This document shows, one piece after another, positions 1 through 55,533 of a DNA stretch of 55,533 nt. The notes beneath the pieces are model-generated. The model made no database searches. It saw nothing but the letters and a program-made list of their open reading frames with translations, and had not been told where the DNA came from. Origin of the DNA: Frankiaceae bacterium. GTDB lineage: Bacteria; Actinomycetota; Actinomycetes; BP-191. The DNA lies in contig DATMES010000068.1 in the NCBI GenBank assembly GCA_035556555.1, forward strand, positions 1-55,533, given 5' to 3'. The translations under genes and the position numbers were made by a program. Each line of letters begins with the position of its first letter. Positions within the stretch are counted from its first letter, which is position 1.

Positions 1-15
1 GGTGCTCGGGTCGGC

Positions 16-69
16 TCCGCAACCGGGTTGCGGGCCGTGCGGGGAAAAAGCGCAGATCGCACCCCGATC
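16..69. repeat. Interspersed repeat, block B (partial copy at window edge)
   Basis: The stretch begins with a short hairpin (CCGCAAC/GTTGCGG) and continues into GCCGTGCGGGGAAAAAGCGC and a CACCCCGA-like end. The same block lies at 8535-8577, on the opposite strand at 42110-42151, and at 55352-55391. In those places it is joined to a roughly 26-bp arm that is absent here, so this copy is partial or runs off the left edge. It lies in non-coding sequence. Confidence 0.6.
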
Positions 70-167
70 AGAGCGAAGGCGCTCACCTGGGACGCGGCCG
101 GTCACGCTCGGCCACCATCAGGCCGTTTCGCCAAGCGCTACTAGGCACTACTAGGTCAGTGGCACAC

Positions 168-197
168 GAAGGCCCCGGGCTGTTGTCCGGGGCCTTC
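168..197. terminator. Strong GC hairpin, probable terminator
   Basis: An 11-bp perfect stem (GAAGGCCCCGG with CCGGGGCCTTC) encloses an 8-base loop and is followed by GCCTTTGCC on the plus strand. It probably ends a gene lying left of the window. No coding sequence is apparent in 1-283; the rest of that stretch holds the repeat at 16-69 and a short tandem CTACTAGGCA/CTACTAGGTC at about 139-156. Confidence 0.6.
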
Positions 198-283
198 GCC
201 TTTGCCGGAAACTGCTCTGTGGACAACGGAAATCCGGGTGGCGCGGCGACCTACACTCGGGAGAGGCGTACGAGGGGAGCCGG

Positions 284-448
284 ATGACGTCACCGGAGCA
301 GGAGCCGCAGAAGCCGGCCAACGTGCTGCACCTGGAGGAGATGATCCGCCAGGGGCTGGTGCACCCGCGCAAGAACAAGGGTCCGCGGCGACCGTTCAAA
401 CCAATCGTGCCGCGCGAGGTCGTCGACGCGATCATCGCCGATCGTTGA
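284..448 (+). CDS. vapB: VapB-like antitoxin, 54 aa
   Basis: A small ORF starts at ATG 284 behind a purine-rich GAGGGGAG. It encodes a hydrophilic 54-residue protein with a basic centre (HPRKNKGPRRPFKP) and an acidic end (AIIADR). It stops at TGA 446-448, which overlaps the TTG start of the PIN-domain gene (sequence TTGA). This tight coupling, with a small gene ahead of a PIN toxin, is the usual type II toxin-antitoxin arrangement. No ribbon-helix-helix or AbrB motif can be recognised by eye, so the antitoxin role rests on size and context. The central Arg-Pro-rich stretch with a short C-terminal tail suits a toxin-wrapping segment. Confidence 0.6.
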   Translation: MTSPEQEPQKPANVLHLEEMIRQGLVHPRKNKGPRRPFKPIVPREVVDAIIADR

Positions 449-789
449 TCGCGTACTTCGACACGTCGGCGCTGGTGAAGCTCCTCTTCGACGACGAGCC
501 AGGCCGGGTGGTGGCGTTCGCGGCGTGGGTCAGGTCGGAGCGCGTCGTGGCGTCCACCCTGCTCTACCCCGAGGCGACGGCGGCGTTGGCGCGGGCGCGG
601 CGCGGCCACCGGCTGACGTCGCTGACGGCCCGGGCGGCGTTCCGGCTGCTGGAGCACCTCATCGAGGAGGTCGAGCTGGTCGATCCGACGCGTGTGCTGC
701 TCTGGGAGGCCGCGTCGATGGCCCGCGGGCACCGGCTGCGCGGCTACGACGCCGTTCACCTCGCGTCGGCGCTCGTCATGTGCCCATGA
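445..789 (+). CDS. vapC: PIN-domain (VapC-like) toxin, C-terminally short
   Basis: The 114-residue product starts at TTG 445, inside the antitoxin stop codon. It shows the PIN ribonuclease signature: IAYFDTSALVKL with Asp6, YPEATAAL with Glu43, and YDAVHLASAL with Asp102. VapC toxins cut RNA (often tRNA or rRNA) with Mg2+ held by three or four acidic residues. The family normally continues for 20-25 more residues with a T-x-D motif carrying the fourth acidic residue. Here the protein ends four residues after HLASAL, and its TGA overlaps the ATG of the next gene. Either the last strand and helix have been lost or this is a minimal form, so activity is uncertain. Confidence 0.75.
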   Translation: MIAYFDTSALVKLLFDDEPGRVVAFAAWVRSERVVASTLLYPEATAALARARRGHRLTSLTARAAFRLLEHLIEEVELVDPTRVLLWEAASMARGHRLRGYDAVHLASALVMCP

Positions 790-1124
790 GGCTCGTCGTG
801 GTCGCCCTCCTCGCGGTCGGCTGTACGTCCGCGGGTCCCGCGCCCAGCGAGGCCGAGCGGCTCTGCCGGGCGGCGTACCCCGACGCCGAGGTCACGGCGG
901 CGTACGACACGACGGTCGAGGACGTCCGCGCGCGCCGCGCGGGACCAGGGCAGACGCCCGCCGCCGGCGCCTGGCCGGGCACGGCCGGCACGACGCGAGC
1001 GGCGTGGTGCTGGGTCACGGAGAACGACGACAAGTGGGTGGCCGCGGCCGTCGAGGGTGAAGAACCGTTCGTCTTCGTGCGTGGCAACCTGCCGCCGACG
1101 TCGGGCGGCCCGCAGGTCCCTTAG
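786..1124 (+). CDS. Small putative lipoprotein, 112 aa
   Basis: ATG 786 overlaps the vapC stop (ATGA). The N-terminus MRLVVVALLAVGC is a lipoprotein-like signal with Cys13 as the lipidation site; the lipobox AVGC is slightly weak because position -3 is Ala. The mature part (SEAERLCRAAYPDAEVTAA and following) has two further Cys residues and no family I recognise. It should be anchored to the outer face of the membrane. Its stop overlaps the end of the convergent M15 gene by four bases. The overlap with vapC may be accidental, arising from the truncation of the toxin gene. Confidence 0.65.
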   Translation: MRLVVVALLAVGCTSAGPAPSEAERLCRAAYPDAEVTAAYDTTVEDVRARRAGPGQTPAAGAWPGTAGTTRAAWCWVTENDDKWVAAAVEGEEPFVFVRGNLPPTSGGPQVP

Positions 1125-2281
1125 GACACGCCCTGCATGAGGATGCCGAGCTCGAAGTGCATCGGGTCTGGGGTCGACCAGTCGCCGCCCCAGCGGAAGC
1201 CCCACTTCCTCATGATGTTGACGACGCCCATGTCCATGTCGCCGTCCTTGCCCGGCATGTTCGTGGTGGCGTTGAGGTCGAACGCGATCCCCCACGTGTG
1301 CAGCGAAACCGCCCCGTCGGGGTTGCGCTCGATGAACCGCGGCACGTAGCAGCCGTCGAACGTCTTGACGCTCGTGGCGAGGCCGTTCGCCTCGACCTCG
1401 CGCATCGCCGCGCGCAGCTGCGGAACGATCAGCCGGTGGCACGTGACCGTGCCGAGGATCGGGACCTGGGCCCGGATGATGTTCGCCGCGACCCAGCGCG
1501 CGTCGGGCTGGATGGTGCCGTCCTCGAACCATCGGTACGAGAACGCCCCGAACGCCCGCGCAGCGCTGCTGCCCGTGAGGAACGCGTACGGCGTCCGCGG
1601 CTGCGTCAGCAGGTGGATGCGCGCCTTGCCGGCCACCTTGCGGGCGGCGGAGGCGAGCGCGGCGGGGTCCTTCTTGGTGCCCGCGGCGAGCACGGCGGCG
1701 TTCGCGCGGGGGAGGCGGAGCGCGTCGGCGACGGCGTACGACACGACGGCGTCGATCTCCGGCAGCGTCGTCGCGAACGCCGCCACGCGCAGCGGCTTGC
1801 CGCCGACGAGGATGGTGGAGCCGAGCTTGATGCGCCGCTCCTTCGCGACCTCGTGCGACAGCGCGACCTCGTGCCGGCCGACGCCGGCCCAGACGGCGTC
1901 CGCCTCGGCGGTCCCCGCCGGCGCGAACGCCCGGAAGCGGGACGGGTCGACGCCGGCGACGGCGAGCGGCTTGCCGCCCATCGTCACGGTGCGGGAACGG
2001 AACGTCGCCACACCGCGCGGCGTGAGCGTGCGCAGCCTGTCGATGACGCGGGGGGAGAGCGGCTTGTTCGAGCGGATGAGCACGTCGGCGCGGACGCGGT
2101 GCTTCAACGGCTTCACGGCCAGCGGCTTCGGCGCCTCCGTGGCGGCGGCCGGCGAGCCGGCCCGCGCAGCGGGGCGCGTACCCCCGGCCACCCTGCCTCC
2201 GGGCGCGCTGCACCCCGCGGTCGCCGCCAGCCCGAGGGCGAGCAGGAACGCGGGGATACGGCCGCGGGCAGCTGGGGTCAC
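1121..2281 (-). CDS. Lipoprotein: FtsX/MacB-like extracellular domain fused to an M15 D,D-/L,D-peptidase
   Basis: This 386-residue exported protein starts at GTG 2281. A signal peptide ends at Cys24 (AATAGC), followed by an Ala/Pro linker. Residues about 60-205 resemble the extracellular core domain of FtsX/MacB-type permeases (MGGKPLAVAGVDPSRFRAF, then EVAKERRIKLGS and LPEIDAVVSYA). The C-terminal part has M15 (VanY/LAS-type) metallopeptidase motifs: SLHTWGIAFDLN for the HxxxxxxxD zinc pair and FRWGGDWSTPDPMHFEL for the catalytic Asp and the last His. M15 enzymes cut D-Ala-D-Ala or L-Ala-D-Glu bonds in peptidoglycan. The product should be an outer-face cell-wall hydrolase. It lies 64 bp upstream of the end of whiD on the same strand. 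The N-terminal assignment is by eye. Confidence 0.75.
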   Translation of the reverse strand: MTPAARGRIPAFLLALGLAATAGCSAPGGRVAGGTRPAARAGSPAAATEAPKPLAVKPLKHRVRADVLIRSNKPLSPRVIDRLRTLTPRGVATFRSRTVTMGGKPLAVAGVDPSRFRAFAPAGTAEADAVWAGVGRHEVALSHEVAKERRIKLGSTILVGGKPLRVAAFATTLPEIDAVVSYAVADALRLPRANAAVLAAGTKKDPAALASAARKVAGKARIHLLTQPRTPYAFLTGSSAARAFGAFSYRWFEDGTIQPDARWVAANIIRAQVPILGTVTCHRLIVPQLRAAMREVEANGLATSVKTFDGCYVPRFIERNPDGAVSLHTWGIAFDLNATTNMPGKDGDMDMGVVNIMRKWGFRWGGDWSTPDPMHFELGILMQGVS

Positions 2282-2345
2282 GTTGGCAGAGTCCGTTCGG
2301 GGGTTGCGGGTCCCTTACCCACTCAACGCGCGAGCACTACCTGGG

Positions 2346-2648
2346 TTACGAGGCCTGACGTACCGCGATGGTTCGGCGCCCGGCGAGGATCTCGTCGCGC
2401 TCCGACTCCGACAGCCCGCCCCAGATGCCGTACGGCTCCCGCACGCGCAGGGCGTGCTCGGCGCACTGGCGGATGACCGGGCAGGTGGCGCAGACAGCCT
2501 TGGCTGCGGCCTCGCGGTTGGCGCGGCGGGGGCCGCGCTCGTTGTCGGGGTGGAAGAACATCTCGGTGTCGAGGCCGCGGCACGCGCCCTCGGCCTGCCA
2601 GTCCCAGAAGTCCGGCCCGGGGCCGGGCAGGTGGCGGATGTCGGTCAT
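2346..2648 (-). CDS. whiD: WhiD (WhiB3-type) iron-sulfur transcription regulator
   Basis: The 100-residue WhiB-family protein has Cys23, Cys53, Cys56 and Cys62 to bind a [4Fe-4S] cluster and the G[IV]WGG turn at residues 74-78, followed by a basic tail. The N-terminus (LPGPGPDFWDWQ, then CRG and FFHPDNERGP) is typical of WhiD of Streptomyces and WhiB3 of Mycobacterium rather than other Wbl proteins. WhiB proteins act with the principal sigma factor and respond to NO, oxygen or redox state. WhiD is needed for spore maturation and WhiB3 controls redox and lipid metabolism. ATG 2648 has a GGAAGGA Shine-Dalgarno. It is divergent from a B12-type MerR regulator. The neighbourhood with bldM, sigD and guaB supports orthology. 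Confidence 0.93.
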   Translation of the reverse strand: MTDIRHLPGPGPDFWDWQAEGACRGLDTEMFFHPDNERGPRRANREAAAKAVCATCPVIRQCAEHALRVREPYGIWGGLSESERDEILAGRRTIAVRQAS

Positions 2649-2693
2649 GCGGGTCCTTCCGTAGGCGGGATCAAGGCCTGGACACCAGTGTGG

Positions 2694-2715
2694 AACTTGT
2701 TCAAAAGTTGTGCAA
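2694..2715. promoter_or_regulatory. 11-bp direct repeats, candidate CarH/LitR-type operator
   Basis: AACTTGTTCAA (2694-2704) is followed immediately by AAGTTGTGCAA (2705-2715), giving two direct repeats in an 11-bp register with the common core TTGTnCAA. B12-dependent CarH tetramers are known to bind tandem direct repeats spaced 11 bp apart. The site lies between the divergent whiD (start 2648) and merR (start 2738) genes, so it could control both. The assignment is inferred from spacing and context. Confidence 0.5.
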
Positions 2716-2737
2716 GTAACGGTTCGGGCACATCATC

Positions 2738-3646
2738 GTGCGCATGTCCTCCGACCCCGGGCTGACCGTCGCCGCGGTGGCGCGCCGTCTGGGAGTCGCC
2801 CCCGCGACGCTGCGTTCCTGGGAACGCCGCTACGGGCTCGGCCCCTCCGAGCGAACCCCCGGCGCCCATCGCCGGTACACCGCGTACGACCTCGCCGTCC
2901 TGGACCGGATGCACAAGCTGACCCTGGAGGGCGTCGCCCCGGCCGATGCCGCGCGGGCCGCCCTGCTGGACCCGCAACCACTCGCAACGCAGGGTGGCGG
3001 CACGGAGTTCCACCTCGAGGTCACGACCCCGCAACGAGTCAGCGCCCGCGCCCGCGGCCTCTCCCGCGCGGCGCTGGCCCTGGACGCGGTGGCCGTCCGC
3101 GACCTGCTGCGGGAGTCCGTCGCCGCGGAGGGCGTGATCGCGACCTGGGAGGCCCTGCTCGCGCCCGTGCTCCGCGCCGTGGGTGACCGCTGGGCGGTCA
3201 CGGGCGAGGGCGTCGAGGTCGAGCACCTGCTCAGCGAGGTGGCGATCGGGGTGTTCTCCCGCGTCGAGGCGGAGCCCGCCGCGCCGTGCCGGCCCGTGCT
3301 CCTGGCCTGCGCCGACGGCGAGGGCCACAGCCTGCCGCTGCACGCCCTCTGCGCCGCCCTGGCCGAACGCCGCGTGGCCGCCCGCATGCTCGGCGCCGCG
3401 CTGCCGCCGGCCGCGCTGGCCGCCGCGACGCGCCGTACGGGCCCCGCCGCGCTCGTCGTCTACGCCCACCAGCCCGAGCACGCCATGACCGGCCTGCTGG
3501 CGGCGGTCCCGCAGCAGCGGCCGCGCACGGCCGTCCTCGCGGGCGGGCCAGGCTGGGCGCCGGAGGCGCTACCGGAGCGGGTGACGTACGTGCACGACGT
3601 CGGCGAGGCCGTACATCTCGTGCTCGTGGCTACGGGCGTGGGGTAG
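2738..3646 (+). CDS. MerR-family regulator with cobalamin-binding module (CarH/LitR-like)
   Basis: The protein of about 302 residues starts with a MerR winged helix (LTVAAVARRLGVAPATLRSW, then ERRYGL and HRRYTAYDLAVLDRM). A four-helix bundle follows with Trp and an EH pair (GDRWAVTGEGVEVEHLL), matching the W...EH motif of CarH that surrounds adenosylcobalamin. A Rossmann-type domain contains GEGHSLPLHAL, in which E-x-H corresponds to the lower-ligand motif. CarH/LitR proteins repress DNA in the dark and release it when light breaks the Co-C bond. The usual Gly after the E-x-H is Pro here, so cofactor binding needs testing. GTG 2738 or ATG 2744 could start it. It is divergent from whiD across the direct repeats. 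Confidence 0.8.
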   Translation: MRMSSDPGLTVAAVARRLGVAPATLRSWERRYGLGPSERTPGAHRRYTAYDLAVLDRMHKLTLEGVAPADAARAALLDPQPLATQGGGTEFHLEVTTPQRVSARARGLSRAALALDAVAVRDLLRESVAAEGVIATWEALLAPVLRAVGDRWAVTGEGVEVEHLLSEVAIGVFSRVEAEPAAPCRPVLLACADGEGHSLPLHALCAALAERRVAARMLGAALPPAALAAATRRTGPAALVVYAHQPEHAMTGLLAAVPQQRPRTAVLAGGPGWAPEALPERVTYVHDVGEAVHLVLVATGVG

Positions 3647-3806
3647 GGCGTGTCTCCCGACTCGTCGATCTGCTGCGCGACGCCCGGCACGGCACCTCGC
3701 GGCGATGTCGGAGGCCCCGATAGCGCTGCTATCGGGACCCCCTCCGCCTTGCGATGCACCGCCCCGGACGCCGCTCGCGACGATCACGAGTCGAGAGACA
3801 CGCCCT
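3645..3806. mobile_element. 162-bp near-perfect palindromic element (MITE-like), overlapping the merR stop codon
   Basis: The left end AGGGCGTGTCTCCCGACTCG (from 3645, arm to 3670) and the right end (3782-3806) are inverted copies differing by one base and one gap. The inner sequence also pairs imperfectly along most of its length. It closes on a perfect 9-bp hairpin CCCGATAGC-GCT-GCTATCGGG near 3716-3736. The last two bases of the merR TAG lie inside the element. It encodes nothing. The long terminal inverted repeats suggest a miniature transposable element or a decayed IS end, though an RNA structure is possible. Its right end abuts the promoter-like sequence of the bldM operon. Confidence 0.65.
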
Positions 3807-3818
3807 GCCCGCCGATAA
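3791..3818 (+). promoter_or_regulatory. WhiG/FliA-type promoter-like sequence upstream of the TPR gene
   Basis: GCCGATAA at 3811-3818 equals the consensus -10 of sigma-WhiG/FliA promoters. A weak -35 candidate, TCGAG (3791-3795), lies 15 bp upstream, inside the right arm of the palindromic element. It precedes the TPR - pseudo-kinase - bldM operon. This is inferred from sequence only. Confidence 0.4.
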
Positions 3819-3844
3819 GGTCTCTTGTGACTCAGGAGGCGCTG

Positions 3845-4759
3845 GTGGCGGACGAGGACCTCGGGCAGCTGCTCGCCCAGGGCGAGCGGGCGGCGTTCCA
3901 CGGACCCCCGGGCAAGGCGGTGGAGTCGCTCAGCCGCGCGATCGAGCTGGCGCACTCCGACGGCAACAGCGAGGCCGCCACGGCCGCGCTCTGGCTCATG
4001 GGTGTGTCGCTGGGTGCCTGCGGCCGCTACGGCACCGCGATCACGACGCTCACGCCCGTCCTGGAGGCCGGCGAGGCCGCGGACACCGGTCCGGCGCGGC
4101 TCTTCGGCGCCCTCGCGGGGGCCAGCCTCGGGTCGATGCGCCGCCAGCTCGGCCGGCACGCCGAGGCGCGCGAGCACGACGAGCGCGGGCTGGCGCTGAC
4201 CGACGGGACGGGGGAGGCGGCGTTCGCGTGCCTGCTCGGCCTCGCCGCCGACGCCGTGGGCCTCAACGACGCCGCCACCGCCCACGACAAGGCCGACGCC
4301 GCCGAGGCCCTCCTCCCCGAACGCCCCACCGAGTGGTGGCGGCAGCGCGTCCGGCTCGACTGGGTTCGTGCCGAGATCGCCCTGCTCGAGGAGGACCCGG
4401 AGACCGCCGTCGACGCCGCCGAGGCCGCCGTCGAGCGGGCCGAACGCTCCCGCGCGCCGCGGCACGTCGCCAAGAGCCTGCTGTTCCAGGGCGTCGCGCA
4501 GATCCAGAACGCCGACCTCGACGGCGCCGCGGCACTGCGCCGCGCCGCCACGCTCGCCGAGAGCCTGGGCGCGCTGCCGCTCGTCTGGCCGTCGCGCGCG
4601 CTGCTCGGCGCGCTGCTGGAGGAGAGCGAGCCCGAGGAGAGCGCGACGTCGCTGGGGGCCGCGCGCAGCGCCGTGCTCGCCATCGCCGGCGACCTCCCGG
4701 ACGGGATGCGCGAGGACTGGCTGGCCAGGGACGAGATCGTCGCGCTGCTGGGGACGTAG
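3845..4759 (+). CDS. TPR-like helical protein upstream of bldM
   Basis: The product has about 304 residues. GTG 3845 is chosen because AGGAGG ends five bases before it; an in-frame GTG at 3827 is the alternative. The sequence is almost entirely alpha-helical and Ala/Leu/Glu-rich, with repeated TPR-like pairs such as ALWLMGVSLGACGRYGTAIT, GASLGSMRRQLGRHAEAREH and LLFQGVAQIQNADLDGAAAL. TPR proteins are protein-interaction scaffolds. It is the first gene of a run with the kinase-like gene (90-bp gap) and bldM. A hypothetical protein sits at the equivalent place between whiB3 and sigD in mycobacteria (from memory). Its partner and role are unknown. Confidence 0.75.
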   Translation: MADEDLGQLLAQGERAAFHGPPGKAVESLSRAIELAHSDGNSEAATAALWLMGVSLGACGRYGTAITTLTPVLEAGEAADTGPARLFGALAGASLGSMRRQLGRHAEAREHDERGLALTDGTGEAAFACLLGLAADAVGLNDAATAHDKADAAEALLPERPTEWWRQRVRLDWVRAEIALLEEDPETAVDAAEAAVERAERSRAPRHVAKSLLFQGVAQIQNADLDGAAALRRAATLAESLGALPLVWPSRALLGALLEESEPEESATSLGAARSAVLAIAGDLPDGMREDWLARDEIVALLGT

Positions 4760-4814
4760 CGCGGGCCTTCCTGCCCGCGGCCATGGCCCGTACGGACCAT
4801 TTTCGCCAGAACGC

Positions 4815-4842
4815 TCAGCCTCCCCCCGCACACTGCCGATGA
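4815..4842 (+). promoter_or_regulatory. WhiG/FliA-type promoter-like sequence directly before the pseudo-kinase gene
   Basis: CTCAG (4814-4818) and GCCGATGA (4835-4842) are separated by 16 bp, close to the actinobacterial WhiG/FliA pattern CTCAA-N15/16-GCCGAT. Transcription would start near 4849-4850, on the ATG at 4850, giving a leaderless mRNA. The gene has no recognisable Shine-Dalgarno, which fits. Confidence 0.5.
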
Positions 4843-4849
4843 CGACTGC

Positions 4850-5485
4850 ATGACCCCGGTGACCAGCGTCGACGCCCCGCCCCGCGCGGCGGCCGCCACG
4901 CGTGCCGCCGAGGCGCTCGCGGAGGTCGAGGCCGAGCGCGCCGCGCTCAGCGGCCTGCTCCACGACAAGGTCTTCCAGTCGCTGCTCGCCGCGCGGTTCC
5001 TCGCCGAGCTGAACGACGCCCCCGACGTCCGCGACGCCGTGCGCGACGCGATGACCGAGGTCACGTCCGCGATGTGGGCGCTGCGCCCGCGTACCGCGGA
5101 AGGCCACCTCGTCCGCGCCCTCGGCGAGCTGGCCGACCGGCGCACGGGCGTCGTCGTCGCCGTCCGCGCAGGCGGCGTACCAGACCGCATCGACCCCGCC
5201 GCCGCGACGGTGGCGTACCGCGTCGCCCAGGCGGCGCTCGACGCCTGCCAGGGCACGACCATGGACGTGCGCGTCGAGGTCCGTTCCGGAACGCTGACGG
5301 TGTCCGTCTGCGACGACGGCGTGGCGTACGACGCCGCGGCGTACGAGCCCAGCAGCGACCTGACCCGCTGGCTGGCCCGCGCGGGGACGCTCGGCGGCTG
5401 CGCCCGCGTCGGGGACGGCACGGCCGGCGGTACGACGCTCTGGCTCGAGATCCCGAACGTCCTGCTCGCCGAGGGGGAGAAGTGA
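4850..5485 (+). CDS. Degenerate histidine-kinase-like protein coupled to BldM
   Basis: This soluble 211-residue protein has a dimerisation/phosphoacceptor-like helix LLHDKVFQSLLAARF (His38), resembling the LHD box of NarL-type kinases. A C-terminal HATPase-like fold follows: YRVAQAALDACQG where the N-box should be, VCDDGVAYD for G1 and GGTTLWLEIP at the end. The N-box Glu and Asn and the G1 Gly are missing, so ATP binding is unlikely. There is no sensor or membrane segment. Its TGA overlaps the GTG start of bldM, so the two should be made together. It may be a phosphotransfer, docking or anti-regulator partner of BldM. Streptomyces BldM is regarded as an orphan response regulator. Confidence 0.75.
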   Translation: MTPVTSVDAPPRAAAATRAAEALAEVEAERAALSGLLHDKVFQSLLAARFLAELNDAPDVRDAVRDAMTEVTSAMWALRPRTAEGHLVRALGELADRRTGVVVAVRAGGVPDRIDPAAATVAYRVAQAALDACQGTTMDVRVEVRSGTLTVSVCDDGVAYDAAAYEPSSDLTRWLARAGTLGGCARVGDGTAGGTTLWLEIPNVLLAEGEK

Positions 5486-6108
5486 CCACCGTCCTGATCT
5501 GCGACGACCACCGGATCGTCCGGGAGGGTCTGCGGCAGTTCGTCGAGGACGTTCCCGGCGTCGACCACGTCGTCACCGCGGCGTCCGGCGAGGAGGCGCT
5601 GGCGCGCTTCTCCGCCGAGCACCCGGACCTCGTCCTCATGGACGTCTCGATGCCCGGCCTCAGCGGCCTCGAGGCGACGCGGCGGCTCATCGCCGCCCAC
5701 CCGCTCGCCAACGTCGTCATGCTCACCGCGCAGGAGGACCGCGACCACGTCGCCGCGGCCGTCACCGCCGGCGCGCGCGGCTACCTCGTCAAGGACGTCT
5801 CCCGCGAGGAGCTCTGCGCCGCCGTCGCCCACGCGCTGGCAGGCCGCGACCTCGTCGAGCCCTCTCTCCGTCGTGCGCTCACCGAGCGCGGCTCCCGCGA
5901 CGCCTCCGGCGGCGCGCAGCTGACCGAACGCGAGCTCCAGGTTCTGACCGGCATGTCCCAGGGCAAGAGCAACGCGCAGATCGGGCGCGAGCTGTTCCTG
6001 TCGGAGGACACCGTGAAGACCCACGCGCGCAGGCTGTTCCGCAAGATGGGCGTCAGCGACCGCGCGCAGGCCGTCGCCTCCGGCTTCCGCAGGGGCCTCG
6101 TCACCTGA
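5482..6108 (+). CDS. bldM: BldM, NarL/LuxR-type response regulator
   Basis: The 208-residue protein starts at GTG 5482 within the stop of the kinase-like gene. The receiver domain keeps the acidic pocket (CDDH), the phosphoacceptor Asp54 (LVLMDVSMPG) and the YLVKD lysine. The LuxR-type HTH contains GMSQGKSNAQIGRELFLSED and VKTHARRLF, followed by SDRAQAVASGF, which closely matches Streptomyces BldM. BldM homodimers, or heterodimers with WhiI, activate development genes. The place between whiD and guaB supports orthology. Unlike the Streptomyces gene it follows a kinase-like gene in a probable operon, with WhiG-type promoter-like sequences upstream. Confidence 0.9.
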   Translation: MTTVLICDDHRIVREGLRQFVEDVPGVDHVVTAASGEEALARFSAEHPDLVLMDVSMPGLSGLEATRRLIAAHPLANVVMLTAQEDRDHVAAAVTAGARGYLVKDVSREELCAAVAHALAGRDLVEPSLRRALTERGSRDASGGAQLTERELQVLTGMSQGKSNAQIGRELFLSEDTVKTHARRLFRKMGVSDRAQAVASGFRRGLVT

Positions 6109-6179
6109 CCCCCAAGGTCCGCATCGAGGCCGCGTGCGAGGCACACGGCCGTTCCGCCGTCGTCCGTGGCTGCGTCGCC

Positions 6180-6497
6180 ATGCTGTCCGGTGCCGTTCCC
6201 GAGCCGTGGCTGCTCGACGCGCTCCGTGGTCACGCCGGCGAGGGGGCGCCGTACTGGCGCCGCGTCTGGGCCATGCGCGGCCTCCTGTGGGCGTACGAGC
6301 CCTCCGCCTCCGCCGCTGTGATCGCAGGCCTCTCCGACGAGGCGTGGCGGGTCCGTGAGATGGCCGCCAAGGTCGTCGCGCGGCACCTCGTGGGGGAGGC
6401 GTTCGAGGAGGTCGTACGCCGCCAGGGCGACGAGGTCCCGCGCGTCCGCGCCGCCGCGTCCCGCGCGGTGATGCGCCTGACGGACGTCGGGGCTTAG
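6180..6497 (+). CDS. HEAT-repeat-like small protein
   Basis: The ORF from ATG 6180 encodes 105 residues of paired helices (YWRRVWAMRGLLWAYEP, AVIAGLSDEAWRVREMAAK, DEVPRVRAAASRAVMRL), typical of HEAT repeats. The reading frame stays open and protein-like upstream (LTPKVRIEAACEAHGRSAVV) to a CTG at 6105 that overlaps the bldM stop as CTGA. The true protein may therefore be 130 residues with a rare CTG start coupled to bldM. Function is unknown; HEAT proteins usually act as binding scaffolds. The end overlaps the convergent acidic protein gene by four bases. Confidence 0.65.
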   Translation: MLSGAVPEPWLLDALRGHAGEGAPYWRRVWAMRGLLWAYEPSASAAVIAGLSDEAWRVREMAAKVVARHLVGEAFEEVVRRQGDEVPRVRAAASRAVMRLTDVGA

Positions 6498-6877
6498 CCC
6501 TTCCCGCTGTTCGAGCCGCTGCGGTCGTCGTCGCCGCCACCGGGGCCGCTGTTGTCGTCGTCGTCGTCCTCGTCGTCGTCGCCGCGGCCGTCGCTGTCGT
6601 CCGGCGCATCGGGCGTCTCGGACGCCGACGGGCTGTCGTCCGGCGAGGGCGTGTCGTCGGCGCTCGGGGTCTCGCTCGGCGAGGACGTACGGCCGTCGCT
6701 GTCGTCGGGCGCGTCCGGCGTCTCGGTCGGCGACGGCGTCTCCTGCGCGTCGTCGGCCGAGTTGCGGACGTCCACGATGCGCGCGGAGCCGGTGCTGCCG
6801 CCGCTCACCGCGTGCGCGCCGAGGGCCGCTACCGCGAACGTGCCGGCCAGGGTCAGGGGCAGGGCGATGCGTCGCAT
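6494..6877 (-). CDS. Small exported Asp/Ser/Pro-rich acidic protein
   Basis: ATG 6877 follows a GGGAG Shine-Dalgarno. The 127-residue product has a signal-peptide-like start (MRRIALPLTLAGTFAVAALG, then AHAVSGG) and then a low-complexity region of Asp, Ser, Pro, Thr and Glu with internal repeats (ETPDAPDDSDGR occurs twice). It ends in a Gly/Ser/Asp tract. It should be secreted or wall-associated, with a very low pI. The gene is divergent from sigD, and its composition resembles the extracellular tail of the neighbouring anti-sigma factor. No enzymatic motif is seen. Confidence 0.7.
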   Translation of the reverse strand: MRRIALPLTLAGTFAVAALGAHAVSGGSTGSARIVDVRNSADDAQETPSPTETPDAPDDSDGRTSSPSETPSADDTPSPDDSPSASETPDAPDDSDGRGDDDEDDDDDNSGPGGGDDDRSGSNSGKG

Positions 6878-6990
6878 GAGGTCACTCCCAGGTGAGATTC
6901 GCTGTCGGCTGCTGCATCGCGGAAGCAACGGCCCGCGTTACGACGTTGGATGGGTCCGTGTCCGATGTAACGCCGTCCGCCGCGGGAGCG

Positions 6991-7542
6991 ATGTCCCTGT
7001 CGGTGAACGACGCCGCGCTCGTCGAGAGCGCACGACGAGGCAGTACGGACGCCGTCCAGGACCTGCTCAGGCAGGTACGTCCGGCGGTGCTCCGCTACGC
7101 CTCCGCCCGGCTCGGTCGCCGAGACGTGGCCGAGGACGTGACGCAGGAGGTGTGTCTCGCGGTGCTGACCGCACTGCCGTCGTACGAGGACACCGGACGG
7201 CCGTTCCGGTCGTTCGTCTTCGGCATCGCGGCGCACAAGGTCGCCGACGCGCACCGGGCGGCGTACCGGAGCAGGGACGTCCTCACCGACGACCTTCCGG
7301 AGCCGCGGGACGACGCCCCGGGCCCGGAGGAGCTCGCCGTACGCAGCGACGAGGGCAGGCGCGCGATGGACCTGCTGCACCGGCTGCCCGACGAGCAGGC
7401 CGAGCTGCTGTACCTGCGGGTCGCGGCGGGCCTGTCGGCGGAGGAGGTCGGCGGCGTCCTCGGGATGTCGCCGGGCGCGGTGCGCGTCGCGCAGCACAGG
7501 GCGTTGAACAGGCTCCGGGAGCTGGCGGGAGGTACGCGATGA
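6991..7542 (+). CDS. sigD: ECF sigma factor SigD
   Basis: The product has about 183 residues from ATG 6991; GTG 6958 is an in-frame alternative. Region 2 contains [20 protein letters not shown] and [20 protein letters not shown], very close to mycobacterial SigD. Region 4 contains [20 protein letters not shown] and [14 protein letters not shown] sigma factors direct RNA polymerase to stress or cell-surface promoters and are held by membrane anti-sigma factors. The stop TGA overlaps the ATG of the RsdA-like gene. The place upstream of guaB matches sigD in Mycobacterium and the sigma factor gene between bldM and guaB in Streptomyces. Confidence 0.9.
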
Positions 7543-8291
7543 GCGACATCGACATCGCCCGCGACGACCTCGCGCTGGACGCGCTGGCGGCGGGCCTGGT
7601 GCCCGACACCGACGACGAGGCGCTGCTGCTGCTGGGCGCGCTGCGTACGGACCTCGACCTGCCTGCCCAGGCTCCCGACGTCGTCCCGCTGCGCCGCAAG
7701 CCCCGTCGCCTCGCCGCCGTTGCGCTGTCCGCCGCGGCCGGCCTGATCCTCGGCGGCATGACCGCCGGCGCCGTCGTGACGTCGGACCAGCCCGGGGAGC
7801 TGTTCTACGCCGCGCACAAGGCGGTCCTCGGCGACCCGCGCGCCTCGGAGCGCGTGACGAAGCTGCTCGACGAGGCGCAGGAGGAGCTCGACGAGGGTGA
7901 CCGCCGCGGCGCGATCCAGCGGCTCGACAAGGCCGGCGAACGCCTCGGCGACGTCGAGGACCCGGTCGCGCGGGAGGCGTTGCGGGCGAGGCTCGACCGG
8001 CTCCGCGCCATCGCCGCTGCCCCGGCGCCGCCGCCGCAGCCGCGCGAGTCGTCCGGCTCCGACGACGACAGCTCGGGCACGGGGTCGGGCTCCGACGACG
8101 ACAGCTCGGGCAGCGGGTCCGGCTCCGACGACTCGGACTCGTCGGGCAGCGGCTCGGGGAGCGACGACAGCACCGACGACTCGGGCAGCAACTCCAGCAG
8201 CGGCTCGTCCGGCTCCGGGTCCGGCGACTCCGGCAGCGACTCGTCCGGCAAGGGCTCCGGCAACAGCGGCTCCGGCAGCGACGACGACTGA
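7539..8291 (+). CDS. rsdA: RsdA-like transmembrane anti-sigma-D factor
   Basis: The 250-residue protein starts at ATG 7539, overlapping the sigD stop. The cytoplasmic N-terminus ([20 protein letters not shown], then [13 protein letters not shown]) matches the short SigD-binding segment of RsdA. One membrane helix spans about residues 58-80. The outside part begins with a helical stretch ([20 protein letters not shown]) and ends in some 80 residues made almost entirely of Ser, Gly and Asp. RsdA of Mycobacterium releases SigD after regulated proteolysis and ClpXP degradation of its cytoplasmic part. The long acidic Ser/Gly tail is unusual and may be disordered or wall-embedded. Confidence 0.88.
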
Positions 8292-8297
8292 CAGGAA

Positions 8298-8577
8298 CGC
8301 AACCCGGAGCCTTTTCCATCCTGGCTCGCGCTGGGCCTGGATCGTGCTGGGCAGGAGCCCCTTCGGCGCTCGACCACCACAAGAACGGCGGTCAACCCCG
8401 GACGAGCGGCGCCCGCGCACCCGCGCCGGCCCAACCCTGCAGCCCAGCAGCCGGTCTCACGCGTAGTGATCTTCAAAGAACGACCGAGGCCGGCGCCCAC
8501 CACGCCGTCAGGATGGAAAAGGCTCCCGGTTGCGGCCCGTGCGGCGAAAAAGCGCAAAACGCACCCCGAAGGGTGAT
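8298..8577. repeat. Composite inverted-repeat element, copy 1 (intergenic)
   Basis: Two 26-bp arms, CGCAACCCGGAGCC...ATCCTG (8298-8323) and its inverted copy (8509-8534), differ at one base. They enclose a core ending in a conserved segment at 8448-8482 that contains TAGTGATCTTCAAAGAACG. Outside the right arm lies block B (8535-8577: CCCGTGCGGCGAAAAAGCGC and an end ACCCCGAAGGGTG). The same arms, core and block recur at 42110-42313, and parts recur at 16-69, 31113-31149, 47423-47459 and 55352-55417. No ORF is supported. The element fills the whole gap between rsdA and the Lgt-like gene (8292-8606). Confidence 0.75.
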
Positions 8578-8593
8578 CGGGGCGGTGGTCACG

Positions 8594-8599
8594 TACGCT
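8594..8599 (+). promoter_or_regulatory. Probable -10 box for a leaderless lgt-like mRNA
   Basis: TACGCT fits TAnnnT and ends seven bases before the GTG at 8607, so transcription should start at or next to the start codon. No Shine-Dalgarno is present. Confidence 0.45.
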
Positions 8600-8606
8600 G
8601 CCCGGC

Positions 8607-9554
8607 GTGCTCCCCCAAGCCTCGCTGACCTGGCCGCCCATCCAGCGGATCCTCTTTCTCTCGCCGCACGGCATCGGCTCGGCCGCGGGCTTCCTCGTGG
8701 GCGCGAGCATCCTGCTCAAGGAGGTACGCCGCCGCGCCGAGTCGCTGGAGCCCGTCGTCGTCCGCGCGCTGACGTGGGCCGCCGGCGGCGCGATCGTCGG
8801 CGCCCGCCTCGACTACGTCGTCTCGCACCCGAAGGACTGGGAGAACGTCTGGGACGCGCTCGCCCTCTGGGAGGGCGGGCTGGCGATGTTCGGGGGGTTC
8901 ATCGGCGGCGTCCTGGCGGCGTTGCCGATCCTCCTGAAGGCGAAGGTGCACCTGCCGCGCTTTCTCGACGCGGCGGCGCCGGGCTTCGCTGTCGGCGTCG
9001 TCATCGGCCGGATCGGCGACCTCGTCATCTGGGACCACCTCGGCGACCCGGCGAAGGGCGCGTGGCGCGCGATCGGCCTGAAGATCAAGGAGGGGTACGA
9101 CCTCGCGCCCGGCTTCGGCCCCGACCCCGCGATCCCGCTGCCCGCGGGGAGGACGTGCGCCGACGGGTTCTACGCGGAGTGCGTCTACCACCAGCCGGCG
9201 CTGTACGACTTCGTGGGCGCGCTGCTGCTCCTCGGCCTGCTGCTCTGGATGCGCCGCCGGGCGCGGCACCGCGCGGGCGTCGCGATCCTCGTGTGGGGCC
9301 TCTGGTACGGCCTGCAGCGGCTGTTCGTCGACTTCACCCGCTCGATCGACGAACGCTTCTACGGCCTGTCCGGCACGCAGTGGCTCGCCGCCGTCCTGGC
9401 GGTCGTCAGCGCGGTGACGCTCGTCGTCATCGCGGTACGCAAGCGGGGGCTCAGCGAGGCGCCGGACGACCCGCCGTCACGCCTCGGCGCGCTGGTCCGT
9501 CAGGAGCCGTCGTCCGGCGAGGACTCGGCCGCCTCGAGCGCGCCGTCGGCGTAG
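8607..9554 (+). CDS. lgt: Lgt-family (prolipoprotein diacylglyceryl transferase-like) membrane protein, divergent
   Basis: The 315-residue multi-span protein has Lgt landmarks: PHGIGSAAGFLVG near the start, GGAIVGARLDYV, WEGGLAMFGGFIGG, GVVIGRIGDLV and YHQPALYDFVG. Lgt transfers diacylglycerol from phosphatidylglycerol to the lipobox Cys of prolipoproteins. The catalytic His of the HGG loop is replaced (AMFGG), and the Asn of the GRxGNFxN signature is Asp (GRIGD). This may therefore be a paralogue with altered or no activity, although several lipoproteins are encoded nearby. The last 55 bp overlap the 3' end of the convergent DUF5319 gene. Confidence 0.7.
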   Translation: MLPQASLTWPPIQRILFLSPHGIGSAAGFLVGASILLKEVRRRAESLEPVVVRALTWAAGGAIVGARLDYVVSHPKDWENVWDALALWEGGLAMFGGFIGGVLAALPILLKAKVHLPRFLDAAAPGFAVGVVIGRIGDLVIWDHLGDPAKGAWRAIGLKIKEGYDLAPGFGPDPAIPLPAGRTCADGFYAECVYHQPALYDFVGALLLLGLLLWMRRRARHRAGVAILVWGLWYGLQRLFVDFTRSIDERFYGLSGTQWLAAVLAVVSAVTLVVIAVRKRGLSEAPDDPPSRLGALVRQEPSSGEDSAASSAPSA

Positions 9555-9892
9555 CCGCGGGCGTACTCCCAGGAGACGTACTCCGCGGGGTCGGGCGAGA
9601 ACGCCGGCTCGTGCACCCGCGTCTGCCCCTGGTCGAGCAGGTGGCGGAGGTTCGAGTGGAGCAGGTCCCAGGCGAAGTAGTGCGGCTCCTCGCAGTCGTC
9701 GCAGTCGACGACGAGGCCGCGTACGCCGTGCGGCTCGAGCAGCGCGCGGTAGACCTCGAGGTCGGACAGGTCGGCGAGGACCTCCTCGCGCTCGTCCGGC
9801 GAGAGGGGCACCGCCACCTCGTCGTCGTCGATCAGCGCCGCCGGGTCGACCGGGTCGTCGAGAAACGGGTCGCGCGGCTGGTCGTCTTCCAC
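9500..9892 (-). CDS. DUF5319-like conserved protein next to guaB
   Basis: The 130-residue acidic soluble protein starts at GTG 9892. It has a conserved-looking CDDCEEPHYFAWDLLHSNLR stretch with a C-x-x-C pair and His that could bind a metal, followed by a C-terminal helical part (YVSWEYARGYADGALEA). The size and place match the small conserved hypothetical between rsdA and guaB2 in mycobacteria (Rv3412 type), divergent from guaB as here. No biochemical function is known to me. The end overlaps the lgt-like gene by 55 bp, and the start lies 28 bp from guaB, so promoters must overlap. Confidence 0.8.
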   Translation of the reverse strand: MEDDQPRDPFLDDPVDPAALIDDDEVAVPLSPDEREEVLADLSDLEVYRALLEPHGVRGLVVDCDDCEEPHYFAWDLLHSNLRHLLDQGQTRVHEPAFSPDPAEYVSWEYARGYADGALEAAESSPDDGS

Positions 9893-9905
9893 ACGGGAAC
9901 CGTAA

Positions 9906-11441
<1,536 letters not shown>

Positions 11442-11444
11442 AGC

Positions 11445-12623
11445 ATGCCGCCAGAGATCGAGATCGGCATCGGCAAGAGCGGCCGGCGGGCGTACGGCTT
11501 CGACGACATCGCCATCGTGCCGTCGCGGCGTACCCGCGACCCCGAGGACGTGTCGATCGCGTGGGAGATCGACGCGTACCGGTTCGAGCTGCCGCTGCTC
11601 GCCTCCGCGATGGACGGCGTCGTGTCGCCGCGGACGGCCATCGAGATCGGCAGGCTCGGCGGCCTCGGCGTGCTCAATCTCGAAGGCCTCTGGACGCGGT
11701 ACGACGACCCCGAGCCGATCCTCGAGGAGATCGCCGGGCTCGACGACGAGACCGCGACGAAGCGCATGCAGGAGCTGTACGCCGAGCCGATCCGCGAGGA
11801 CCTCATCCGCGCGCGGATCGCGCAGATCCGCGAGGCGGGCGTCGTCACCGCCGCGTCGCTGACGCCGCAGAAGACCGTGAAGTTCTACAAGACGGTGCTC
11901 GAGTCGGGCGTCGACCTGTTCGTCATCCAGGGCACCGTCGTCTCCGCCGAGCACGTGTCGACGCGCGGCGAGCCGCTGAACCTCAAGAAGTTCATCGCCG
12001 ACCTCGACGTGCCGGTCATCGTCGGCGGCTGCGCGACGTACCAGGCGGCGTTGCACCTGATGCGTACGGGAGCAGCGGGTCTGCTGGTGGGCGTGGGACC
12101 TGGCCAGGCCTGTACGACGCGCGGCGTGCTCGGCGTCGGCGTGCCGATGGCGACCGCGATCGCCGACGCCGCGGGCGCGCGCCGCGACTACCTCGACGAG
12201 TCGGGCGGGCGGTACGTCCACGTCATCGCCGACGGCGGGATGCGCACGGGTGGTGACATCGCCAAGGCCATCGCCTGCGGCGCCGACGCCGTCATGATCG
12301 GCTCGCCGCTGTCCCGCGCGCTCGAGGCGCCGGGGCGCGGCTACCACTGGGGGATGGCGACGTTCCACGCCGACCTGCCGCGCGGCGCGCGGGTGCGCAC
12401 GGGCGTCGCGGGGACGTTGAAGGAGATCCTCGTCGGCCCCGCGCCCGTCAACGACGGCTCCATGAACCTCTTCGGCGCGCTGCGTACGTCGATGGCGACG
12501 ACCGGCTACTCCAACCTCAAGGAGTTCCAGAAGGTCGAGGTCATGGTCGCGCCCGCGCTGCAGACGGAGGGCAAGTCGCTGCAGCGCGGCCAGGGCATCG
12601 GCATGGGCGCCGGGCGCGGTTAG
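11445..12623 (+). CDS. guaB3: GuaB3 family IMP dehydrogenase-related protein
   Basis: The 392-residue protein is an IMPDH/GMPR-type barrel without CBS domains. It has the Cys loop (GVGPGQACTTRGVLG), the phosphate-binding [20 protein letters not shown] and the N-terminal FDDIAIVPSRRTRDPEDVSI. This subfamily follows guaB in most actinobacteria. Its reaction there is less settled than that of GuaB, though the catalytic Cys argues for NAD(P)-dependent chemistry on a purine nucleotide. It lies 3 bp after guaB in the same operon. The stop overlaps the end of the convergent GNAT gene by four bases. Confidence 0.92.
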   Translation: MPPEIEIGIGKSGRRAYGFDDIAIVPSRRTRDPEDVSIAWEIDAYRFELPLLASAMDGVVSPRTAIEIGRLGGLGVLNLEGLWTRYDDPEPILEEIAGLDDETATKRMQELYAEPIREDLIRARIAQIREAGVVTAASLTPQKTVKFYKTVLESGVDLFVIQGTVVSAEHVSTRGEPLNLKKFIADLDVPVIVGGCATYQAALHLMRTGAAGLLVGVGPGQACTTRGVLGVGVPMATAIADAAGARRDYLDESGGRYVHVIADGGMRTGGDIAKAIACGADAVMIGSPLSRALEAPGRGYHWGMATFHADLPRGARVRTGVAGTLKEILVGPAPVNDGSMNLFGALRTSMATTGYSNLKEFQKVEVMVAPALQTEGKSLQRGQGIGMGAGRG

Positions 12624-13384
12624 GGGCTGACCCACACCTGGGTCTCGTCGAGGGCGCGGAAGCCGAGGCCCTCGTACAGCCGCCGCGCCATCGCGCTCGG
12701 GTACAGCCACGCGAGGTCCGCGCCCGCCCCCGCGTGCACCGCCGCGGCCGTCACCAGGCGCCCGAGACCACGGCGGCGGTACGCCGGCAGCGTCGCGACG
12801 CCCACGATCCCCGCGCCGTACGCGCTGACGGAGACGGCCGACGTGGCGCAGTCGACGCCGTCGTACGACCCCACCAGCAGCGTGACGCCGGGCGTCTCGA
12901 CGGCCGCCCGGGGCAGGAACGCCTCGGTGACCTCCGGGGTCATCGCGAAGACCTCCGCCTGGATCGCCTGGAACGCCGCCAGGTCGGCATCGCTTCCCAC
13001 GGCGCGCACCGAGGCCCGCGGGACCGCCACGCCGGGAAGCGACACCGGATGCAGGGCCATGGCCGGGCGGCGTACGACGACGGAGTAGCCGCGCTCGGCC
13101 AGGAGCGCCTCGAGCGCGGGCTGCTCGCCGACGCGGACCTCGATCCCCGGCTTCAGCCCGCGGGTGCGGAACCAGCCCTCGAACCAGTCCAGCGCCGCCG
13201 CCGGGTCGCTCACGGCGTCCGGCGCGAACGCGACGTTGAGCGTCTCGTCGGGCAGCCGCGTGGCCGTGACGAGCAGGCCGTCGTGCTCGGCGACCTCGCC
13301 GCCGGCGACGTACCCGCACTGCGTCCGCCAGTGCGCGTGCAGGCCCGCGGCGCAGCGTTCGGCCTGCTCAGCGGCGGTGAGCAC
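12620..13384 (-). CDS. GNAT-family N-acetyltransferase
   Basis: The product has 254 residues from GTG 13384. The C-terminal half has the acetyl-CoA-binding motif A (GVATLPAYRRRGLGRLVTAA) and motif B (LYPSAMARRLYEGLGF). The N-terminal half (residues 1-115) is a second GNAT-like or accessory domain without motif A. Such proteins acetylate small amines or proteins; the substrate cannot be inferred. It is a single gene converging on guaB3. Confidence 0.85.
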   Translation of the reverse strand: MLTAAEQAERCAAGLHAHWRTQCGYVAGGEVAEHDGLLVTATRLPDETLNVAFAPDAVSDPAAALDWFEGWFRTRGLKPGIEVRVGEQPALEALLAERGYSVVVRRPAMALHPVSLPGVAVPRASVRAVGSDADLAAFQAIQAEVFAMTPEVTEAFLPRAAVETPGVTLLVGSYDGVDCATSAVSVSAYGAGIVGVATLPAYRRRGLGRLVTAAAVHAGAGADLAWLYPSAMARRLYEGLGFRALDETQVWVSP

Positions 13385-13490
13385 GCCTGCACTGTAAGTG
13401 AGGGAGGAAGGAGAACCAGAACAGTCCGCGAATGCTCTACGTACTCGCCCCACCCAGCCGGGGCAGCTCACGGCCCCTTGGAGTCGCCTC

Positions 13491-15305
13491 ATGTCCCGCC
13501 GCGCTCTCGGCACCGCCGCGCTCGCCGCCGGCCTGCTGGCCACGGGTATCGTCCCGTTCCTCGGCAACGCCAGCGCCGCCGCCTGCCCGACGTGGACGGA
13601 CGCGGCCAACGACGCGAGCCCGTTCCAGCTGAACCTTCCCGCCACGCAGGACCCGCACTTCGACATCGTCAAGGTCGAGCTCGCGACCGTCGGCACGGAC
13701 GTCGTCGGGACGATCCACGTGACGGACCTGCTGGAGGACCCCTGGCCGGCCGGTGAGCGGTTCGCACTCCAGTTCAAGCTCACGGACACCGAGTACTTCC
13801 GCTTCCAGGCGCTGCGTGCCGTGAACGGCGACTCGGCGAACATCGAGAACATCGGGGTGGCCCCGACGACGACAGGGACCGCTACTGCCGTCTGGAACTT
13901 CACCGCCAACACCGTGACGTTCAAGGTCACCCAGGCGGAGCTCGACAAGGTCGCCGGCGGATCGACGAAGGGCCGCCAGACGACCTACCTCGCGGCCAAC
14001 ACGTCGTCGCAGACCAACGGCCGTGACACCAGCAACTACGACCTCGCGCTGGCGCCCGACGCGACGAAGTTCACGATCGGCGCGGCCTGCGGTGGCACCA
14101 CCCCGAACCCCACCACGTCACCCACGCCGACCCCGACCCCGACCCCGACGCCGACGACTCCGGGTGGCGCGCTGCCCGACGGCTACCCGACGGCGGGCTG
14201 CTACACGTTCGGCGACGCGACCGGTGACGGCAAGCCGACGTTCATCGGCGGCACGCCCGCGCAGCTGGCCAACGACCCCGACCTCGACATCCTCGGGCTG
14301 GCGATCGGCACGACGGCGACCAACCTCGAGGCGTACTTCCGCGTCGACAAGCTCACGATGCCGAAGAACCGCGGCGGCCACATCTTCTCGCTGAACTTCA
14401 CCGCCGCAGGCAAGGCCGTCGAGCTGCAGGCCGGCGAGGGTGACGCGGCGGACAAGGCCGCCGAGGGCGCGTGGGGCACGCCGACGTACGGCACCGTCGC
14501 CGGCTCGATCAGCGACGACATCGTCGTCACGGCGAAGTTCGACAAGACCAACAACTTCGTCGTCGTCAGCGCGCCCCTCGCGGGGATCGCGAAGGCGCTC
14601 GCCGCGCCGTTCGCGGCGGGCACCAAGCTCACCGCGGTCTCCGGCACGTCGGCCTGGATGTGGACGCCGCTCCAGGGCACCGTTCCGGCCGACACGGTGC
14701 AGGCGACGGCCGAGGCCGACCGCACGTACACCGTGGGCGACGGCAAGTGCTTCGGCCCGCCGCCGGGGGTCCTCGCCAACCGCGGCAAGACGTCGGTCCA
14801 GTACACCGACGCCGCGGCGCTGGCCGCCAAGCTGACCGACGCCGGCGGCGCCGCGCTGGCCGGCCGTACGGTCCGCTTCGCGATCGGCTCCAAGAGCGTC
14901 ACCGCCAGGACCGGCAGCGACGGTGTCGCCAAGGCGTCGCTCAACCCCGGCGTGGCCGCGGGCTCGTACAGCCTCGTCACGTCGTTCGCCGGCGACTCGA
15001 AGGCCGACGCGGTGACGTTGACGACGCCGTTCACGGTCGTCGCGGAGAAGACCCGCATCGTGCTCACCGTCGTCAAGAGCGGCACCAAGCGCACGGTGAC
15101 CGCGAAGCTGCTCGACGACGACGGCCGCCCCGTCGCGGGCCAGACGATCACCTGGTACGTCAACGGCAAGAAGGTCACGACGTCCAAGACGACGTCGGCC
15201 GGCCTCGCGACGTTCAAGACCGCCAAGCCCACCCAGACCGTGAAGGCCGTCTTCGCCACCGTGACCGGGAAGTTCACCGGCTCCACGGCGTCGAAGAAGG
15301 TCTGA
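13491..15305 (+). CDS. Secreted modular protein: two beta-sandwich modules, Pro/Thr linker, two Ig-like domains
   Basis: The 604-residue product starts at ATG 13491 and has a signal peptide cleaved near NASAAA. Module 1 (about 34-205) and module 2 (about 228-425, beginning TAGCYTFGDATGDG) are related. They are separated by a (Pro-Thr)n linker (TPTPTPTPTPTTPGG). Two C-terminal Ig-like domains follow (KTSVQYTDAAALAAKLTDAG; EKTRIVLTVVKSGTKRTVTA with VAGQTITWYVNGKKVTTSK). The protein is a surface or extracellular component with no catalytic signature. The next gene encodes a shorter relative. Module 2 contains the NDPDLDILGLAIG signature shared with that neighbour. Confidence 0.8.
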   Translation: MSRRALGTAALAAGLLATGIVPFLGNASAAACPTWTDAANDASPFQLNLPATQDPHFDIVKVELATVGTDVVGTIHVTDLLEDPWPAGERFALQFKLTDTEYFRFQALRAVNGDSANIENIGVAPTTTGTATAVWNFTANTVTFKVTQAELDKVAGGSTKGRQTTYLAANTSSQTNGRDTSNYDLALAPDATKFTIGAACGGTTPNPTTSPTPTPTPTPTPTTPGGALPDGYPTAGCYTFGDATGDGKPTFIGGTPAQLANDPDLDILGLAIGTTATNLEAYFRVDKLTMPKNRGGHIFSLNFTAAGKAVELQAGEGDAADKAAEGAWGTPTYGTVAGSISDDIVVTAKFDKTNNFVVVSAPLAGIAKALAAPFAAGTKLTAVSGTSAWMWTPLQGTVPADTVQATAEADRTYTVGDGKCFGPPPGVLANRGKTSVQYTDAAALAAKLTDAGGAALAGRTVRFAIGSKSVTARTGSDGVAKASLNPGVAAGSYSLVTSFAGDSKADAVTLTTPFTVVAEKTRIVLTVVKSGTKRTVTAKLLDDDGRPVAGQTITWYVNGKKVTTSKTTSAGLATFKTAKPTQTVKAVFATVTGKFTGSTASKKV

Positions 15306-15334
15306 CCATCCCCCAGCACGGACGGAGCACCTCC

Positions 15335-16312
15335 ATGCCCCTCGCCCGCACCCGCGCGAGCCTCGCGGCCGCCGCCATGGTCGCCGCCGGCCTCGGCGCG
15401 ACGACGGCAGGTCCCGCGACCGCCCACGAGATCAAGGACTGGCCGGCGGCCGGCTGCCAGACGATCTCCGACGCCGCGGGCGACGCGCACGTCAACAACA
15501 CGTCGCAGATCCCGAACGACCCCGACCTCGACATCACCGGGCTCACGCTGCGCGTCGCGGACGGCCTGCTCATCGGCTACATCAAGGTCGCCGACCTCAA
15601 GGCCGGGCCTGCCTACACGGACGGCCACCGGTTCACGATGGACTTCACGTTCAACGGCCACGTGTTCTCGGCGTCGGGCTCGGCGTACAAGAACGGCACC
15701 GGCGTCATCCGCGACACCCTCGCCGAGACCGGCCAGGCCGGCGGCACGACGGCGCTCGGCGTGGACGTCCCCTCGCTCACGGCGGTCCCGCCGGCGACGG
15801 ACAAGGGCTTCAAGGAGTCCGGCCTGCACGTGTCGTTCGACCAGACCCGTGACTACGTGGTCGTCGAGCTGCCCATCGCCGACATCGTGAAGTACGGCGG
15901 CAAGGCGTTCACCGGCACGATCACCAACGTCGACGCGCGCAGCACCATCGACAACTACGCCGTCGGCACGATCGCCGACACGACCAACCCGAACAACACG
16001 CAGACCACCGACCCGAAGGTCGCGTGGACGATCGGCGACAACAAGTGCTTCACGGTCGCCACCAAGCTCGCGCTGTCGGTGAAGAAGTACGTCTCCACGC
16101 GCACCGTCACCGCCAAGCTGACCACCGCCACCGGTCAGGTGCTCGCGGGCAGGCCCGTCGTGTTCTACCTGAACGGCCGCAAGTTCACGACGGTGCGGAC
16201 CGCCGCCAACGGCACCGCCGTCCTCAAGAACGTCAAGCCCGGCACCACGGTCAAGGCACAGTTCGCCGCCGTCTCCGGCTACCTCGGCAGCACCGCGCAG
16301 ACCAAGGTCTGA
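15335..16312 (+). CDS. Secreted modular protein, shorter paralogue of the preceding gene
   Basis: The 325-residue product starts at ATG 15335 with GGACGGAG upstream, 29 bp after the previous gene, so it is probably in the same operon. It has a signal peptide ending near ATAHEIKDW, one module homologous to module 2 of the neighbour ([26 protein letters not shown]) and one Ig-like domain ([20 protein letters not shown]). Both proteins end alike (FTGSTASKKV and [10 protein letters not shown]), pointing to tandem duplication with loss or gain of modules. No known function. Confidence 0.78.
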
Positions 16313-16320
16313 CCCAGTCC

Positions 16321-16368
16321 GTACGCCCGCGGCCCGGCCTCCTCAGGGAGACCGGGCCGTCGGCGTAC
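16321..16368. terminator. Large nested hairpin between the secreted-protein operon and guaA
   Basis: The outer arms GTACGCC/GGCGTAC (16321-16327, 16362-16368) and the inner stem CGGCCCGG/CCGGGCCG (16330-16359), with a CTCC/GGAG tip, form a long GC-rich hairpin. It lies just after the stop at 16312 and probably terminates the upstream operon. Its right foot overlaps the -10 box of guaA, so folding and initiation may interact. Confidence 0.6.
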
Positions 16369-16371
16369 GAT
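16366..16371 (+). promoter_or_regulatory. Candidate -10 box of guaA
   Basis: TACGAT fits TAnnnT. Transcription would start near 16378, leaving a leader of about 30 bases that carries the GGAAGGG Shine-Dalgarno before the TTG at 16410. Confidence 0.4.
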
Positions 16372-16409
16372 GGCCGCGTTCCCACCGACCTCGCCTGGAA
16401 GGGCCGGCG

Positions 16410-17987
16410 TTGAGCGTTTCCGCTGACGGCTTCGACACCGTTCTCGTCGTCGACTACGGCGCGCAGTACGCGCAGCTCATCGCGCGGCGCGTGCGCGAGG
16501 CCAGGGTCTACAGCGAGATCGTGCCGCACACCATGCCGGTCGCCGAGATGCTGGCAAGGCGGCCCAAGGCGATCATCCTGTCGGGCGGCCCCGCGTCGGT
16601 GTACGCCGACGGCGCGCCGCAGGTCCCGGCGGAGCTGTTCGAGACGGGCGTGCCGACGTTCGGGATCTGCTACGGCTTCCAGGCGATGGCGCGCGCGCTC
16701 GGCGGGTCGGTCGAGCGGACGAGCGTGTCGGAGTTCGGCGGCACCGCGCTGACCGTGACCCAGGAGCGCACGCTCTTCAAGGGTCTGCCGCTGCAGCAGT
16801 CGGTGTGGATGTCGCACGGCGACTGCGTCGCGGGCGCACCCGAGGGCTTCGTCGTCACGGCCACGAGCGACGGCGCGCCGGTGGCGGCGTTCGAGGACGA
16901 CGCGCGGCGGCTGTACGGCGTGCAGTTCCACCCCGAGGTCATGCACACGGCGTACGGCCAGAAGGTCCTCGAGCAGTTCCTCTACGAGGGCGCCGGCTGC
17001 CAGCCGTCCTGGACGATGGTCAACATCGTCGACGAGGCGGTCGACGCGATCCGCGCGCAGGTCGGCGGCAAGCGCGTCATCTGCGGGCTGTCCGGCGGCG
17101 TCGACTCGGCGGTCGCGGCGGCGCTGGTGCACAAGGCGGTCGGCGACCAGCTGACGTGCGTGTTCGTCGACCACGGGCTGCTGCGCAAGGGCGAGGCCGA
17201 GCAGGTCGAGCAGGACTTCGTCGCGTCGACCGGCGTACGGCTCAAGGTCGTCGACGCGGCCGAACGCTTCCTCGGCGCGCTGGCCGGCGTCACCGAGCCG
17301 GAGACCAAGCGCAAGGCGATCGGGCGGGAGTTCATCCGCGTCTTCGAGGAGGCCGCGCGCGAGGTCGTCGCCGACGCGGGCGCGCACGGCGAGAGCGTCG
17401 AGTTCCTCGTCCAGGGCACGCTCTACCCCGACATCGTCGAGTCCGGCGGCGGCGAGGGCGCGGCCACCATCAAGAGCCACCACAACGTCGGCGGCCTCCC
17501 CGACGACCTCCAGTTCGCGCTGGTGGAGCCGCTGCGGAAGCTGTTCAAGGACGAGGTCCGCCGCGTCGGCGAGGAGCTCGGCCTGCCGCCCGAGATCGTC
17601 TGGCGCCAGCCGTTCCCTGGCCCCGGCCTCGGCATCCGCATCGTCGGCGAGGTGACCCGCGACAACCTCGAGGTCCTCCGCGAGGCAGACGCGATCGCCC
17701 GCGAGGAGCTCTCCCGTGCGGGCCTCGACCGCGACATCTGGCAGTGCCCCGTCGTGCTGCTCGCGGACGTCCGCAGCGTCGGTGTGCAGGGCGACGGGCG
17801 GACGTACGGCCACCCGGTCGTCCTGCGTCCCGTGTCGTCCGAGGACGCGATGACCGCCGACTGGACGCGGGTGCCGTACGACGTCCTCGCCAAGATCTCC
17901 ACGCGCATCACCAACGAGGTCCGCGCCGTCAACCGGGTCGTCCTCGACGTGACGAGCAAGCCGCCCGGCACGATCGAGTGGGAGTAG
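16410..17987 (+). CDS. guaA: GMP synthase (glutamine-hydrolysing) GuaA
   Basis: The 525-residue enzyme starts at TTG 16410, with GGAAGGG upstream. The class I glutaminase domain (1-190) has the nucleophile Cys87 in FGICYGFQ and the His-Glu pair in GVQFHPEV. The ATP pyrophosphatase domain has the P-loop [12 protein letters not shown], and the C-terminal dimerisation domain has [20 protein letters not shown] and [13 protein letters not shown]. It aminates XMP, made by GuaB, to GMP. It ends one base from the stop of the convergent phosphotransferase-like gene. Confidence 0.97.
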
Positions 17988-17988
17988 C

Positions 17989-18918
17989 TCAGAGGTTGGC
18001 GCGCAGCAGTCTCAGGTCGTCGGCCGTGCCGCGCGGCGACCGCAGCGCCGCCGTGAACGACGCGATGTCGGCGAGCCGCCAGCGCAGCCGGTAGAGCGCG
18101 ATCCGCTCCGGGTCCACCGGGCCGCCGTACGCCGCGAAGTCGCCGTCGCCGAGCAGCCAGAGGTCGCGCTCCGGGGGAGCCAGCGCGACGGTGTCCCAGT
18201 CGACGAGGCGCGGCCCGTCCGGCGTCGTCAGGACGTTGCCCGGGTGCGGCTCCCCGTGCGTCACGACGAGGTCCGCGGGGCGCACCGCGGCCGCGCGCCC
18301 GTCGAAGTCCGCGAGCAGCAGCCGTACGCCGTCCGCGTGCTCGGCGAGCAGCAGCCGCGCCTCCTCCGCGAACGGCCCCCCGGACCACGGCGTGCCGAGC
18401 TCGGCCAGCGCGCGGTCGACGACCGGCCTGTCGGGGAGCGCGGGCGGCGACACCGCGAGCCCGCGGACCGCGAACGTCGCCGCATGCAGCTCCGCGAGGA
18501 GCCGCAGCCGCGCGTCTCGCTGCTCGGGGGTGACGTCGTCGCCGAAGCCGCCGGCCGTGCCGTCCACCCACGGCGTGACGGAGACGGCGTACCGCTCGCC
18601 GGCGCGCACGGCGCCGACCCCGGAGGGCGTGCGCAGCGGCGCGACGACGAACGCCAGCCCGCTCTCGCGCAGCCGCGCGGCGGCGTCGTACGCCGCGGCC
18701 AGGCCGGCGAACGCCGCGTCCCGCGATTCGCCGAGCCACGGCTTCGCGTCGAGGTCGTCGGCCGTCACGAACCACCGGCGGCCGCCCGCGACGGCCGACC
18801 AGTGGTGCCCGCCGTACCCGACGGGGAGGTACGAGAGCGCGGTGGCGGACAGGCCCCAGCCGTCCCTCAGCGCGGCCGCGACGTCACCGGCGGAGAGGTC
18901 GGGAGGCGGGGTGTACAC
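17989..18918 (-). CDS. Aminoglycoside phosphotransferase (APH)-family kinase
   Basis: The product has 309 residues from GTG 18918. It contains the catalytic-loop variant THGEPHPGNVL (the usual Asp of HGDxxxxN is Glu) and the metal-binding LVDWDTV. The N-terminal lobe (YLPVGYGGHHWSAVAGGRRW) lacks an obvious APH lysine motif but matches the family outline. Members phosphorylate aminoglycosides, macrolides, choline or other small molecules, and the substrate is not evident. The start lies eight bases after a TACCGT box, so the mRNA may be leaderless. Confidence 0.8.
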   Translation of the reverse strand: MYTPPPDLSAGDVAAALRDGWGLSATALSYLPVGYGGHHWSAVAGGRRWFVTADDLDAKPWLGESRDAAFAGLAAAYDAAARLRESGLAFVVAPLRTPSGVGAVRAGERYAVSVTPWVDGTAGGFGDDVTPEQRDARLRLLAELHAATFAVRGLAVSPPALPDRPVVDRALAELGTPWSGGPFAEEARLLLAEHADGVRLLLADFDGRAAAVRPADLVVTHGEPHPGNVLTTPDGPRLVDWDTVALAPPERDLWLLGDGDFAAYGGPVDPERIALYRLRWRLADIASFTAALRSPRGTADDLRLLRANL

Positions 18919-18945
18919 GACCAGCGACGGTACGCGGACGGGCGA

Positions 18946-18969
18946 TGACTAGCCCGTAAGGACTAGTCA
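18946..18969. promoter_or_regulatory. Inverted repeat TGACTAG-N10-CTAGTCA, possible operator
   Basis: Perfect 7-bp arms at 18946-18952 and 18963-18969 sit between the divergent APH-like gene and the small secreted-protein gene. CTAGTCA recurs in the leader of the subtilase gene (38067-38073). The binding protein is unknown. Confidence 0.35.
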
Positions 18970-19042
18970 CCCCGTATCCCGGGCGGTTGCCGCGGCGCCT
19001 GTGGGGGAGAACGTCTCCAACCCCCCAGCCAGGAGATGAGCC

Positions 19043-19525
19043 ATGCGTCCCGTCCGTACCGTGCTCGCCGTCGCGTCGCTCGGCGCCCTCGTCGCAGGCA
19101 CCGCACACGCCGCGCCCGCCAGCGTGACGGGCGGCGGCTTCCACCGCGACGGCAAGGGGCGCACGGCCACGAAGAGCATGCTCACGATCGAGGGCCACCC
19201 CGCTACCAGCACCGGCCGCGCCAACCACAAGGTCGACGGCCCCGGCAAGGCGCGTAGCGCGGTCCACATCACGCTGAGCTGCGTCGTCGTCAACGGCAAC
19301 ACGGCGTACGCCTCGGGCAAGGACGCCACCGGCAAGGAGTGGTTCGTCAAGGTCGTCGACAACGGCGAGCCGGGCCGCGCCGACCAGTACGGCGTCTCCG
19401 CCAACGGCGAGACCGTCATGGGCGTCCCCGTCCCCGCGCAGCTGTCGTCGACGTGCCGCGCCGGCCAGGTGGCGACCCGCGCGATCACCGGCGGCGGCAA
19501 CTTCCAGGTCCGTCCCGCGTCTTAG
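19043..19525 (+). CDS. Small secreted protein, post-COAP-1-like
   Basis: The 160-residue product starts at ATG 19043, with AGGAG upstream. A cleaved signal peptide ends near GTAHAAPA. The mature part is a beta-rich domain with ASVTGGGFHRDG, VHITLSCVVVNGNTAYASGK and KVVDNGEPGRADQYGVS. This pattern resembles small extracellular beta-sandwich domains of the post-COAP-1 kind (from memory of the sequence pattern). Only two Cys residues are present, possibly forming a disulfide. No catalytic motif is seen. Confidence 0.75.
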   Translation: MRPVRTVLAVASLGALVAGTAHAAPASVTGGGFHRDGKGRTATKSMLTIEGHPATSTGRANHKVDGPGKARSAVHITLSCVVVNGNTAYASGKDATGKEWFVKVVDNGEPGRADQYGVSANGETVMGVPVPAQLSSTCRAGQVATRAITGGGNFQVRPAS

Positions 19526-19550
19526 GGACGCGTTTCGCGGCCCCGTTCCC

Positions 19551-19603
19551 GGTGATCTTGGCTGCGTTCGTGCTGCCCGGCGCGCACAGACGCAGCCAAG
19601 ATC
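19551..19603. repeat. Intergenic palindromic repeat (GATCTTGGCTGCGT family), copy 1
   Basis: GATCTTGGCTGCGT (19554-19567) pairs perfectly with its inverted copy at 19590-19603 across a 22-base loop. Related palindromes lie at 24870-24921 and 47349-47400, also just downstream of genes. It could act as a terminator or RNA-stability element, but it has no T-run and its repeated sequence suggests a dispersed element family. Confidence 0.75.
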
Positions 19604-19701
19604 GCGAAAAGCGGGCACCGCCGCCTTCCTGAAGGTTTGGGCGGCCCGTTCACGAAGCAAGCCGGATAACGACCGCCGCGCTTCGTGCTGAGGGGGACCC
19701 G

Positions 19702-21102
19702 TTGGGCCGTGCCCGCCGAGTCTCGCTCGCCTGTGCCGTAGCCCTGCTCGCGACGCTGCTGCCCGCCCCCGCGGGGGCGGGCCGCTTCGCGTCCGAGACC
19801 AGGCTCGCCACGCTGCGCCCGGCTCTCATCAGCAAGCCCGACCTCAACGCCACGCTGGTCCGCGACGCGCTCAACACCGCCGCCAAGTACTACATGAACT
19901 CCTGGTGGGCCGAGCGGATGACGAAGTTCGAGCCGTGGTCGTCGTGGTCGCAGCGCGCGGCGCTGACGACGACGCTCGACGCGGAGGACGTACGCCGCTA
20001 CTCGTCGGTCGCGCTGGCCCTCGCCGCGCCGCTGTCGACCGGCGCGTACGACGCGCGCGTCACCAAGATCGACGCCGAGACTGCGCGGCAGAGGGTCGCG
20101 CAGCTCGTCGCGCTGTCGGTGCGCACGCACATCGGCAACGTCCCCGCGCGGGCCGCGTGGGGCGCCTCCTGGCAGTCGGCGCTGTGGGCGTCGCAGGTCG
20201 GGCTCGCGGGCTGGCTGATCGGCCCCGCGCTGCCCGAGCACGACCGCGTGCTGCTGGCGCGGATGCTGGCGCACGAGGCCGACGTCGTCACGTCGCGCCC
20301 GCTCCACTACCTGCGCGACCGCCGCGGCAGGCTGCTCACGCCGGGCGACAGCGGCGCGGAGGAGCTGGCCTGGGACGCGCTCGGCGTGCTCACGGCGGTC
20401 GAGCTGCTGCCGTACCACCCGCACCGGCAGGTCTGGGCGGAGGCGGCGTACGAGCGCTTCGTCGCGGCGTACTCGCTGCCGTCGGACGTGCACTCGTCGA
20501 AGGTCGTCAACGGCCGCCGCGTCTCGTCGTGGCTCGACGGCAGCAACGTCGAGCGCACCGGCTGGGTCGTCAACCACCACAGGCTCAACCCCGACTACAC
20601 GGTCGGCTTCTCGCCGCACGCTGCCGTCGTGCCCGCGCTGGCCGGGGCGGGGTTCCCGGAGGCCATCAGGCACAATCAGGCACTGCTCTACCGCAACGTC
20701 TCGCAGACGCCGTTCGCGTCGCCGCCCGCGCGGGCGCCGGGCGGCAGCGTGTACGTGCCCGGCACGCCGCGGCTGTACTTCCCCGAGGGCCCCGACTGGG
20801 GGACGGGCAGGCAGTTCGTGTTCGGCACGCTCGACGTCGAGGCGTCGGTGCACGGCTTCGACCGCGGGCTGAAGGTCTCCGCCCGGCGGTGGGGCCTGCT
20901 GCACCTGCGGCAGGTACGCCGCATGCAGAGCCGCTTCCGTACCGGCCAGATGTTCGCGGGCGCCGGCGAGAACCGGTACTTCGCGCGCGAGGAGCACGCC
21001 GGCGCGATCCTCGCGTACGCGCACCTCACCACGACGCTCGCGGCCGCGCGGCGGCTGCGCGTGGACCGCGGCGGCCCGTCGCTGAAGCGCCCGCTGTCGT
21101 AG
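19702..21102 (+). CDS. Large exported protein of unknown function
   Basis: The product has 466 residues from TTG 19702, with GAGGGGGA upstream. A signal peptide (VSLACAVALLATLLPAPAGA) is followed by a helical, Trp-rich protein (YYMNSWWAERMTKFEPWSSW, WGASWQSALWASQVGLAGWL, NVERTGWVVNHHRLNPDYTV). Repeated helices with aromatic patches and conserved-looking His residues resemble an alpha/alpha-toroid such as polysaccharide lyases, but no signature allows a firm call. It is probably extracytoplasmic and may act on carbohydrate. It is a single gene with a palindromic repeat upstream. Confidence 0.7.
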   Translation: MGRARRVSLACAVALLATLLPAPAGAGRFASETRLATLRPALISKPDLNATLVRDALNTAAKYYMNSWWAERMTKFEPWSSWSQRAALTTTLDAEDVRRYSSVALALAAPLSTGAYDARVTKIDAETARQRVAQLVALSVRTHIGNVPARAAWGASWQSALWASQVGLAGWLIGPALPEHDRVLLARMLAHEADVVTSRPLHYLRDRRGRLLTPGDSGAEELAWDALGVLTAVELLPYHPHRQVWAEAAYERFVAAYSLPSDVHSSKVVNGRRVSSWLDGSNVERTGWVVNHHRLNPDYTVGFSPHAAVVPALAGAGFPEAIRHNQALLYRNVSQTPFASPPARAPGGSVYVPGTPRLYFPEGPDWGTGRQFVFGTLDVEASVHGFDRGLKVSARRWGLLHLRQVRRMQSRFRTGQMFAGAGENRYFAREEHAGAILAYAHLTTTLAAARRLRVDRGGPSLKRPLS

Positions 21103-21112
21103 CGTGCCGGGC

Positions 21113-21475
21113 ATGAACGGACTGAACGGGCTCGAAGCCGTCTCCATCGACTGCACCGGCGACCCCACGGCGATCGCCACGTGGTGGCAGGGGCTCATCG
21201 GCGGCGACGTCGTCGAGCAGCCCGAGGGGTACGCCGAGCTGTACGCGCCCGGCTTCCCGTGCCTGCAGTTCCTCCCGACGCCCGATGCGAAGTCGGTCAA
21301 GAACCGGCTGCACCTCGACCTGCGCTCCGACGACTTCGACGCCGCGATCGAGGCGGCGCTCGCGCACGGCGCGACGCGCGCCGACGACGTCTACGCCGGC
21401 GGGTCGTGGCAGGTGCTCAGGGACCCCGAGGGCAACGAGTTCTGCATCCTGCGGCCGCACCCGCACGCGACGTAA
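21113..21475 (+). CDS. VOC (glyoxalase/bleomycin-resistance) fold protein
   Basis: The 120-residue protein from ATG 21113 has the beta-alpha-beta-beta-beta pattern of the VOC superfamily: EAVSIDCTGDPTAIATWWQG, LHLDLRSDDFDAAIEAAL and VLRDPEGNEFCIL. VOC proteins are metal-dependent lyases, dioxygenases or drug-binding proteins; the substrate is not predictable. GTG 21104 is an in-frame alternative, but a TAGCGT box at 21100-21105 places transcription start at the ATG, suggesting a leaderless mRNA. Confidence 0.85.
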   Translation: MNGLNGLEAVSIDCTGDPTAIATWWQGLIGGDVVEQPEGYAELYAPGFPCLQFLPTPDAKSVKNRLHLDLRSDDFDAAIEAALAHGATRADDVYAGGSWQVLRDPEGNEFCILRPHPHAT

Positions 21476-21589
21476 CGGGACCAACCGGGCGGCCGGAGTA
21501 AGGACGGCCCACGGAACTCGTGACCTCTGGCCCCTCGTCCGCGTCGAGGCCGGCGCCGAACGTAGAGCGACGGCCGACGACGAACGGGG

Positions 21590-24500
21590 GTGCCACGCGT
21601 GCTACCGAGCGTGCTGCTGGTCGAGGACAGCCCTGGCGACGCCAGCCTGGTGCGCGTGGCGCTGCGCGCCGCGGCTCCGGCGGAGCTGCCGTACGTCCGC
21701 TGGGTCACCTGCCTCGCGGACGCCGTGGCCGCCGTGCGGGAGCGGGAGTTCGGGTGCGTGCTGCTCGACCTCGGGCTGCCGGACGCGCACGCGCTCGACG
21801 CGCTCGACGCGCTGCTCGTCGCCGCGCCCGGCGTCGCGATCGTCGTGCTCAGCGCGCAGGCCGACCGCGGCCTCGCGCAGGAGGCCGTGCACCACGGCGC
21901 GCAGGACTACCTGCTCAAGAGCGAGCTGACCGCCGAGGGCCTCGAGCGGGCGATCCGCTACGCCGTCGAACGCGCCGCCGCGCAGGCCGCCATCGCCCGC
22001 AGGGAGGCCGAGCAGCGCGCGCTCGTCGAGAGCCTCGGCGAGGGCGTCGTCGTGCACAACGCCGCCGGCGAGGTCGCCGACGTCAACCCCGCCGCCGAGC
22101 GCATCCTCGGGCTCACCGCCGACCAGTTCCGCGGCCGTACGCCGGTGGACCCGCGCTGGGGCGCGACGCGCGAGGACGGCAGGCCGTTCGACGGCGAGGA
22201 CCACCCGGCGATGGTGGCGTTGCGGACCGGCGAGCCGGTGCACGGCGTCGTCATGGGCGTGGACCACCCGGAGCGCGGCCGGCGCTGGATCGAGATCAAC
22301 GCCTCCCCGCTGCGGCTGCCGGGCTCCGAGATGCCGTACGCGGCCGTGGCGTCGTTCCGCGACATCACCGAACGCCGCGCCGCCGAGGACGCCGCGAGCC
22401 GCCTGTCGGCGATCGTCGACTCCTCCGACGACGCGATCATCGGCCGGCTGCTCGACGGCACGATCGTCAGCTTCAACCCCGCGGCCGAACGCCTCACCGG
22501 CTACCCCGCGGCCGAGGCCATCGGCAGGCACCCGACGTTCACCGCGCCGCCCGACCGCGTCGCGCAGATCAACGACGTCCTCGCGCGGGTCGCGCGCGGC
22601 GAGAGCGTGCCGCCGTACGAGACCGTGGTCGTCCGCAAGGACGGCACGACGGTCGAGTGCTCGCTGACGGTGTCGCCGATCCGCGACGCGCGCGGCACCG
22701 TCATCGGCTCGTCGGCGATCGCGAAGGACATCACCGAGCAGATCCGCCTGCGCCGCGCCGCGGAGGACGACCGGCGGCGGCTCGCGGAGGCGCAGGCGGT
22801 GGCGGGGCTCGGCAGCTTCGAGCACGTGCTCGACGGCGACCGGATCACGTGGTCCGACGAGCTGTACCGGATCTTCGGCATGCCGGTCGGCGCGCCGCTG
22901 ACGTCGGCCGCGGTGTTCGGCATGGTGCACGAGGACGACCGTTCGGCGTTCGAGGCGAAGGTGGCCGAGGCGAAGGCGCACGACGAGCCGGTCGAGGTGA
23001 CGTACCGCGTCGTGCGGCCGGACGGCGACGTCCGTACGGTCACCGCGCGGTTCCGCGCGCCCCGCGACGGCGACGGCACCGCGCGCCGCATCGTCGGCAC
23101 CGCGCTCGACGTCACCGAACGCGCCCGCGCCGAACGCCGCTTCGAGCTCGGCTTCGAGGGCGCCACCGCGGGCACCGCCATCGCCGATCTGGACGGGCGG
23201 TTCGTCCGCGTCAACGCCGCCCTCTGCGCGCTGCTCGGGCGCTCCGAGGAGGAGCTGGCCGGGCACCACCCCGACGAGTTCCTGCCGGTGCCCGCGCCGG
23301 GTCAGGGGCCGTTCGCGGCGGCGCTGGCGGGGCCGCACAGGACGGGCGTCGAGATCCGCTTCACGCGGCCGAGCGGCGAGGCCGTGGACGCCCTGGTGGA
23401 CGTCGCGGTGGTCTGCCGCGAGAGCGGCGAGCCGGACTACGTGTTCGCGCAGCTGCTCGACATCACGCGCCGCAAGCGGGCCGAGCGCGCGCTCGCGCAC
23501 CAGGCGCTGCACGACGGGCTGACCGGCCTGCCGAACCGCATCCTGCTGCTCGACCGCCTCGACCACGCGCTGCTGCAGCACGACCGCCGTCTCGGCGGCG
23601 TCGCCGTGCTCATGGTCGACCTCGACCACTTCAAGCTCGTCAACGACGGCCTCGGCCACAGCGCGGGGGACGCGCTGCTGGTGGACGTGGCGAGCCGGCT
23701 CAGCGCCGCCGTACGGCCTGGGGACACCGTCAGCCGGCTCGGCGGCGACGAGTTCGTCGTCTGCTGCGAGGACGTGTCCGGGCCCGACGACGCGAGGGAG
23801 GTCGCGGAACGCGTGCTGGGGGCGTTCGCGACGCCGTTCGTCGTGGAGGGGCGCGAGCTGTTCGTCACGGCGAGCGTCGGTGTCACGGTCTCCAGCCCCG
23901 GCGCGCGCGCCGACTCGCTGCTGCGCGACGCGGACGCCGCGATGTACCGCGCCAAGGAGCGCGGCCGGGCGCGGACGGAGCTGTTCGACACCGCGCTGCG
24001 GCAGCGCGCGGCGACGCGGCTCGGCGTCGCGACGGCGCTGCGGCGCGGGCTGCTGCACGACGAGTTCGTCGTGCACTACCAGCCGATCGTGTCGCTCGCC
24101 GACGAGCGGCTGGTCGGCTTCGAGGCGCTGGTCCGCTGGAACGACCCGCAGCGCGGCCTGGTGCCGCCGGCGGAGTTCGTGCCCGTCGCCGAGGAGACCG
24201 GTCTGATCGTGCCGCTGGGCACGGAGGTGCTGCGGCAGGCGACGGAGCAGCTCGCGCGGTGGACGGAGGCGTACGCCTCTGCGGCCGACGTCACGATGGC
24301 CGTCAACGTCTCCGCGCGGCAGCTGCTCGACCCCGGGTTCGTACCGACCGTCGCCGAGCTGCTCGCGGCCTCGGGCATCGCCCCCGCGAGGCTGCACCTG
24401 GAGATCACCGAGACCGTCCTCATGGAGGACCTGGACGACGCGGTCGAGGTGCTGCGCGCGCTGGCCGGCCTCGGGGTCACCCTGGAGATCGACGACTTCG

Positions 24501-24841
24501 GCACCGGCTACTCGTCGCTGTCGTACCTCAAGCGCCTCCCCGTGGACACGCTCAAGGTGGACCGTGGCTTCGTGTCCGGGCTCGGCACCGACGCCGACGA
24601 CCTGTCGATCGTCACCGCCATCACCGCGCTCGGCCAGGCCCTCGGGCTGCGGCTGCACGCCGAGGGCGTCGAGACCGCGGAGCAGCGCGCCGCCGTCCGC
24701 GAGCTCGGCTGCGACGTGGCGCAGGGCTTCCTGTGGAGCCCGCCGCTGCCCGCGCTCGCGGCCGAACGCTGGCTGCGCAGGCGGACGCTCGGCGCCGTAC
24801 CGCCGCAGCGCGCGCCGCGCGGTCTCGCCGTCAGCGGCTAG
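21590..24841 (+). CDS. REC-PAS(x4)-GGDEF-EAL bifunctional c-di-GMP protein
   Basis: The product has 1,083 residues. The receiver domain (LLVEDSPGD, phosphoacceptor in CVLLDLGLPD) is followed by about four PAS domains (GDVRTVTARFRAP lies in one). A GGDEF domain follows with RLGGDEFVV and an I-site RPGD five residues upstream. The EAL domain has FEALVRWND, LEITETVLM, DDFGTGYSS and LKVDRGFV. Cyclase and phosphodiesterase motifs are both intact, so it may make and degrade c-di-GMP under control of phosphorylation and PAS ligands. It is soluble. GTG 21590 or 21599 starts it, and no kinase lies upstream. Confidence 0.92.
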   Translation: MPRVLPSVLLVEDSPGDASLVRVALRAAAPAELPYVRWVTCLADAVAAVREREFGCVLLDLGLPDAHALDALDALLVAAPGVAIVVLSAQADRGLAQEAVHHGAQDYLLKSELTAEGLERAIRYAVERAAAQAAIARREAEQRALVESLGEGVVVHNAAGEVADVNPAAERILGLTADQFRGRTPVDPRWGATREDGRPFDGEDHPAMVALRTGEPVHGVVMGVDHPERGRRWIEINASPLRLPGSEMPYAAVASFRDITERRAAEDAASRLSAIVDSSDDAIIGRLLDGTIVSFNPAAERLTGYPAAEAIGRHPTFTAPPDRVAQINDVLARVARGESVPPYETVVVRKDGTTVECSLTVSPIRDARGTVIGSSAIAKDITEQIRLRRAAEDDRRRLAEAQAVAGLGSFEHVLDGDRITWSDELYRIFGMPVGAPLTSAAVFGMVHEDDRSAFEAKVAEAKAHDEPVEVTYRVVRPDGDVRTVTARFRAPRDGDGTARRIVGTALDVTERARAERRFELGFEGATAGTAIADLDGRFVRVNAALCALLGRSEEELAGHHPDEFLPVPAPGQGPFAAALAGPHRTGVEIRFTRPSGEAVDALVDVAVVCRESGEPDYVFAQLLDITRRKRAERALAHQALHDGLTGLPNRILLLDRLDHALLQHDRRLGGVAVLMVDLDHFKLVNDGLGHSAGDALLVDVASRLSAAVRPGDTVSRLGGDEFVVCCEDVSGPDDAREVAERVLGAFATPFVVEGRELFVTASVGVTVSSPGARADSLLRDADAAMYRAKERGRARTELFDTALRQRAATRLGVATALRRGLLHDEFVVHYQPIVSLADERLVGFEALVRWNDPQRGLVPPAEFVPVAEETGLIVPLGTEVLRQATEQLARWTEAYASAADVTMAVNVSARQLLDPGFVPTVAELLAASGIAPARLHLEITETVLMEDLDDAVEVLRALAGLGVTLEIDDFGTGYSSLSYLKRLPVDTLKVDRGFVSGLGTDADDLSIVTAITALGQALGLRLHAEGVETAEQRAAVRELGCDVAQGFLWSPPLPALAAERWLRRRTLGAVPPQRAPRGLAVSG

Positions 24842-24869
24842 GCCGCCGGACGATCACGTTCGCTTGTCG

Positions 24870-24921
24870 TGATCTTGGCGACGTCTGTGCGTGCCGGCAG
24901 GCAGAAACGTTGCCAAGATCA
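24870..24921. repeat. Intergenic palindromic repeat (GATCTTGG family), copy 2
   Basis: TGATCTTGGCGACGT (24870-24884) pairs with 24907-24921 in 14 of 15 positions over a 22-base loop. It lies between the convergent GGDEF-EAL gene and the response regulator gene. Confidence 0.72.
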
Positions 24922-24953
24922 TGAGTTCGGCGTCCGCAAGGCACACCGGCGCC

Positions 24954-25388
24954 TCAGCGGCTGGGCAGCCGGACGATCTCCAGCCAGAACCCCTCGAGCG
25001 CGCGCAGCGCGGTGATGAACTCGTCGAACGACACCGGCTTGGTGACGTAGGAGTTGGCGTGCAGCTCGTACGCCTTGAGCACGTCCACCTCCGCCGACGA
25101 CGTCGTGAGGACGACGACGGGGATGCTCTTGAGCAACGGGTCGGCCTTCATCGCGGCGAGGACGTCGCGGCCGTCCATGCGCGGCAGGTTGAGGTCGAGC
25201 AGGACGAGGTGCGGCCGCGGGCTGTCCGCGTGCTCGCCCTCCTGGCGCAGGTACGCGAGCGCCGCCTCGCCGTCGCCGACGACGTTGAGCTCGTTGGCGA
25301 TCTTCGCGCCGCGCAGCGCCTCGCGTGTCAGGTTGACGTCGCCGGGGCTGTCCTCGACGAGGAGGATCTGGACGGGCTCACCACTCAT
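24954..25388 (-). CDS. Single-domain response regulator (Rcp1/CheY-like)
   Basis: The 144-residue receiver-only protein has the acidic pair in [12 protein letters not shown], the phosphoacceptor in [13 protein letters not shown], Thr-Thr-Ser in VVLTTSS and Lys in [11 protein letters not shown]. The long beta4 region ([14 protein letters not shown]) is typical of Rcp1-type partners of phytochrome-like kinases. Its ATG overlaps the stop of the histidine kinase gene as ATGA, so both form one operon. There is no output domain, so it probably acts by protein interaction or phosphorelay, possibly on the REC-GGDEF-EAL protein next door. Confidence 0.9.
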
Positions 25389-26479
25389 GCGAGGGCTCCT
25401 TCGGGGGCGGGCAGGGTGAAGCGGATGGCGGTCCCCCCGAGCGGCGAGTCGTCGACCCAGACCCGGCCGCCCATCTGCTCGACCCCCTTGCGGACGATCG
25501 CGAGGCCGATGCCGGTGCCCTCGTAGTCGCCGCGGCCGTGCAGCCGCTGGAACACGTTGAACACCCGTTCGCGATGCCGCGGGTCGATGCCGATGCCGTT
25601 GTCGGCCACCGTGACGAGCCAGTCGGTGCCGATGCGCTCGGCGGACAGCGCGACCTCGGCGGGGACGTCCGCGCGGGCGAACTTGGTGGCGTTGGACAGC
25701 AGGTTGCGCAGCACCTGATGGACGAGCATCCGGTCGGCGCGCACCGAGGGGAGCGGCTCGGTGCGGACGACCCCCGGGTACTCCGCGGCGACGGTCGCGG
25801 CGACCGCGCCGAGGTCGACGTCGACGATCTTCAGGTCGCGGCCCGCGCGGGAGTACGCGAGCAGGTCGTCGATGAGCGAACGCATCCGCGCGCACCCGTC
25901 GACCGCGAACTCGATCCACGTCTTCGCGTCGTCGTCGAGCGCGTCACCGTACCGCCCGGCGAGCAGCTGCACATGGCCCGCGATGACGCGCAGCGGCTCC
26001 GAGAGGTCGTGGGAGGCCACGTACGCGAACTGCGTCAGCTCGTCGTTCGAACGCCGCAGCTCCAGCTCCGCACGGCGGCGGTCGGTCGTGTCGAGCGTCT
26101 GCAGCACGACGTACGGCGCGCCGCCGTCGGGGTCGGGGGAGAGCGCGGCGCTGACGACGACCGAGCGGACCTCGTTGCCGGGGACGTGCCAGCGCTCCTC
26201 GCACTCGTACGCCGCCTGCTCGCCGGCGACCACGGCGGCCATGCCCGCGGCGGCCTCGTCGGTGCGTTCGACCGTCACGAGGTCGCCGAGCGTGCGCCCC
26301 TCGACGCCGCGCGTGGCGCCGACGAGCGCGCCGAACGACGCGTTGGCCCACACGATCCGGCCGCTGGAGGACGTGACGACCATGCCGATCGGCGCGGCGT
26401 CGAGGACGCGCAGCGACAGCTCGACCCGCTTCTCGCCGTCGACGGCGAGGACGGGCGTGACAGGTCGATCGGGCACCAC
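25385..26479 (-). CDS. PAS-domain histidine kinase
   Basis: The soluble 364-residue kinase has an N-terminal PAS domain ([20 protein letters not shown] with WANASF), a HisKA helix with [20 protein letters not shown] and a HATPase domain ([41 protein letters not shown]), all intact. The SHDLSEPL box resembles phytochrome-type kinases, and its partner is the coupled Rcp1-like regulator. No membrane segment or chromophore domain is seen, so the input is cytoplasmic. The gene is divergent from the LppX-like lipoprotein gene. Confidence 0.92.
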
Positions 26480-26532
26480 TGGCTCACCAACCCCCGTAGG
26501 CGTGTCCTGGATTCCGACACTACGCTGGCGGA

Positions 26533-27435
26533 ATGCGCACAGTGGCCGTTCTGGCGGTTCTGTCCCTCGTGCTCGGCGGGTGCGGCGGTTCGCCGGCGGA
26601 TCCGGGTGCGGCGCCCTCGTCCGCGCCCGCCTCGACGAAGCCCGCGGTGACGCAGTCCGACCTCGCGCGGGTCCTTGCCGCGGTCAAGGCGACACGGGCG
26701 AAGAAGACCGCGACGTTCGTGATCAAGGGGACGACCAGCCTCGCGGGTGGCGGCTCCGTCACCGTGCGGCGCGACGGGAAGTACGACCTCGCCGCGAAGC
26801 GCTCCTTCGTCGAGCAGACGATGACCGAGAGCCCGGCCGGCCTGCTGTCCCAGCTCGTCGGCAAGGACGTGAAGCCGGGTGACCTGGACAGCCGCTCGTA
26901 CGTCACGACGAACGGCGGCTACCTGCAGATGCCCGGCTGGCCGGAGCCGGCCCACGCGAAGTGGCTGCGCTTCACCGCCGCCGAGGTCGAGCGCATGACC
27001 GACGTGTCGGTCGACGTCGAGTCGTCGATCTTCCCGGCCGGTGTGTCGATGCTCGCCGACGCGGAGCGCAGCGCGCATGACGGTGCCGACGAGCCCGCCA
27101 TGGCGCACGTCGTCGTACCCGCGTCGGCGGCATTCCTCGCGTTCCCCTCGTCCTCGACGCGGAGCCTCATCACCGCGGGCGTGGACCCGACGAAGATCAC
27201 CGGGGAGGTCGAGGTCGAGGTCGCTATCCAGGACGGGCTCGTGACGGGCGTGTGGTTCGACGCGCTGCCGGCGTTCGCGAAGGCGTACGAGCAGATCGGA
27301 CAGCCGCGCGTCGCGAAGGCGCTCTCCGAGCTGTCCACGGTCGTGGACCTGCGGGCCCACGGCAGTGCCGCGAAGATCTCGCTGCCGCCGGCCGGGGACG
27401 TCATGACCGACGCGGAGTTCAAGTCGTACTTCTAG
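26533..27435 (+). CDS. LppX/LprAFG-like lipoprotein
   Basis: The 300-residue lipoprotein has the lipobox LGGC with Cys17. The mature domain begins with a helical AAVKATRAKKTATFVIKGTT and continues with beta strands (GSVTVRRDGKYDLAAKRSFV, VVVPASAAFLAFPSSSTRSL, GEVEVEVAIQDGLVTGVWFD), matching the half-barrel pattern of LppX_LprAFG proteins. Those proteins carry lipids or triacylglycerol across the cell envelope in mycobacteria. TACGCT (26521-26526) lies six bases before the ATG, so the mRNA should be leaderless. Confidence 0.75.
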   Translation: MRTVAVLAVLSLVLGGCGGSPADPGAAPSSAPASTKPAVTQSDLARVLAAVKATRAKKTATFVIKGTTSLAGGGSVTVRRDGKYDLAAKRSFVEQTMTESPAGLLSQLVGKDVKPGDLDSRSYVTTNGGYLQMPGWPEPAHAKWLRFTAAEVERMTDVSVDVESSIFPAGVSMLADAERSAHDGADEPAMAHVVVPASAAFLAFPSSSTRSLITAGVDPTKITGEVEVEVAIQDGLVTGVWFDALPAFAKAYEQIGQPRVAKALSELSTVVDLRAHGSAAKISLPPAGDVMTDAEFKSYF

Positions 27436-27445
27436 GGTGCCGCCG

Positions 27446-27526
27446 CCGGAAGTTACCGGTGAGTACGGACTGGCGGCCGTGCTCAGGCGGTGACTCCGGC
27501 GGTCCGTACCCACCGGTAACTTCCGG
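27446..27526. repeat. 81-bp palindrome between convergent genes
   Basis: A 25-bp arm (27446-27470, beginning CCGGAAGTTACCGGTG) pairs with 27502-27526 at 24 of 25 positions around a 31-base loop. It differs in sequence from the GATCTTGG palindromes. Its position between the lipoprotein and ABC transporter stops suits a bidirectional terminator, but the length and near-identity also suit a mobile palindrome. Confidence 0.7.
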
Positions 27527-27547
27527 GAGCCGGCGGGTCCGCGGCGG

Positions 27548-29290
27548 CTAGGACTCGGACATCCAGGAGGCCCAGAGGCCGGCGTACGAGCCGCGCGCCG
27601 CGAGCAGCTCGTCGTGACTGCCGAGCTCGCTGACCCGCCCGTCCTCCACGACCGCGACGCGGTCGGCGTCGTGCGCGGTGTGCAGCCGGTGTGCGATCGC
27701 GACGACCGTACGGCCCTTCAGCACGGCGCCGAGCGAACGTTCGAGGTGCCGCGCCGCGCGCGGGTCGAGCAGTGACGTCGCCTCGTCGAGCACGAGCGTG
27801 TGCGGGTCCACGAGGACCAGCCGCGCGAGCGCGAGCTGCTGGGCCTGCGCGGGCGTGAGGGTGTGCCCGCCGGACCCGACCTTCGTGTCCAGCCCTTCCG
27901 GGAGCCCCGTCGCCCAGTCGAGCGCGTCGACCGCCTCCAGCGCGGACCGCAGGGTCGATTGCGGCGCGTCGGGTGCCGCCAGCCGCAGGTTCTCCGCGAG
28001 CGTCCCCACGAACACGTGGTGCTCCTGCGTCACGAGCGCGACCTCGGTGCGCAGGCGTTCGAGCGGCAGCTCGAGCAGCGGTACGCCGCCCACCGCGACC
28101 CGCCCCGTACGCGGCCCGTGGATGCCCGCGAGCAGCCGCCCGATGGTGGACTTCCCGGCGCCGCTGGGACCGACGACGGCGAGGCGTTCGCCGGGCCGTA
28201 CGGCGAGGTCGACGCCGTGCAGCACGTCGCGCCCGTCGACGTACGCGAAGCGCACGTCCTCGACGTCGAGCCGCTCGTCCTCGGGCAGCGCGCCGGTCGG
28301 CTCGCGGTCGTCCGGTACGGCGGCCACGCCGACCAGCCGCGCCAGTGACGCCGCGCCGATCTGCAGCTCGTCGAGCCAGCCGAGCAGGCGGTCGAGCGGG
28401 TCCAGGAGCTGCTGCACGTACAGCGTCACCGCGGTCACCTGCGCGAGCGACGCGTCGCCACGGGAGTACAGCCACCCGCCGTACAGGAGCACCGCGACGA
28501 CCGGCAGCACGAACGACAGGTCCACGACGGGGAACCACCTGCTGCGCAGGCGGAGCGTGTAGATCTCGGCGTCGTACGCACCCTTCAGGTCGCGGTCCGT
28601 ACGGTCGATGCGCCGCTGCTGCAGCCCCAGCGCCTCGCTCGTCCGCGCGCCCTCGGTCGTCTCGGCGACGCCGGACGTGAGGATCGACCACTGCGCGCGT
28701 TCGCGCAGGTAGCCGGCGGGCGCGCGGCGCAGGTACCAGCGCGTCGAGAGCCACAGCGGCGGCACCGCGACGAGACCGGCGAGCGCCACCTGCGGCGCCA
28801 CGACGAACGCCGCGACGATCGTCAGCACCGACGTCGTCCCCGCGACGACGACCTCCGGTACGGCGTCGCGGATCGTGCGCGACAGCGTGTCCACGTCGGC
28901 GGTCATGCGGGTCAGCAGGTCGCCGGAGCCCGCCGACTCGACGGTCGAGAGCGGCAGCGCGACGACGCGCGAGAGGAAGTCCTCGCGCAGCTCCGCGAAC
29001 ACCTCCTCGGCGAGCACCAGCGACACCAGCCGGGAGACGCGCGTGAGGATCGTCTGCAGGATCACCGATGCCGCGAGCAACGCCGCGAGGGTGTCGATGC
29101 GCCCGCGCGTCGAGCCGTGCGTGACCGCCTCGACCATTCGGCCGAGCAGCGGCGGTCCGGCGAGGCCCGCGATGGCGGCGGCGGCGTAGAGGACGACGGT
29201 CAGAAGCACGCGGCGCGGGTGGCGGCGGATCAGCGCGCGGGCGTACGCGCGGACCTCGCGCGACCCCGCGACGGGGAGGAGGACGTTCAT
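27548..29290 (-). CDS. ABC exporter subunit with intact ATPase motifs but degenerate signature
   Basis: The 580-residue fused TMD-NBD protein has six membrane spans (residues about 25-310). The NBD has Walker A GPSGAGKST, Q-loop VTQEHH, Walker B TLVLDEATSLLD with its Glu, and the H-loop AIAHRLH. The signature LSGGQ is replaced by LTPAQ. In ABC dimers the signature of one NBD completes the ATP site of the other, so this protein supplies the catalytic half-site to the partner encoded upstream (29334-31010), which has a canonical LSGGQ. Gap to that gene is 43 bp. The substrate is unknown; it belongs to the lipid/drug exporter family. Confidence 0.9.
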   Translation of the reverse strand: MNVLLPVAGSREVRAYARALIRRHPRRVLLTVVLYAAAAIAGLAGPPLLGRMVEAVTHGSTRGRIDTLAALLAASVILQTILTRVSRLVSLVLAEEVFAELREDFLSRVVALPLSTVESAGSGDLLTRMTADVDTLSRTIRDAVPEVVVAGTTSVLTIVAAFVVAPQVALAGLVAVPPLWLSTRWYLRRAPAGYLRERAQWSILTSGVAETTEGARTSEALGLQQRRIDRTDRDLKGAYDAEIYTLRLRSRWFPVVDLSFVLPVVAVLLYGGWLYSRGDASLAQVTAVTLYVQQLLDPLDRLLGWLDELQIGAASLARLVGVAAVPDDREPTGALPEDERLDVEDVRFAYVDGRDVLHGVDLAVRPGERLAVVGPSGAGKSTIGRLLAGIHGPRTGRVAVGGVPLLELPLERLRTEVALVTQEHHVFVGTLAENLRLAAPDAPQSTLRSALEAVDALDWATGLPEGLDTKVGSGGHTLTPAQAQQLALARLVLVDPHTLVLDEATSLLDPRAARHLERSLGAVLKGRTVVAIAHRLHTAHDADRVAVVEDGRVSELGSHDELLAARGSYAGLWASWMSES

Positions 29291-29333
29291 TCGGGGGCCC
29301 CGCGGGCCCGCGAAGCGGGGTCGTGGGGTGTTC

Positions 29334-31010
29334 TCATGCCTCGCCTCGCGTCACGACGTTGCGGTAGCGCTCGGAGGAGGCGAGGAGCGTTCGGTGCGTC
29401 CCCGTCGCGACGACCCGCCCCTCGTCGAGCAGCGCCACGACGTCGGCGCGGTCGAGGAGCAGCGGCGACGTCGTGCAGACGACGGTCGCGCGGCCCGCGC
29501 GGGCGAGCTTGAGCCGGTCGGCGATGCGCGCCTCGGTGTGCGCGTCCACCGCCGACGTCGGCTCGTCCAGCACGAGCACGTCGGGCTCCGCGGCGAGCGC
29601 CCGCGCGAGCACGAGGCGTTGCCGCTGGCCGCCCGAGAGCGAGCGCCCGCGCTCCTCGACCTCCGCGTCGAGCCCGCCGGGCAGCGCCTCGACGACGTCC
29701 GTGGCGGCAGCCGCCTCGACGTAGGTCATGTCGACGACCTCGTCGCGCAGCGGGCCCGTGAACAGCAGCGGGTTCTTGTCCGCGACGAGCACGCGCCGGC
29801 GCACGGTCGCAAGCGGAAGTGCCGACAGCGGCACCGTGCCGAGCGTGACGTCGGCGTCGACCCAGCGGCCGAGCCGGTCGGCGAGCGCGGTGGCGTCGTC
29901 CGGCTCCGCGCTGACGACCGCGGTCACCAGCCCGGGCTCCACGGTGAGCCCCGAGGAGACGTCGTGCAGCGGTACGCCGGGCGGCGGCTCAGGGACCGGG
30001 GAGGCGGGGTCGGTCAGCACCGGCGAGAGGACGAGCACGGTGACGAGCCGCCGCGCCGCGACGAACGCGCGCGTCACCTTGTCCAGCGCCTCGGTGACGG
30101 TCCGCAGCGGCGTGATGAGGAAGGCGGCGTACCCGTAGAACGCCACCAGCTCACCCGGCGTGATCCGCCCCGACAGCGCGAACCGCGCGCCGAGCCACGT
30201 CACCACGACGACGAACGTCCCTGGCACCAGCACCTGCGCGGCGTCGAGGATCGACTGCGTCCGCGCGACCTGGACGCCGGCGCCGCGGACGCGCTGCGAC
30301 TCCTCGCGGTACCGCGCGACGAACGCGTCCTCGCCGCCGATGCCGCGCAGCACGCGCAACCCCGCGACGGTGTCGGCACCGAGGCCGGTGAGGTCGCCGA
30401 CGGCCTCGCGCTGGGTGCCCTGCCGCGCGTGCAGCGGCCGCAGGATCGGGCCGAGCAGCAGCGTGAACGCCGGCACGCCCACGATGACGACGAGGCCGAG
30501 CGCGGTCGACGCGCGGAGCAGCAGGACCGCGACGAGCGCGAACGACACCGCCGCGCCCGCGCCGCGGGCCGTGATGTCGAGCGCCCGCGCGATCGCGACG
30601 CAGTCGGTGGCGCCGATGCTGACGACCTCGCCGGTGCTCGCCTGCTTGCCGAGCGAGGCGCCGAGTCGTACGACGTGCCGGATCAGCCACTGCTCCGTAC
30701 GGAAGCAGGCGATCATCCAGTTCGTGACGGCGAACCGGTGCCGCGCGACGCCCGCGACCGCCTGCAGCAGGCCGACGCCGAGGAGGACGAGCGCCCAGGC
30801 CAGCAGCGCGCCGTCGTCCCTGTCGGTGAGGCCCTCGTCGATGGCGCGGCCGACGACGTACGGCAGCAGCGCCTGGCAGCCCATCCAGACGACGCCGAAG
30901 ACGACGCCGCCGGCGATGGTGGGCCACTGGAGCCGCAGCACCCGGAGGAGGAAGCGCCCAGGCGACCGCAGGTCGGGGACCCCGGGGTCCGCCATGGGCA
31001 GGGCGCGCAT
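29334..31010 (-). CDS. ABC exporter subunit lacking Walker A, partner of the downstream subunit
   Basis: The product has about 558 residues from ATG 31010 (ATG 30995 is an alternative): TMD followed by NBD. The NBD keeps the signature RSLSGGQRQRL and Walker B VLVLDEPTSAVD. Where Walker A should be it reads VVSAEPDDATAL without any GxxGxGK, and the H-loop His is missing (VVCTTSPLLL). It cannot bind ATP in the usual way. It supplies LSGGQ to the ATP site of the downstream subunit, so the predicted heterodimer has one complete and one fully dead site. It is the first gene of a two-gene operon. Confidence 0.88.
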   Translation of the reverse strand: MRALPMADPGVPDLRSPGRFLLRVLRLQWPTIAGGVVFGVVWMGCQALLPYVVGRAIDEGLTDRDDGALLAWALVLLGVGLLQAVAGVARHRFAVTNWMIACFRTEQWLIRHVVRLGASLGKQASTGEVVSIGATDCVAIARALDITARGAGAAVSFALVAVLLLRASTALGLVVIVGVPAFTLLLGPILRPLHARQGTQREAVGDLTGLGADTVAGLRVLRGIGGEDAFVARYREESQRVRGAGVQVARTQSILDAAQVLVPGTFVVVVTWLGARFALSGRITPGELVAFYGYAAFLITPLRTVTEALDKVTRAFVAARRLVTVLVLSPVLTDPASPVPEPPPGVPLHDVSSGLTVEPGLVTAVVSAEPDDATALADRLGRWVDADVTLGTVPLSALPLATVRRRVLVADKNPLLFTGPLRDEVVDMTYVEAAAATDVVEALPGGLDAEVEERGRSLSGGQRQRLVLARALAAEPDVLVLDEPTSAVDAHTEARIADRLKLARAGRATVVCTTSPLLLDRADVVALLDEGRVVATGTHRTLLASSERYRNVVTRGEA

Positions 31011-31112
31011 CGGCACCAACGTATGCCAACGGCGTACGCACCGCCCGCGAGTTTTCCCGGAGGCAGCCCTGGCCGTCCGCGCCGCTCCGGGAGCTCGTTC
31101 CTTGCCGGTCAC

Positions 31113-31149
31113 CCGCCGGTCTCGCGCGTGGTGATCTTCAAAGAACGGG
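31113..31149. repeat. Core segment of the composite repeat, copy 3
   Basis: The core CGGTCTCGCGCGTGGTGATC and TTCAAAGAACGGG matches the cores of the elements at 8298-8577 and 42110-42313. The 26-bp arms were not found around it, so this copy is partial. It lies upstream of the ABC exporter operon. Confidence 0.65.
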
Positions 31150-31180
31150 TGCACGGCCGGCGCCAGGGGCGAGGGACAGC

Positions 31181-31218
31181 ACGAAGGGCGGGCACCGGCT
31201 GGGGTGCCCGCCCTTCGT
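31181..31218 (-). terminator. 16-bp perfect hairpin after the trypsin-like gene
   Basis: ACGAAGGGCGGGCACC (31181-31196) pairs exactly with 31203-31218 over a six-base loop. It begins 10 bp beyond the stop of the minus-strand protease gene and is its likely terminator. Confidence 0.65.
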
Positions 31219-31228
31219 CAGTGCCTGG

Positions 31229-31999
31229 CTAGACGCCTGAGTGCTGCGTGATGAACGACCGGATGTCCGGGTTGTTGACCTCGCTGTAGACGCCGGGGAA
31301 CTTCGGCAGGCCACAGCCGGTGCCGTAGCTCACGACGCCGATCTGGATGCGCGGCGAGCCGTTCCAGAACAGCGGGCCACCGGAGTCGCCCTGGCACGAG
31401 TCCTTCGCGATCTCCTCGGCGCAGACGCCGGTCGGGCCGTGGAAGCCGAAGTTGGTCTGGCCGCACTGGCCGTCGCTGATGACCTTGAGGTCGACGAAGC
31501 GCATCTGGTTGGTAGCGGTCAGGCCGAGCGTGCCGGTCTGGTCGCCCCAGCCGGTGACGCGGACGACGGTGCCGGGGGTCTCGAGGTTCTCGTTCGACGC
31601 GGTGGCGAGCTGGATCGCCGGCGACGTGGTCGGGGTGGCGAGACGGATCAGCGCGACGTCCCAGCCGTTGCCGTCGTACTTCGGGTGCACGAAGATCGCG
31701 GACGCCGTGATGACCTGGCCCTTGCTGGTGTCGCCCAGGTTGGTGCGGCCGGTGACGACGCGGACGCCGCTCGGCTTCTTCACCTCGTCGACCATGCAGT
31801 GGGCCGCGGTGAGCACCCAGCCGCTGGAGATGACGGAGCCGCCGCAGTACTGGAAGCCGCTGGCGTCCGTGATGGCGGCCATGAACGGGTACGCGCCCTC
31901 AGGGGCCGGCGAGCCGTTCACGATGGCGTTCGAGGGGGTCACGGTCACGGCCATGGTGCCCGCGGCCGCGGCGGCGACGATCAGGTGGCGCAGACGCAT
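31229..31999 (-). CDS. Secreted trypsin-like serine protease (S1)
   Basis: The 256-residue product starts at ATG 31999, with AAAGGACG upstream. A signal peptide ends near PSNA and the mature enzyme begins IVNGSPAPEG, so the propeptide is minimal or absent. The catalytic triad is His in VLTAAHC, Asp in WDVALIRL and Ser in CQGDSGGPL. The Asp six residues before the catalytic Ser (DSCQGDS) predicts trypsin-like Lys/Arg preference. Six Cys residues fit three disulfides. It should be an extracellular protease. The gene is divergent from the M48-like membrane protein. Confidence 0.95.
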   Translation of the reverse strand: MRLRHLIVAAAAAGTMAVTVTPSNAIVNGSPAPEGAYPFMAAITDASGFQYCGGSVISSGWVLTAAHCMVDEVKKPSGVRVVTGRTNLGDTSKGQVITASAIFVHPKYDGNGWDVALIRLATPTTSPAIQLATASNENLETPGTVVRVTGWGDQTGTLGLTATNQMRFVDLKVISDGQCGQTNFGFHGPTGVCAEEIAKDSCQGDSGGPLFWNGSPRIQIGVVSYGTGCGLPKFPGVYSEVNNPDIRSFITQHSGV

Positions 32000-32087
32000 G
32001 AGGCGTCCTTTCGCTCGATTGGTAGGGACGACGCGCGGAGGCTGGGTCATCCGCTCATAACGGGGCATACCCAGTCGCTGCTACAAC

Positions 32088-33527
32088 ATGCGCATGCCCG
32101 AGATGGCCGCCTATGCCCCGGTACCGGGTCCGGTAAACCGCGAGAGCTTCCTCGACGCGCAGAGTCGCCACCGCCGCGCGTCGTGGCGTTTCACGGCGCT
32201 GTCCGCGCTCGCGATCGGGCTCATGGGCATCCCCTTGAGCGCGGTGATCTCGCCGCTGCTGTACGCCGCCGCCATGCTCGCTGTCGATCTGGTCAACCTC
32301 GTCGTCGCGATGCCCGACCCTCTCGCCGCGCTCGCGTCCGACTCGGGCTCGTCCGCGCCGCTGCCGCCGGAGACGATCGCGCTGATCGGGGCGGCGATCG
32401 TCGTCCCCGGCTCGGTCGTCCTGCTGCTGGCCTGGCTCGGCGTACGGCGGCTGTTCAAGCGCGCGGGCAGCGGCGCGACGGTGCTGGCGCTCGGCGCGCG
32501 GCCGCCGGGGGAGTCGCTGGAGGAGCAGCAAGTCGTCAACGTCGTCGGCGAGATGGCCGCCGCAGCCGGCGTACCCGCCCCCAAGGTCATGCTGCTCGAC
32601 TCGCCCGTCGCCAACGCCGCCGCCGTGGGCTCGCGCATGGACAACTGCACGGTGGTCGTCACGACCGGTCTGCTCGAGTCGCTCGACCGCGCGGAGACGC
32701 AGGCGGTCGTGGCGCACGTCGTCGCCTCCGTCGGCAACGGCGACCTGCGCATCGGCGCGACGCTGTCGTCGGTGTTCGCGACGCTCGGGTTGGTCGGCTC
32801 TGTACTCCGCGCACCGAGCGAGGGCAGGCCGCGCGTGACGCTGCGGCGGCTGCTGCGGTACGCGTTCGGCAGGCGCGGCGCCGACGACGCCGCGGCCCTC
32901 ACCGAGGTGCTCGCGCAGGCCACCACCGAGGACCCCGACCACGGCGAGAAGGAGCCGGGCGGCTTCAAGTCGATGGTGCTGCTGCCGTTCGTCGTGGCGG
33001 GGATGGCGTTCCAGCTGACGGCGATGATCTTCGGCTTCCTCGTCGTGAACCCGCTGCTGCGCAGGGCCTGGCGCGCGCGGCGGCACCTCGCCGACGCGAC
33101 CGCCGTACGGCTCACCCGCGACCCCGGCGCGCTGGCGCGCGGGCTCGTCGCGCTGGGGACGTCGGGCGGGGTCGTACCGGGCACCGAGTGGGCCGCGCAC
33201 CTCTTCGCCGCGGGCGCGGCGGACCCCAACGCGGGCAACGACGGCACGCGGCCGATGCCGACGTTCCAGCCGAAGCTCGCCGACCGGGTCGCGCGGCTGC
33301 GCGGGCTCGGCGCGGACGTCCCCGAGGTCGGGCACGCGCAGACGCCCGCACAGCGCCGGATCCTCGCGGTCGTGCTGCTCGTGTCCAGCCCGTGCTGGCT
33401 GTCGTTCGTCGGGCTGATGATCGGCGCGGCGCTGCTGCTGACGGGCGTGAGCCTGATGATCGACTCGCTGTTCCTGGCTCCTATGGTGGCGTTGGCGCAC
33501 GTGGCGCTGCGGGGGCTGGCGGGGTAG
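32088..33527 (+). CDS. M48 (HtpX-like) membrane protein with destroyed zinc site
   Basis: The 479-residue protein has two N-terminal spans, an M48-like domain and two spans near the C-terminus. Family landmarks are PKVMLLDSPVANAAAVGSRM and VVVTTGLLESLDRAETQAVV. The metal motif HExxH reads HVVAS (VVAHVVASVGNGD), and the later Glu of the E-x-x-AD motif is absent (RRHLADATAV). All three zinc ligands appear lost or changed apart from the first His, so it should be a pseudopeptidase. It may bind or present membrane substrates. ATG 32088 or 32094 can start it. Its end overlaps the EamA gene by 47 bp. Confidence 0.8.
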   Translation: MRMPEMAAYAPVPGPVNRESFLDAQSRHRRASWRFTALSALAIGLMGIPLSAVISPLLYAAAMLAVDLVNLVVAMPDPLAALASDSGSSAPLPPETIALIGAAIVVPGSVVLLLAWLGVRRLFKRAGSGATVLALGARPPGESLEEQQVVNVVGEMAAAAGVPAPKVMLLDSPVANAAAVGSRMDNCTVVVTTGLLESLDRAETQAVVAHVVASVGNGDLRIGATLSSVFATLGLVGSVLRAPSEGRPRVTLRRLLRYAFGRRGADDAAALTEVLAQATTEDPDHGEKEPGGFKSMVLLPFVVAGMAFQLTAMIFGFLVVNPLLRRAWRARRHLADATAVRLTRDPGALARGLVALGTSGGVVPGTEWAAHLFAAGAADPNAGNDGTRPMPTFQPKLADRVARLRGLGADVPEVGHAQTPAQRRILAVVLLVSSPCWLSFVGLMIGAALLLTGVSLMIDSLFLAPMVALAHVALRGLAG

Positions 33528-34383
33528 GCGTCAGCGCGACGACCACGGCAGCCGCGACGACGAGCGCGCCGCCCACGAGCTGCAACGGCCTGATGCGCTC
33601 GCCCAGCGCGACTGCCGCCAGCGCCACCGCCACGAACGCCTCCAGCGTCATGACGACCGCCGCCGCGCCCGCCGCGAGGTGCGCGAGCGCGGTGTAGAGC
33701 AGCGCGAACGCCACCGCCGTCGCGACGCCGTTGACCGCGAGCAGCGGCAGGTCCGAGGCGGGCACGCCGGCCTTGCCGGTGAACAGCCCGACGGTGACGA
33801 GCGCGAGCGAGGCGCCGGTGGCGACGTACGCGCCGACGACGGCTGGCGGGCTCCTCGGCACGAGCCGCTGCGACAGCAGCATGTAGCAGGCGAACGACCC
33901 CGCCGCCGCGAGCGAGAACGCGACGCCCGCCGGCGAGATCGAGACGCGGTCGCCGGTGACGACGATGAGCACGACGCCGACCGTGGACAGCACGACGACG
34001 GCGAACGTCACCAGCCGCGGCGGCCGCAGCCGCAGCGCGACCTCGAGCAGCGTGACGATCGCCGGGTACGCGTAGAACAGCAGCGACACCGCGGCGGCGC
34101 TGCCGCGGCCGAGCGCGAGGTAGAACAGCGCGGCCTCGCCGGCGTAGCCGATCGCGCCGAGGAGCAGCGCGCGTACGCGCTCGCCGCGAACAGGCAGCAG
34201 CGGCGCGCGGCGGACGGCGAGGAAGAGGAGCAGCGCCAGCCCCGCGATGCCGAAGCGCACGCCGAGCGCGGCGGTGACGGGCAGCCCGCTCTTGGCGAGG
34301 CTGCGCTGCACGACGATCGTGACGCCGAACGCGGTCGCGCTGCCGACCGCCGCGAGCACACCGGTGTCGAACCGCGCCCTCAC
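33481..34383 (-). CDS. EamA/DMT-family transporter
   Basis: The 300-residue protein has ten predicted membrane helices in two EamA repeats (TGVLAAVGSATAFGVTIVVQ ... LFYAYPAIVTLLEVAL; PAGVAFSLAAAGSFACYMLL ... LEAFVAVALAAVALGERIRP). The GERI/LQLVGGALV ending of each repeat is typical. Members export amino acids, nucleosides or other metabolites. GTG 34383 overlaps the stop of the PIG-L gene as GTGA, so the two are translationally coupled. The reading frame continues open upstream across the PIG-L gene, but that part is only its shadow. Confidence 0.85.
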   Translation of the reverse strand: MRARFDTGVLAAVGSATAFGVTIVVQRSLAKSGLPVTAALGVRFGIAGLALLLFLAVRRAPLLPVRGERVRALLLGAIGYAGEAALFYLALGRGSAAAVSLLFYAYPAIVTLLEVALRLRPPRLVTFAVVVLSTVGVVLIVVTGDRVSISPAGVAFSLAAAGSFACYMLLSQRLVPRSPPAVVGAYVATGASLALVTVGLFTGKAGVPASDLPLLAVNGVATAVAFALLYTALAHLAAGAAAVVMTLEAFVAVALAAVALGERIRPLQLVGGALVVAAAVVVALTPTPPAPAAPRAPTPP

Positions 34384-35174
34384 GCGGTGTCGAGGATCTG
34401 GAACGCCTCCGCGAGGCGTCCCTCCGGCAGCCCGGCGGCCTTCGCGTTCCTGCCGAGCCAGTCGCGCAGCATGGTGTCGAGCTCGCCGGGAACGCCGGGG
34501 AGCTGGCTGACGTGGCGGCGTAGCGCGGCCATCTTGAGGTCGTACACGTCCGTCACGTCCACGACGTGCACGGCGCCGGGCGCGGCCATGAGCCACGTCT
34601 CGCTGACGGTCCACGCCTCGTGCCCGGCCTCGGCCAGCTCCGGGTGCGCGAACGGGTTGCGCGCGTCGGGGTAGACGGCGCAGAGCGTCGCCTCGCCGAC
34701 CGCGAGGTGGTCGGGGTGGGAGGCGTAGATGCGGTCGTAGTTGCGTTGCGGGCTCTGCGTGAGGACGCGCTGCGGGCGCACCTCGCGGATGACCCGGCTG
34801 ATGTCGCGGCGCAGCTCGATGGAGGCGACGACCCGTCCGTCGGGCCAGCCGAGGAACCGGACGTCGGACACCCCGACCTCCCCGGCCGCCGCGCGCTGCT
34901 CGGCCTGGCGGATCCCGGCGATCTCGCCGCGCGGCACGTCGGGGTCGAAGCCGCCGGCGTCGCCGTTCGTGACGACGCAGTACGTCACCTCGTGGCCCGC
35001 CTTGGTCCACGTCGCCACGGTGCCCGCCGCGCCGAAGTCGACGTCGTCCGGGTGCGCGGTCACGACGAGGATGCGTTCGATGGCGGCGTCGTCGAGCACT
35101 CGGGCCGTTCCTCTCGTCGTGGAGCCCCCGCGGACAGTCTGCAACACCCGCGAAAAGTGGTCCCAACGGGCCAT
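34380..35174 (-). CDS. PIG-L family N-acetylglucosaminyl deacetylase-like enzyme
   Basis: The product has about 264 residues from ATG 35174; a GTG giving VLDDAAIERIL may be the true start. The zinc motif is TAHPDDVDFGAAGT, with the later His in YASHPDHLAVG. This LmbE/PIG-L family removes acetyl groups from GlcNAc-type sugars, as in MshB (mycothiol) or MCA. MshB/Mca identity is not clear from motifs. The coupled EamA transporter suggests that a product or substrate is exported. The gene is divergent from the membrane GGDEF-EAL gene. Confidence 0.87.
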   Translation of the reverse strand: MARWDHFSRVLQTVRGGSTTRGTARVLDDAAIERILVVTAHPDDVDFGAAGTVATWTKAGHEVTYCVVTNGDAGGFDPDVPRGEIAGIRQAEQRAAAGEVGVSDVRFLGWPDGRVVASIELRRDISRVIREVRPQRVLTQSPQRNYDRIYASHPDHLAVGEATLCAVYPDARNPFAHPELAEAGHEAWTVSETWLMAAPGAVHVVDVTDVYDLKMAALRRHVSQLPGVPGELDTMLRDWLGRNAKAAGLPEGRLAEAFQILDTA

Positions 35175-35210
35175 GCCCCACGTGCCCGGATTTCCCTACC
35201 TTTGACGCAG

Positions 35211-35237
35211 GGGACTTAGGGCCGGGACGTTCGGCCC
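35211..35237. promoter_or_regulatory. Tandem DevR/DosR (OsdR)-like boxes
   Basis: GGGACTTAGGGCCG (35211-35224) is followed head to tail by GGGACGTTCGGCCC (35224-35237). The DosR/DevR consensus is a 14-16 bp partial palindrome GGGACTwwwGTCCC, and actinobacterial variants use GGGACcTTCGGCCC. The second box is the better match. The pair lies 23 bp before the TTG start of the GGDEF-EAL-GAF gene. Confidence 0.45.
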
Positions 35238-35259
35238 TGTTCGGGAGGGGTGCGGAGCA

Positions 35260-38028
35260 TTGGCGGACGACGTCTCAGGGCCGGTGCGGTTCGAGACGAC
35301 CCTCGCGGTCGTCCGTGCCGTCGCGGCCCTCGCGACGATCGTGCTCCTCGCCGCCGACGGCGCGGGCTTCCTCGACGGGCCGCTGCTGCTGCACGCGGCG
35401 CTCGTCGGCGTCTCCGTCGTCGTCGTGTTCGTCGCCCGCCGCCTCACGACCCGCCTGGAGCTGGAGCGGCTCGCGCTCGGCGTGACGGCGTTCGACCTGG
35501 CGTTCTGGGTGCTGTACGCCGCGACGTACGACGGCCAGCGCCGCGCCGGCACGATGCTCGGGGCGTTCGTGCTGGTCGAGGGCGCGGTGCGCTTCGGGCT
35601 GCTCGGCACGGTGCTCACCGCGGTCGCCGTGGACGCGGCGGCGCTGACCTGGCCGCAGCAGGACGCGAGCGGCTCCACGCCGGGCGTCGTCTACACGGTC
35701 ATCCTCACGTTCCTCATCGCGGGCGGCGTGCACGTCGCGGCGTACATCGTGCGCATGCAGACCTCGCAGCAGCAGCGCGGCCTGCAACGCCTCTCCGACG
35801 CGTTCTCGTACGCCTCCATCGGCCTTGCCGTCGTGGACGACCGCGGCCTGGTCGAGGCCGCCAACCCGGCCCTCGCGGCGCTGCTCGGCGACGACGAGGA
35901 GGCGCTCCAGGGGGTGCCGTTCGTCGATCTCGTCGAGCCGTCGGCGCGCATCGAGCTGGAACGCGTCGCGGGCGAGGTGCGCGCGGGGCGTTCGGCGGGA
36001 GCGCGGTTCGAGGCGCGGGTGCGGCAGGCGGAGGGCAGGGGCCGATGGGCGCTGGTCGCGCTGTCGCGCGCGTCCGCCGACGACGGCGACCGGCTCGTCG
36101 TACAGGTCGAGGACATCCACGACCGCAAGCTCATCGAGGCCAAGCTCGCCCACCAGGCCTCCCACGACATGCTCACCGGCCTGCCCAACCGCGCCGAGGT
36201 GCTCGGGCTGATGGCGGCGGCGTTCGAGGCGCGAGAGCCGATGGCGCTGCTGTTCATCGACCTCGACCGGTTCAAGTGGGTCAACGACTCCCTCGGCCAC
36301 GAGGCGGGCGACCTGCTGCTCGTCGAGGTGTCCGACCGGCTGCGGCGGCTGCTGCGGCCGGGCGACGTCGTCGCGCGGCTCGGCGGCGACGAGTTCGTCG
36401 TGCTCGCGCACGGCGTCGCGCAGGTCGCGACGGCCGTGGCGCTGGCCGACCGGGTGGCCGAGGCGCTGCGGCGGCCGGTCATGCTGCCGGGTGACCGCGA
36501 GTCGTACGCCTCGGCGTCCATCGGCATCGCCATCGCCGGCGAGGGCGACGACCCCGAGACGCTGCTGCGCGACGCGGACACCGCGATGTACCAGGCGAAG
36601 GCGGCCGGCGGCGGGGCGTACGCGCTGTTCACGCCGTCGATGCGCGCGGCGACCGTACGGCACCACGAGATCGAGGCGGCGCTGCGCCGCGCGGTCCGCG
36701 CGGGGGAGCTGACGGTGGCGTACCAGCCGGAGGTACGGCTCGTCGACGGGACCGTGCGGGCGTTCGAGGCACTGGTGCGCTGGAACGACCCCACGTGGGG
36801 CAACGTCGCCCCCGGCGAGTTCGTGCCGATCGCCGAGGAGAGCGACCTCGTCCTCGAGCTCGGCGTCGCGGTGCTGCGGCAGGCGCTGGCCGACGCGGCG
36901 GCGTGGCCGCTGCTGCCCGACGGCACCCGCGCGACGCTCGCCGTCAACGTCTCCCGCCGCCAGCTCGTCCAGCCCGGCTTCCCCGCGATCGTGGCGGGCC
37001 TGCTGGCGGAGGCGGGCGTACCCGCCGCGTCTGTCTGCCTCGAGGTCACCGAGACCGCGATCACGCAGAACGTCGAGTCGGTCGTCACGACCCTGCACGA
37101 GCTCCGCCACCTCGGCGTCTCCATCGCCATCGACGACTTCGGCACCGGCCACGCCTCGCTCACCTACCTGACCCGGCTGCCGGTGGACGTGCTCAAGGTC
37201 GATCGGACGTTCGTCATGGGGCTCGGGCGCGACGACCGCAGCGCGGCGATCGTCGGCGCGGTGGCGGCGATGGGCAGGGCGTTCGGGCTGTCGGTCGTCG
37301 CGGAGGGCGTCGAGGAGGACGCGCACCTCGAGGCGCTGCGCCTGCTCGACGTGGACCTCGCGCAGGGGTACCTGTTCTCGCGGCCGGTGCCGGCGTCGCA
37401 CGTGGCGTCGTTGATGCACCCGGCCGGTGTCGTGGACGTGCCCGAGCAGCGCGGCGCCGTACGCCGCATCGCCCCCGCCCGCAGGCCGCTGTCCGCCGGC
37501 TCCGCGAACGACGCCCGCTACCGCCTGCTCCTCGACCTCGCCCGCGACGTCACCGGGGGCCAGGACCTGCCGACCGTGCTGGACCGTACGTTCGCCGCGT
37601 TGCGGCAGCTCGTCGACTTCACCGGCGGGTCCGTCCAGCTCATCGACGACACCGACCACCTGCGGCTCGCGGCCACCGACCCGCCGGCGACGGCGGAGGC
37701 CATGGCGATGCGGGTGCCGTTGGGGCAGGGCGTCGGCGGCGCGATCGCGCTCACCGGCGAGCCGCGGTACCTGCCGGACATCACGGTCGACGCGGCGGTC
37801 ACCGACGAGCGCAGGAAGAAGAGCGTGTCCCACGGCGTGCGCTCGTGGTTCGGTGTGCCCCTCATCACGGACGGGCGGGTCATCGGGCTGCTGCAGGTGG
37901 ACTCGGTCGAGCCGGACGCGTGGGACGAGGCCGACCGGTTCGTGGTGCTGGCGTTCACGCCGATCGTGGCGGCCGCCGTGCAGAGCGCGACGACGCGGCG
38001 GCCTCTCCTGCGGCTCGCCGAGGGGTGA
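35260..38028 (+). CDS. Membrane PAS-GGDEF-EAL protein with a C-terminal GAF domain
   Basis: The product has 922 residues from TTG 35260. About five membrane spans (residues 12-170) are followed by PAS, GGDEF (RPGD I-site, then RLGGDEFVV) and EAL (FEALVRWND, CLEVTETAI, DDFGTGHAS, LKVDRTFV). After the EAL come a linker and a GAF domain at about 750-910 (YRLLLDLARDVTGG, GSVQLIDDTDHLRLAATDPP, SWFGVPLITDGRVIGLLQVD). Both enzymatic halves look competent. A sensory GAF after the EAL is unusual, since sensory domains normally precede GGDEF-EAL. DosR-like boxes upstream suggest hypoxia or redox control. Confidence 0.92.
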   Translation: MADDVSGPVRFETTLAVVRAVAALATIVLLAADGAGFLDGPLLLHAALVGVSVVVVFVARRLTTRLELERLALGVTAFDLAFWVLYAATYDGQRRAGTMLGAFVLVEGAVRFGLLGTVLTAVAVDAAALTWPQQDASGSTPGVVYTVILTFLIAGGVHVAAYIVRMQTSQQQRGLQRLSDAFSYASIGLAVVDDRGLVEAANPALAALLGDDEEALQGVPFVDLVEPSARIELERVAGEVRAGRSAGARFEARVRQAEGRGRWALVALSRASADDGDRLVVQVEDIHDRKLIEAKLAHQASHDMLTGLPNRAEVLGLMAAAFEAREPMALLFIDLDRFKWVNDSLGHEAGDLLLVEVSDRLRRLLRPGDVVARLGGDEFVVLAHGVAQVATAVALADRVAEALRRPVMLPGDRESYASASIGIAIAGEGDDPETLLRDADTAMYQAKAAGGGAYALFTPSMRAATVRHHEIEAALRRAVRAGELTVAYQPEVRLVDGTVRAFEALVRWNDPTWGNVAPGEFVPIAEESDLVLELGVAVLRQALADAAAWPLLPDGTRATLAVNVSRRQLVQPGFPAIVAGLLAEAGVPAASVCLEVTETAITQNVESVVTTLHELRHLGVSIAIDDFGTGHASLTYLTRLPVDVLKVDRTFVMGLGRDDRSAAIVGAVAAMGRAFGLSVVAEGVEEDAHLEALRLLDVDLAQGYLFSRPVPASHVASLMHPAGVVDVPEQRGAVRRIAPARRPLSAGSANDARYRLLLDLARDVTGGQDLPTVLDRTFAALRQLVDFTGGSVQLIDDTDHLRLAATDPPATAEAMAMRVPLGQGVGGAIALTGEPRYLPDITVDAAVTDERRKKSVSHGVRSWFGVPLITDGRVIGLLQVDSVEPDAWDEADRFVVLAFTPIVAAAVQSATTRRPLLRLAEG

Positions 38029-38170
38029 GCCCCCGCGGCCACGGACTACCCGGGCGGGCGCGGCCTAGTCAGTGGGGACCACGGCAAAAAGGCCTTTCGG
38101 CGCGATGGTCGCGCGGAAGGACCCGGCGAATACTCCTCGCTACGGGGTGGCTACGGAGGGTTCCCAGACC
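38029..38170 (+). other. Leader region of the subtilase gene with local secondary structure
   Basis: The 142-bp gap contains the hairpin CCTTTC-g-GCGCGA-TGG-TCGCGC-GGAAGG (about 38092-38119) and a near-tandem GCTACGGGGTG/GCTACGGAGGG (about 38139-38160), close to the ATG at 38171. I could not fit it to a known riboswitch. It also carries GGACTACCCGGGCGG (from 38043), shared with the region before the gene at 21590, and CTAGTCA. It may be a regulatory leader. Confidence 0.3.
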
Positions 38171-39874
38171 ATGACGCGGCGAAGCTCAGTGCTCATCGGC
38201 GTGCTCAGCGCAACGATCGCCCTGCTGCCCGGGGTCACGGCGCCGGCGGCTGCCCAGCGGGCGCCGGCGCCGGTGACCGCGGTGGTGGACCCGGCGCTGG
38301 CCGGCACCACCGGCGACGTCTCCGTCGTCGTCGTCCGCAGGCCGGGGACGGGCGACCTCGCCGACCGTACGGTCCGCGCCCTCGGCGGCGCGGTCACGAA
38401 GGACCTGCCGATCATCCGGGGCTTCGCCGCCCGGCTCGGCGCGGCCGACGTCGCGGCGCTCGCAGGGAGCGGCGGCGCGGCCACGGTCTCGCTCGACCGC
38501 GCGATGACCGTGCAGTCGAGCGCGACGGCCGGCACCGGCCCGAACTCCGTCTACGCGAAGGCGCTCGGCGCCGAGAGCCTCCACCGGACCGGCGTCAGGG
38601 GCGGCGGCGTCACCGTCGCGCTGCTCGACACCGGCATCGCCGACCTGCCCGACCTGGCCGGCCGGGTGCTGCCCGTGCGCACCGACCCCCTCGGCACGCA
38701 GACCGCGCCGTGCGTCAACCTCTCCGGCGAGAGCGGGTGCGACGACTCGTACGGCCACGGCACGTTCCTCGCCGGCCTCATCGCCGGCAACGGCGCGGCG
38801 TCCGGCGGCGAGCACGTGGGCGTCGCGCCGCAGGCGAACCTCGTCTCCATCAAGGTCGCCGGCCGCACCGGCGCCGCCGACGTCAGCACCGTCATCGCCG
38901 GCATCCAGTGGGCGGTGTCGTTCAAGAACGAGTACGGCATCCGCGTCCTCAACCTCTCCCTCGGCACCGACTCGACGCAGAGCTACCGCGTCGATCCGTT
39001 GAACTACGCCGTCGAGCGGGCCTGGGCCGCGGGCATCGTCGTCGTCGTCTCCGCGAGCAACCGCGGCCCGGCCGCGGGCACGATCTCCAAGCCCGGCGAC
39101 GACCCGTTCGTCCTCACCGTGGGCGCCGTCGACGACCGCGGCACGGCGGGCATCGGCGACGACCGGCTGCCGCTGTTCTCCTCGCGCGGCCCGACGGCGG
39201 CCGACGGCCTGGCCAAGCCCGACGTCGTCGCGCCCGGCGCGCGCCTCGTCTCGCTCTCCGCGCCGGGGTCGGCGATCGCGACGGAGTTCCCCAGCCCGAT
39301 GGCGGCGCCGTACCGGCGCGGCAGCGGCACCTCCATGGCGACCGCCGTCACGTCCGGCGCCGTGGCGCTGATGCTCTCGGCGCAGCCCGCGCTGACGCCG
39401 GACCGGGTCAAGTACGCGTTCGCCGCCACGGCCCGCCCCGTCGCGTCCACCGACCGGATGGCGGTCGGCTCGGGCATGGTCGACGTCGTCCGCGCGTTCT
39501 CCGCGCCGCCGGGCGTCGCCAACGCCGGCGTCCAGCGTTCCAGCGGGCTCGGCAGCCTCGACGCCAGCCGCGGCACGTCGTACGTCCAGCTCGACGACCC
39601 GATGTCCACGGTCGTCACCGGCGAGATGACCGCCCAGCTGCTGCTCTGGGACCCGCTCGGCTACACGACCGGCGAGTGGACCGGCGCGAACTGGTACGGC
39701 GCGAACTGGTACGGCGCGAACTGGTACGGCGCGAACTGGTACGGCGCCAACTGGTACGGCGCGAACTGGTACGGCGCGAACTGGTACGGCTCCGAGTACT
39801 ACGGCGAGGTCGACGGTGCCAACTGGTACGGCGCCAACTGGTACGGCGCCAACTGGTACGGGGCGTGGGAGTGA
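38171..39874 (+). CDS. Secreted subtilisin-like (S8) protease with ANWYG repeat tail
   Basis: The 567-residue product starts at ATG 38171 and has a signal peptide ending near PAAAQ. An I9-like propeptide (DVSVVVVRRPGTGDLADRTV ... FAARLGAADVAALAG) precedes the S8 domain with Asp in VALLDTGI, His in SYGHGTFLAGL, Asn in VSASNRGP and Ser in GSGTSMATAV. The last 70 residues hold ten ANWYG units, seven and three, split by SEYYGEVDG, ending AWE. Trp/Gly repeat tails occur on other actinobacterial subtilases and may anchor or position the enzyme. The stop overlaps the GTG of the histidine kinase gene, so both are probably translated together. Confidence 0.92.
   Translation: MTRRSSVLIGVLSATIALLPGVTAPAAAQRAPAPVTAVVDPALAGTTGDVSVVVVRRPGTGDLADRTVRALGGAVTKDLPIIRGFAARLGAADVAALAGSGGAATVSLDRAMTVQSSATAGTGPNSVYAKALGAESLHRTGVRGGGVTVALLDTGIADLPDLAGRVLPVRTDPLGTQTAPCVNLSGESGCDDSYGHGTFLAGLIAGNGAASGGEHVGVAPQANLVSIKVAGRTGAADVSTVIAGIQWAVSFKNEYGIRVLNLSLGTDSTQSYRVDPLNYAVERAWAAGIVVVVSASNRGPAAGTISKPGDDPFVLTVGAVDDRGTAGIGDDRLPLFSSRGPTAADGLAKPDVVAPGARLVSLSAPGSAIATEFPSPMAAPYRRGSGTSMATAVTSGAVALMLSAQPALTPDRVKYAFAATARPVASTDRMAVGSGMVDVVRAFSAPPGVANAGVQRSSGLGSLDASRGTSYVQLDDPMSTVVTGEMTAQLLLWDPLGYTTGEWTGANWYGANWYGANWYGANWYGANWYGANWYGANWYGSEYYGEVDGANWYGANWYGANWYGAWE
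39683..39859 (+). repeat. 15-bp coding tandem repeat (ANWYG units)
   Basis: Ten copies of GGCGCGAACTGGTAC, differing only at wobble positions (GCG/GCC, GGC/GGT), lie at 39683-39787 and 39815-39859, separated by a 27-bp spacer. DNA-level near-identity suggests recent expansion or gene conversion. The repeat is in frame and coding, so it is not a CRISPR. Confidence 0.95.
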
Positions 39875-42102
39875 GGCGTCGGGCCGACAGGAGGATCGCG
39901 GCACTGACCGCGCTGCTCGCGGGCGTCGCCGTCGTCGCGAGCCTCGCCGCGCTGGTGGTGAGCGGACCGGTGCCCGGCAGGGACTGGCCCGAGGCGCTGC
40001 TGCTGCTCGGCGTGCTCGTCCTGGCCGGCCACCTCATCATCCGGGTGCAGTGCGGCGACCAGATCGAGGCGCTGGACCTGTTCGAGGCGGTGCTCGCGCC
40101 GACGCTCGTGGTCTTCTCCGCCCCGGAGGCGGTCGCGCTCGTCGTCGGCGCCAAGCTCGTCGTGGGCATCCTGCACCGCAACGCCGCGGTCAAGACCCGC
40201 TTCAACGCCGCGCAGTGGGGCGCTGCGACAGCCTGCGGCGCGCTCGTGCTGGCAGCCCTGCGCGACGGGCAGGACCTGTCCGCGCGCAACGCCGGCGCGC
40301 TCACCGCCGCCGTCCTCGTGGTCGCCGTCGTCAACTACGTCTCCGTCGGCGTCGTGATCGCGCTGGCGACGGGGCGTTCGATCGGCGAGGTGTTCACCGA
40401 CCTGCGGCCGGTGATCCCCGTCGGCTGGGTCGGCGGCTCGGTGGTCAACCTGGCGTTCGGCGTGCTCTTCGTGTCGGCGTACCTGCGTTCGCCGGCCGCG
40501 GTCGTGCTGATGGTGGTGCCGCTGGTCGTCCTGCACTGGGGCAGCCGCGGCTTCGCGACGGCGCGCACCGACCGGCTGCGCCTGGCCGGTCTGCAGGCCG
40601 CGACGCACGTGCTCGCCGGGCCGGTGGACCCGCGCGAGGCGCTGCCGTCGTTCCTCGACGAGGTACGCCGCTGCTTCGAGGCGGACGCCGTCGAGCTGCT
40701 GGAGCCGACGCCGGCGGGTCCCGTCCTGCACCGCCTGGGCGACGGGCCGTACGCCGTCGCCCCCGACGACGGCACCTCCACTGCCGCCGCGTTGCGCGCG
40801 GCCGCGGCGCACGGCGCGGTCGTCCTCGACGCCCGGCGCGACGCGCTGCTCGTCCGTGAGGGGTGGCACGTGGCAGCCGCCGCGCCGGTGCGGGCGGAGG
40901 GGGGTCTCCCCGGCGTCCTCTGCGTGTACAACCGCGGCGGGCGCGGCGGCTTCGAGCCGGGCGAGGTCGCCGTCATGGAGGCGCTGGCGCGCGAGGTCTC
41001 GGGAGCGTTCGAGAAGGCGGCGCTGCTCGGCGTCGTGCTGGACGAGCGCCGCCGGCTCGCCGACATCGTCGGCAACACGTCCGACGGCATCCTCACGCTC
41101 GACGAGCGGGGAGAGGTCACCAGCTGGAACGCCGGCATCGAGCAGATCACCGGCTACGAGGCCGCGGCCATGCTCGGCCGCGTACCCGACGTCGCCCTGC
41201 GTCCTGCCGACGACGCGGGCGACCCCGTGCCGCTCGCGGCGTGGCCAGGGCGTACGGCGTCGTTGCCGGTGGCGGTGCAGGTGCGGTGCGCGGACCGGCA
41301 GATGCGCTGGCTGTCGTGCAGCTACAGCGAGCTGCCGGCGCGCGACGGACACGGCCCCCAGCTGCTGGTCATGGCGCGCGACGTCACGAAGGTGCACGAG
41401 CTCGACACGCTGAAGAACGACTTCGTCGCCGTGGTGTCCCACGAGCTGCGTACGCCGCTCGCGCCGATCAAGGGCTGGGCGATGACGCTGCTCCAGCGCG
41501 GCGACGACCTGAGCCCCGAGCAGCGCCAGGACGGCGCTCGGGCGATCCTCCGGCAGGCCGACCGGCTGCACCAGCTGATCCTCAACATCCTCGAGGACAG
41601 CCGCGTCGAGGTGGACCTGAACACCGCGCCGGTCGTCGATGTCGTGGACGCCGCCGAGGTCGTCGCCAAGGTGGTCGAGGACGTCGCGTTGCTCGCGCCG
41701 GAACGAGCGGTCGTCGTGACGGGCACGGACACGCCGCGGCTGGTCCACGGCCGCGCGGTCCGCATCGAGCAGGTGCTGACGAACCTCGTCACCAACGCCC
41801 TGAAGTACGCGCCGAAGGACGAGGTCATCGAGATCGACGTGACCTCGTCACCCGGCGCGGTGACGATCGCCGTCACCGACCGCGGCCCCGGCATCCCGGT
41901 CGAGGCGCGGGAGCGGGTGTTCCAGCGGTTCGAGCGCCTCCCCGACGCACCGGTGCAGACCGGCACCGGCCTGGGGCTCTACATCGCCCGGCACCTCGCG
42001 ACGTCGATGGACGCGACGCTGGAGGTGCGTACGGCGCCCGGCGGCGGGAGCACGTTCGTCCTGACCCTGAAGGCCGTCCACCGCCTGGCCGCGGTGGGGT
42101 AG
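39871..42102 (+). CDS. Membrane GAF-PAS histidine kinase coupled to the subtilase
   Basis: The 743-residue product starts at GTG 39871, inside the subtilase stop (GTGA). About seven N-terminal membrane spans (residues 8-235, e.g. LTALLAGVAVVASLAALVVS and LTAAVLVVAVVNYVSVGVVI) are followed by GAF (VDPREALPSFLDEVRRCFEA) and PAS (IVGNTSDGILTLDERGEVTS). HisKA (AVVSHELRTPLAPIKGWAMT) and HATPase (VLTNLVTNALKYAP, DRGPGIPVEARERVFQRFER, GTGLGLYIARHLA) are intact. No response regulator adjoins, so the partner is elsewhere. The coupling suggests that the kinase senses or controls the protease or its substrate at the cell surface. Confidence 0.92.
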   Translation: MRRRADRRIAALTALLAGVAVVASLAALVVSGPVPGRDWPEALLLLGVLVLAGHLIIRVQCGDQIEALDLFEAVLAPTLVVFSAPEAVALVVGAKLVVGILHRNAAVKTRFNAAQWGAATACGALVLAALRDGQDLSARNAGALTAAVLVVAVVNYVSVGVVIALATGRSIGEVFTDLRPVIPVGWVGGSVVNLAFGVLFVSAYLRSPAAVVLMVVPLVVLHWGSRGFATARTDRLRLAGLQAATHVLAGPVDPREALPSFLDEVRRCFEADAVELLEPTPAGPVLHRLGDGPYAVAPDDGTSTAAALRAAAAHGAVVLDARRDALLVREGWHVAAAAPVRAEGGLPGVLCVYNRGGRGGFEPGEVAVMEALAREVSGAFEKAALLGVVLDERRRLADIVGNTSDGILTLDERGEVTSWNAGIEQITGYEAAAMLGRVPDVALRPADDAGDPVPLAAWPGRTASLPVAVQVRCADRQMRWLSCSYSELPARDGHGPQLLVMARDVTKVHELDTLKNDFVAVVSHELRTPLAPIKGWAMTLLQRGDDLSPEQRQDGARAILRQADRLHQLILNILEDSRVEVDLNTAPVVDVVDAAEVVAKVVEDVALLAPERAVVVTGTDTPRLVHGRAVRIEQVLTNLVTNALKYAPKDEVIEIDVTSSPGAVTIAVTDRGPGIPVEARERVFQRFERLPDAPVQTGTGLGLYIARHLATSMDATLEVRTAPGGGSTFVLTLKAVHRLAAVG

Positions 42103-42109
42103 GCCAGCT

Positions 42110-42313
42110 CCACCCTTCGGGGTGCATCTCGCGCCTTTTCGCCGCACGAGCCGCAACCCGGAGCCTTCCATCCTGAACCGCCGGCGCACCCCGCGCCGGG
42201 CTCCATCCCTGCTGCCCACCAGCCGGTCTCGTGCGTACTGATCTTCAAAGAACGGGTCGCGACCGCCGCCGGCCCGGGCTTGTCCCTTCAGGATGGAAAG
42301 GCTCGCGGTTGCG
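42110..42313. repeat. Composite inverted-repeat element, copy 2
   Basis: Block B (42110-42151) lies in inverted orientation, followed by the arm CGCAACCCGGAGCCTTCCAT (42152-42177), the core with ACTGATCTTCAAAGAACGGG (to 42255) and the inverted arm (42287-42313). Order and sequence correspond to copy 1 (8298-8577) read from the other strand on the block-B side. The inner parts also align (GCGCACCCCGCGCC, CCAGCCGGTCTC). It is non-coding and fills the gap between the kinase gene and the arginine decarboxylase operon. Confidence 0.75.
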
Positions 42314-42330
42314 CACGGGGCCTGGACGCG

Positions 42331-42372
42331 ACGGTGCCGCCGCGACCCCACGGGGGGCGACGGCGGCACCGT
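42331..42372 (-). terminator. Hairpin after the arginine decarboxylase gene
   Basis: ACGGTGCCGCCG (42331-42342) pairs exactly with CGGCGGCACCGT (42361-42372), with a further CCCC/GGGG pairing in the loop. It lies 10 bp beyond the stop of the minus-strand decarboxylase gene. Confidence 0.65.
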
Positions 42373-42382
42373 GACATACGTC

Positions 42383-42940
42383 CTAGCGCGTGCCGGTCAG
42401 GTCGATGGTCCAGCCGGCGGTCTCGTACACGGCGACCGCCAGCGCGCACGTCGGCGTGCCGTCGCTCACCGCGCCGTGCAGCACGTACCGCGGCGGGCCG
42501 AACGCCGTGTCCGGCCTGCCCTCGACGAGCGCGCCGAGGCTGTTCTCGATGTCCGAGCGCACCTCGTCCTCGCTGTGGCCCTCGTGCTCGACGAAGACGC
42601 CCTTGCCGGTCTCCTCGTTCTGCACCCAGCCGATGCCGGCCCACGCCTCGGCGCCGGGCGTGTCCACGCGCATCTCGGCGTAGACGCAGTAGAGGCGGTC
42701 ACCCCACTCGCCCTTGATCGGCGAGACCGGGCCGTTCATCGGCACGACGTCGGTGCCGGGCGGCACCACGGACGACAGCCGGATGAGGTTGAAGTTGGCG
42801 ATGCCGGCGTCGCGCAGCGCGCCGTCGAACGCCGCCAGCGTCGTCGGCCCCGTGCCGGTGCCGCAGGAGATCTCGATGGTGCGGGTACGCGCCTGGCGCT
42901 GGGCCGGGACGACGTCGGGCATCCAGAGCGTCGTGGTCAT
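42383..42940 (-). CDS. Pyruvoyl-dependent arginine decarboxylase
   Basis: The 185-residue proenzyme starts at ATG 42940. It matches PvlArgDC: LAAFDGALRDAGIANFNLIR followed by LSSVVPPGTDVVP, where self-cleavage between the two serines creates the pyruvoyl group, and the catalytic-region Glu in FVEHEGHSEDEV. The enzyme decarboxylates arginine to agmatine for polyamine synthesis or acid resistance; it is best known from archaea and Chlamydia. The ATG overlaps the stop of the upstream gene (ATGA), so the two form an operon. No agmatinase or agmatine deiminase gene is seen nearby. Confidence 0.88.
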   Translation of the reverse strand: MTTTLWMPDVVPAQRQARTRTIEISCGTGTGPTTLAAFDGALRDAGIANFNLIRLSSVVPPGTDVVPMNGPVSPIKGEWGDRLYCVYAEMRVDTPGAEAWAGIGWVQNEETGKGVFVEHEGHSEDEVRSDIENSLGALVEGRPDTAFGPPRYVLHGAVSDGTPTCALAVAVYETAGWTIDLTGTR

Positions 42941-43521
42941 CGCAGGCCCGCCATGTCGTAGGCGTAGTAGCGCTGCTGGTCGAGCTCGGTCGTCTCGGCG
43001 TACGCGAGGCGGTGCGTCGCCCGCGCGAGGGTGTCGGGCAGCTTGACGACGTCGACGTTGAAGCCGCAGCAGTCGAACGTCGCGACGCCGCGCCGCTCGG
43101 CGACGTAGCGCACCATGTCGTCCACGATCTCCTTGGCCCAGGGGCCGCCCTGCTTCTCGGTGCGGACGAGCAGCGCGCCGACGTAGAAGATCGCGCCGCG
43201 GGCGTAGTGGTCGGGGAACTTCTTCGCGAAGTACGGCACCGAGATCCACGGCACGGCCGTCAGGTCGGTGGCCATGAACGCCATGGCGCAGGCCTCGCCG
43301 TCGGCGTTGTAGGCGACGAACTTCACGACGCGCTCGTCGGTCATCTCGTGGCGGAACTCGTCGTCGTCGAACGACTGCCGCGCCGGGGCGAGGGTCTCGA
43401 GGGGCGCGAACGCCACCCGGTAGACCGCGAGGAACTCCTCGACGAGCTCGGCGGGCACGGTCGTCGTCCGTTCGACGACGCCGACAGGGGTGGGCGGGCG
43501 AGTGAGGGCTGGCACCGTCAT
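42937..43521 (-). CDS. GNAT-like protein coupled to arginine decarboxylase
   Basis: The 194-residue product starts at ATG 43521, with GGAGG upstream. The order of strands and helices (VVKFVAYNADGEACAMAFMA, GAIFYVGALLVRTEKQGG, EIVDDMVRYVAERRGVATFD with CCGFN) resembles an acyltransferase fold, but the R/QxxGxG/A acetyl-CoA loop is not clear. Because it is translationally coupled to the decarboxylase, it may act on arginine, agmatine or a polyamine, or assist the decarboxylase. This function is inferred only. Transcription comes from the gap 43522-43782 shared with the divergent GGDEF-EAL gene. Confidence 0.6.
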   Translation of the reverse strand: MTVPALTRPPTPVGVVERTTTVPAELVEEFLAVYRVAFAPLETLAPARQSFDDDEFRHEMTDERVVKFVAYNADGEACAMAFMATDLTAVPWISVPYFAKKFPDHYARGAIFYVGALLVRTEKQGGPWAKEIVDDMVRYVAERRGVATFDCCGFNVDVVKLPDTLARATHRLAYAETTELDQQRYYAYDMAGLR

Positions 43522-43782
43522 GAGCTCCTCCGTAGGGCGGTTCGCGGGGTTTCGGGGGCGTTGGTCCGGGCGGTTGCGGCTCTTGGTCACCGCGCCGCTA
43601 CGGACAGTAGGGGCAAACTTGAGTGCGCAGGAGTGCCAAATGCAGGAATGAGCCGAACGGATGGGTGTGAGTGGTCACCCCTGCCCAGGTGCCGCGAGGA
43701 CCGAAGCCCTGACTTCGCCGCCATGCGGGCCAAATCGTTGCCCAGGCCTTATCAGTGCGCTAACGGTGCCGACAACGCGGCC

Positions 43783-46700
43783 ATGGACACTCGGAGATGG
43801 CGACGCTTCCTCCTGGCCGGCTTGACCGCCACGGCGCTGCTCCCGTTCGTAGGGGCGGACCTCCAGCCGATCGTCACGCTCTTCATCAGCGTGATCTCGC
43901 TGGTCGCGCTGCGCCGCGGCACCAAGACCTGGGCGGGTGAGAACGCCAGGCCGTGGAACCTGCTGCGCGCGGGCGGCTGGACGTTCATCGCCGCGCAGGT
44001 CGTCCGCGCCGGGCACACGGCGGTCACCGGCGACCTCAAGCCGTTCCCTTCGCCCGCGGACTTCCTGTTCTACGTCGGCTACGCGCTCATCATCGGCGGC
44101 GTCTACTCGCTGGTGCGGAAGCGTTCGGCGCAGGTCGAGGGCGACAACCTCCTCGACGCGCTCATCCTGGTGACCTGCATCGGCGTGTTCGTGACGGCGT
44201 ACGTCCTGGTGCCGTACGTCAACGCCGCCGAGCTCGACGTCGTGAAGAAGACCCTCTCCGTCGCGTACACCCTCTGCGACCTCGTCCTCATCGCCGTCAC
44301 CGTCCGCCTCGCGGTCGGCGCGGGCCAGAGGAACGTCTCGTACTACCTGCTCGGCGGCGCGTTCGGGCTCTCGCTCGTCGCGGACGTGCTCGCGACGGCG
44401 GAGACGTCGGGCGCGGTGTTCGCGCCGTGGACGTTCGTGACCTCGGCGCTCGTGTACGTCCTCGCCGCCACCTCCGCTCTGCACCCCGGCATGGCGAAGC
44501 TGGCCGTGAAGCCGCCGCCGCAGGAGGTCAGGTTGACCCGCCGCCGCCTGACGCTGCTGTTCGCGGCGATGGCGCTGGTGCCGGCGATGCTCGCGGTGGA
44601 GACGACGTTCGGGCCGACCGCGCGCACCTCGACGTTCGCCGTGGGCTCCATCGTCATGGCGCTGCTCGTCCTCGGCCGCCTCGCCGGTCTCGTCCGCTCG
44701 AAGGAGCGCAAGGCCGAGCGCGAGGCCGTGCTGCGCGCGGCCGCGTCGTCGTTCGCCGGCACGCTGGACGCCGACGCGATGCTGCGCGTCGCCGTGAAGA
44801 CGCTCGCCACCATGACCTGCACGGGTACGGCCGGCCGCGCCAGCCTCGCGACGCTCGACGGCGAGGGGCTGCGCGTCGTCGCCAGCGTCGGTGCCGACGC
44901 CGAGGCGGCCGTCGGCACGCTCGTCGACCTCGACGCCGTACCGGTGATGTTCGAGGCCGTCGCGAACGGCACGTGGCACAGCACCCGCATGAAGGCCATC
45001 GACATGCCGGGTGCCGACGCCGTACGCCACGTCCTCCTCGTCCCGCTCGTCGCGCGCGACGAGGTCCGTGGCGCGTTCGTCGTGACGCTCGACCGCCCGG
45101 TGCCGTTCGAGGTCGTCGGCGCCGTCGGCGCCCTCGCCGACCAGCTGTCCGTCGCGCTGGAGGCCAACGCCCTCGCCGACGAGATCGCCCGCCGCCGTCA
45201 CGAGCGCCGCTTCCGCGCCCTCGTCGAGAACGGCTCCGACCTCGTCACCCTTGTCGACCAGCAGGGCCAGGTGTTCTTCGCCAGCCCCGCCTGCGAGCAC
45301 CTGCTCGGCGTGCCGGAGGACGCGATGGTGGGGGAGCACCCGTTCAAGCTCGTGCACCCCGAAGACCGCTTCCTCGCCGGCGGCCTGCTCGACGCCGTGT
45401 GGACGTCGTCGCGCGAGGGCGAGCCGATCGAGGCCCGCTTCCAGCACGCCGACGGCACGTGGCGCTGGTTCGAGGTCGTCGCCGACAACCTGCTCGACGA
45501 GCCCGACGTCAACGGCGTCGTCGTCCACTTCCGCGACATCACCGACCGCAAGCGCGCGCAGCTGGAGCTGCAGGAGAGCGCGTCACGGTTCCGCTCGCTG
45601 GTGCAGCACGCCAGCGACCTCGTCGTCGTGCTCGACGGGCAGGCCCGGGTGACGTACGTCAGCCCCTCGGTCGTGCGCGTCCTCGGCTACCTGCCCGAGG
45701 AGGTGCTCGACACCTCGGCCGCGCTGCTCATCCACCCCGACGACGTGACCGCGCTGCCGCGGGTGTCCGACGACGCGTTCGCGCCGCTGACCCGCGAGGT
45801 GCGCGTCCGTCGCCGCAACGGCGACTGGGCCGTCATCGAGTTCACCGCCAGCGACCTGCGCCGCGAGGCCGGCGTCGAGGGCGTCGTCCTCAACGGCCGC
45901 GACGTCACCGACCGCAAGACGCTGGAGGCCGAGCTGCGCCGCCTCGCCCTGCACGACGGGCTGACGGGCCTCGCCAACCGCACGCTGTTCCTCGACCGCG
46001 TCGAGCAGGCGCTGTCCCGCGACGCGCGGCTCACGTCGACGCTCGGCGTCCTCTACGTCGACCTCGACGACTTCAAGACCATCAACGACGGCCTCGGCCA
46101 CATCGCCGGCGACGCGCTCCTCCGCGCCGTGGCCGGTCGCCTGCAGGGCTGCATCCGCACGCAGGACACCGCCGCCCGCCTCGGCGGCGACGAGTTCGGC
46201 ATCCTGCTGGACGACATCGACAACGCCTCGACCGCGGCCGAGGTCGCGAAGCGGATCGGCGAGGCGCTGGCGCAGCCGTTCGAGGTGGACGGCCGCCAGC
46301 TCCACGTCACCGCGACCGTCGGGCTCGTGGTGCGTACCGACGAGGTCGTCACCACCGAGGCGCTGCTGCGCCGCGCGGACGTCGCCATGTACCTCGCGAA
46401 GACCCGTGGCAAGAACCGCGTGCAGACGTACGAGGCCGGCATGGACGAGCAGTTCCGCGAGCGGCTCGAGCTCAAGGGCGACCTCGCCGACGCGCTCGCG
46501 CAGGAGCAGTTCCGCGTCGTGTACCAGCCGATCGTGGACCTCGCGACCGGCGACCTCGACGGCTTCGAGGCGCTCGTCCGCTGGCAGCACCCCGAGCGCG
46601 GGCTCGTGCCGCCGAACGTCTTCGTCCCCATCGCCGAGGAGACCGGCGACATCGTCGCCCTCGGCCAGTGGGTGCTGCAGACATCGTGCGACCAGCTCGC

Positions 46701-47307
46701 CGCGTGGCAGCGGACGTACGGCATCCGCCCCCGGATGAGCGTCAACCTGTCGATCCGCCAGCTCGAGCACCCCGGCCTCATCGCGTCGGTGCGCTCGGCG
46801 ATCGCGGCGGCGGGGATCGAGCCGGGCGACCTCACGCTGGAGATCACGGAGAGCGTCCTCGCGGAGGACGTCGAGCTGGTCCGCGGGCAGCTCTCCGAGC
46901 TGCAGGACCTCGGCGTCAAGGTCGCGATCGACGACTTCGGCACCGGCTACTCGTCGTTCGGCTACCTGTCGCAGTTCCCCATCGACATCCTCAAGATCGA
47001 CCGGACGTTCGTCATGAACCTCACCTCGGCCGACTCCGACGAGGCCGGCATCGTGACGGCGATGGTGTCGCTCGCCGGCGCGCGCGGGCTGCGTACGGTC
47101 GCCGAGGGCATCGAGGAGACCGTGCAGGCGGACGTGCTGCGCGAGCTCGGCTGCGACACCGGCCAGGGCTACCTGTACTCGCGTCCGCTGGCGCCGGCCG
47201 ACCTGGCCGACGTGCTGGAGTCGGCGCGGACGGCCGCCGTGGCGCGGGCCGTGGAGGTGCCGCGACAGCGGCGTCGTTCCGCCGCGTCGCGGGAGGCGGT
47301 GGCGTAG
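43783..47307 (+). CDS. Membrane GAF-PAS-PAS-GGDEF-EAL protein
   Basis: The product has 1,174 residues from ATG 43783. About ten membrane spans (residues 9-310) are followed by GAF (LDADAMLRVAVKTLATMTCT), two PAS domains (RALVENGSDLVTLVDQQGQV; RSLVQHASDLVVVLDGQARV) and GGDEF with I-site RTQD five residues before GGDEF (RLGGDEFGI). The EAL domain is complete (FEALVRWQH, LEITESVLA, DDFGTGYSS, LKIDRTFV, EGIEE). Both activities look possible. The N-terminal membrane part is a probable integral sensor. The upstream gap contains no feature I can assign beyond an imperfect GGGTG/CACCC repeat near 43660. Confidence 0.92.
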   Translation: MDTRRWRRFLLAGLTATALLPFVGADLQPIVTLFISVISLVALRRGTKTWAGENARPWNLLRAGGWTFIAAQVVRAGHTAVTGDLKPFPSPADFLFYVGYALIIGGVYSLVRKRSAQVEGDNLLDALILVTCIGVFVTAYVLVPYVNAAELDVVKKTLSVAYTLCDLVLIAVTVRLAVGAGQRNVSYYLLGGAFGLSLVADVLATAETSGAVFAPWTFVTSALVYVLAATSALHPGMAKLAVKPPPQEVRLTRRRLTLLFAAMALVPAMLAVETTFGPTARTSTFAVGSIVMALLVLGRLAGLVRSKERKAEREAVLRAAASSFAGTLDADAMLRVAVKTLATMTCTGTAGRASLATLDGEGLRVVASVGADAEAAVGTLVDLDAVPVMFEAVANGTWHSTRMKAIDMPGADAVRHVLLVPLVARDEVRGAFVVTLDRPVPFEVVGAVGALADQLSVALEANALADEIARRRHERRFRALVENGSDLVTLVDQQGQVFFASPACEHLLGVPEDAMVGEHPFKLVHPEDRFLAGGLLDAVWTSSREGEPIEARFQHADGTWRWFEVVADNLLDEPDVNGVVVHFRDITDRKRAQLELQESASRFRSLVQHASDLVVVLDGQARVTYVSPSVVRVLGYLPEEVLDTSAALLIHPDDVTALPRVSDDAFAPLTREVRVRRRNGDWAVIEFTASDLRREAGVEGVVLNGRDVTDRKTLEAELRRLALHDGLTGLANRTLFLDRVEQALSRDARLTSTLGVLYVDLDDFKTINDGLGHIAGDALLRAVAGRLQGCIRTQDTAARLGGDEFGILLDDIDNASTAAEVAKRIGEALAQPFEVDGRQLHVTATVGLVVRTDEVVTTEALLRRADVAMYLAKTRGKNRVQTYEAGMDEQFRERLELKGDLADALAQEQFRVVYQPIVDLATGDLDGFEALVRWQHPERGLVPPNVFVPIAEETGDIVALGQWVLQTSCDQLAAWQRTYGIRPRMSVNLSIRQLEHPGLIASVRSAIAAAGIEPGDLTLEITESVLAEDVELVRGQLSELQDLGVKVAIDDFGTGYSSFGYLSQFPIDILKIDRTFVMNLTSADSDEAGIVTAMVSLAGARGLRTVAEGIEETVQADVLRELGCDTGQGYLYSRPLAPADLADVLESARTAAVARAVEVPRQRRRSAASREAVA

Positions 47308-47348
47308 GGAGTCGGCGCGTGGCGGCTTGGCGGGGTGCCCGTTTTTCG

Positions 47349-47400
47349 TGATCTTGGTTGCGTTCGTGTCGCCCGAGCAGCACGAACGCAGCCAAGATCA
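47349..47400. repeat. Intergenic palindromic repeat (GATCTTGG family), copy 3
   Basis: TGATCTTGGTTGCGTTCGTG (47349-47368) pairs with 47381-47400 at 19 of 20 positions over a 12-base loop. This is the longest stem of the three copies. It lies 41 bp after the GGDEF-EAL stop. Confidence 0.78.
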
Positions 47401-47422
47401 CCTCATCGGTGGCGAGCGGCGC

Positions 47423-47459
47423 GTTCCTTGAAGATCACCACGCTCGGGACCGGCTACTG
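47423..47459. repeat. Core segment of the composite repeat, copy 4 (inverted)
   Basis: Read on the minus strand this is CAGTAGCCGGTCCCGAGCGT followed by GGTGATCTTCAAGGAAC, matching the cores at 8448-8482, 31113-31149 and 42220-42255. No arms are seen. Confidence 0.6.
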
Positions 47460-47478
47460 AGCGTCAAGGTTGCGTGGC

Positions 47479-47643
47479 TCAGTCCGTCGGCGGGTCCTTG
47501 TCGCGCAGCCACGTCGGCCACGGCCCGTCCCAGCCGAGGACGGCGAGCGCCACGAACGCGAGCGCCAGCACAGTGACGGGATCAGGCCGGGTGAACGCGA
47601 GCACGGCCATGACGACGAAGAACTCGACGTGCCGTAGCCACAA
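47479..47643 (-). CDS. Possible small membrane protein downstream of lepB
   Basis: A 54-codon frame from TTG 47643 encodes LWLRHVEFFVVMAVLAFTRP, DPVTVLALAFVALAVLGW and DGPWPTWLRDKDPPTD, two hydrophobic helices with a charged end. The frame stays protein-like upstream (GFDKRRTETP) to the lepB stop but has no good start there, so the true beginning is unclear; an internal ATG gives 43 residues. It lies on the same strand as lepB, 29 bp away. Codon use looks coding. Function is unknown. Confidence 0.45.
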   Translation of the reverse strand: MWLRHVEFFVVMAVLAFTRPDPVTVLALAFVALAVLGWDGPWPTWLRDKDPPTD

Positions 47644-47672
47644 CGGTGTCTCGGTACGCCGCTTGTCGAAGC

Positions 47673-48185
47673 CTACGTCCCGGGGATGCGGGCCTTGCGG
47701 TCCTTCGGCGACACGATGCGGGTGCAGACCGCCTGGACGTTCCCGTGCGGGACCGGGCCGTTGAAGCGCGAGTCCGACGACCCGTCCCGGTTGTCGCCCA
47801 TCACGAAGTACTGACCCTCAGGAACCGTCTCGTCGAACGGCGGCGCCTCCTCGTCGGCGCCGAGGTACGGCTCCGCGATCGGCGAGCCGTCGACCAGCAC
47901 GACCCGGCCGTCCTTGGACTCGACCCGCTCGCCGGGCAGCCCGATCACGCGCTTCACGAACGTCGTGTCCGACCGCGGGCTCCATTTCTCCAGCCCCCGG
48001 AACACGACGACCATCCCGCGCTTCAGCGTGTCCGGCACGTCGGTGGAGCAGCCGATCTTGTCGCCGCGCATGAGCGTCGGCTCCATGGCGCCGCTCGGGA
48101 TGGAGTACCGCTTGCCGCCGTTCAGCAGCGAGCAGCCCGGCGCGGCGAGCAGGAGGACGGCGAGCAGCGGAACGGTTCGGCGCAC
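47673..48185 (-). CDS. lepB: Signal peptidase I, with lipoprotein-like N-terminus
   Basis: The product has about 170 residues from GTG 48185. S26 motifs are the catalytic Ser in YSIPSGAMEPTL, the Lys base in TTFVKRVIGLPGE and the GDNRDGSSDSRFNGPVP box. It cleaves signal peptides of exported proteins at the outer membrane face. The N-terminal hydrophobic stretch is short and ends in APGC (VPLLAVLLLAAPGCSLLNGG), looking more like a lipoprotein signal than a plain anchor, although position -3 is Ala. The gene is divergent from pcrA with 43 bp between starts. Confidence 0.88.
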   Translation of the reverse strand: MRRTVPLLAVLLLAAPGCSLLNGGKRYSIPSGAMEPTLMRGDKIGCSTDVPDTLKRGMVVVFRGLEKWSPRSDTTFVKRVIGLPGERVESKDGRVVLVDGSPIAEPYLGADEEAPPFDETVPEGQYFVMGDNRDGSSDSRFNGPVPHGNVQAVCTRIVSPKDRKARIPGT

Positions 48186-48212
48186 GCCACGGATTCTGTC
48201 GCAGGGCGAACG

Positions 48213-48218
48213 TAGACT
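48213..48218 (+). promoter_or_regulatory. Probable -10 box of pcrA
   Basis: TAGACT fits TAnnnT and ends ten bases before the ATG at 48229, with no Shine-Dalgarno between, so the mRNA is probably leaderless or nearly so. It lies in the 43-bp gap shared with divergent lepB. Confidence 0.45.
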
Positions 48219-48228
48219 GGCCGTACCG

Positions 48229-50478
48229 ATGGAGACCCTTTTCGGCGACGAGGTCGCGCCCGCTCCGCCACGCCCCCGGCTGGACGCCGAGGCGTTGCTG
48301 CACGGGCTCAACCCCCAGCAGCGCCAGGCCGTCACGCACGCGGGCAGTCCGCTGCTCATCGTCGCGGGCGCGGGCTCCGGCAAGACCCGCGTGCTCACGC
48401 ACCGCATCGCGTACCTCCTGGCCGAGCGCCACGTGCAGCCCGGCGCGATCCTCGCGATCACGTTCACCAACAAGGCCGCCGGCGAGATGAAGGAGCGCGT
48501 CGCGAGCCTGGTCGGGCCGCGGGCGAAGGCGATGTGGGTGAGCACGTTCCACAGCGCGTGCGTACGCCTCCTGCGCAGCGAGGCGGCGCGCCTCGGCTAC
48601 AAGAGCACGTTCACGATCTACGACCAGGGCGACTCGCAGCGGCTCATGACGCTCTGCTGCCGCGACCTCGACCTCGACCCGAAGCGCTACCCCGCGCGCT
48701 CGCTGTCGCACGTCGTCAGCAACTGGAAGAACGAGCTCGTCGACTGGGAGACCGCGGCGCAGTCGGCGGGGAGCCACCTCGAGAAGATGGCCGCCGAGGC
48801 GTACGCGATGTACCAGCGCCGCCTCCGCGAGGCCAACGCCATGGACTTCGACGACCTCATCATGGTCGCCGTCGAGCTGCTACGGCTGTTCCCCGACGTC
48901 GCCGACCACTACCGCCGCCGCTTCGGCCACGTGCTCGTCGACGAGTACCAGGACACCAACCACGCGCAGTACGCCCTCGTCCGCGAGCTGGTCGGCGACA
49001 CCGGCGAGCTGGCCGTGGTGGGCGACGCCGACCAGTCGATCTACGCGTTCCGCGGCGCGACGATCCGCAACATCCTCCAGTTCGAGGAGGACTACCCCAA
49101 CGCCACGGTCATCCTCCTCGAGCAGAACTACCGCTCCACCCAGACGATCCTCAACGCCGCCAACGCCGTCATCGCGAAGAACCCCGGCCGCAAGCCCAAG
49201 CGGCTGTGGTCCGACCAGGGCGCCGGCGAGAAGATCCACGGCTACGTCGCGGAGAACGAGCACGACGAGGCCGCCTTCGTCGCGCAGGAGGTCGACAAGC
49301 TCTGCGACGACGACCTCGCCAAGCCCAACGACGTCGCCGTCTTCTACCGGACCAACGCGCAGTCGCGAGTCTTCGAGGAGGTGTTCGTCCGCGTCGGGCT
49401 GCCCTACCGCGTCGTCGGCGGCGTCCGCTTCTACGAGCGCCGTGAGGTCCGCGACCTGCTGGCGTACCTCCGGGTGCTGGTCAACCCCGCCGACACGGTG
49501 AGCCTGAGGCGGATCCTCAACGTCCCCAAGCGCGGCCTCGGCGACGTCGCGGAGGCGTGCGTGGAGGCGTTCGCGACGCGGGAGCGCATCACGTGGGTCG
49601 AGGCGCTCGAACGCTGCGACGAGGTCCCACGCCTCAACACCCGCGCCGCCAAGAGCATCAAGGAGTTCACCGCGATGCTCGCGGAGCTGCGCGCGATGGT
49701 CGAGGCCGGTAGCGGCCCCTCGGAGGTGCTCGAACGCGCCCTCGTCGTCACCGGCTACCTCGCCGAGCTGGAGGCCGACGAGGCCAACCCGATCGAGGCC
49801 GAGGGCCGCATCGAGAACCTCCAGGAGCTCGTCAGCGTCGCGCGGGAGTTCGAGGAGCGCGTCGAGGGCGGCGGCGTCCAGGAGTTCCTCGAGCAGGTCT
49901 CGCTCGTGGCCGACGCCGACGAGATCGACACGTCCGCGGGCGTCGTGACGCTCATGACGCTGCACAACGCGAAGGGCCTGGAGTTCCCCGTCGTGTTCCT
50001 CACGGGCCTGGAGGACGGCGTCTTCCCGCACATGCGCGCCCTCGGCGACACCGCCGAGCTGGAGGAGGAACGCCGCCTCGCCTACGTCGGAATCACCCGC
50101 GCCCGCGAGCGCCTCTACCTCTCGCGTTCGCTGTGGCGCTCGGCGTGGGGGCAGGGCGGGTCCAACCCGCCGTCGCGCTTCCTCGACGAGATCCCGCCGG
50201 AGCTCGTGGAGTGGACGGGCCGGCCCGAGCCGGCGATGGCGACCATGGCCCGGACGATCTCCTCGGGTGGTGGCCGGCCCACCGCGCGCCCCGGCGTCGG
50301 CCTGCGGCCGATCGTCAACGTCGCCCCCGGTGACCGCGTCAACCACGACGCGTTCGGCCTCGGCACCGTCGTCGCGACCGGCGGCGTGGGCGACTCGGCC
50401 GAGGCGACGATCGCGTTCGGCGGCGACGTCGGCACCAAGCGCCTGCTGCTGCGCTACGCCCCCGTGGAGAAGCTCTAA
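48229..50478 (+). CDS. pcrA: ATP-dependent DNA helicase PcrA (UvrD/Rep family)
   Basis: The 749-residue SF1A helicase has all motifs: Q-motif LNPQQRQAV, Walker A VAGAGSGKTRVL, Ia ITFTNKAAGEM, II LVDEYQDTNHAQY, III GDADQSIYAFRGA, IV LLEQNYRST, V TLHNAKGLEFPVVF and VI YVGITRARERL. The C-terminal Tudor-like tail (VNHDAFGLGTVVATGG ... IAFGGDVGTKRLLLRYAP) that contacts RNA polymerase is present. It unwinds DNA 3'-5' in excision repair, replication restart and transcription-coupled repair. Length is normal for actinobacterial PcrA/UvrD1. Confidence 0.96.
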   Translation: METLFGDEVAPAPPRPRLDAEALLHGLNPQQRQAVTHAGSPLLIVAGAGSGKTRVLTHRIAYLLAERHVQPGAILAITFTNKAAGEMKERVASLVGPRAKAMWVSTFHSACVRLLRSEAARLGYKSTFTIYDQGDSQRLMTLCCRDLDLDPKRYPARSLSHVVSNWKNELVDWETAAQSAGSHLEKMAAEAYAMYQRRLREANAMDFDDLIMVAVELLRLFPDVADHYRRRFGHVLVDEYQDTNHAQYALVRELVGDTGELAVVGDADQSIYAFRGATIRNILQFEEDYPNATVILLEQNYRSTQTILNAANAVIAKNPGRKPKRLWSDQGAGEKIHGYVAENEHDEAAFVAQEVDKLCDDDLAKPNDVAVFYRTNAQSRVFEEVFVRVGLPYRVVGGVRFYERREVRDLLAYLRVLVNPADTVSLRRILNVPKRGLGDVAEACVEAFATRERITWVEALERCDEVPRLNTRAAKSIKEFTAMLAELRAMVEAGSGPSEVLERALVVTGYLAELEADEANPIEAEGRIENLQELVSVAREFEERVEGGGVQEFLEQVSLVADADEIDTSAGVVTLMTLHNAKGLEFPVVFLTGLEDGVFPHMRALGDTAELEEERRLAYVGITRARERLYLSRSLWRSAWGQGGSNPPSRFLDEIPPELVEWTGRPEPAMATMARTISSGGGRPTARPGVGLRPIVNVAPGDRVNHDAFGLGTVVATGGVGDSAEATIAFGGDVGTKRLLLRYAPVEKL

Positions 50479-50496
50479 CACCCTTGACCCGCAACG

Positions 50497-50531
50497 ACTT
50501 TGTGTTGCAAAGTCACTTTGCACCGCAAAGC
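50497..50531. promoter_or_regulatory. Tandem palindromic operators ACTTTG-N5-CAAAGT
   Basis: ACTTTGTGTTGCAAAGT (50497-50513) and ACTTTGCACCGCAAAGC (50515-50531) are two 17-bp palindromes whose centres are 18 bp apart. TTGACC at 50484-50489 could be the -35, with the operators covering the -10. The site lies 27 bp before the membrane-protein/HTH operon, so the HTH protein encoded there is the likely ligand. Confidence 0.6.
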
Positions 50532-50557
50532 GCGGAGCCACAAGGAGGGGACCCTAC

Positions 50558-51283
50558 ATGTCCGTGTCAGACCTCGTCGGCGAGATCGAGGGCGTACGCC
50601 GGCGCACCCGCCGCGCGTCGTCCGGCGCCGCCGTGCCGCTCGCCCTGCTCGGCCTGCTCGTCGCACTCGCCGCGCCGGTCTACGCGCTGGCGTCCGACAG
50701 CAACACGTTCTACGGCCCCGGCCCCGCGTACGGCGAGCTGACGCTGCCGCTGGCGGAGCCGACGTTCCTCGACCGGCTGCTGTGGGTCCACTCCACCAGC
50801 ACGCGCTACGACGGCATCGGCTGGTACTGGCTGCTCGCCGCGCCGCTGGCGTTCGCGGCCATCGCGGCGTACTACCACCTGCGCGCGCGGCGCACCGGCC
50901 TGTCGATCGACGGCTGGCGGGTCGCGGCCGTCGGCGGGGTCGTGTTCGGCGCGCTGGTCGCGACGATGGCGTACGGCGCCCTCGCGAACGCCGGCTGGGG
51001 CTTCGGCGACGGCATCCGCCCCGGCGACCTCGTCAGCCCGTTCCTCGTCGTGGCCCTCGGCGTGTTCGTGCTCGCATGGGTGGAGCGCAGCGTCACCGCG
51101 GCGGTCGCCGGTGTCGCCTACGTCGCCGCGCTCGGCTTCGGGCACTGGGCGACGTTCGAGTCGCAGCTCAACAACGGGTGGCAGGGCCCGTTCTCGTGGG
51201 GGTTCATGGTCCTGTGGCTCGGCGTCGTGCTGCTGGTCGCCGCGGGCGTCGCGGGCCTGGCGCAGCGGACCCGGCGGGCATGA
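50558..51283 (+). CDS. Six-span membrane protein coupled to a winged-helix regulator
   Basis: The 241-residue product starts at ATG 50558, with AAGGAGGGG upstream. A cytoplasmic N-terminus (MSVSDLVGEIEGVRRRTRRA) is followed by about six membrane helices (PLALLGLLVALAAPVYALAS; WYWLLAAPLAFAAIAAYYHL; others to the C-terminus). No family or catalytic motif is recognised. Its TGA overlaps the ATG of the regulator gene, so the two are made together. It may sense or transport a compound controlled by that regulator. Confidence 0.75.
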   Translation: MSVSDLVGEIEGVRRRTRRASSGAAVPLALLGLLVALAAPVYALASDSNTFYGPGPAYGELTLPLAEPTFLDRLLWVHSTSTRYDGIGWYWLLAAPLAFAAIAAYYHLRARRTGLSIDGWRVAAVGGVVFGALVATMAYGALANAGWGFGDGIRPGDLVSPFLVVALGVFVLAWVERSVTAAVAGVAYVAALGFGHWATFESQLNNGWQGPFSWGFMVLWLGVVLLVAAGVAGLAQRTRRA

Positions 51284-51576
51284 CGACGGACGAGCACCCG
51301 CTCACCGACCTCGACGAGCTGGTCCACCAGCGCGCGCGGCTCGGCATCCTCGCGATGCTGCGGGAGGCGGCGAAGGTCGACTTCGTACGGCTCCGCGACA
51401 CGCTGGGCCTGACCGACGGCAACCTCGCGCGGCACCTCCAGGTGCTCAGCGAGGCGGGGCTGGTCAGCACGAAGAAGGCCCAGTCCCGCACGTGGGTCAG
51501 CCTGACGGCGGCGGGCAGGAAGGCGTTCGACAAGGAGCTGGCCGCGCTCCGCGCGCTGGTGGAGCGGTTCGGCTAG
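51280..51576 (+). CDS. Winged-helix (MarR/ArsR-like, HTH_27) transcription regulator
   Basis: The 98-residue protein is essentially one winged-helix domain: LDELVHQRARLGILAMLREA, DFVRLRDTLGLTDGNLARHL and QVLSEAGLVSTKKAQSRTWV with SLTAAGRKAF. There are no metal-binding Cys/His clusters. The tandem ACTTTG palindromes ahead of the operon suggest autoregulation by a dimer. The gene is coupled to the membrane-protein gene. Its stop overlaps the end of the convergent M23 gene by four bases. Confidence 0.88.
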   Translation: MTTDEHPLTDLDELVHQRARLGILAMLREAAKVDFVRLRDTLGLTDGNLARHLQVLSEAGLVSTKKAQSRTWVSLTAAGRKAFDKELAALRALVERFG

Positions 51577-52259
51577 ACCCGGACGCCGCGGGAGCGCAGG
51601 AACGGGATCGGGTTGATCGTCCCGCTCCCGATCCGGACCTCGAAGTGCAGGTGCGGGCCGGTGGAGCGGCCCTCGGAGCCGACGTACGCGATGACCTGGC
51701 CGGCCGAGACGCGCTGGCCCTGGCGGACGACGGTGCGGGACATGTGGCCGTACGCCGTCGTGTGGCCGGTCGCGTGCTTGATGGTGACGAGGCGGCCGTA
51801 GCCGCTCTGCGGGCCGGCGAACGACACGTAGCCGGCCGCGGCGGCGAAGATCGGGGAGCCGTACGACGCGCCGAAGTCGATGCCGCGGTGCATCCGGCCC
51901 CAGCGCATGCCGTAGCCGGAGGTCAGGGAGCCGCCGCAGGGGCGGACCCAGCGCGCCACGGGGGCTGCCTTGCGGACGGCTGCGCGCGACGCGCGCTTGG
52001 CGGGCTTCTTCGCGGGAGCCTTGCGGACGACGCTCTTGTGCGTGGCCGGCGCGACGACCGCGCCCCGCTCGGGGACCTCGACGACGGCCGTGCTCGCGAA
52101 CGGCGCCACCCCGGCCAGGGAGGCGGTCGACGCACCCGGCGCCGACACCTCGTGGCCCACCACGGCGAGCGCGACGGCGACGGCGAGCGGCACGAGTAGG
52201 CCCGCGCGACGGACGACGCGGGGCACGGCGTGCCGGACGAACAGCGGGCGAGAGCGCAC
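51573..52259 (-). CDS. Exported M23 peptidase (LytM domain)
   Basis: The product has about 228 residues from GTG 52259, with GGAAGG upstream. One N-terminal membrane or signal helix (GLLVPLAVAVALAVVGHEVS) is followed by a Lys/Arg/Ala-rich linker (VVRKAPAKKPAKRASRAAVR) that may bind wall polymers. The M23 domain follows with zinc ligands in GMRWGRMHRGIDFGA (HxxxD) and STGPHLHFEVRI (HxH), and a catalytic His in TAYGHMSRTV. M23 enzymes cut peptide cross-links in peptidoglycan. The reading frame is open further upstream, but the promoter at 52362-52390 supports this start. Confidence 0.87.
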   Translation of the reverse strand: MRSRPLFVRHAVPRVVRRAGLLVPLAVAVALAVVGHEVSAPGASTASLAGVAPFASTAVVEVPERGAVVAPATHKSVVRKAPAKKPAKRASRAAVRKAAPVARWVRPCGGSLTSGYGMRWGRMHRGIDFGASYGSPIFAAAAGYVSFAGPQSGYGRLVTIKHATGHTTAYGHMSRTVVRQGQRVSAGQVIAYVGSEGRSTGPHLHFEVRIGSGTINPIPFLRSRGVRV

Positions 52260-52361
52260 GCGAAAGAGCCTTCCGATCAAGGGACTGCGGGCGATGCGGC
52301 CACCGGACCAACCCCCGGGCGACCTGCGACAGCGCCGCCCCCAGGGCGACGCCGTGACCCA

Positions 52362-52390
52362 ACTGTAACCAGCGAACGGTTTAGGGCCAA
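52362..52390 (-). promoter_or_regulatory. Promoter of the M23 peptidase gene
   Basis: On the minus strand, TTGGCC (52385-52390) and TACAGT (52362-52367) are separated by 17 bp. Transcription would start near 52355, leaving a GC-rich leader of about 96 bases. I looked for the c-di-AMP (ydaO) riboswitch common before wall hydrolases and did not find its conserved blocks. Confidence 0.55.
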
Positions 52391-52457
52391 ATCCGTCCGC
52401 TTTGCGCGGGTTGCTACCGGGGGCCAACCCGGCGGCGTACGCAGGTAGTCCCTGGTG

Positions 52458-53105
52458 TTACGACTGTCGCGTCGCGGTGAGTTCCACGGTGTGCGGGCTG
52501 GTCTCGCCGAGGTGGGCGAAGATCGTGCCCGAGATGGCGGTGGTGGCGTTCTCCGGCTCGACGTCGCTGGTGCGCTTCCACCCCTGGTCGAACATCGCGA
52601 GGACCATCGTCCGCACGGGGTCCGGGTCGTCGGAGGGCGCGAGGTAGACGCGCTCGATGGTCGGGCAGCCGCGCCGGCAGAACCGGTCGCCGTGCGACTC
52701 CTCGCTGATGACCTTGAAGCCGGGCGGCAGCTCGATGCTGTCGAGCCGGTGGCGTACCTGCGGCAGCGTCGGCTTCACGTGCGCCAGCGTGTTGTACGCC
52801 AGCAGTCCCATGGCCGTGGAGACGCCCAGGATGACGAGGAGGGCGTTGCGGCGGGCGCGGCTCAGCGTGCGCCTGGCGCCCCACGCGGTCGCGCCGACGG
52901 AGGCCGCGACGATGGCGATCGGGAAGCCCCTGTGCACGATGCGGGGGTTGGCGAGGAAGCCGAGGGCGAGCCACCCCCCGACGACCGCGACGATCCACGC
53001 GGCGACGAGGGTGAGCAGGCCGATGATGATGCCGCGCTGCGCGCTCGGGTCCTTGTCAGGGACGGTGAGGTCGTACGACAGCGCCCCCACGCGTTCGACT
53101 TCCAT
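52458..53105 (-). CDS. Membrane protein of unknown function, 215 aa
   Basis: ATG 53105 begins a protein with about three helices (GIIIGLLTLVAAWIVAVVGG; FPIAIVAASVGATAW; ALLVILGVSTAMGLLAYNTL) and a soluble C-terminal domain of about 110 residues (LPPGFKVISEESHGDRFCRR with GCPTIERVYLAPS). The C-x-x-x-C in FCRRGC could form a disulfide if the domain is outside. No family is recognised. It is on the same strand as the lipase gene, 21 bp downstream of its end. Confidence 0.7.
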   Translation of the reverse strand: MEVERVGALSYDLTVPDKDPSAQRGIIIGLLTLVAAWIVAVVGGWLALGFLANPRIVHRGFPIAIVAASVGATAWGARRTLSRARRNALLVILGVSTAMGLLAYNTLAHVKPTLPQVRHRLDSIELPPGFKVISEESHGDRFCRRGCPTIERVYLAPSDDPDPVRTMVLAMFDQGWKRTSDVEPENATTAISGTIFAHLGETSPHTVELTATRQS

Positions 53106-53126
53106 GGCCGCACCGTAGCGCGGCTG

Positions 53127-54056
53127 TCACCCGCCTTTTCGGGCTCTCGCGCTCCGCGTGACCTGATCGTTGCGCGGCGGCTTCGGCGGCGGCGGGGTGG
53201 TGAGGGGCGACACGATCGCGGTCCCCTCGGGGTCGAGGTGCGCGAACGTCCCCACGATCTCCCGTACGACCCGCCCGTCGATGGGCAGCGACAGGTGCCC
53301 GACGCCGCGCACGAACACGTTCCTGGCCCGCAGGTCGGGGTGGTCGAGCCGCGCCGAGCGCTTGGGCACGACCATCGCGTCGAGGTCGCTCCACACGCAG
53401 ACGAAGCGCGTACGGCATCCCGGCGCCGGCTCGGCGAGCTCCTCGACGACCGCGGAGCCAGGACGCAGCTGCGCGACGGCGCGGCCCAGCATGAGGTGGG
53501 CCGCGCGGGTGCCCGAGTGCGGCGTGCCGAGGGTGGCGAGCGTGTGCACGCGCTCGTCGCCGCCGAGGCGCTGCACGTAGTAGCGCGCGACCAGCCCGCC
53601 CATGCTGTGGCCCACGACGTGCACGCGCTCGTAGCCGGTGTCCTCGCAGAGGCGTTCGACGACCTGGCCGAGCCGGGCGGCGGCCTTGGGTACGTCGTGC
53701 GTGAGGATCGAGTAGTTCATCGTCACGACCCGCCCGAACCCCTTGCGCTGTAGGTGCCTGCGCAGCAGCGTGAAGATCGAGCGGTTGTCGACCCAGCCGT
53801 GCAGCAGCAGGATCGGCGTGCCCGCGGCCTCGACGTCGCCGAGCACCAGCCCGCGCTGCACCGGCGAGAGCCGGTCGAGGGTGTGGTGGGGGAGCGCCAG
53901 CTCGGTCTTCTCGCGGAGGTAGCCCAGGGGGTACGTCGCCAGGTGGGCGGCGGTCCACGCCGACTCGACGACCACGCCGCGTACGCCGCTCGGGGAGAGC
54001 ATCGTCCGGGCGCCACGGCGTACCGACCCCGTGGCCCGCCCGAGCGCGTCGCGCAT
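53127..54056 (-). CDS. Alpha/beta-hydrolase, triacylglycerol lipase-like
   Basis: The 309-residue protein has the oxyanion loop TPILLLHGWVDNRSI, nucleophile elbow VHVVGHSMGGLVARYYVQRL, a TLGTPHSGT motif common in LipA/EstA-type lipases, and a late His in VRGVGHLSLPI; the acid is probably Asp in WSDLDAMVVP. No cleaved signal is obvious (MRDALGRATGSVRRGARTML), so it may be cytoplasmic or membrane-associated. It probably hydrolyses lipids or esters. The C-terminus is a Pro/Arg-rich tail. Confidence 0.85.
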   Translation of the reverse strand: MRDALGRATGSVRRGARTMLSPSGVRGVVVESAWTAAHLATYPLGYLREKTELALPHHTLDRLSPVQRGLVLGDVEAAGTPILLLHGWVDNRSIFTLLRRHLQRKGFGRVVTMNYSILTHDVPKAAARLGQVVERLCEDTGYERVHVVGHSMGGLVARYYVQRLGGDERVHTLATLGTPHSGTRAAHLMLGRAVAQLRPGSAVVEELAEPAPGCRTRFVCVWSDLDAMVVPKRSARLDHPDLRARNVFVRGVGHLSLPIDGRVVREIVGTFAHLDPEGTAIVSPLTTPPPPKPPRNDQVTRSARARKGG

Positions 54057-54065
54057 GGTTGGACG

Positions 54066-54629
54066 TTACAGCCCGGTGGGCGGCTCGGGGTCCGTGGGCC
54101 GCCACGGCGCGTCGCACGGCGGCAGCGGCTCCGACTGGCCGCCCACCTGGATGGTCTTGGTGCGGTCGACGTAGACGCGGCCGCTCGCGGCGCGCACGGC
54201 CCACAGCGTGAGGCCGTCGCCGCTGTCGGAACGTCCCTCGGCGTCGTACCGCCGGGAGTCCGGCCCCACCCACCCGCCGTCGGCGGGGCAGAACGACACC
54301 GCGCCCGCGATCGCGGTCAGCCCGGTGCGCCGGTCGATCCAGCCCTGGCCGTCGGGCAGCGGGCGTACGTCCTGCTCGGGGTAGTCGGACAGGCGCCCCT
54401 CGTCGCGGTACGGCCTGCCGGGGACGTTGGGGCGGGTGAGCACGAACGCGACCGCCGCGACCGCCAGCAACGCCGCCGCGCCGAGCGCCGCGAGGACCCA
54501 CGGCAGGCCGAGCTGGGCGCGGATGATGAGCTTGCGGTTGGCCGCCTTGCGGGGCAGGTAGCCGTACCGCTCGCCGGTCTCCGGGTCGACAGGTACGCCG
54601 CCGCCGACGGGGACGATGGGGTCGTTCAC
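54066..54629 (-). CDS. Single-span membrane protein, faintly Rieske-like
   Basis: The product has 187 residues from GTG 54629, which overlaps the stop of the AccA-like gene. A cytoplasmic N-terminus (VPVDPETGERYGYLPRKAAN) is followed by one helix at about 43-66 and an external domain with FCPADGGWVGPDSRRYDAEG and VRAASGRVYVDRT. This ending recalls Rieske domains, but the C-x-H ligand pairs are missing, so no iron-sulfur cluster is expected. Function is unknown. Confidence 0.65.
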   Translation of the reverse strand: MNDPIVPVGGGVPVDPETGERYGYLPRKAANRKLIIRAQLGLPWVLAALGAAALLAVAAVAFVLTRPNVPGRPYRDEGRLSDYPEQDVRPLPDGQGWIDRRTGLTAIAGAVSFCPADGGWVGPDSRRYDAEGRSDSGDGLTLWAVRAASGRVYVDRTKTIQVGGQSEPLPPCDAPWRPTDPEPPTGL

Positions 54630-55330
54630 GTCAGCGTCCCCGGGAGAGGCGCGGACCAGCGGCGCTCGCGGTCCTGGCGGCGTACGGCGGGGTCGCCGGC
54701 GAGGAGCTCGGCGGCGTGGCCGGCGACCACGATCGCGAAGCCCTCGTCGTCCGGCTCCGGCGCCGGCGCGTCCGCGAAGCCCAGCGCGAGCAGGTCCACG
54801 GGGCGCAGCCGCAGGCGCTTGGCGGTCGCGCCCGGTGTCGTACGCAGGGCCGCGGCGGCGGCCTCGGGGCCGAGTGCGGCGAAGTACGAGCCCGGCGTCA
54901 CGAGCACCCTGTCCGCGGCGCTGACGGCGAGCGCGCCGCCGCTGCCGCCCTCGCCCGTGACGACGGCGAGCGTGGGCGCGGGGCAGGCGAGGAGGGCGTC
55001 CATCGTGTCGGCGATCGCGCCGGCCACGCCGCCCGCCTCCGCGGCCGCGCCGGGCTCCGCGCCGGGGGTGTCCACGAGCGTGACGAGCACGCGGCCCAGG
55101 CTGCCCGCGAGGCGGGCGGCGCGCTGCACGAGGCGGTAGCCGTTCGGCGTCGGCCTGCCGGACCGGTCGGCCGCGACCGCGACGACGACGGCGGGCGTAC
55201 CGCCGAGGTCTCCTACGACGGCGCGGACCGAGGTGTCGCCGCCGTCGGCGCGGAGGTCGACGCCGTCAGGGACCAGCCTGTCGAGCAGCGCGCTGCCGCT
55301 CGGCCGGTCGGCCCGGCGAGCGCGGGCCAC
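54626..55330 (-). CDS. AccA-like acyl-CoA carboxyltransferase fragment or stand-alone subunit
   Basis: The product has 234 residues from GTG 55330, with GGGGAGGAG upstream. It matches the AccA/carboxyltransferase alpha half: VTLVDTPGAEPGAAAEAGGV, LAVVTGEGGSGGALAVSAAD and YFAALGPEAAAAALRTTPG. Carboxyltransferases move CO2 from biotin to acyl-CoA. Actinobacterial forms are often fused beta-alpha proteins of about 490 residues, but here the beta half is absent from the window. An interspersed repeat lies 22 bp upstream of the start, so either the gene is a stand-alone alpha subunit or a fused gene has been split by the repeat. Confidence 0.75.
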   Translation of the reverse strand: MARARRADRPSGSALLDRLVPDGVDLRADGGDTSVRAVVGDLGGTPAVVVAVAADRSGRPTPNGYRLVQRAARLAGSLGRVLVTLVDTPGAEPGAAAEAGGVAGAIADTMDALLACPAPTLAVVTGEGGSGGALAVSAADRVLVTPGSYFAALGPEAAAAALRTTPGATAKRLRLRPVDLLALGFADAPAPEPDDEGFAIVVAGHAAELLAGDPAVRRQDRERRWSAPLPGTLT

Positions 55331-55351
55331 CTGCTCCTCCCCCTCACTGTC

Positions 55352-55417
55352 CGCAACCGGGTTGCGGTCCGTGCGGGGAAAAGACGCATTGCGCAACCCG
55401 GAGCCTTTTCCATCCTG
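55352..55417. repeat. Composite repeat, copy 5: block B joined to one arm
   Basis: CCGCAACCGGGTTGCGGTCC begins block B (55351-55391), directly followed by the arm CGCAACCCGGAGCCTTTTCC (55392-55417, ending CATCCTG). Relative to copy 2, block B is in the opposite orientation to the arm. The second arm and core are not found before the window ends. No gene is seen in 55331-55533; CGCTCCAG/CTGGAGCG near 55430-55466 is another inverted repeat. Confidence 0.68.
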
Positions 55418-55533
55418 GCTCGGCCAGGACGCTCCAGCACGCTGCGCCGCAGGCATCTCAGCGCTGGAGCGCAGTAAGGGGGCTCGTGCACCCAGTTGAC
55501 GCACCGGCACGCGCTGCCGCGCGGCCGATCCGG

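Follow-up and report, generated by a model that had tools for sequence, protein, structure and literature searches.

Development in Streptomyces is governed by the master regulator BldM, which is described as an orphan. The phosphorylation pocket of the Streptomyces protein is complete although BldM works without it, and we know of no explanation for why it is kept. The window analyzed here, a 55,533-nucleotide stretch from an actinobacterial genome (3.98 Mb in 71 contigs), raises the question of whether BldM has a partner in other actinobacteria: a gene for a kinase-like protein lies directly upstream of bldM and shares four nucleotides with it (Table 1). The regulator gene was assigned as a bldM orthologue from its conserved neighborhood (whiB, bldM, the gene for a ShbA-type sigma factor and guaB; more fully whiB, MerR gene, TPR gene, bldM, ShbA-type sigma gene, guaB), and its product has the receiver pocket of D, D, D54, T and K together with a LuxR-type DNA-binding domain and is 60-62% identical to Streptomyces BldM. 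Downstream of bldM are genes for a HEAT-repeat protein, the ShbA-type sigma factor and Lgt (named from sequence only), followed by guaB and guaB3. We found the same three genes (TPR, kinase-like and bldM) with the GTGA overlap in two further species of the genus (L002 and L003), and therefore the arrangement is not an assembly error. Relative to the window, BldM is 91-93% identical in these two species and the TPR protein 83-88%, with 58-64% for the kinase-like protein.

Table 1. Features of the bldM locus, in window coordinates.
Feature	Position	Strand	Remark
whiB	2346-2648	minus	locus neighbor
MerR/B12-binding regulator	2738-3646	+	between whiB and TPR gene
TPR protein	3827-4759	+	general bldM neighbor; context, not specific to the pair
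Intergenic region before pseudo-kinase gene	4760-4849	+	blocks conserved in genus: ACCATTTT.GCC, TGCCGATG, TGCATGAC
Pseudo-histidine kinase gene	4850-5485	+	211 aa, ATG start; DHp and CA-like domain
H-box H38-D39-K-V-F-Q43	4961-4978	+	phosphoacceptor-like His and HisKA_3 DxxxQ phosphatase motif
Degenerate N-box QAALDACQGTT	5228-5260	+	no Asn; from alignment against ordinary NarL-type kinases
Degenerate G1 box DDGVA	5312-5326	+	second Gly replaced by Ala159
Trp174	5369-5371	+	family-invariant (15/15 in alignment), at the place of the G2 box
GTGA overlap	5482-5485	+	4 bp; pseudo-kinase stop (TGA) and bldM start (GTG)
bldM orthologue	5482-6108	+	NarL-type response regulator, GTG start; pocket D8 D9 D54 T82 K104 intact

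The kinase-like protein has two DHp helices (residues 12-54 and 58-78) and a CA-like domain (residues 83-204), and no sensor domain. Its Pfam scores are sub-threshold for both HisKA_3 (16.0 bits, where the cut-off is 24 bits) and HATPase_c (13.8 bits); two distant relatives in the family, L034 and L036, clear the HisKA_3 cut-off with 40.0 and 34.4 bits, and the window protein itself carries the HDxxxQ motif of HisKA_3 DHp domains. In an AlphaFold model (pLDDT 83.7, pTM 0.77) the two DHp helices form a hairpin and the remainder an alpha/beta domain like that of CA domains, and the closest structures in the PDB are DesK, VraS and DosS (Z about 13.5), which are all HisKA_3-type. A PDB sequence search with the family profile gave no match at E 0.01. 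When aligned with ordinary NarL-type kinases from related genomes, the N-box of the window protein reads AALDACQGT where the kinases have ALTNVARHA. In the G1 box Asp155 and Gly157 are kept and the second Gly is lost, so that half of the box survives in the window genus, and the Gly of the G2 box is missing, with Trp174 nearby. Outside the genus the G1 box is entirely gone, and the ATP-binding residues (N-box Asn, G1 DxGxG, G2 Gly) are absent or incomplete in every family member. Autophosphorylation is therefore not expected of the window protein; a weak nucleotide pocket might persist in the window genus. The first-pass annotation of this DNA had called the product a pseudo-histidine kinase without an N-box or G1 glycine, encoded by a gene that overlaps the start of bldM, and had proposed structure prediction as a check. 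These points held: the model folds like a kinase, yet residues needed for ATP binding are absent. Judged from sequence, the gene encodes a pseudo-kinase made from a NarL-type (HisKA_3) kinase core: the fold is kinase-derived, catalytic residues are missing and the protein is conserved as a family.

To define the family, we searched for BldM orthologues in 296 genomes of the class, in two orders and a family of interest, and in a named genome collection, and typed the neighbors of bldM by tblastn. A degenerate kinase-like gene was found directly upstream of bldM in 17 species: the three of the window genus, one lineage in family f17 (G189), G023 (= L067), G011 (= L068), five species (L037-L041) in one order, f13, and six MAGs (L061-L066) that carry the names Frankiales or Mycobacteriales. 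The overlap with bldM is mostly 4 bp; in a few relatives it is small but of another length, or the genes are separated by 6-15 bp. A profile built from 15 members and run over the 296 genomes returned ten strong matches (E <= 1.5e-46), all of them adjacent to bldM, and the next matches, at E = 2.8e-19, were ordinary kinases. We therefore conclude that in this sample of 296 genomes the family exists only as a partner of bldM, and on the evidence of gene order its coupling to bldM is exclusive. The first-pass annotation had taken the protein for a degenerate partner dedicated to BldM and had suggested a survey of relatives for the pair, of which absence from all of them would have counted against the idea. 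The pair recurs, and this together with the differing docking face of BldM (see below) bears out the proposal. Some members (L034, L036, L064, L066 and those of order f13) have an extra GAF-like N-terminal part by marginal Pfam scores and a weak model, and the window genus and L061-L063 have none. The model of L064 (pLDDT 67, pTM 0.42) is laid out like a GAF domain at the N-terminus and repeats the order of elements in the CA-like part, and is too weak for a claim about the N-terminal fold. L067 is a MAG labeled Mycobacterium sp. (RYN_182), a label that looks doubtful because its bldM groups with Frankiales-like lineages.

Conservation was read from an alignment of 15 members. Trp174 is invariant and occupies the G2-box site of kinases, and Asp39 is nearly invariant. 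The HDxxxQ motif is kept in 10 of the 15, which are all ten members outside order f13 with a readable H-box. In the five f13 members the His is replaced by C, L or R or is deleted, and the Gln is lost as well; Gln43 is thus kept or lost together with the His. The phosphoacceptor-like His38 pointed out in the first-pass annotation is present in the window, but it is not a constant of the family, in which ten of 15 members have it and five do not, and the family in this respect departs from phosphotransfer proteins of the Spo0B/ChpT type. Twelve residues after the His (F50 in the window), 13 of 15 members have F, Y or W and two have His. The corresponding residue in DesK, Leu200, inserts into the pocket of its regulator (PMC5231405). 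We also compared dN/dS (Nei-Gojobori), which is rough for such GC-rich genes. The kinase-like gene stands at 0.46-0.65, against 0.15-0.22 in bldM and 0.20-0.22 in the TPR gene. Relative to dS, the pseudo-kinase evolves about three times faster than bldM. The pseudo-kinase gene is under weaker constraint, yet its dN/dS is below one and its frame is intact in every species where it is complete.

If the two proteins interact, BldM itself might differ with the presence of the partner. The phosphorylation pocket is complete in 12 of 12 partnered BldMs outside order f13. In that order, where the partner lacks the His, the pocket is damaged in three of five BldMs, by D54G (L040) or T82A (L039 and L041). 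The L040 gene, at 2109 on the minus strand, adjoins a His-less partner. Partnered and unpartnered BldMs are told apart best by receiver columns 10, 11, 12, 19, 20, 63, 83, 89, 106 and 114. In DesR, the elements that contact DesK are alpha1, the start of beta4-alpha4, beta5-alpha5 and the start of alpha5 (PMC5231405). Eight of the ten columns lie on these elements compared with 2.4 expected (Mann-Whitney p 0.002; 4/10 and 2/10 in controls), a comparison that is confounded with descent and for which we took the residue ranges from the published description once the columns had already been inspected. Independent contrasts number only three, are neutral or in the expected direction with none opposite, and are too few for a test. 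We conclude that the docking face of BldM changed in correlation with partner presence, as far as the few independent events in these sequences allow. The residue following T82 is A or G in 17 of 17 partnered BldMs and bulky in 34 of 37 unpartnered ones, and a review suggests that the Val at this place hinders Streptomyces BldM. We did not rely on this residue as proof that partnered BldMs are phosphorylatable; in ordinary regulators the same place is taken by M, V, A, S, I or T.

How might a kinase without ATP motifs act on BldM? The protein would not load phosphate from ATP, and would therefore act on BldM by binding. The DxxxQ motif of HisKA_3 proteins has a phosphatase role (PMC3510030), and a dedicated phosphatase or clamp is therefore the simplest action for a kinase-dead HisKA_3 protein that keeps it. 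The function that we infer, and favor tentatively as somewhat short of an even chance, is that of a dedicated pseudo-kinase which binds to BldM and, with no autophosphorylation of its own, controls the regulator, probably as an ATP-independent phosphatase or clamp. In such a model, translational coupling would yield the two proteins in a fixed ratio, and the dimeric DHp hairpin would dock on the BldM receiver in the manner of DesK on DesR, at alpha1 and at the beta5-alpha5 loop. The pseudo-kinase would clamp BldM, and Asp39 and Gln43 would strip phosphate that BldM might receive elsewhere, from another kinase or a small-molecule donor. The result would be a built-in negative control of BldM. 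Against this reading stands Streptomyces BldM, for which phosphorylation is dispensable (PMC4125116). HisKA_3 phosphatases work without the His (PMC5231405, PMC12632262), so that the phosphatase role leaves the retention of the His unexplained, and it is mainly for this reason that we keep a role in phosphotransfer open.

As a phosphotransfer protein, the pseudo-kinase would receive phosphate on His38 from another regulator, or in trans in a mixed dimer with an intact kinase, as in the cross-talk between pseudo-ChrS and HrrS, and pass it to Asp54 of BldM. This would account for the retention of His38 and the adjacent acidic residue in ten of 15 members although a HisKA_3 phosphatase can work without the His, and it agrees with the BldM pocket, which is intact in all 12 lineages that do not belong to the His-less order. 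The precedents we know for a broken kinase core in such a role are the phosphotransfer proteins Spo0B and ChpT, whose degenerate cores have a His in the DHp domain and an ATP-binding domain that no longer serves. Nevertheless, the five His-less members retain the gene, its coupling and the Trp signature, the fate of Gln43 follows that of the His, and there is no known phosphate donor, and we regard phosphotransfer as rather unlikely. The His-less members of order f13 show that in one lineage at least it can be enough for the protein to bind, and binding could be the whole function: a docking protein or chaperone that controls homo- or heterodimerization of BldM without phosphate chemistry. Members lacking both His and Gln persist beside bldM, the Trp is invariant when the active residues are not, and Streptomyces BldM acts as homo- or heterodimers and needs no phosphorylation, as D54A complements (PMC4125116). 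If docking were all, however, HDxxxQ should drift in the other lineages, yet it is kept in every readable case there despite strong divergence, which makes an explanation by docking alone improbable.

It is also conceivable that the gene is a functionless relic of a kinase, in decay and kept open by the GC-rich sequence and the overlap with bldM. Its dN/dS is higher than those of bldM and the TPR gene, and the gene has been lost in G298 and in part of order f13. We consider this very unlikely, since 17 species with about 30% identity keep the gene open and coupled, its Trp invariant, Asp39 nearly so and HDxxxQ preserved in most, and since the docking face of BldM varies together with the pseudo-kinase.

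The phosphatase or clamp that we favor can be compared with known systems. The pseudo-kinase shares its fold and HDxxxQ helix with DesK of Bacillus subtilis, a HisKA_3 kinase that acts with the NarL-type regulator DesR (PMC5231405), as well as the docking position at His+12 and, by prediction, regulator docking through alpha1 and the beta5-alpha5 loop. DesK, however, is an ATP-binding, autophosphorylating kinase with sensor helices in the membrane, whereas the pseudo-kinase has no ATP motifs or sensor domain. Pseudo-histidine kinases are an already known kind of protein (PMC4211667, PMC9491836). Caulobacter DivL likewise uses a non-catalytic kinase core in developmental control, and its His is replaced as in order f13, but DivL is HisKA-type and large, has an extended sensor part, regulates the kinase CckA and is not coupled to a gene for a NarL-type regulator (PMC4211667, PMC9491836). 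The ChrS pseudokinase variant of Corynebacterium glutamicum is a NarL-type kinase with a broken CA domain that still modulates regulator phosphorylation, although it is a laboratory-evolved frameshift and not a conserved family (PMC9491836). Spo0B and ChpT are likewise degenerate kinase cores, and the pseudo-kinase differs from them in that one order does without the His and in the overlap with the gene of its partner. In Streptomyces (PMC4125116), bldM is the same gene by synteny (whiB, bldM, ShbA sigma gene, guaB), but no kinase-like gene lies beside it, and BldM differs at docking residues 10-12, 20, 83, 106 and 114.

Did BldM gain this partner, or lose it in Streptomyces? The unrooted BldM tree required four changes of partner state. 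When rooted on 17 other NarL-type regulators, the tree placed the partnered Frankiales-like lineages as basal and all remaining BldMs, including the His-less f13 pairs, in one clade (support 99/97), a rooting that is not final, as the root consists of distant, long-branched paralogues. Position 10 is His in 16 of the 17 outgroup regulators and in partnered BldMs, and Ser in Streptomyces. The rooted tree and His10 in the outgroup therefore favor an ancestral partner, lost towards Streptomyces, over a recent gain. This suggests that Streptomyces BldM may have become an orphan through loss of its pseudo-kinase partner, and if the rooting is right, the phosphorylation-independence of Streptomyces BldM would be a derived state. 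The pseudo-kinase would then probably derive from BldM's ancestral partner kinase, having lost catalysis, then in one order the His, and in the Streptomyces line the gene. We think it a reasonable possibility, if one held with less than even confidence, that BldM was at first an ordinary two-component regulator, that in the coupled pseudo-kinases we see surviving intermediate steps on its way to becoming an orphan and that phosphate control persists in the first group. In a first stage, represented by the window genus and Frankiales-like lineages, ATP use would have been lost with HDxxxQ kept and BldM still under phosphate control through its kinase-dead partner. In the second, seen in order f13, the His would have gone and the pocket of BldM would have been damaged, and the third would be loss of the gene, as in Streptomyces and most others. 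Descent of the kinase-like protein and BldM from one living system, for which NCBIfam MctS/MctR gave the best matches, was rejected as not specific, because MctS is also the best match of ordinary kinases, and MctR is matched by some ordinary NarL-type regulators no less well than by BldM. Regulators encoded next to the nearest ordinary kinases share only 32-42% identity with BldM.

Taken together, these results suggest that BldM once had, and in these actinobacteria still has, a dedicated partner. The kinase-dead family is a concrete candidate for how BldM was, and may still be, controlled, and the pairs offer a natural series of steps in a regulator's loss of its kinase. We found no description of the pseudo-kinase/bldM gene pair in the open-access papers searched, nor, in those papers, of a conserved HisKA_3-derived pseudo-kinase family coupled to bldM.

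The first-pass annotation had also drawn the TPR protein into the control of BldM. We rejected it as a third partner: the TPR gene ends 90 bp upstream of the pseudo-kinase gene, the two are not tightly linked, and it precedes bldM in many actinobacterial lineages that have no kinase-like gene (neighbors typed by tblastn). Near bldM it is absent in Streptomyces, Kineosporia and Motilibacter, and its product has no specific family name. The 90-bp gap has conserved blocks of its own, which are kept in three species while the remaining gap diverges, and may contain a promoter or operator for the pseudo-kinase gene and bldM. By eye, we found no matching upstream element that would make the TGCCGATG block part of a WhiG-like promoter.

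Several other genes deserve mention. L185 (G000:C45:5737-6240) encodes a LuxR-type regulator with a broken receiver, having A, V and A at the positions of D54, T82 and K104, and it could be a WhiI-like partner of BldM. Developmental control by BldM involves its homodimer and also WhiI; no WhiI was identified in the genome. The MerR regulator upstream of the TPR gene has B12-binding domains, a CarH-like match below the cut-off and, by eye, a W-x9-EH stretch of the kind that CarH light sensors have. A similar gene lies upstream of bldM in many lineages, and a light or B12 input near bldM is therefore conceivable. Near the ShbA-type sigma gene, the products of 7540-8291 (+) and 6494-6928 (-) have long tails rich in Ser/Asp/Gly or Asp/Ser/Glu. 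The former gene directly follows the sigma gene, and its product has one apparent membrane helix and is perhaps an anti-sigma protein.
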